Below, piece by piece: positions 1 to 24,747 of a stretch of DNA of 24,747 nt (its first letter is position 1; every line of letters starts with the position of its first letter). The notes beneath the pieces were generated by a model. That model saw only the letters and a program-made list of their open reading frames with translations. It had not been told where the DNA came from and searched no databases. The translations under genes were made by a program, and so were the position numbers. The stretch lies in the NCBI GenBank assembly GCA_903821905.1, contig CAIJMQ010000066.1, positions 1 to 24,747 on the forward strand, in the 5' to 3' direction. Origin of the DNA: an uncultured bacterium (GTDB lineage: Bacteria; CAIJMQ01).

Positions 1-386
1 CGCCGCTGATCAAGACGATTTATTATTTCTTCGTTATTCACTTCAATGCTGATGACAGAATCAAGTTTAATTCCGATTTTTTCAAAGAGCGCATCGAGGG
101 CGCGCGCTTGCGGAAGCGTTCGGGGAAAACCATCGAGGATGAAATTATCTCTCGCTTCATCGGACGTAAGCGTTTCTTCAATCAAACCGATAACAACATC
201 GTCGGGAACAAGATTGCCGGCATCCATAAAAGATTTCGCTTTCAATCCAAGTGCAGTTTTGTTCTTCACCGCCTCGCGTAGTAAATCGCCGGTAGAGATA
301 TGCGCTGAGTGAAATTCTTCCACTAGTAATTGACGTTCCCGTAAAAGAAAAAATTGTATTTGAAGTATTACAAGCTGCTTAGCCAC
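1..386 (-). CDS. adk: Adenylate kinase-like, cut by window edge, P-loop missing
   Basis: Adenylate kinase interconverts ATP+AMP and 2 ADP in the cytosol. The minus-strand reading shows the AMP-binding region HISTGDLLREAV, the FMDAGNLVPDDVV stretch, the core DGFPRTLPQA motif, and the start of the LID (RLDQRR) at the window edge. The frame is open back to a possible GTG at 386-384, which reads VAKQLVIL, like an adk N-terminus at the right distance from ISTG. However, the expected Walker A (GxPGxGKGT) is replaced by QIQFFLLRERQ (about 330-362). No Shine-Dalgarno precedes the GTG, and it would overlap the hydrolase gene end by 19 nt. GC by hand count is about 45% over 1-300 against about 35% over 361-600. 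It is either a broken or chimeric adk, or an assembly error. Family assignment is firm; integrity is doubtful. Confidence 0.75.
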   Translation of the reverse strand, partial: MAKQLVILQIQFFLLRERQLLVEEFHSAHISTGDLLREAVKNKTALGLKAKSFMDAGNLVPDDVVIGLIEETLTSDEARDNFILDGFPRTLPQARALDALFEKIGIKLDSVISIEVNNEEIINRLDQR

Positions 387-1090
387 GAACTGCACAAAGA
401 TACAAATTCTTTCCGGTTATTTAGATACAAATCTTCTGAATGGAGACCTTCTTTTATAATTATTAGCTTTTTGGGCTCTTTAGCTTTTTTGTAGAGCGTT
501 TCAGCATGGTGTTTGAAGATAATCGGGTCTTTCTCTCCTTGAATGAGTAAAATAGGTATTGGAGATATTTTATCAATTACATCAACCGGGTTTTCCTTTT
601 TAGCGAACATATTTCCCAATCGCATTTTAAAAGTGTGCTCGCCGGACTTCTTAATTCCTGGTATAAGAGCGTCTTTGTGCAGAAACCGGTTTTCAATCTT
701 TTCAAAACTAATCGGTGCACTTACAGTAATTAGACCGTTGACGTTCTTGTTAGCGGCAACTTCGATAATGCAGGAAGCGGCTCCTAATGAAAAACCCATT
801 AGATAAATGCGGGTATAACTTTCTTTCGCATATTCAATTACTGCTTTAATATCTTTATGTTCTTTTGAGGAGAAACTAAAAATACCTTCACTGTTTCCGT
901 GTCCTCTCTGGTCCATAGCAATAATATCCCATGATTCAAATAAGTCGTTGGAGAGGTCTAAGAAGGGTTTCGAATCCTTTGACATTGCAAAGCCGTGACA
1001 AATGATTAATACAGTATCTCTACTATCTTGTTTGAAGTGATTTAAGGCAATTTTCGTTTTATCAAACGATTCTACTGTTTTTTTTAGCAT
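368..1090 (-). CDS. Alpha/beta hydrolase (S33/acylglycerol lipase-like)
   Basis: A 240-residue cytosolic alpha/beta hydrolase; substrate unknown. Visible elements in order are the oxyanion HG at 32-33, the MDQRGHGNSEG strand-loop near 59-69 typical of the lysophospholipase/peptidase S33 group, the nucleophile elbow GFSLG with Ser101, the acid in QGEKDP (Asp188), and the catalytic histidine in GLHSED (His217). The full catalytic triad is present, so it should be active. There is no signal peptide. Length is usual for the family. It starts one base after the ACR3 gene stops, so the two are very likely co-transcribed and perhaps translationally coupled. Its 3' end overlaps the putative start of the adenylate kinase-like frame. 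The C-terminal helix (FVSLCSSWL) looks native, arguing that the hydrolase itself is complete. Confidence 0.88.
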   Translation of the reverse strand: MLKKTVESFDKTKIALNHFKQDSRDTVLIICHGFAMSKDSKPFLDLSNDLFESWDIIAMDQRGHGNSEGIFSFSSKEHKDIKAVIEYAKESYTRIYLMGFSLGAASCIIEVAANKNVNGLITVSAPISFEKIENRFLHKDALIPGIKKSGEHTFKMRLGNMFAKKENPVDVIDKISPIPILLIQGEKDPIIFKHHAETLYKKAKEPKKLIIIKEGLHSEDLYLNNRKEFVSLCSSWLSSL

Positions 1091-1091
1091 A

Positions 1092-2144
1092 TCAACTTGC
1101 GATACTGAAATATCTTTTCTTAAAATACAATGCTACATTTACGAGTCCTATGAGAACCGGCACTTCAACCAAAGGTCCGATTACAGCTGCAAAAGCAGCT
1201 CCGGAATTAATGCCGAAGACTGCAACAGCTACAGCTATCGCAAGTTCGAAGTTGTTACTTGCTGCGGTAAAAGAAAGCGTTGCCGTTTTGGCATATCCGG
1301 CATTAAACTTCTTTCCCATGTAAAAAGAGAGCAAGAACATCGAAACGAAATAGATAAGAAGTGGTATAGCTATCCTGACAACATCAAGTGGAATTTTTAC
1401 AATGTATTCACCTTTGAGCGAAAACATCACTACGATGGTAAATAATAGTGCGATAAGTGTAATTGGGCTAATCCTTGGAATAAACTTTTTCTCATACCAA
1501 TTCTTATCCTTTATCTTGATGAGAGAAAAACGCGTAACGATTCCAGCGATAAATGGAATCCCCAGATATATGAAAACACTTTTAGCAATCTGGCTGATGG
1601 TGATGTTAACTGCAACTCCTTTAAGACCGAACCAAGTCGGAACTATAGTAATAAAAACCCAAGCGTAAACCGAGTAGAACAGAACTTGGAATACCGAGTT
1701 GAATGCAACCAAACCGGCGCAATATTCGCTATCGCCTTTTGCGAGGTCGTTCCAAACAATGACCATTGCAATGCATCGGGCAAGCCCAATCATTATAAGC
1801 CCGACCATATATTCCGGATATCCTCTCAAGAACAATACTGCCAGGACAAACATTAATATAGGACCTATGATCCAGTTTTGGACCAAAGAAAGCCCGAGGA
1901 TTTTGTAGTCTCGGAAAACATCTCCCATTTCTTCGTATTTAACTTTTGCCAGCGGCGGATACATCATTAAGATTAATCCGATAGCAATGGGGATATTAGT
2001 TGTGCCGACTTGAAACTTGTTCCAGAAGTTTACTATCTGCGGATAGAAGTATCCGAGTAAAACACCAAAAGCCATTGCCAGGAATATCCACAGTGTCAGG
2101 AATCTGTTTAAAAACGATAATTTCTTGAGTAATTTTGCAGCCAT
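1092..2144 (-). CDS. acr3: ACR3-family arsenite efflux permease
   Basis: An inner-membrane permease of the bile acid/sodium symporter (BASS) superfamily, ACR3 branch, which exports arsenite (and sometimes antimonite) using the proton-motive force. The 350 residues contain about ten hydrophobic helices. Family-diagnostic features are the [16 protein letters not shown] segment with Cys124, equivalent to the essential cysteine of characterised Acr3 proteins, the FNSVFQ stretch, and the C-terminal [17 protein letters not shown] helix carrying the conserved glutamate. No ArsR repressor or ArsC reductase is adjacent. The downstream partner is an alpha/beta hydrolase one base away. A TATAAT lies 8 nt before the ATG and no Shine-Dalgarno is visible, suggesting a leaderless transcript in addition to possible read-through from upstream. 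Family call is confident; metal specificity is inferred. Confidence 0.92.
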
Positions 2145-2152
2145 AGTAAATT

Positions 2153-2158
2153 ATTATA
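2153..2158 (-). promoter_or_regulatory. Candidate -10 box of leaderless acr3 promoter
   Basis: On the minus strand TATAAT sits 8 nt upstream of the acr3 ATG (2144). There is no purine-rich ribosome binding site between them. The position would put the transcription start at or next to the ATG. No convincing -35 hexamer is present at 16-18 nt, so the promoter is tentative. Confidence 0.4.
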
Positions 2159-2225
2159 ACAGGATGTAGTGATTTTGTGAGTGGGGGGAGATATTAGGGA
2201 TTAACTTCTTCCTCCCTGATTTTCC

Positions 2226-3044
2226 CTATACCTTATTGCTTTTTAGATAATTTTTTATCTCTTCCAAGGTTTTACAATATTGAGGAAATATTCTTAAGTT
2301 TACATATACATCGTCTCTCTCTGGTTTTTGTAATTTGTCTTGAGGGTGACCTATATCGTTTCTTTGTACGCGTATAAACTCAAAAACACCAACTAGATTT
2401 GTTATTTGTATCTGGGGAAAATTATTTCCCTTTTGAGACATCAAGTACTCTATTTTCTTACGTACAAAATCAAGTTTTGCCACCAACGATATTCTATCTA
2501 GAATTGCTCTAAATTGCTTCTCTTCTTTTGGACTAGAAAGAGATCGCAATAGTGCATCGCATAGTGTAAGAAACATTCGCTCTGAGGCTATTCCTAACAT
2601 CATAGTTGCCGATAGATAACATCCCGAATTAAAATTTCTAAGACTTTCTTTCAAATATTCAAATGCTACGGAGTCAGGTGTGCCAACTGCCTGGCTATAT
2701 TTCTGTAAATAATTAGTTGGATCATGGGGGATGAATTCGCCACAAGCCAAAACCTTTTTCCCATAGTCTGTAACTCTAAACTTAGGGAGGTTGATATTAT
2801 CTGAATCAGATCCAGGAGTTATAACCCTTTGAATTATTAATTCCCACAATATTTCATGCACAATAAGTAAAAATTTATCTCTTAACTTATGTTGCATACC
2901 ACCTGTAAATTCTACGTTACCTTTAAAACTGTCTATTGCATAAGGAAACTGATTAAATTCCTTCTCTTTCAACATTTCAAGTACAAAGGTTCTAACTATC
3001 TCGAATGAAATTTCCTCTTCATTTGAAAACTTTATTTTTACCAT
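2226..3044 (-). CDS. Winged-helix plus HEPN-like protein, uncharacterised
   Basis: A 272-residue cytosolic protein whose family I cannot name. Roughly residues 15-102 look like a winged-helix domain: helices, then EILWELIIQRVITPG, then a wing-like strand KFRVTDYGKKVL. Residues 125-268 are all-helical and contain FNSGCYLSATMMLGIASERMFLTL followed by RVQRNDIGHP. Arg228 and His233 form an R-x4-H motif, the signature of HEPN-type RNases and of DUF4145-like relatives. A good ribosome site (GAAGGAGA) lies 8 nt before the ATG. It follows the PEBP gene by 34 nt and precedes acr3 by 81 nt on the same strand. HEPN proteins are common in toxin-antitoxin and antiphage systems, but no antitoxin is evident here. 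The function is open. Confidence 0.7.
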   Translation of the reverse strand: MVKIKFSNEEEISFEIVRTFVLEMLKEKEFNQFPYAIDSFKGNVEFTGGMQHKLRDKFLLIVHEILWELIIQRVITPGSDSDNINLPKFRVTDYGKKVLACGEFIPHDPTNYLQKYSQAVGTPDSVAFEYLKESLRNFNSGCYLSATMMLGIASERMFLTLCDALLRSLSSPKEEKQFRAILDRISLVAKLDFVRKKIEYLMSQKGNNFPQIQITNLVGVFEFIRVQRNDIGHPQDKLQKPERDDVYVNLRIFPQYCKTLEEIKNYLKSNKV

Positions 3045-3078
3045 TTAACATTCTCCTTCAAAGTATCAAAATCCTAGA

Positions 3079-3591
3079 TTATCTCCTCTTATACAACCCA
3101 ATCAATTCTGCTTTGCTAAGAATGTGTCCTATCATCGCTGTTTCTAATTGCGCTTTAGTTGTTCCCTCGTTCAGATTTAACACTGTATCCAGCGCATAGA
3201 GTTTGAAGAAATAGCGGTGTGTTCCTGAAGGTGGACAAGGACCGTGGTATTTCCTGTCGCCAGCAGTACTATTTCCCTGTTTGCCCGGAACACTATCCTC
3301 TTCAATTTTTGAAGTTATAGGGATATCAAAAATTACCCAATGCACGAAAATACCCCTTGTTGCGTCAGGGTCATCCATAATCAACGCCAAGCTTTTAGTT
3401 CCATTAGGAATATTCTCAATAACTAAAGCAGGATTGATGTTTTCTCCGTCGCAGGTAAACTTGCCGGGCATTAGCTGATTGTTTTGAAACTCTGGACTTG
3501 TTATTTTCATATTCTCACCTCCTTGTGTTATGGAAAAGAGAGATATAAAAACTATTACTGATACAATAATAGTTCTTTTAACTTTCAACAT
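3079..3591 (-). CDS. YbhB/YbcL-family PEBP-like protein
   Basis: A phosphatidylethanolamine-binding/Raf-kinase-inhibitor-like protein; the bacterial function is unknown. Conserved elements are the DDPDA loop, FVHWVIFDIP, and the GPCPPSGTHRYFFKLYALD block that builds the anion-binding pocket. From the ATG at 3591 the product has a basic start and a hydrophobic stretch (TIIVSVIVFISLF), a plausible signal peptide, giving about 170 aa. An internal ATG at 3510 (MKITSPEF) is preceded by a near-perfect Shine-Dalgarno and would give a 143-aa cytosolic protein, close to a typical YbhB core. Both starts are credible. The frame also extends to a TTG at 3606. It follows rubredoxin by about 23 nt on the same strand, so it is likely in the same operon. 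Confidence 0.88.
   Translation of the reverse strand: MLKVKRTIIVSVIVFISLFSITQGGENMKITSPEFQNNQLMPGKFTCDGENINPALVIENIPNGTKSLALIMDDPDATRGIFVHWVIFDIPITSKIEEDSVPGKQGNSTAGDRKYHGPCPPSGTHRYFFKLYALDTVLNLNEGTTKAQLETAMIGHILSKAELIGLYKRR
3515..3524 (-). promoter_or_regulatory. Strong internal Shine-Dalgarno in the PEBP gene
   Basis: Minus-strand AAGGAGGTGA ends 4 nt before the internal ATG at 3510-3508. It is among the best ribosome sites in the window and decides a possible second (cytosolic) start. In the longer frame the same bases encode Gln-Gly-Gly-Glu at the end of the predicted signal peptide. Confidence 0.7.
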
Positions 3592-3614
3592 ATTCTTGGT
3601 TCTCAAATAGCATT

Positions 3615-3773
3615 TTACACTTTCTCAAACATATCTTTACTGACTCCGCACTCGGGACAGAGCCAGGAATCAGGCAGTTGGTCAAAAGGTGTCCCAGGAT
3701 TAATACCTTGAGTTGAATCGCCATTTGCAGGGTCGTAGATATAACCGCAAACTGTGCATCTGTATTTGTCCAT
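3615..3773 (-). CDS. Rubredoxin (52 aa)
   Basis: A small mononuclear iron electron carrier of the cytosol. The translation begins [15 protein letters not shown] and ends [16 protein letters not shown]. The four iron-ligating cysteines are Cys6, Cys9, Cys39 and Cys42 in two C-x2-C knuckles, with the usual aromatic core (Tyr4, Tyr11, Tyr13, Trp37). Length is exactly typical for the family. An AAGGAG ribosome site lies 7-8 nt before the ATG. It sits 13 nt after the 2-oxoacid:ferredoxin oxidoreductase beta gene, making an operon very likely. With the hemerythrin-like gene upstream it suggests a role in passing electrons to peroxide or oxygen detoxification, or acting as an alternative acceptor. 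That role is inferred from context only. Confidence 0.96.
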
Positions 3774-3786
3774 TATGTTCTCCTTT

Positions 3787-4641
3787 TTAAATTGATTCTT
3801 CTAATATTTGTTTTATTTTTAAATCTTTGTCTTTAGGTTCTGTTGTTTTGCCGGCCAAGAATCTATCTTCGAATGTCGGCATTTCTTTCTTGTATAACAC
3901 TCCCAGAGCAATAGATGCATCATTATTGTAATTCCATTCTCTTATCTTGTTTGACGCCTGATTGTAATCCGTCGCGTTATAATCTTTTAGCTCGTATATG
4001 CGTCTTTCATAATATTCGTATAGATTGGAATAGGTTACACAGACCTGCAGGACATCGACCAAAGAGAAGCCCTTGTGCAGAATTGCCTCTTTGAATATTC
4101 GCTTCAAGAGGTCAATACCGTGAGATGTGCCCCGAGCCAGAAAAGTTGCTCCACTTGCGAGCATGACTTCAAGAGGGTTAAAAGGAAGTTCCATTGAACC
4201 GCGAGGAGTAGAGCGTCCGCGAAATCCTAAAGGAGATGTAGGTGTGTATTGTCCTGTGGTTAAGCCATAGACGCGGTTATTATGTATTATCATGGTGATA
4301 TCTATATTGCGCTTTGCTGCAAAGATTAAGTGTTCTATTCCTTCACCGTAAGAATCGCCGTCACCGGAGAAACCGATTACTTTAACTTTCGGATTGGCTA
4401 ATTTTATCGCCTCGGCTGGTGGTACTACTCTTCCGTGTATAGAATAGAAGCTATTCACATTAATATAATCTACTATTTTTGCGTGGCATCCGATACCGGA
4501 TACCAAGACCACGTCCTCTAATGGTAAACCTTCGGAATGTAATTCTGTAAGAACTGATTTTATAGCGTTCAGAATCGCGAAATTCCCGCAGCCTGGACAC
4601 CAGGTATTCTGCGTATCAGTCCCCAATTTAATCGGATTCAT
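3787..4641 (-). CDS. korB: 2-oxoacid:ferredoxin oxidoreductase, beta subunit
   Basis: The thiamine-pyrophosphate-binding subunit of a 2-oxoacid:ferredoxin oxidoreductase (2-oxoglutarate or another 2-oxoacid to acyl-CoA, CO2 and reduced ferredoxin). Key features in 284 residues are TWCPGCGN (Cys15, Cys18) and GIGCH (Cys52), which together with the cysteine in LQVCVTYSN would ligate the single [4Fe-4S] cluster. The TPP/Mg motif is GDGDSYGEG with the NN pair in IIHNNRVYG. The following [10 protein letters not shown] segment is typical of KorB/PorB two-subunit enzymes. The ATG overlaps the alpha stop by 4 nt (ATGA), a sign of translational coupling. No separate ferredoxin (delta) subunit is adjacent. 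The exact 2-oxoacid cannot be read from sequence; the symbol follows the KorAB-type architecture. Confidence 0.93.
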
Positions 4642-6305
4642 TTCAAAACCTCTTTTATTCTTTCTTCTAATTCTTCTATAGAAAATTCTCTACCATCATA
4701 TTTTAGTAACATTTCGTTTACATTGAAACCATGCACTTTGATAAGTTTTGCTAATTGACCTGTTGCATTATTTTCCACACAGATTAATCTTTTCAATCCC
4801 GATACAGCGTTCTGGAATTGTCTTACTGGGAACGGATTGAGCACGACAGGTTGAATTACTTTTAAGCCTAACTTTTCCCCCAGTTCAATCGAAATTCCTT
4901 TATTAGAACCCCAGCAGAGAAGACCTGTTTTTGAATTTTTATCTCCATACACATTTACTGCTTTAAAATGTTCATCTATATCTTTCAATAAAAATTTTTC
5001 TTTACGGAGAAGTTTTTCCTGCATCAGCATTGTAGCTTTCGGTTCTTCTGTTGTTATTCCCAGTTCATCATGTTCATAGCTGTTTACCTTAACTATTGCA
5101 TCTTTGTCCGTAACAAAAGCCAAGGGCGAGACACCATTTTCTGTAAATAGATATCTTTTATACGGAGGTTTTCTATCCCATAAAATAGGCGTTTCTTCTT
5201 TTAATTCACCTACTGCACTTATATCAAAATTAAATATACCTTCACCCAAGTTTTTATCCGAAAGAATGATGCTCGGGATTTGATATTTCCAACTCATATT
5301 CATTGATACACATGACCAATAATAAGCTTCTTCAGCGTCACCCGGTGCTACAATGAAACGTACAAACTCGCCCTGTCCTGCATTTAAAGCGAAGTGTAGT
5401 TCTGTTTGGGCAGAGTAGGTGGGAAGACCTGTTGATGGGCCGGGTCTTTGTCCAAGAATAATTACTATAGGTAGTTCAGCCATTGCCGCAAAACTCAAGC
5501 TTTCTGTCATAAGACAAAATCCGCCTCCAGAAGTGCCTACTGCAGATTTTTTGCCCATGTATGAATAACCCAAAGCCATGAGAATTACTCCGATTTCACT
5601 TTCAGGATGGAGAACGTCCAAAGAAAAATCATCGGCAATTTCTGCAAGATAATGTAAGACGGGTGAACTCGGGGTCATGGGGTAGGAGATATATGCTTTT
5701 AGACCTCCTTTTATCAAGCCCAGAGCAATAGCTTGGTTGCCGGAAAGTAAAGGCAGACTTTTTTGCGCAATCGAATCTATTTTTATTAATTCCTTTGACT
5801 CGTCAAACCCACGCTTGGCGACCTTTATATTTAAATCTATCTCTTTGGGAATTTCTTTTTTTAGAACATCTTCCAAAATATTGAATTCCAACCCTAAGGC
5901 TTTTACCATTGCTCCTATGATACAGGTATTCTTCATTATATCCGGTGCATTTTCTTCTTTGAGTAACTTCCCAAGGGGAATTCCCAGTCCGCAAGTTTTA
6001 ACGTCTACTTTTACTTGTTCTGAATCAAACAAGAAAAGGCATTCTTGCTTTAGTCTATTTTTATGAAGGTTAAGGGTTTCCTGATTTAAAGCTATAACAA
6101 GGTCTACTTTGTCGGTATGAGCTGCTATCCTGTTTCTAGAAGTGCGGATGATGGAAAAAGTATGTCCTCCCCTGATTAAAGAAGGGTAATCCCGGTAAAT
6201 ATATATATGATAACCAAGTCGGTTTAATAATCTCCCGATAATACTGCTGGATTTATCTATGCCAAATCCGGCTTTTCCGCCAATAAGAATTGAAAATTCC
6301 TGCAT
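4638..6305 (-). CDS. korA: 2-oxoacid:ferredoxin oxidoreductase, fused gamma-alpha subunit
   Basis: A 555-residue subunit in which the CoA-binding gamma domain is fused ahead of the alpha domain, as in KorA-type enzymes. Residues about 1-175 are gamma (IGGKAGFGID at the start, IYRDYPSLIRGGH near 37-48). Residues from about 186 are alpha, with GNQAIALGLIKGG, the substrate-proximal YPMTPSSP (208-215), the HPESEIG segment, and GTSGGGFCLMTESL followed by a PGPSTGLPT loop. It pairs with the beta subunit encoded immediately downstream (4-nt overlap). It begins 12 nt after the hemerythrin-like gene ends. The enzyme works in anaerobic or microaerobic carbon metabolism, either oxidatively or as a CO2-fixing synthase in a reductive TCA setting; direction cannot be told from sequence. 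Confidence 0.93.
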   Translation of the reverse strand: MQEFSILIGGKAGFGIDKSSSIIGRLLNRLGYHIYIYRDYPSLIRGGHTFSIIRTSRNRIAAHTDKVDLVIALNQETLNLHKNRLKQECLFLFDSEQVKVDVKTCGLGIPLGKLLKEENAPDIMKNTCIIGAMVKALGLEFNILEDVLKKEIPKEIDLNIKVAKRGFDESKELIKIDSIAQKSLPLLSGNQAIALGLIKGGLKAYISYPMTPSSPVLHYLAEIADDFSLDVLHPESEIGVILMALGYSYMGKKSAVGTSGGGFCLMTESLSFAAMAELPIVIILGQRPGPSTGLPTYSAQTELHFALNAGQGEFVRFIVAPGDAEEAYYWSCVSMNMSWKYQIPSIILSDKNLGEGIFNFDISAVGELKEETPILWDRKPPYKRYLFTENGVSPLAFVTDKDAIVKVNSYEHDELGITTEEPKATMLMQEKLLRKEKFLLKDIDEHFKAVNVYGDKNSKTGLLCWGSNKGISIELGEKLGLKVIQPVVLNPFPVRQFQNAVSGLKRLICVENNATGQLAKLIKVHGFNVNEMLLKYDGREFSIEELEERIKEVLK

Positions 6306-6317
6306 TTTTTGTCCTAT

Positions 6318-6893
6318 TTATTTTGGTTTCGTAAATTTGTTCTCAAACTGTTCTACTATAAATCTATAACGTTTGTGAATCAATTGTCTGTCAAATTCAA
6401 AAAATTCTGCAAGCATGTCGTCTTGTTCTTGTCTGTTAAAGTATTTCATACAAGGCAGGAAAAAACGTTTGTCTTCTGTTTCTATGTGTTTTGGATAAAA
6501 CAGAATGAGTTCTTTAATGTACTCTACAATATTTTTGAATGCAGTTTTATCGCCATTGCGATATTTTTCTGTTGCTTCCGCAAGAGAGTAAACAGTTTTT
6601 CGTCCATATATATGGTCTTTTATCAATTCTTCCATTATATGTTTATGTTCGTCGGAAAGTTGTTTTTTGCCAAGTCTTACAAATAGTATATCTTCTTCCT
6701 TGCCGTGATGACATTTATCAGCATAAGTTTTTAAAAAATCGCAAGATGTATCTATAAATTTCAAATCCAGGTTACCACTTTGTTTCATTGTCTGTAAGTT
6801 ATTTTCTATAATTTCTATCATTCGTTCAATGAGACGGTGTTCTTTCATCAGAGGACCTGCTGGCATAATGTGGTTTTTTTGCTCATCCATCAA
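6318..6893 (-). CDS. Hemerythrin HHE-domain protein
   Basis: A 191-residue four-helix protein of the hemerythrin/HHE cation-binding family, which holds a di-iron site that senses or binds oxygen, NO or related species. Candidate iron ligands are His19 in MKEHRLIERM, His62/63 with Glu66/67 in CHHGKEEDILF, His94 in LIKDHIYGR, and His136/Glu140 in KHIETEDKRF. The order and spacing match the family. There is no signal peptide or membrane segment, so it acts in the cytosol. It lies 7 nt after the membrane Fe-S protein gene and 12 nt before the oxygen-sensitive 2-oxoacid:ferredoxin oxidoreductase, in line with a protective or sensing role. That role is inference from gene order. Confidence 0.9.
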   Translation of the reverse strand: MMDEQKNHIMPAGPLMKEHRLIERMIEIIENNLQTMKQSGNLDLKFIDTSCDFLKTYADKCHHGKEEDILFVRLGKKQLSDEHKHIMEELIKDHIYGRKTVYSLAEATEKYRNGDKTAFKNIVEYIKELILFYPKHIETEDKRFFLPCMKYFNRQEQDDMLAEFFEFDRQLIHKRYRFIVEQFENKFTKPK

Positions 6894-6900
6894 GACCTCC

Positions 6901-7368
6901 TTAATTGTTTTTCTTACTATTTATTTTACCTATTTTTTCCTGGAGTGTTCCCATAGGGCATATTATGCACCAAGACCTGTGTTTCATTGATGTCCCTAAA
7001 ATGATTGAAAGGATAGTTGTTATGATACACATTGTTACGAAGACAGCTCCTATGGCAATAAGATTTCCGCCGGTGTGAAGTATACGGTATATTAAGAAAC
7101 TTATAAATAGAACGAAAATAAGCCAGCGAAACCATTGTTTAGTGAAGATTCTTGGAATAGGTTTTTTGGTGCTGATTTTTGAAATTATTCCGTCTAAAAA
7201 AGCACCTCTGGGACACAAGTTCCAGCACCAGTATCGTCCTTTGAAAAAGGATAGGATTATAAAAAAGACTATCATTGCTAAAACCAAATAACCCAGTACC
7301 GGTATAAATAAACCACCTATTACAATAAGCGGCAGCAGCCATATCATTATCAGTTGTGATTTTTTCAT
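6901..7368 (-). CDS. Membrane 4Fe-4S-binding protein (NapH/NosR C-terminal type)
   Basis: A short (155 aa) integral membrane protein with about four hydrophobic segments (roughly 7-24, 24-42, 82-98, 104-126). Two cytoplasm-side cysteine motifs resemble those of the NapH/NosR/YccM polyferredoxin group: WCWNLCPRGA (Cys48, Cys52) and WCIICPMGT (Cys134, Cys137). The second has C-x2-C-P where the family usually has C-x3-C-P. The C-terminal soluble ferredoxin domain of NapH or NosR is absent, so this is a minimal membrane core. Its ATG overlaps the PIG-L gene stop by 4 nt and the hemerythrin-like gene follows 7 nt later. A role in moving electrons at the membrane is inferred; partner and substrate are unknown. 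Confidence 0.75.
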   Translation of the reverse strand: MKKSQLIMIWLLPLIVIGGLFIPVLGYLVLAMIVFFIILSFFKGRYWCWNLCPRGAFLDGIISKISTKKPIPRIFTKQWFRWLIFVLFISFLIYRILHTGGNLIAIGAVFVTMCIITTILSIILGTSMKHRSWCIICPMGTLQEKIGKINSKKNN

Positions 7369-8768
7369 TTATTATCCTTAATTTCTACTATTCTCCAGGA
7401 AGTCCAATCCAACAGTACGTCAGCTATATAAGTATTAGAACTCGTCAAAATTCGGTCTGGATTACCTATTAATTTAAGTGGTATTCGAACATTGATTTCT
7501 TTTGCATGACGTTCTATATTTATGCTATCCAATGGAAGACTATGATTCTGGTCGAGAATCTTATGTTCTAAAGCTCCGAATTTGATATGAATTTTAGGCA
7601 TTTCACTAAAAGGAGTGTTTTTGCTGTAACCAAAAACAAAAAGTGAGAGCCCTACGGTTTCTCCCAAAGGTCGCGATAGATTTAGAGAGTATACGAGTGC
7701 ATCATCTTCAAGATGAAGGGACTCTTTTTCTAATCCAACAAAAACAGATTTTTCTTCGTCAAGAAGTTCTTCCGGCATTTGTTGAAGAAATTCTTCTCTA
7801 TCAGATTCAAGCGATATAACGGGAGCTTCTTTCTTTAGGTCAATTACAGGGAAATCTCCAAATAACTCGTTGGCTCTTATAAATGACAAAAGATACTTTG
7901 CACTCTCATTGTATTGAGAGCGATGTTTTTTAATGGCATTATAATTAGTCGTGACCTCTTTGGGTTCCAAAGGAAAAAATCCCCAATCGGAATTCTGTGA
8001 AAGCATATTAGGAGGAAGAAGTTGGTTATTAGGGTGGTATCCATTGGGTTGAGACCATCTTTTAAAATGAATAAGATATGGGTAAACTTCTGTTTTTAAT
8101 TCATTTTCTAAATCCCATAAAGCAACTCGGGTAAATAAGTATAGTGACTGGTGGTCTGGATTATGGTCAGAAGGATGCGAGACGAATATCTTTGTCGGTT
8201 TAAATTCTTCAATAATAGTTTTTAAATCTTTCAATATCTCATCAGCTTTATAGGGAGTACCAGGGCGAAAAGCATTTTTATACGGAACTTCCCTTACATC
8301 TGTAAGTATGCTTCTTGCTGGCTGAGTATCTTTTCCCCAGTGAGAGTACCAGATTGCTAAAGTGCGAAAATCAGGATATCCTAAAAAAATCAATTGGTCG
8401 GGTGAAATTCCTAAAACCTTATCTGCTTCCAGAGCTTCATCGTGACGTACTAAACCCATTTGTTGAGCTGCCTTTGGCATTATAACTGGTCTTTTACGAT
8501 ATAAAATAAATGACCATTGATTTTGGTCTCCGTATGTTAGAAACACAACTTTGATGGGTAGATTCATTTTGGTTGCTCTTTGTATAATTCCTCCGCATCC
8601 AAGCACTTCATCGTCGGGATGGGGGGCAAGTATAAGAATACGGTCTTGTTGGGTCAATGTAAGAGTTTCAGGTGTTTTAGAGACAAAAGATTCTTTTGCA
8701 TTGCATATTACAATCCAAGTGACTGCTAAACATATAATGGTTGTCAAAACCAAGTATTTTTTTATCAT
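7365..8768 (-). CDS. Secreted PIG-L/LmbE-family deacetylase with C-terminal extension
   Basis: A 467-residue protein with an N-terminal signal peptide (MIKKYLVLTTIICLAVTWIVICNA, cut near 24), so it acts in the periplasm or outside. The PIG-L/LmbE zinc-dependent N-acetyl-sugar deacetylase domain follows: LAPHPDDEVLGCGG (His50, Asp52, Asp53) and HPSDHNPDH (His198, Asp201, His202, Asp205, His206), matching the family's zinc and catalytic sites. After about residue 330 comes a beta-rich extension of unknown nature that may bind polysaccharide. Family members deacetylate N-acetylglucosamine-type substrates, so envelope glycan or exopolysaccharide modification is plausible. The gene is 9 nt after the GNAT gene and overlaps the membrane Fe-S gene by 4 nt, so it is in the same transcription unit. 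Confidence 0.88.
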   Translation of the reverse strand: MIKKYLVLTTIICLAVTWIVICNAKESFVSKTPETLTLTQQDRILILAPHPDDEVLGCGGIIQRATKMNLPIKVVFLTYGDQNQWSFILYRKRPVIMPKAAQQMGLVRHDEALEADKVLGISPDQLIFLGYPDFRTLAIWYSHWGKDTQPARSILTDVREVPYKNAFRPGTPYKADEILKDLKTIIEEFKPTKIFVSHPSDHNPDHQSLYLFTRVALWDLENELKTEVYPYLIHFKRWSQPNGYHPNNQLLPPNMLSQNSDWGFFPLEPKEVTTNYNAIKKHRSQYNESAKYLLSFIRANELFGDFPVIDLKKEAPVISLESDREEFLQQMPEELLDEEKSVFVGLEKESLHLEDDALVYSLNLSRPLGETVGLSLFVFGYSKNTPFSEMPKIHIKFGALEHKILDQNHSLPLDSINIERHAKEINVRIPLKLIGNPDRILTSSNTYIADVLLDWTSWRIVEIKDNK

Positions 8769-8777
8769 ATGGAACCT

Positions 8778-9449
8778 TTAAAATTTTTTACCCAATATAT
8801 AATGGGGTACTTTTCTTTTTAAATAGTTGTGTAGATGCGAAAATTTTCCTTCAAATAAAAGTGTAAATCCTAGTTTAGTAAAGAACATCTTTGCGCCTTC
8901 AGACATAGTGCTGATGTGGATGCCGTGTATATTTTTTCCCTTCAAAAAGTCTAAATAATAATTGACTAAATTCTTGCCTATATTAAGACCTCTATAATTT
9001 TCATCAATGTTTATATGCAGAGTGGCTGGATATTGTTTGGAAAAGTCAGGATTAAAAAATTCTCCTCTCATAATGCTTGTAATGATACCCATTAAAAATG
9101 TCCTTGTATTTCTCTTGAATAAAACATTTCTGAATAATATTTTTACAAATAATTTGGGTAAAAGTTTTGATATGAATACTCGCCGCATTAGTTTAACATC
9201 TTTTGAACCTATAATATAACCTATAACTTTATTTTTACTGATAGTAACAAAGCACGATTTTGGCTCGTAGTTCGTGAAATAAAGCGTTAATACATCTGCA
9301 AGGATTTCCTTATCATCAAAAATTTCCGTGTAAGGTATTCCCAGAAAAGCAGTTTGGCAACTTATTCTTCTGATATCTTTTCTATCGCTATTCTTAAATT
9401 CTCTGATGTAGATGTCCTTATTTTGAGAAACCTGTGAATTTTTTAGCAT
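8778..9449 (-). CDS. GNAT-family N-acetyltransferase
   Basis: A 223-residue cytosolic acyltransferase using acetyl-CoA; the acceptor is unknown. The GNAT fold is seen as an opening IREFKNSDRKDIRRIS, a beta strand CFVTISKNKVIGYIIG, and motif A, LHINIDENYRGLNIGKNLV, with the pyrophosphate-binding R-G-x-x-I-G loop at 153-158, followed by SEGAKMFFTKLGF (motif B). A long basic hydrophobic insertion (about 86-135, FISKLLPKLFVKILFRNVLFK) lies between the halves and may contact membrane or substrate. It lies 13 nt downstream of the cupin and 9 nt upstream of the PIG-L gene. The pairing with an N-deacetylase hints that both act on amino-sugar substrates, but that is speculation. Confidence 0.85.
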   Translation of the reverse strand: MLKNSQVSQNKDIYIREFKNSDRKDIRRISCQTAFLGIPYTEIFDDKEILADVLTLYFTNYEPKSCFVTISKNKVIGYIIGSKDVKLMRRVFISKLLPKLFVKILFRNVLFKRNTRTFLMGIITSIMRGEFFNPDFSKQYPATLHINIDENYRGLNIGKNLVNYYLDFLKGKNIHGIHISTMSEGAKMFFTKLGFTLLFEGKFSHLHNYLKRKVPHYILGKKF

Positions 9450-9462
9450 TTACTGAAATAAT

Positions 9463-9804
9463 CTAATCTTTTATCATAACCAGCAGCATCTTGAATTTCT
9501 TGATTGCTTTTACTGCGTGGGGTTTATTCGCAGGCATAATAAGCATTTCACCTTTTTTTACTATATGGGAGTTACCTGAAATAATAATTTTAGCAGTACC
9601 GTCGACTATGTAAACTAAAGCGTCAAAAGGTGCAGTGTGTTCACTTAATCCCTGTCCTTTATCAAATGCGAATAAAGTAACTGTTCCTATATCTTTCTTA
9701 ATGATTTCCCTACTGACAATAGCATCAATCTGATATGTTAATAACGATGTCAGATCAATAACCCTACCTTTTACATTTTTAATTTTTGTTTTTTCTCTTT
9801 TCAT
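9463..9804 (-). CDS. Small cupin-domain protein
   Basis: A 113-residue single-cupin protein of the beta-barrel fold, probably binding a metal or small molecule; function unknown. Cupin motif 1 corresponds to GLSEHTAPFDALVYIVDGTA with His56, and motif 2 to KKGEMLIMPANKPHAVKA with His96; the HxH pair of classic motif 1 is reduced to one histidine. It is the first gene of the minus-strand run that continues to the left edge of the window. A TATAAT lies at 9835-9840 on the minus strand, about 30 nt before the ATG, without a good -35. No strong Shine-Dalgarno is visible. Small cupins next to redox genes are often sensor or detoxification proteins, but nothing in the sequence decides this. Confidence 0.85.
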   Translation of the reverse strand: MKREKTKIKNVKGRVIDLTSLLTYQIDAIVSREIIKKDIGTVTLFAFDKGQGLSEHTAPFDALVYIVDGTAKIIISGNSHIVKKGEMLIMPANKPHAVKAIKKFKMLLVMIKD

Positions 9805-9900
9805 AGTTATAAATTTAAAATCTAAAACACCATCATTATATTATCTATTGAGCAAAATTAGAAACCTGAGATATACTTTATAGGTGGTTTAAATTGAAAG

Positions 9901-10344
9901 TTATTTAGTTAAATATTTGCTTAGTGCCAAAGCGGTTTTTTGACCGACGAATCCATCAGCTATAAGGCTTTTTGCTTTCTGAAATTTCTTTATTGCACTT
10001 TTGGTTTCTGGTCCCATTTTCCCATCAACTGGGCCTTTATAGAAGTCGGCATTTTTTAAGGCTGTCTGTACTTGTCCAATTGATAAAGTTACTTTAGTGT
10101 TGCTTGCTGTTTTATTTTGGGATGAGCTTTCCGTGCTTGGAGTTTTTTCAGTTTCACCTTCCAAATAACTAATTTCTTGATCCTTGCTCTGCAATTCTTC
10201 CTCGAGGAAGCTTACGCGAGCTTGAAGTTCTTGTACTTGATTTTGAAGTTGTTGCGATGTTTGAGTATTAGCATTTTTACCAGTTGTTGCACAACCTGCC
10301 AACAATAAAACAAGAAAAGCTACAATTAGACATCTTGGAAACAT
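9901..10344 (-). CDS. Peptidoglycan-binding lipoprotein with coiled coil
   Basis: A 147-residue envelope lipoprotein. The signal peptide MFPRCLIVAFLVLLLAGC ends in a lipobox LAGC with lipidated Cys18. Residues about 30-66 form a coiled coil (QLQNQVQELQARVSFLEEEL), followed by a Ser/Thr/Lys linker. Residues 88-146 are a PG_binding_1 domain with the usual VQTALKNADFYKGPVDGKMGPETKSAIKKFQ and a closing VGQKTALAL. There is no catalytic domain, so it probably tethers the outer membrane or a partner to the cell wall. A good ribosome site (AAAGGAGG) precedes the ATG. It lies 38 nt downstream of the OmpA/LysM gene on the same strand, so the two are very likely co-transcribed and work at the same membrane-wall interface. 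Confidence 0.92.
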   Translation of the reverse strand: MFPRCLIVAFLVLLLAGCATTGKNANTQTSQQLQNQVQELQARVSFLEEELQSKDQEISYLEGETEKTPSTESSSQNKTASNTKVTLSIGQVQTALKNADFYKGPVDGKMGPETKSAIKKFQKAKSLIADGFVGQKTALALSKYLTK

Positions 10345-10382
10345 CTTTCCTCCTTTTTGTAATATTATTAAGAATTTTTTCT

Positions 10383-11351
10383 TTACTCAATCGGTATTAT
10401 TATTTTTTGTCCTGCTTTAAGTTTATTCGGGTTTTTTATTTTATCTTTGTTAAGATCATAGAGATATTTCCAACGAGAAGCATTACCGAGTTGTTCTTTT
10501 GCTATGCCAGAGAGAGTATCACCCTTTTTAATTGTGTATTCCTTGGTTGAAACTTTTATTTCTGATTCTATTTGTTCTTCCTTCTCTATTAAGAATTTAC
10601 CCTCCGAAACTGGTTTTGCTTGTGATTCTTTTATTTCGGGGTATGGAAGCATGATTTCTTCTACTTCTGCAACCATAAATTGTGCATTTCTCTCTTTTTG
10701 CATGCCTACAATATCACTAATTGGAGCTATTGCATCAAGTTTGCCGCGACTTACTATTTTAATACGTTTTTCCGGCATACCGTTTTCAAACATAAATTTT
10801 TTCACAGATTCAGCACGGAGTCTGCCCAATTTTTCATTATAGGCTTCCGAACCACGAAGGTCGCAATTACCTGTAATTAATATACTTGCTTCAGGATTTC
10901 TTTTTAATGTTCCGATAGCATTTTTCAGTATAACAATTGCATCTTCACGCAAATCCGATTTATCATAATCAAAATAAATTTTTACATTTTTGATTATTTT
11001 CTTTATGAGTAAAGATGGTCTCATCTCTTTGGGTTTAGCAGGTGGAAGTTCTTCTTCTTTATAGTCAAAGATTATCTTATAGACGTAAACATATCCTCTA
11101 TTTCCCCATGGAGTTACTGTCCCGGGTTGTGTTGGCCACCACCAATAGCCTCCACGCTCCGAATCTTGTACTGGACCCGGTTTAGCATCAGTTGGCCACC
11201 ACTGGAACTGTTTTTGGAGTTGTTCTTGTTCTTTTTCCCTTCTTTCCGCTTGGTTGTTATTAAAGGCACAGGTTAAATTGGTTACAAATAAAATAGACAG
11301 GACAATCAATAAAAAAGACGTAACAGCTCTTAATATGTATTTCTTTGCCAT
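10383..11351 (-). CDS. OmpA-like plus LysM envelope protein with WWPT repeats
   Basis: The start is taken as the ATG at 11351, which has GGAGAGG five nt before it; the frame extends six codons further to a GTG without support. The 322-residue product has a signal peptide (AKKYILRAVTSFLLIVLSILF), then a Gln/Glu-rich helix and two WWPT motifs about 20 residues apart. At about 119-228 lies an OmpA C-terminal domain (IYFDYDKSDL, then TGNCDLRGSEAYNEKLGRLRA), which binds peptidoglycan diaminopimelate. The last ~50 residues (YTIKKGDTLSGIAKEQLG to AGQKIIIPIE) are a LysM domain. Two different wall-binding domains in one protein suggest a strong cell-wall anchor. A near-consensus promoter lies upstream and the lipoprotein gene follows. 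Confidence 0.9.
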   Translation of the reverse strand: MAKKYILRAVTSFLLIVLSILFVTNLTCAFNNNQAERREKEQEQLQKQFQWWPTDAKPGPVQDSERGGYWWWPTQPGTVTPWGNRGYVYVYKIIFDYKEEELPPAKPKEMRPSLLIKKIIKNVKIYFDYDKSDLREDAIVILKNAIGTLKRNPEASILITGNCDLRGSEAYNEKLGRLRAESVKKFMFENGMPEKRIKIVSRGKLDAIAPISDIVGMQKERNAQFMVAEVEEIMLPYPEIKESQAKPVSEGKFLIEKEEQIESEIKVSTKEYTIKKGDTLSGIAKEQLGNASRWKYLYDLNKDKIKNPNKLKAGQKIIIPIE

Positions 11352-11421
11352 TTTTCCTCTCCTATTCACTTTTTTCTATCAATTAGAGATATGATAACTT
11401 TAGTTCGTATTTTTCTAGTGA

Positions 11422-11451
11422 AGTATAAACTCTAATGTCTGTATATGTCAA
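11422..11451 (-). promoter_or_regulatory. Sigma-70 promoter for the OmpA/LysM-lipoprotein operon
   Basis: On the minus strand a perfect -35 TTGACA (11451-11446) is followed by an 18-nt spacer and -10 TATACT (11427-11422, 5 of 6). The predicted start near 11415 leaves a leader of about 63 nt before the ATG at 11351. Confidence 0.7.
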
Positions 11452-11461
11452 TTGTTTACGG

Positions 11462-11477
11462 ATTTTATATATAAAAT
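11462..11477. repeat. 16-bp AT-only palindrome-like element between divergent promoters
   Basis: ATTTTATA/TATAAAAT is a perfect 16-bp inverted repeat lying between the divergent promoters of the OmpA/LysM gene and the pilin gene. It might be an operator or simply an easily melted A+T tract. In such AT-rich DNA chance occurrence is possible. Confidence 0.4.
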
Positions 11478-11500
11478 ATAAAAATAACCGATAAAAGAGG

Positions 11501-11528
11501 TTGACTATTTGTCAAATTGTGGTACAAT
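11501..11528 (+). promoter_or_regulatory. Sigma-70 promoter of the pilin gene
   Basis: TTGACT (11501-11506), 16-nt spacer, TACAAT (11523-11528). The predicted start near 11535 gives an ~86-nt leader before the pilin ATG. The leader holds a possible stem (AAAGGTT near 11564 with AACCTTT near 11590) just ahead of the strong ribosome site GGGAGGTGA. An inverted repeat AATTGT-N3-ACAATT (11515-11529) overlaps the -10 box. Confidence 0.65.
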
Positions 11529-11620
11529 TACAACGCAGGAAACAGATAAATACTCTAAAGAAAAAGGTTGGCTAGTAGTTAGGTATCTAAAACCTTTAAA
11601 AAGAGGGGAGGTGAGAAACA

Positions 11621-12004
11621 ATGAAAAAACTGCTTAAGAATAAAAAGGGTTTTACCCTAGTAGAGTTGATGGTCGTAGTCATTATTGTAGGTATTTTGGC
11701 AGCAGTTGCAGTCCCGCTATATAGGTCAAACTTAAAAAGAGCAATGTCAAGTGAAGGAGTAGCTCTGGTTGGCTCTATAAGGACAGCTGAAAGAGTGTAT
11801 TATGCTGAGCATAATAAATATACAGCCACAGCGGCTGATTTAGGCGGTATTGACTTAACTGGTAATAAATACTTTAGCACAGCTCCAGCTCTTACTTCTG
11901 TAGACGCTACTCATTTTACTGCTACTGTTACAGGTTCGGGAGATGCAGCAGCAGTTACTGCGGCTATAGACGAGGCTGGGAATATAACGGTAGGTGGAAT
12001 ATAG
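11621..12004 (+). CDS. Type IV pilin / type II secretion pseudopilin-like major subunit
   Basis: A 127-residue class III prepilin. A short basic leader ends in KKG, with FTLVELMVVVIIVGILAAVAVPLY after it: prepilin peptidase cuts Gly10-Phe11 and methylates the Phe, and Glu15 is the conserved mature Glu5. The hydrophobic N-terminal helix builds the filament core. The globular part begins GSIRTAERVYYAEHNKYTATAADLG, as in PilA/GspG-like subunits, and the C-terminal half is rich in Thr, Ser and Ala with no disulfide cysteine pair. The ribosome site GGGAGGTGA is strong, which with the good promoter and following terminator suggests a highly expressed monocistronic gene. No pilus assembly genes are in the window. 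Downstream GT-C enzymes suggest that it may be glycosylated (inference). Confidence 0.93.
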   Translation: MKKLLKNKKGFTLVELMVVVIIVGILAAVAVPLYRSNLKRAMSSEGVALVGSIRTAERVYYAEHNKYTATAADLGGIDLTGNKYFSTAPALTSVDATHFTATVTGSGDAAAVTAAIDEAGNITVGGI

Positions 12005-12054
12005 TGTAGAAACCCTGCTTAACGGGGTGAGAAAGAACATAACAGTTGCTTATA

Positions 12055-12104
12055 GTGGGTTTTACCCCCCACGTCTTTTAAGACGTGGGGGATTATTATT
12101 TTTA
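12055..12104 (+). terminator. Strong hairpin terminator after the pilin gene
   Basis: A near-perfect stem CCCCCACGTC/GACGTGGGGG with a six-base AT loop (12066-12091) is followed by ATTATTATTTTT, as in a Rho-independent terminator. Just upstream GTGGG (12055-12059) could pair with CCCAC (12068-12072) and thus compete with the terminator stem. The preceding 3' region also holds ACCC...GGGT (about 12011-12028). Confidence 0.8.
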
Positions 12105-12191
12105 GTTTATCTTATTTTGTTTTCCTCTGATTATTTCTTCTATTTTCTTATTGTGATATTCTATATATAGATAAAAATTTTATTAAATTAC

Positions 12192-12203
12192 TGAGAATTC
12201 TCA
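12192..12203. repeat. 12-bp perfect palindrome, possible operator
   Basis: TGAGAATTCTCA is perfectly self-complementary, and after one mismatched pair the symmetry continues for three more bases on each side (TTA...TAA, 12188-12207). It lies 75 nt before the TMTC-like gene, in a region where no clear -35/-10 pair could be assigned. Confidence 0.4.
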
Positions 12204-12223
12204 ATAAACTAAAGGAAGATTTT

Positions 12224-12259
12224 GTGGAAGGGGTGTTAAACTTACTTTGTATTTGTTAA
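12224..12259 (+). other. Possible 11-codon leader ORF ahead of the TMTC-like gene
   Basis: GTG at 12224 is preceded by GGAAG at a workable distance and opens an 11-codon frame (VEGVLNLLCIC) ending 18 nt before the ATG of the membrane glycosyltransferase, which itself lacks a ribosome site. The same GGA(A)GATTTTGTGGAAG context serves as the real start of the second glycosyltransferase gene at 14451-14466. It may be chance. Confidence 0.2.
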
Positions 12260-12277
12260 ACTAAACCCAATTAGCAT

Positions 12278-14449
12278 ATGAGGTTTTTATACAGAAGAAG
12301 AGAATTGAATAGAGAAGTTAATGTGGTTCTTCTAATATTTTTACTTGCAGTAATTGTCTATGCTAATTCTTTAGTCAACTCGTTTGTATGGGATGACAGG
12401 TATCTTATTGTAGAGAACAATCTTATTAAAAATTGGCGCAACATCCCTCAGTTTTTTACGACTCAACTTTATCAAGGTAGTGGTCAAGAATCCCATTTTT
12501 ATCGCCCTATTCAGAAATTGTCAATTTTTTTAGATTACTCTATATGGAAATTAAAGCCCTTAGGTTATCATATCACCAACATACTAATTCACGCCCTGAA
12601 CGCTGTTTTAGTCTATGTTCTTTTAAATTTGCTCTTTAGAAAAAAAGAAATATCACTAATTTCAGCTCTATTGTTTGCGGTTCACCCTATTCATACTGAA
12701 GTAGTTACTTATATATCAACAAGAGCAGACCTTTTAACCGGTCTATTTATTTTTTCCTCACTAATATTATTTATTCAGTATCGAAAACATAGTAATCTGA
12801 GAGGATATTATTGGGGGGCAATCCTATGTTTCATATTCGCCCTATTATCTAAGGAGCCAGCAGTAATACTTCCTTTTATATTGATATTGTGCGATATTTC
12901 TTTTAATCGGAACTATGTTCCGATTATCTCTAAAGGAACCCCGTGTTTTAAACTAAGAGTTTGGTTGAGTGATTATTTACCTTTCTTGTTGCTCCTCTGT
13001 GTGTATATTGTTCTTAGGCTGACGGTCTTAGATTTCGGCTTGTGGTTAAATGAGACTAATCTTTATCTAAGGATGATTACTTTGGGAAAAGTTTTCTTTA
13101 CTTATATAAGATTGCTTTTTCTGCCCTTCGGTCTTCATATGGAATATACCCTTAATTGGGCTGTATCATTTTTTCAGCCCCAGATTTTGATTTCCAACTT
13201 TCTATTTTTCTCGATTCTTCTGGTTGTTATTAGGAGTTATAAATACTCTAAGATATTCTTCTTTGCTTCTGCCTGGTTTTTATTAACACTAGTGCCATCG
13301 TTCAATATAGTTACCATAAATGCATTTATGTCTGAAAATTGGCTGTATATCCCTTCCGTAGGGTTCTTTGTTCTATTTTCTTTGGGAGTATTCAAATTAG
13401 CTGATTGCATGAAAACTCAGCACATTCGCAAAAGTTTCTTAATTTTTTCTATTGTTCCTATTTTGGCTATCTATTCCATTCTTACAATTATACGCAACAG
13501 AGATTGGAGGGATGAAATGACTCTTTATAAAAATACTTTAAAGTATTCACCTAATAGTGCGAGGGTACATAATAATCTGGGTATTGTTTATGCACATATA
13601 GAGAATTACGAAATGGCCATAAAAGAATTTGAGGAAGCAATAAGATTAAAACACGGATATTTTGAAGCTTACAATAATTTGGGAACTATATATCAAAGGC
13701 AAAAACTATATGAACAAGCTATCAAACAGTATGAAAAAATCATAGAACTGAATCCTAATTATTCCGGAGCTTACAATAATTTAGGAGGAACTTATATCTT
13801 ACTGGGAAGATATAAAGAGGCAATAAAAGAGTGTGAAAGGGCATTGGTTTTGAGAGAAGATTATGTAGAGGCCCATGCTAACCTGGGAACTGCTTATACT
13901 TGCATGGGAAAACTTGAGCAAGCAGTTACACATTACAAAAAAGTTATAGAGTTAAATCCCGATTATCTGGAAGCCTATACCAATTTGGGGGTAGTCTATA
14001 ATACTCAGGGAAAATATTTAGAAGCAATAGAGACGTTAAAAGAAGCTGTGAGGTTAAAACCAAAACGTGCAGAAACCCATAATGATTTAGGAACTGCCTA
14101 TAAGAACTTGGGGGAATATGAAAAAGCAATCCATGAGTATAGAATAGCTATAGAGTTAAATCCTGAATATGCTCAAGCCTATAATGATGCTGGGGTAATA
14201 TACAGCATTCTTGGGAACTATGAGGAGGCAACTAAACACTATAAAAAAGCGATAGAGATTGATGGGAACTTCTTCTTACCATATGCAAACCTGGGAATTA
14301 CCTATCTTGATACAAAGAATTATAGACTTGCTGAGGAATATTTAAAACAAGCGGAGAAATCGGGATTACCCGTACAAAAGTATCTTGATGAACTCAAGAT
14401 ACTTTCTACGGATACAGAAGTTATCCCAGAAAGTTCCAAAACAAAGTAA
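12278..14449 (+). CDS. TMTC-like GT-C membrane glycosyltransferase with eight TPRs
   Basis: A 723-residue inner-membrane protein. Residues about 12-410 hold some ten transmembrane helices with hallmarks of the TMTC O-mannosyltransferase group: NSFVWDDRYLIVENN (Asp39-Asp40, the likely catalytic acid site of the first external loop), SHFYRPIQKLSIFLDYSIWKL with GYHITNILIHALN, and LFAVHPIHTEVVTYISTRADLLTG. Residues about 425-705 are eight TPRs of 34 residues (NNLGIVYAHIENYEMAIKEFEEAI and so on), a protein-binding solenoid that in TMTCs recognises the acceptor. The predicted reaction is transfer of a lipid-linked sugar to Ser/Thr of exported proteins. The ATG at 12278 has no ribosome site. The gene follows the pilin and precedes a second GT-C-like gene by 10 nt. 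Family resemblance is strong; substrate is inferred. Confidence 0.85.
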   Translation: MRFLYRRRELNREVNVVLLIFLLAVIVYANSLVNSFVWDDRYLIVENNLIKNWRNIPQFFTTQLYQGSGQESHFYRPIQKLSIFLDYSIWKLKPLGYHITNILIHALNAVLVYVLLNLLFRKKEISLISALLFAVHPIHTEVVTYISTRADLLTGLFIFSSLILFIQYRKHSNLRGYYWGAILCFIFALLSKEPAVILPFILILCDISFNRNYVPIISKGTPCFKLRVWLSDYLPFLLLLCVYIVLRLTVLDFGLWLNETNLYLRMITLGKVFFTYIRLLFLPFGLHMEYTLNWAVSFFQPQILISNFLFFSILLVVIRSYKYSKIFFFASAWFLLTLVPSFNIVTINAFMSENWLYIPSVGFFVLFSLGVFKLADCMKTQHIRKSFLIFSIVPILAIYSILTIIRNRDWRDEMTLYKNTLKYSPNSARVHNNLGIVYAHIENYEMAIKEFEEAIRLKHGYFEAYNNLGTIYQRQKLYEQAIKQYEKIIELNPNYSGAYNNLGGTYILLGRYKEAIKECERALVLREDYVEAHANLGTAYTCMGKLEQAVTHYKKVIELNPDYLEAYTNLGVVYNTQGKYLEAIETLKEAVRLKPKRAETHNDLGTAYKNLGEYEKAIHEYRIAIELNPEYAQAYNDAGVIYSILGNYEEATKHYKKAIEIDGNFFLPYANLGITYLDTKNYRLAEEYLKQAEKSGLPVQKYLDELKILSTDTEVIPESSKTK

Positions 14450-14459
14450 TGGAGATTTT

Positions 14460-16028
14460 GTGGAAGATACTACATTTAAAAAAAGAGATTTGAATTGGAA
14501 CATGTATTCATTGGTCCTTATTGGACTGATTCTATTCCTGCAGATTTTTCACTCTTACCAATACCCGCAGTTTTTAGATGAATATTTTCACCTTCACTCT
14601 GCTTGGGCTATTGAATATTGGAAGGGTTTTTCCTGTGTGGATTTGTTGCAGGATGCTCCTGTGGGAAGACCGAATTTGTACCCGCCATTTTATCATTCTC
14701 TAATACAAGTGGTTCACCAGACAGGAGTGGACTGGATCACAATCTCAAAGATATTTTCTGTACTCATAGTCCCATTGTTCTGTTTGGTTTTTTATTTTAT
14801 ATTCAAGGATTTAATTTCGGATATATTCGGGTTTATTTTTGTCCTGCTTGTTTTCTCAAATTATGGATTTTTTGATTCATTGATTAACAATATACCTGCA
14901 ACAATTTCCATTATTTTCTGGGGGATAAGCTTTTTTCTTTTTATAAAGAACAGATTCTTGACTTCATCTTTGTTTTTAGCTTTGTGTTTTTATACGCACC
15001 CCATTTTGGGATACGTAGAGTTTATCATGTTGTTTATATGGGCTATCTGGTCCAAGAGGTCAAAGGCGGTTTATTATTTATTGTCTCTGATTATCGCCTC
15101 GCCCTTTATATTTCATCAGTTTTATAATATGAAATATTTTTCTTTTCGGGAAAATTTACATGGGAATTGGTTCTTGGAGTTAAAATTTGTGGAAATTTCC
15201 TTATGCAGTGCGGGAATTATTATCGCTGTCGCTTCTAAAGACAAAAGAGATATAATTAAACTGTTTTTGCTGGCGATGATTTCCGGTGCTATTTTTTCTA
15301 TACTTCCAGGATACAGAGATAGAATTGTTGTTTCTCAAGGTTTTTTCCCCGTAATATTTTTCGCAGCATACTCTGTCTATTATCTTTTTGAAAGAATGTC
15401 GAACCTTAAAAAAAAGATAATACTTCTTTTGAGTATTTTTCTATTTTTTGTATTTCTAAGCCCTTCTTTTCTGTCTTCAAAAGAAGAAAAAAGGTTTGTT
15501 TTATTTGATTCCTTCTTTGTGAATTCCCTTAAAGATGTATTTAGCCAGAGGTCTCACGGTTTTAGTATATGGTCTGCTAAAACTTATGAACCGATTATTT
15601 CTATTATAAAAGGGAACACTGTCCAGGAAGATATTATTTATTCCAATATGTATTCCTTGAGTGTTATGTTTTCTTTGCTTACTGAGCGCCGCACAGCTTC
15701 GGCATTGTTTAGCGAAGCAAAGCCTTTTTTGGATTTTGACAGAGTAGGTGTTTCCAAAATAGTAATACACTTAAAAGATTTAGAACCCCAAAAGGATTCG
15801 GAAGTTTTAAATTATTTTTCCCGGAAAAACTTTACATTGATTGCAGATTTGCCGCTATTTTATATATTCAAGAACCCCAATCCCTTGCAGATTAAAAGTA
15901 TAGATAAGCAAGTTATTATAGACCTTAAAGTGTTGTATGGTTTCTGGACAGCCATTTTTTGTTTAATAACCTTTTCTTATATATGGGAAAGTAGGTGTAA
16001 TAAAAATATAAGGAAGGAAGTGAAATGA
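14460..16028 (+). CDS. Multi-pass membrane protein, GT-C glycosyltransferase-like
   Basis: A 522-residue polytopic protein I assign only to the GT-C-like fold. The start is taken as GTG at 14460, because GGAG lies five nt before it and the frame upstream overlaps the TPR gene; a longer start at 14385 would overlap by 65 nt. After the first helix (MYSLVLIGLILFLQIF) comes PQFLDEYFHLHSAWAIEYWKG, with an acidic pair (Asp40-Glu41) at the place where GT-C enzymes keep their catalytic Asp/Glu. About ten helices follow, then a soluble C-terminal part (about 350-490) and a last helix near 500-520. It lies 10 nt after the TMTC-like gene. Probably a partner enzyme using polyprenyl-linked sugar; neither donor nor acceptor is known. 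Confidence 0.65.
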   Translation: MEDTTFKKRDLNWNMYSLVLIGLILFLQIFHSYQYPQFLDEYFHLHSAWAIEYWKGFSCVDLLQDAPVGRPNLYPPFYHSLIQVVHQTGVDWITISKIFSVLIVPLFCLVFYFIFKDLISDIFGFIFVLLVFSNYGFFDSLINNIPATISIIFWGISFFLFIKNRFLTSSLFLALCFYTHPILGYVEFIMLFIWAIWSKRSKAVYYLLSLIIASPFIFHQFYNMKYFSFRENLHGNWFLELKFVEISLCSAGIIIAVASKDKRDIIKLFLLAMISGAIFSILPGYRDRIVVSQGFFPVIFFAAYSVYYLFERMSNLKKKIILLLSIFLFFVFLSPSFLSSKEEKRFVLFDSFFVNSLKDVFSQRSHGFSIWSAKTYEPIISIIKGNTVQEDIIYSNMYSLSVMFSLLTERRTASALFSEAKPFLDFDRVGVSKIVIHLKDLEPQKDSEVLNYFSRKNFTLIADLPLFYIFKNPNPLQIKSIDKQVIIDLKVLYGFWTAIFCLITFSYIWESRCNKNIRKEVK

Positions 16029-16170
16029 TAACCAAAAAATATTGATGGTAGACAATGAATCTTTTTTGAGGGATATAATAAGTACTCAACTTGAAGCTGA
16101 AGGCTACGATGTTGTTCAGGCAACCAATGGGTTAGAAGGATTAGAAAAAGCGAATGAACTTATTGGCTAG
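16025..16170 (+). pseudogene. Truncated, frameshifted response-regulator receiver fragment
   Basis: An ATG at 16025 overlaps the stop of the preceding gene (ATGA) and follows AGGAAGG, as a real start would. In the ATG frame a stop comes after six codons. One base off, past a run of six A (16034-16039), the reading becomes KILMVDNESFLRDIISTQLEAEGYDVV and on through QATNGLEGLEKANELIG, ending at TAG 16170. This is the first ~45 residues of a REC domain: the acidic pocket is VDNE, where VDDE is usual. The segment that should hold the phosphorylated aspartate (...PDLIILD) is missing. Adding one A to the homopolymer would restore the frame. It is a decayed response regulator, or a frameshift plus truncation caused by sequencing; the truncation makes decay more likely. 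Confidence 0.75.
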
Positions 16171-16245
16171 CGGATATTTATCTTTACTTTATATATTTCC
16201 AAAGAAAGTTATAAATCACACTTCTAATCTTTATGATGCAAAGTT

Positions 16246-16274
16246 TTGACATTATACGGTTAACTGCTTATAAT
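16246..16274 (+). promoter_or_regulatory. Perfect-consensus sigma-70 promoter of groEL
   Basis: TTGACA (16246-16251), 17-nt spacer, TATAAT (16269-16274): full consensus. The predicted start near 16281 gives a ~70-nt leader containing a CCG-TTT-CGG hairpin and a CCTCT...AGAGG pair (16276-16312). No CIRCE inverted repeat (TTAGCACTC-N9-GAGTGCTAA) is present here. Confidence 0.85.
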
Positions 16275-16351
16275 ACCTCTCCGTTTCGGAAGGTTTTCTT
16301 ATCATAAAGAGGCAATCTTCTATTTACAGGTTATAAAGGAGGTAATGTAGT

Positions 16352-17950
16352 ATGGCTAAACAGTTAATTTATAGAGAAGAGGCAAGAGAAGCATTAGAGA
16401 GAGGAATTAATATCTTAGCAAAGGCGGTCAAAGCAAGTTTTGGTCCCAAAGGCAGGAATGTAATACTCGACAAAAAATGGGGTTCTCCTACTATTACAAA
16501 TGATGGAGTTACCATTGCTAAAGAAGTTGAACTAAAAGATCCTTATGAGAATGCTGGAGCACAATTACTGAAAGAAGTTGCGGAAAAGACATCTGATATC
16601 GCAGGGGATGGAACTACTACTGCTGTTGTTTTGGCACAGGCAATATTCAAACAGGGAATGAAGAATATTACTGCTGGTGCTAATCCTATGGTTTTGAAAA
16701 GAGGAATTGAGAAAGCAGTAAATACAGTAATTGATGAACTTAAAAAACATGCTCAAAAAATAGAGAAAAAAGAGGAAATGATACAAGTTGCGTCTATTTC
16801 GGCCCATAATGATAAAAAAGTTGGAGAGCTTATTGCAGATGCAATGGAGAAAGTTGGTAAAGAAGGTGTCATTACTGTTGAAGAAGGAGAGAAGCTTGAG
16901 ACTCAACTGGACGTTGTGGAAGGAATGCAGTTTGATAGAGGCTACCTTTCCCCATATTTTATTAATGACCCGGATAATATGGAAGTTTTTTTAGAAGACC
17001 CTTATATTCTTATTCACGAGACAAAAATTTCGGCTGTTCAGGATCTTGTACCTATACTTGAAAAAATAGGTAATGCTCGAAAGCCACTCTTGATAATAGC
17101 AGAAGAGGTTGATGGTGAAGCACTGGCTGTTTTAGTGGTTAACAAATTGAAAGGGATAATCCAATGTTGTGCAGTAAAAGCCCCTGGGTATGGAGACAAA
17201 AGAAAAGCAATGATGGAAGATATAGCGATACTCACGGGAGGAGAGTTTATCTCGGGGGATTTAGGCAGAAAACTTGAATCTGTAACTTTGAAAAACCTCG
17301 GAAGAGCAAAAAGTGTGAGAATTGATAAGGATAATACTACCATAATAGAAGGCAAGGGTAACCCAAAAGATTTAAAAGGAAGAATTGAACAGATAAAGAG
17401 AGAAATTAAAGATACCACATCTGATTATGATAGAGAAAAATTAGAGGAAAGACTTGCCAAATTGGCTGGAGGGGTTGCAGTTATTAGAGTTGGTGCAGCC
17501 ACAGAAATAGAGATGAAATCAAAGAAGGCATTAATGGAAGATGCTCTTCATGCTACCAGAGCTGCAGTGGAAGAAGGCATAGTTCCCGGTGGTGGAGTAG
17601 CTTTACTGCGATGTATACCCGCCTTAGAAAAAATGTCTCTTGAGGGAGATGAAGCAATTGGTTTGGATATAATTAAAAGAGCATTGGAAGAACCGATAAG
17701 ACAAATAGCTATTAATGCGGGATTTGACGGTTCTGTAATTGCTAACAAGGTAAAAGAATCCGGATTTAATGAAGGATTCGATGCCAATAAAGGTGAATTC
17801 GTGAATATGATTAAGGCGGGCATTATAGACCCTGTGAAAGTTACGCGTTCTGCTTTGAAGAATGCAGCTTCTATATCAGCCCTTATACTCACGACTGAGA
17901 CTTTAATTACGGAGAAGGTAAAAGAAGAAGAGGAAGAAAAGAAAAAATAA
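16352..17950 (+). CDS. groEL: Chaperonin GroEL (60 kDa)
   Basis: The ATP-driven tetradecameric chaperonin. Landmarks in 532 residues are [31 protein letters not shown], the nucleotide-binding [13 protein letters not shown] (Asp86 corresponds to E. coli Asp87), the apical-domain start [40 protein letters not shown], and the equatorial return [23 protein letters not shown]. The tail ends in EEEEEKKK and lacks the Gly-Gly-Met repeats found in E. coli. The N-terminus [16 protein letters not shown] is also somewhat divergent. A strong ribosome site AAAGGAGG precedes the ATG. No groES gene lies upstream or downstream in this window; the preceding item is a REC fragment on the same strand. Identification is certain; the lone setting suggests a relocated gene or a second groEL copy. 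Confidence 0.98.
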
Positions 17951-17981
17951 CCTGATAATTAACAAATAACCAACTAAAACA

Positions 17982-18083
17982 ATGGGAAGAAAAAATAGGA
18001 ATCGTCAAAGAAAAAAAAACAAATTAAGATGGCGCTCCAAAAAGGCAAGTCATCGTGTATTGCCTGGAATGGGTAAAGGGTAA
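17982..18083 (+). CDS. Candidate small, very basic ORF (33 aa)
   Basis: MGRKNRNRQRKKNKLRWRSK continues with KASHRVLPGMGKG and then stops. About 14 of 33 residues are Arg or Lys, like the extended tails of ribosomal or nucleic-acid-binding proteins. It starts 31 nt after groEL ends and stops 9 nt before the shared convergent hairpin, so it would fit inside the groEL transcript. No Shine-Dalgarno precedes the ATG (AACCAACTAAAACA), which weakens it. I do not recognise a family. An A-rich stretch can give Lys/Arg-rich frames by chance, but the Trp, His, Pro and Gly content is not typical of simple A-tracts. Confidence 0.4.
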   Translation: MGRKNRNRQRKKNKLRWRSKKASHRVLPGMGKG

Positions 18084-18092
18084 TAAATAGTT

Positions 18093-18121
18093 TCCAGTAT
18101 TTGGCGGTAACAATTACTGGA
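18093..18121. terminator. Hairpin between convergent groEL and lon
   Basis: TCCAGTA (18093-18099) pairs with TACTGGA (18115-18121) around a 15-nt loop, followed on the plus strand by CATTATTTATTTA and preceded on the other side by A/T-rich sequence. It lies 2 nt from the lon stop and can serve both converging transcripts; it lacks a strong GC stem, so termination efficiency is unclear. Confidence 0.5.
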
Positions 18122-18123
18122 CA

Positions 18124-20469
18124 TTATTTATTTAGGGCGTGTACAAGAACTTCATCAAGGCTTTTGACGAAAATAAATTTCAATCTCTTTTTAACGTGAG
18201 CAGGAATCTCCTCTAAGTCTTTCTCGTTTCTCGCCGGTAAAATTACCTCTTTTATTGCTGCTCGGGAAGCAGCAAGAACTTTTTCTTTAATTCCGCCAAC
18301 TGGAAGAACTTTCCCTTTTAAAGTAATCTCGCCTGTCATTGCTACATCATATTTCACTAATCTGCCGGTTAAAAGAGATACCAATGATGTGGCAATAGCG
18401 ACTCCTGCCGAAGGTCCGTCTTTAGGTACAGCACCATGTGGTACATGTATATGTATATCGTATTTTTCAAAGAAATTCTCATCAATCTTTAGTTTCTTTG
18501 CTTTAGAACGCACATAAGAAAGAGCAGCTTTTGCCGATTCCTGCATAGTTTGTCCTAACTGTCCGGTTAAAGTAAGTCCTTTCTTGCCCCTCATTTTATT
18601 TGTTTCTATAAAAAGTATTTCTCCGCCTTGAGGTGTCCAAGCCAGTCCTGTTGCTACACCAGGTTCAGAAGTGCGTTCAGCAGTTTCAGAGAAAAACTTC
18701 ATTGACCCAAGATAAGAAGCAACGTCCTTTTCATCAACTTTAAAAGGTCCTTTTTTACCTTTAACTATTTCTTTGGCAATCTTTCTTAGGATATTAGCAA
18801 TTTCCCTTTCTGCATTTCTCACCCCTGCTTCCCGGGTATATTCTCTTATAATTTTTTGGATGGCGGAATCGGACATCTTTATATTCTCCGGTTTTAACCC
18901 GTTTTCTTTTATCTGGCGGGGCAGTAGAAACCTTTTAGCAATTATCATTTTTTCTTCTTCGGAATAGCCGGGTAGTTCCAGCACTTCCATCCTATCTCGC
19001 AGTGCAGGGGGGATAGTATCTAAAATATTTGCTGTGGTGATAAACATTACCTTGGAAAGGTCAAAAGAAACATCCAGATAATGGTCACTAAAAGAATGAT
19101 TTTGTTCGGGGTCTAAAACCTCAAGCAATGCAGACGATGGGTCTCCCCTAAAATCAATACCAATCTTATCTACTTCATCTAACATAAAGACAGGATTATT
19201 TGTCCCGGCTCGTCTTACACCCTGTATTATTCTTCCTGGCAAAGCTCCTATATATGTTCTTCTGTGTCCCCTGATTTCTGCTTCATCTCTTATCCCTCCC
19301 AGAGACAATCTGATAAATTTTCTCCCCAAAGCTCTTGCAATAGAATGACCTAAAGATGTTTTTCCTACGCCTGGTGGCCCTAGGAAACAAAGAATAGGAC
19401 CCTTCGTTTCTTTCTTCAGTTTTCTTACAGCTAAAAATTCAAGAATTCTATCTTTTACTTTGTCCAGGTCATAATGGTCTTCGTTTAGAATTTTAGCAGC
19501 GCGTTCTATATCAAGTTTATCCTTTGTGCTTTTCTTCCAAGGAACTGAAACAAGCCAGTCAAGATATGTACGGATAACATGATACTCGGCAGCCTGAGGA
19601 GGCAATTTATCAAGTCTATCAAGTTCTCTCTTTGCCTCTTTCATTGCATCTTGGCTCATACCGGATTCTTCAATCTGTTTCTTCAGTTCTTTAATTTCTA
19701 TTGTATGTTCATCTTCTTCGCCGAGTTCTTTCTTGATGGCTTCTAGTTGTTGTCTTAAGAAATACTCTCGCTGTGCTTTACCGAGTTTTGATTTTGTTTC
19801 CTCCTGGATTTTTGACTGCAGCTGTAGAACTTCCAACTCTTTATTCAATGATACAGCTACTTTATTCAGTCTTTCCATCGGGTCAAGAGTTTCCAGTATA
19901 TCTTGTTGTTCTTTTGGTTCCAAAGAAATATTGGCAGCAATAAAGTCGGCAAGTTTTCCGGGCTCTTGAATATTAAGCGCCGTGATATAACTTTCTTCTT
20001 CTGGAATTCTGGGTGATAAGGATACTGTTTTTTGAAATTGGCTTAAAAGATTTCTCATCCTGGCTTCTATTTCCGGTGTTTTCACAGTCTTTGGCTCGCT
20101 TATTGTGTGAACATCAGCTTTAATGTAAGGTTCTTTTTGTGTAAATTTCCCGATACTTATTCTTTCAATACCCTGGACTAATAAATGAACAGTATTAGTA
20201 GGCAGTTTAAACATTTTTACAACCCGTGCTATGGTCCCGATTTTATATAAATCCTCAAACTTAGGCTCGTCATCTGTCTTTTTCTTTTGTAACACTAACC
20301 CACAGAATTTTTCTCCCACAGATACATCGTCTACCAATTTGATGTTTGCGGGTTTCCCTACGGTTATTGGAACAACCATTCCCGGAAAAACGACAGTATC
20401 CCTCAAAGGCAGAATAGGAAGTTCAGTCGGTATTTTTAATTCAACATCCATCATGCTTTCTTCAGCCAT
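18124..20469 (-). CDS. lon: ATP-dependent protease Lon (LonA type)
   Basis: A cytosolic AAA+ serine protease that degrades misfolded and regulatory proteins. The 781 residues show the LON N-terminal substrate domain (LPILPLRDTVVFPGM onward), the coiled-coil region near 210-285 (REYFLRQQLEAIKKELG), and the Walker A motif GPPGVGKT (364-371). They also show Walker B FMLDEVDKIG (about 428-437), the sensor and arginine finger region, and the protease domain with catalytic Ser687 in KDGPSAG and Lys728 in GGIKEK. Length and architecture are typical of bacterial LonA, so it should be fully active. GAGG lies before the ATG. The gene follows hsp20 by 16 nt and is therefore expected to be transcribed with it from the palindrome-bearing promoter region at 20964-21014. 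Confidence 0.98.
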   Translation of the reverse strand: MAEESMMDVELKIPTELPILPLRDTVVFPGMVVPITVGKPANIKLVDDVSVGEKFCGLVLQKKKTDDEPKFEDLYKIGTIARVVKMFKLPTNTVHLLVQGIERISIGKFTQKEPYIKADVHTISEPKTVKTPEIEARMRNLLSQFQKTVSLSPRIPEEESYITALNIQEPGKLADFIAANISLEPKEQQDILETLDPMERLNKVAVSLNKELEVLQLQSKIQEETKSKLGKAQREYFLRQQLEAIKKELGEEDEHTIEIKELKKQIEESGMSQDAMKEAKRELDRLDKLPPQAAEYHVIRTYLDWLVSVPWKKSTKDKLDIERAAKILNEDHYDLDKVKDRILEFLAVRKLKKETKGPILCFLGPPGVGKTSLGHSIARALGRKFIRLSLGGIRDEAEIRGHRRTYIGALPGRIIQGVRRAGTNNPVFMLDEVDKIGIDFRGDPSSALLEVLDPEQNHSFSDHYLDVSFDLSKVMFITTANILDTIPPALRDRMEVLELPGYSEEEKMIIAKRFLLPRQIKENGLKPENIKMSDSAIQKIIREYTREAGVRNAEREIANILRKIAKEIVKGKKGPFKVDEKDVASYLGSMKFFSETAERTSEPGVATGLAWTPQGGEILFIETNKMRGKKGLTLTGQLGQTMQESAKAALSYVRSKAKKLKIDENFFEKYDIHIHVPHGAVPKDGPSAGVAIATSLVSLLTGRLVKYDVAMTGEITLKGKVLPVGGIKEKVLAASRAAIKEVILPARNEKDLEEIPAHVKKRLKFIFVKSLDEVLVHALNK

Positions 20470-20485
20470 ACTTTTGCCTCAATTA

Positions 20486-20938
20486 TTATTCAATAAATAT
20501 TTTTATATGATGAATCTTTCCCTCTTTAGCTTTTGGTAATTTTACTTCCAGTATCCCATTGCTAATTGTTGCGCTTATCGGTTTCTTTTCGTCAATAGGT
20601 GTAATCAACTGGATGATTGCTTCAAAAGGACCATAATTTATTTCCATTTGTCTGTAGGCAATTTTCCCTTCCGGGCAAGTTTCTCTTCTGATTCCGTGTA
20701 TTATCAGCCTGTCTTCTTCGTTGAAAATTTTAATGTCTTCCTTTTTAACCCCGGCAAGTTCCACTTTTATTACTAAATCTTTCTGTGTTTCATATACATC
20801 GGTATATGGATGCCACGGCTTGTGAAGCGGAGAAGGAAAGAAATAATTTCGGAAGGTAGAAAGATGACGGAAAACTTTTTCCATCTCATTTTCCATTTGT
20901 TTTATATCTTTGGAAATTTCATCCTTAAATAATGGCAT
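20486..20938 (-). CDS. Small heat-shock protein, Hsp20/alpha-crystallin family
   Basis: An ATP-independent holdase that keeps unfolding proteins soluble. The 150 residues have an N-terminal arm with an amphipathic helix (ISKDIKQMENEMEKVFRHL), and an alpha-crystallin domain at about 43-137. That domain runs from PYTDVYETQKDLVIKVELAG to the conserved GILEVKLPKA, with the beta-6 loop in between. The C-terminal IKI (145-147) is the I-x-I motif that docks neighbouring subunits in oligomers. GAGG precedes the ATG. It heads an hsp20-lon pair in which captured substrates could be handed to the protease encoded 16 nt downstream. The 80-bp upstream gap carries paired palindromes that overlap a likely -35 box, so repression by an unknown heat-shock regulator is plausible. 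Confidence 0.95.
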   Translation of the reverse strand: MPLFKDEISKDIKQMENEMEKVFRHLSTFRNYFFPSPLHKPWHPYTDVYETQKDLVIKVELAGVKKEDIKIFNEEDRLIIHGIRRETCPEGKIAYRQMEINYGPFEAIIQLITPIDEKKPISATISNGILEVKLPKAKEGKIHHIKIFIE

Positions 20939-20963
20939 AATTATCCTCTATCTTTACGTTAAA

Positions 20964-20992
20964 ATCTTACCACAAGAAATTGTTGTATACAA
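20964..20992 (-). promoter_or_regulatory. Candidate hsp20-lon promoter
   Basis: Minus-strand TTGTAT (20992-20987), 17-nt spacer, TAAGAT (20969-20964). Both boxes are only partly consensus. The predicted start near 20957 leaves about 19 nt to the hsp20 ATG, enough for the ribosome site. The -35 lies inside the palindrome cluster. Confidence 0.4.
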
Positions 20993-21014
20993 TTCGACAA
21001 TTTCCGGAAATTGT
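20978..21014. promoter_or_regulatory. Paired palindromic operator upstream of hsp20-lon
   Basis: Two adjacent inverted repeats share the half-site AATTGT. The first is AATTGT-N5-ACAATT (20978-20994), containing the perfect TTGTATACAA. The second is the 18-bp perfect palindrome ACAATTTCCGGAAATTGT (20997-21014), extended by matching TC/GA after one mismatch. GAAATTGTTG also occurs as a direct repeat (20976-20985 and 21007-21016), 31 bp apart, about three helical turns. The layout is typical of cooperative repressor binding. It does not match the CIRCE, HspR/HAIR or CtsR consensus sequences. Confidence 0.6.
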
Positions 21015-21018
21015 TGAT

Positions 21019-21522
21019 TTATATCGCCTTCTCCAATTGTAATAATTTTCTTTTTATATCTTCTCCGGGACCGTATTGTCCGAGATTCCCGTCTGATTTA
21101 ATCACTCTGTGACATGGGATAAAGAGCGGGATTGGGTTGTTGGCAACAACATTTCCGACTGCACGCACAGCAGTTGGCTTTCCTACCTCACGGGCAATGA
21201 ATTTGTATGAGCACATCTTGCCATAGGGGATTTTCCACACACTTCTCAATACATTAAGTTGGAAAGGAGTTCCTTCTAAAACCATACTGCTTTTAAATAC
21301 TTTTAAATTTCCTTTCAGGTAAAAATTCAACTCTTTTATTGCCTTGCTGTTCTTTTTTTCTGACTTTACGAGTTTATATCCCGGAAATTTTTGTTTTAGT
21401 TTCTTTAAAAAAGCATTTTCTTTTATCCCTATATCTATAAACACTATACCATGGTGGGAAGAAGCAATGCCGATTTTACCGATATAAGACTTCAGGAAAG
21501 AATAGAAAATCTTACTTTGCAT
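21019..21522 (-). CDS. ogt: Methylated-DNA--protein-cysteine methyltransferase (Ogt/MGMT)
   Basis: A suicide DNA-repair protein that moves the alkyl group from O6-methylguanine or O4-methylthymine to its own cysteine. The active-site motif IPCHRV carries the acceptor cysteine (Cys137 from the chosen start), followed by GNLGQYGPGEDIKRKLLQLE. The helix-turn-helix CSYKFIAREVGKPTAVRAVG with the Arg finger is intact. The ~167-residue length is usual for the single-domain Ogt type. The start is taken as the ATG at 21522 rather than the upstream ATG at 21588, because family homology begins there and TATAAT lies 7 nt upstream with no ribosome site, suggesting a leaderless transcript. It is divergent from the DUF1343 gene and upstream of hsp20-lon on the same strand. 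Confidence 0.93.
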   Translation of the reverse strand: MQSKIFYSFLKSYIGKIGIASSHHGIVFIDIGIKENAFLKKLKQKFPGYKLVKSEKKNSKAIKELNFYLKGNLKVFKSSMVLEGTPFQLNVLRSVWKIPYGKMCSYKFIAREVGKPTAVRAVGNVVANNPIPLFIPCHRVIKSDGNLGQYGPGEDIKRKLLQLEKAI

Positions 21523-21529
21523 TTTGGAA

Positions 21530-21535
21530 ATTATA
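21530..21535 (-). promoter_or_regulatory. -10 box of leaderless ogt promoter
   Basis: TATAAT on the minus strand, 7 nt before the ATG at 21522; the -35 is weak (TTAAGT at 21558-21553 with a 17-nt spacer). No Shine-Dalgarno lies between the box and the ATG. It overlaps the divergent promoter of the DUF1343 gene. Confidence 0.5.
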
Positions 21536-21547
21536 TCACGTTGCCTA

Positions 21548-21576
21548 TTGCCACTTAACTGTCTTGTGTGTAGAAT
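21548..21576 (+). promoter_or_regulatory. Leaderless promoter of the DUF1343/NamZ gene
   Basis: TTGCCA (21548-21553), 17-nt spacer, TAGAAT (21571-21576), each 5 of 6 to consensus. Only 6 nt separate the -10 box from the ATG at 21583, so transcription would begin at the start codon. No ribosome site is present. Confidence 0.65.
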
Positions 21577-21582
21577 TAAACA

Positions 21583-22803
21583 ATGCATTTATCAAAACAG
21601 GTTCTTATAAGTGCAATCATTATATTTTTCTTCCTGATTACCCAATCTGTTTTTTCTGCAGAAATTAAATTAGGTATAGAAGTTCTGCAGGAAGATACAG
21701 GCTACATGGAACTTCTCAAAGATAAAAAACTTGGACTTATAACCAATCAAACAGGTGTGGACTCAAATTTAAAATCAACAGCAGATATTCTCAAAGAAAA
21801 TCCCAACTTTAATCTTGTAGCTCTTTTTGCTCCCGAACACGGTATAGTAGGAGATGCCGTAGCCGGAGAAAACATAAATCACTCTATAGATAAAAGGACT
21901 AAACTGCCTGTATATTCACTCTATGGCAAGACCAGACAACCAACCGAAGAAATGTTGGCAAACGTAGATGTCCTTGTCTTTGATATTCAGGATATAGGCG
22001 TGAGGACATACACTTATATCTCTACGCTCTTTTTGGCTATGGAAGCAGCCGATAAATACGGTAAAGAATTTCTTGTTTTGGATAGACCCAATCCTTTAGG
22101 CGGCTTGAATGTTGAAGGTCCTGTTATGAAAGACGAGTACAAGAGTTTCATAGGTTTACTCCCAATTCCTATGATTCACGGCATGACAGTGGGCGAAATG
22201 GCGCAATTCATAAAGGGAGAATACAATATGAACCTTAAACTTACCATTGTGCCGGTTAAAGGTTGGAAAAGAAATATGATTTGGGATGATACAGGTCTTA
22301 CCTGGATTCCAACTTCTCCGCACATCCCGACGGTTGACGCCGCTTTTCTCTATGCTGCAACAGGGACGATAAGCAGTGCGAATTTATCTAACGGAGTAGG
22401 CTATACTCTCCCGTTTCAATTGATTGGTAGTGAATGGATTGACCCTTATAAATTTGCAGAAACATTGAATTCTAAAAATCTTCCCGGTATAAAATTTCAG
22501 CCGTACTGGTTCAAACCTTTTTATTCAACGTTCAAAGACAAAGAACTCCAAGGCGTGAGATTAGTACTTACTGACAAAAGAATCTTCAAACCCGTTAAAA
22601 CCTCATTAGAAATAGTAACTGTGTTGGAATCCTTATATCCCGGAGTTTCCAGGCTCCCGAGAGATTTAAATCAAATATGGGGAGTAGATTATATTTCAAC
22701 CAGTGTCAAAGAAGGCAAAACCGCCGATGAAATAATGAAGGATTGGGAAGAAGATTTGGGCAAATTCAAAGACATAAGAAAGAAATATCTATTGTATGAT
22801 TAA
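21583..22803 (+). CDS. namZ: DUF1343 family, NamZ-type exo-beta-N-acetylmuramidase
   Basis: A secreted 406-residue protein with signal peptide (residues 1-25, hydrophobic IIIFFFLITQSVFSA). It belongs to DUF1343, whose characterised members (NamZ, GH171) release terminal N-acetylmuramic acid from peptidoglycan fragments. Visible family blocks are LGLITNQTGVD, LFAPEHGIVG with Glu85-His86 (the proposed catalytic region), SLYGKTRQPT, VLVFDIQDIGVRTYTY, LDRPNPLGG, the TWIPTSPHIPT loop, and GTISSANLSNGVGYTLPFQLIG. Length is usual for the family. The ATG at 21583 is supported by the signal peptide and by the promoter, which leaves no leader. It fits the envelope and wall-recycling theme of the window. 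Downstream genes follow in the same direction with short gaps. Confidence 0.93.
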   Translation: MHLSKQVLISAIIIFFFLITQSVFSAEIKLGIEVLQEDTGYMELLKDKKLGLITNQTGVDSNLKSTADILKENPNFNLVALFAPEHGIVGDAVAGENINHSIDKRTKLPVYSLYGKTRQPTEEMLANVDVLVFDIQDIGVRTYTYISTLFLAMEAADKYGKEFLVLDRPNPLGGLNVEGPVMKDEYKSFIGLLPIPMIHGMTVGEMAQFIKGEYNMNLKLTIVPVKGWKRNMIWDDTGLTWIPTSPHIPTVDAAFLYAATGTISSANLSNGVGYTLPFQLIGSEWIDPYKFAETLNSKNLPGIKFQPYWFKPFYSTFKDKELQGVRLVLTDKRIFKPVKTSLEIVTVLESLYPGVSRLPRDLNQIWGVDYISTSVKEGKTADEIMKDWEEDLGKFKDIRKKYLLYD

Positions 22804-22818
22804 CAAAAGGGGGTAAAT

Positions 22819-23139
22819 ATGTCCATCTGCATCAAGTGTCTTAAGAAAGAAGCAACTCTGCGGTGCAAGATGTGCCACAGTCCAATTTGCCGAAATTGTG
22901 TTATATCAACTCCTGTCGGGATATTCTGCTCTGAATTATGTATACAAAAGATGCAATCGCATATAGAAAAAGTCAAAGAGATAGATAAAAACAAACCGAT
23001 TATAAAACGGAAAAGAATTCCAGCTATTGTTAAATTTATAATAGTCTTGATAGCTTTATGGTTGGTTGCCCATTTTCTTGGTATAGATATAGTAGCGAGA
23101 ATAAAGCAACTAATTAGTTTACTTACCGGCAAAGTGTAA
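22819..23139 (+). CDS. Zinc-finger (B-box-like) single-pass membrane protein
   Basis: A 106-residue protein with a cysteine-rich N-terminus: Cys4, Cys7, Cys16, Cys19, Cys24, Cys27, Cys37 and Cys41 (SICIKCLKKEATLRCKMC, then CRNCV, then IFCSELC), suited to binding two zinc ions like the B-box zinc-binding proteins. A basic linker (about 42-68) precedes one transmembrane helix (about 69-88, IVKFIIVLIALWLVAHFLGI) and a short tail. The soluble finger probably faces the cytosol, given the Lys/Arg cluster next to the helix. The ribosome site AAGGGGGT is good. It lies between the NamZ-like gene (15 nt gap) and cysE (55 nt gap). Function unknown; zinc binding is inferred from the cysteines. Confidence 0.8.
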   Translation: MSICIKCLKKEATLRCKMCHSPICRNCVISTPVGIFCSELCIQKMQSHIEKVKEIDKNKPIIKRKRIPAIVKFIIVLIALWLVAHFLGIDIVARIKQLISLLTGKV

Positions 23140-23194
23140 GTGAGTTGAATTCAAATTGACAACTGTATAACATATACGTGAGGAGTAAACGATT

Positions 23195-24193
23195 ATGAGA
23201 ATGATTTCCTTGATGAAAGAAGATATTCAAACCATTTTTTCTGAAGACCCTGCAGCAAGGTCTACTGTTGAAGTTATACTTTGCTATCCGGGTTTGCACG
23301 CCTTGTGGCTGCATAGAATGGCTCATTCTCTTTGGGAACATAAATATTTATTCTTGGCGCGGCTTCTCTCACATTGGGGCAGATTTCTTACCGGTATTGA
23401 AATCCACCCCGGTGCAAAAATAGGCAGAAGATTCTTTATCGACCATGGCATGGGAGTTGTTATCGGAGAGACGACTGAAATAGGCGATGACGTTCTTCTA
23501 TATCAGGGCGTGGTTTTGGGAGGCACGAGTCTTAACAAAGGCAAAAGACATCCTACTATCGGCAACAATGTTGTAATCGGTACAGGTGCAAAAGTTCTCG
23601 GCCCGATTGAAATAGGAGAAGGTTCAAAAATAGGTGCCGGCTCTGTTGTAGTAAAGTCTGTTCCACCTAACAGCACTGTAGTCGGTGTTCCAGGCAGAAT
23701 AGTTGAGGAACACAAGCAACACGCTAAAGCGACTACCGACTTGGAACACGGCAAACTTCCCGACCCGGTACAGCAAGCAATCAGTTCTCTAAAAGAGGAA
23801 ATACGTATTTTAAAAAACAAAACAGAGCAGCCCAAGGAAGAGAAAAAACCTGAGTTCGATTTTATAAAAACAATTGATTCTCTTAAAAACGAAATCAAAA
23901 ACTTGAAAGAATATATAGAACAAGCTAAAAAAGAAGAAGAAAATAAAACAAAACAAGGGGCTGAATCCTTGCAGGAAGTCACTTCTCTGCGAAATGAAAT
24001 AAAGAATTTAAAGGAACACATCGAACAAACGGAAAAAGCGAAGGCGAGCGAACCAAAACAAGAAGTTGCTCCCTCTCAAGAAGTCGATTCCTTAAAGGCG
24101 GAAATAGGCGATTTGAACTATCGTATCGAACAACTTGAGAAAGAGAAGAAAAATGGAACCGGACGAACTCCCGATTTTCCGAGTGATTTTTAA
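23195..24193 (+). CDS. cysE: Serine O-acetyltransferase with repeated coiled-coil tail
   Basis: CysE makes O-acetylserine from serine and acetyl-CoA for cysteine synthesis. Residues about 5-170 are a complete short-form SAT: the helical start with [12 protein letters not shown], then the left-handed beta helix [33 protein letters not shown] with catalytic Asp83-His84, [10 protein letters not shown], the hexapeptide repeats [20 protein letters not shown], and VGVPGR. Unusually, about 160 more residues follow: four heptad-rich units built on a theme like [15 protein letters not shown] (about 197, 228, 263 and 298), joined by Lys/Glu/Gln linkers, ending PDFPSDF. Ordinary CysE ends soon after VGVPGR with a short tail that binds cysteine synthase. 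GGAG lies before the ATG. No cysK is adjacent. Confidence 0.92.
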
Positions 24194-24231
24194 AGAAATT
24201 ATGAGATAACCTTTGAAAAAGGAGGAATAAA

Positions 24232-24609
24232 ATGCAAAGATCAGGAGAAAATTTTGCCGCACTGATAGTTATTATAGCTGTTATTTTGTTGCTATATTAT
24301 TGGGCACCTTGGAATAATAATTTGCCTGATTTAAGTAAACCTGTTTTCTTGAGCGGAACACACAACAATCCTCCAAATCCTCCCGAAAATATTAAAGGTA
24401 CATTGAACAATGACAAGACTGGAAGCATAACAAATGAGACCGGTAATAATTATACAGAGCAGGGAACTTGGCAGATTATCTCGCAAAATGATGAAATGAT
24501 AAAAATAAATTTTAAGACAAATTCCAATTACATGATAACTTTGTATAAGAAAAACAGAGCATCCATTGCTGGTGGAACATTCCAGATAAATGGTCATTGG
24601 AGACAGTGA
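24232..24609 (+). CDS. Small N-terminally anchored protein, unknown function
   Basis: A 125-residue protein with an uncleaved-looking hydrophobic segment at about 10-24 (LIVIIAVILLLYYW), an Asn/Pro/Gly-rich linker (GTHNNPPNPPENIKG), and a beta-rich C-terminal part with repeated Thr/Asn strands (GTWQIISQNDEMIKINF, ending GGTFQINGHWRQ). I do not recognise the family. The pattern suggests a periplasmic beta-sandwich or lipocalin-like fold held by a membrane anchor. An excellent ribosome site (AAAAGGAGG) lies before the ATG, supporting a real gene. It follows cysE by 38 nt on the same strand. Confidence 0.75.
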   Translation: MQRSGENFAALIVIIAVILLLYYWAPWNNNLPDLSKPVFLSGTHNNPPNPPENIKGTLNNDKTGSITNETGNNYTEQGTWQIISQNDEMIKINFKTNSNYMITLYKKNRASIAGGTFQINGHWRQ

Positions 24610-24658
24610 CTTTAAAATTAACTGCTCTGCAAATATCTAAAATAGAAGAATAGAGAAT

Positions 24659-24747
24659 ATGAAACGATTAGATTTTTTGTTTATTGTTGTTCTTTTATTT
24701 TCTACTGTAAGTATTGTCTATGCAGATGTAAATGAAGATTTGTTGAA
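24659..24747 (+). CDS. Secreted protein, N-terminal fragment at window edge
   Basis: Twenty-nine codons are visible: a signal peptide MKRLDFLFIVVLLFSTVSIVYA followed by DVNEDLL, then the window ends. Translation probably starts at ATG 24659; only a weak AGAG precedes it. The opening of the mature part resembles the beginning of some secreted ankyrin-repeat proteins, but seven residues cannot settle that. It continues the plus-strand run from the gene at 24232. Confidence 0.6.
   Translation, partial: MKRLDFLFIVVLLFSTVSIVYADVNEDLL

Follow-up and report, generated by a model that had tools for sequence, protein, structure and literature searches.

A gene for a predicted TMTC-type glycosyltransferase behind a type IV pilin gene in an uncultured bacterium: a candidate pilin-accessory cassette

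Introduction

TMTC glycosyltransferases are found in animals, and their acceptors are cadherins. Does an enzyme of this type, encoded behind a type IV pilin gene in an uncultured bacterium, glycosylate that pilin? The window analysed here is the whole 24,747-nt contig C66 (CAIJMQ010000066.1) of a 1.30-Mb draft genome (121 contigs, 84% complete). On its forward strand it carries, in this order, genes for a pilin, a TMTC-like protein and a further membrane protein (ORF3), followed by groEL. From these letters a sequence-only reading had proposed a pilin O-glycosylation locus. We followed up this proposal by motif, domain and structure analysis of the encoded proteins, by comparison of the site in related genomes, and by a survey of the neighborhoods of TMTC-like genes in other bacteria.

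Results

Anatomy of the locus

The three proposed open reading frames were all borne out (Table 1). The first codes for a class III prepilin with the motif KKGFTLVEL, recognized by Pfam N_methyl (E 9e-10) and also by NCBIfam pilin models. It had been called Ser/Thr-rich, and the content is real (17% S+T in the mature pilin); its orthologs at the syntenic site of two relatives (69-70% identical), however, reach 17.6% (G003) and 16.3% (G002) with no TMTC gene adjoining, and we accordingly rejected Ser/Thr content as a sign of glycosylation.

Likewise, the TMTC gene had been placed directly after the pilin gene, which holds for gene order but not for spacing, as 273 bp with a strong Rho-independent-type terminator lie between the two. 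We also rejected the terminator as an argument against a pilin-TMTC linkage, because pilin-accessory cassettes typically carry one: in Pseudomonas aeruginosa, such cassettes regularly include a Rho-independent terminator after pilA, which determines accessory-gene dosage; which accessory genes are present depends on the pilin group, and TfpO and TfpW among them are pilin glycosyltransferases (PMC11841053). The layout of such a cassette, with a major pilin, a Rho-independent terminator and an accessory gene on the same strand, is found in the window and also in G003. Hairpin-plus-T candidates further occur 3′ of the pilin in G002, G073, G009, G075, G064, G065 and G074 and at loci L081 and L095 (a candidate in G066 is doubtful), such that nearly every pilin-TMTC locus examined has a Rho-independent terminator at this position. 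Terminators are common after strongly expressed genes, and we therefore treat this feature as weak evidence either way, supportive only.

Table 1. Coordinates of the features of the locus and of the comparison loci
Feature	Position	Strand	Remark
Type IV pilin, 127 aa, presumed acceptor	11621..12004	+	Pfam N_methyl, NCBIfam; orthologs in G003, G002
Rho-independent terminator-like hairpin: 11-bp perfect stem, then ATTATTATTTTT	12066..12091	+	between pilin and TMTC gene
38-nt imperfect direct repeat, copy 1; exact AGATTTTGTGGAAG common to both copies	12193..12230	+	flanks TMTC gene
TMTC-like protein, 723 aa: putative GT-C membrane domain (~1-410) and C-terminal TPR arm	12278..14449	+	
D39-D40 codons (DD motif, M1, first extracytoplasmic loop)	12392..12397	+	motif definition PMC7801869
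TPR repeat region (~residues 428-694), predicted to lie outside the cytoplasm past 11 TM segments	13559..14359	+	
38-nt imperfect direct repeat, copy 2	14429..14466	+	includes the GTG start codon of ORF3 and its ribosome-binding site
ORF3, 522-aa GT-C-like multispanning protein (D40, H44, GRPxLYPP)	14460..16028	+	
Pilin-terminator-TMTC-PilD loci	L195 6749-9908; L196 4666-7801; L197, L198, L199, L200, L201		
lptF/lptG-TMTC loci	L034 1500-5704; L035 7206-11268; L036 632-3405		L036: only second permease gene complete

ORF3 begins with a GTG at 14460, 10 bp past the TMTC stop codon, with a GGAG upstream. Its predicted product is a multispanning protein that looks GT-C-like; it matched no Pfam, NCBIfam or PDB family, and a single-sequence structure model (pLDDT 43) was too poor to use. 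Homologs are rare and distant (7/290 genomes), and in the stretches examined (G019, G303, G168) they do not stand beside pilins. In G003, a 77% identical ORF3 lies directly 3′ of the pilin without a TMTC gene. The proposed coupling of the TMTC-like protein to this second GT-C-like protein is therefore in keeping with the spacing of the two genes, but their pairing is secondary. The 38-nt direct repeat around the TMTC gene, which was not found upstream of ORF3 in G003, may be the scar of an insertion (the arrival of the gene) or of a duplication. Downstream, a perfect consensus promoter for groEL (TTGACA-17-TATAAT, 12/12 matches) stands at 16246-16274, and groEL is thus probably transcribed separately from the pilin cassette.

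A predicted bacterial TMTC-type GT-C/TPR protein

TMTCs are defined by seven motifs, 11 transmembrane (TM) segments and an ER-lumenal TPR arm (Eisenhaber et al., PMC7801869). The N-terminal membrane domain of the window protein, ~410 residues long, keeps motifs M1-M4 (D39-D40, Y75-R76-P77, R149-x-D151 and K192-E193), and the DD motif is nearly invariant among 188 bacterial homologs, 183 and 182 of which have Asp at its two positions. In M7 (ERxxY), a motif that contacts the lipid phosphate in TMTCs (PMC7801869) and reads E353-N354-W-L-Y357 in the window protein, the fully conserved Arg is replaced by Asn; the 188 homologs have R (105), H (66) or N (8) at this position. The C-terminal region comprises at least eight TPR units (Pfam TPR_1, E 1.5e-65, 8 stretches).

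Searches of the membrane domain against Pfam recovered no significant family match, leaving TMTC_DUF1736 (PF08409) unmatched; this family was matched in only 1/20 bacterial homologs (E 0.005). PDB chains likewise gave no sequence match to the domain, alone or as a profile; the matches listed by structure searches (Foldseek, VIA) were TPR proteins such as O-GlcNAc transferase and designed TPRs, and none of those listed covered the membrane domain. No WaaL-like or Wzy_C match was seen in the domain at E up to 10, and a weak Wzy_C_2 match falls outside it, within the TPR repeats (565-635). The TMTC likeness thus rests on motifs, on architecture and on homology to bacterial TMTC-like proteins, many of which share an identical architecture and align with the window protein over its full length. 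An AlphaFold2 model from 41 homologs (pLDDT 92.3, pTM 0.88) has helices at 7-33, 94-120, 123-144, 146-170, 175-191, 193-212, 226-250, 301-322, 325-342, 359-376 and 381-409, which by hand count fit 11 TM segments, and a TPR superhelix from 413 on. With an odd number of TM segments, the DD loop and the TPR arm would share one side of the membrane, in bacteria the periplasmic one. Taken together, M1-M4, the architecture and the homology make the predicted assignment to TMTC-type GT-C/TPR enzymes, as originally proposed, well supported.

TMTC-like proteins are widespread, being found in 25/60 sampled genomes with up to 19 copies each. Full-length homologs in many prokaryotes were already noted in 2021, as to their existence only (PMC7801869), and the bacterial TMTC itself is thus less novel than had been stated. 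The linkage to pili was not met in the literature searched, and no open-access paper on bacterial TMTCs acting on pilins was found.

The site in the window's own family and in a sister family

The window's phylum is represented by seven searchable genomes. The syntenic site, confirmed by flanking genes that are 52-89% identical, reads pilin-groEL-lon in G002 and pilin-ORF3-lon in G003, and the window genome (G000) alone has pilin-TMTC-ORF3-groEL-lon. The accessory genes at this site accordingly vary among close relatives from TMTC plus ORF3 through ORF3 to none. The whole pilin-lon interval (12005-18124 in the window, compared with L033 and L057) is variable, holding TMTC, ORF3 and groEL, only ORF3, or only groEL; groEL is missing at this site in G003. 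Searches of the three family members turned up no TMTC-like gene. Lack of neighborhood conservation, one of the two observations named beforehand as speaking against the idea of a pilin-modifying enzyme, is hence what the window's own family displays, with TMTC beside the pilin in only one of the genomes examined.

Three TMTC-like genes of a same-class sister family (G004, G005 and G006) lie directly 3′ of lptF-lptG (Table 1), which suggests that this TMTC branch might have a role related to LPS. We rejected orthology of these genes with the window gene, given their lptFG linkage and their separate position in the tree. In the broader tree the window TMTC groups with Omnitrophota and Auribacterota proteins (support 99), with its closest relatives in Omnitrophota. 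Lateral acquisition of the gene by the window lineage is the simplest reading, with loss in the relatives as an alternative.

TMTC-like genes beside pilus genes in other bacteria

An alignment of 20 homologs offered nothing conserved enough to scan contigs with; with a narrower alignment, scanning named bacterial genomes, chiefly Omnitrophota and Planctomycetota, yielded 75 loci. A type IV pilus gene lies within 1 kb of the TMTC gene at five of these and at none of the other ~70. At L081, a pilin gene is 90 bp upstream of the TMTC gene; at L095, a pilin, the TMTC and further pilins are embedded in a PilQ-PilB-PilC...PilM cluster; at L075, the TMTC lies within a PilB-PilC-pilin...PilM cluster; at L134, PilC is 37 bp upstream; and at L119, a convergent pilin gene is nearby. 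TMTC genes adjoin pilins or lie in pilus operons in Omnitrophota, where these are single cases and some of the operons are complete, and in an unassigned bacterium. By our own estimate ~2 such loci would be expected by chance, and the excess is only suggestive. The pilus operon at L075 additionally codes, directly before its TMTC-like gene, for a 657-aa multispanning protein resembling O-antigen ligase/PglL-type enzymes (7999-9972).

A conserved arrangement was recovered in the phylum of G009, where 7/17 genomes (G073, G009, G075, G064, G065, G074 and G066, of families f5 and f57) have, in this order, a pilin gene, one or two TMTC-like genes and a gene for the prepilin peptidase PilD, abutting or overlapping each other. 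In an eighth genome (G063), two pilin genes and the first part of a TMTC frame are cut off by the contig end. The TMTC copies of these cassettes form one lineage (support 99), which also includes two unlinked paralogs and is apart from the other paralogs of that phylum. Thus, the expectation that TMTC genes follow pilin genes in relatives failed in the window's own family but is partly borne out elsewhere, in the pilin-TMTC-PilD cassettes of two families and in the Omnitrophota cases; the phylum with these cassettes is a better place than the window to test the idea of pilin modification.

In a tree of a chosen subset, the window TMTC groups with L063, L075, L081 and L095 (support 98), three of which are pilus-linked. 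The same neighborhood of the broader tree also holds many unlinked Omnitrophota copies, and pilin linkage requires at least four changes on it, indicating that the linkage arose several times.

Pilus and glycosylation genes elsewhere in the genome

The window's own genome codes for 24 prepilin-like ORFs and for five PilB/GspE-like and three PilT-sized secretion ATPases. Two small GT2 genes (L210 and L211) could supply a polyprenyl-phosphate sugar. The genome also encodes a WaaL/Wzy-like protein (L212), a rival candidate for O-glycosylation.

Discussion

Proposed function and its alternatives

The most likely role of the TMTC-like protein is to transfer a lipid-linked sugar onto an exported protein, with the adjacent pilin first among the candidates. 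In the mechanism we propose, a separately terminated type IV pilin gene would be followed by lineage-variable genes for membrane glycosyltransferases, here the TMTC-type enzyme and ORF3. With its extracytoplasmic DD/YRP/RxD/KE site, the enzyme would accept a monosaccharide linked to polyprenyl phosphate, either mannose or a different hexose, and attach it to Ser/Thr residues of a protein bound by the extracytoplasmic TPR arm; the most likely acceptor is the neighboring pilin. The window lineage probably obtained the TMTC gene itself from a source resembling Omnitrophota, with insertion between the pilin gene and ORF3. That the locus is a pilin-accessory cassette whose TMTC-type enzyme glycosylates the pilin outside the membrane is a proposition that we regard as evenly balanced, and we likewise put the pilin as TMTC acceptor at about even odds.

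Several lines of evidence favor this pilin-cassette reading: the retention of M1-M4 and a modeled helix count matching the reported TMTC topology; the pilin-TMTC-PilD cassettes of seven genomes with their single TMTC lineage, joined by the pilus-linked L081, L095, L075 and L134; the grouping of the window TMTC with L063, L075, L081 and L095; the layout shared with P. aeruginosa cassettes; and the own genome's PilB/GspE-like and PilT-like ATPases, prepilin-like ORFs and GT2 genes. Against it stand the presence of TMTC at this site in one genome of its family, with relatives keeping the pilin without it; the sister-family genes adjoining lptF-lptG; the Asn in M7; and the unmatched TMTC_DUF1736. 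The predominance of surveyed loci without a pilus gene within 1 kb also counts against it, and implies that TMTC-like enzymes mostly do something else. Further, with 24 prepilin-like ORFs in 1.3 Mb, we estimate the chance of an upstream pilin neighbor at roughly 1-2%, and counted this against the reading.

The foremost alternative is that the TMTC-like protein is an envelope glycosyltransferase whose position behind the pilin is accidental and whose substrate is LPS, a different lipid-linked glycan or a large number of exported proteins. The insertion at this site, seen in no other genome of its family, the lptF-lptG neighbors in G004, G005 and G006, the rarity of pilus linkage and the high copy numbers per genome all fit such a role; however, the lptFG-linked copies belong to another part of the tree, the closest relatives of the window TMTC include pilus-linked copies, and the pilin-TMTC-PilD arrangement is conserved in another phylum, so that we judge this alternative rather unlikely. 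The adjacency of pilin and ORF3 in G003 and the possible insertion scar around the TMTC gene would also agree with ORF3 being the pilin-linked enzyme, between which and the pilin the TMTC gene was inserted, merely sharing the transcript. Since G002 has the pilin without ORF3, the distant ORF3 homologs are not beside pilins in the stretches examined, and ORF3 matches no named family and has no usable structure model, we consider this improbable. Finally, the Asn in place of Arg/His at the motif that contacts the lipid phosphate in TMTCs (PMC7801869) might point to a catalytically dead or altered protein that supports the assembly of pili as a TPR-based scaffold or chaperone; TPR proteins such as PilF/PilW serve this process, and PilF is among the fold matches of the window protein. 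Yet the window protein retains DD, YRP, RxD and KE unaltered, and 8/188 homologs have the same Asn, making such a role very improbable.

Beyond the window, the pilin-cassette reading can be generalized: TMTC-type GT-C/TPR enzymes might have been recruited repeatedly, across three or more bacterial phyla, for the dedicated glycosylation of pilins, with their genes in cassettes of the form pilin-terminator-TMTC(-PilD). They would then make up a class distinct from both WaaL-like O-oligosaccharyltransferases and TfpW, and would be the bacterial equivalent of cadherin O-mannosylation. We advance this broader claim tentatively, at a little below an even chance.

Significance and comparison with known systems

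The conserved pilin-TMTC-PilD cassette names a concrete candidate acceptor for bacterial TMTC-like proteins, and with the gene order recurring in unrelated bacteria, TMTC-type enzymes may represent a type of pilus-modifying enzyme that has not been described before. If so, they would bring a new enzyme architecture to pilin glycosylation, offer a bacterial model of TPR-guided O-glycosylation and bear on the variation of the pili of such bacteria against phages.

With the eukaryotic TMTC1-4 (CAZy GT105), the window protein shares a putative N-terminal GT-C domain with DD, YRP, RxD and KE, a helix count fitting 11 TM segments and a C-terminal TPR arm predicted to be extracytoplasmic, and differs in having no significant TMTC_DUF1736 match, in ENxxY for ERxxY and in its bacterial host. 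The prokaryotic TMTC homologs noted earlier are alike in being full-length GT-C plus TPR proteins, none of which was characterized there (PMC7801869). The pilin-accessory cassettes of P. aeruginosa (TfpO, TfpW, TfpX/Y/Z) resemble the locus in their major pilin, terminator and variable accessory gene(s), and two of their accessory kinds encode pilin glycosyltransferases, of which TfpW is a GT-C enzyme (PMC11841053). In contrast to the TMTC-type accessory protein of the window, TfpO is a WaaL-like O-oligosaccharyltransferase and TfpW an arabinofuranosyl GT-C. To our knowledge, TfpW has no TPR arm. The PglL/PglS/TfpM O-oligosaccharyltransferases are comparable in glycosylating pilins outside the cytoplasm, and TfpO, TfpM and PglS are often encoded beside their target (PMC12645811); unlike the putative GT-C domain of the window protein, they have a WaaL-like fold and Wzy_C domains. 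Lastly, in Caulobacter FlmG the substrate of the transferase module, a filament protein, is bound by a TPR module (PMC7591256), the difference being that FlmG is a cytoplasmic GT-B enzyme with flagellin as its target and the TPR module at its N-terminus.
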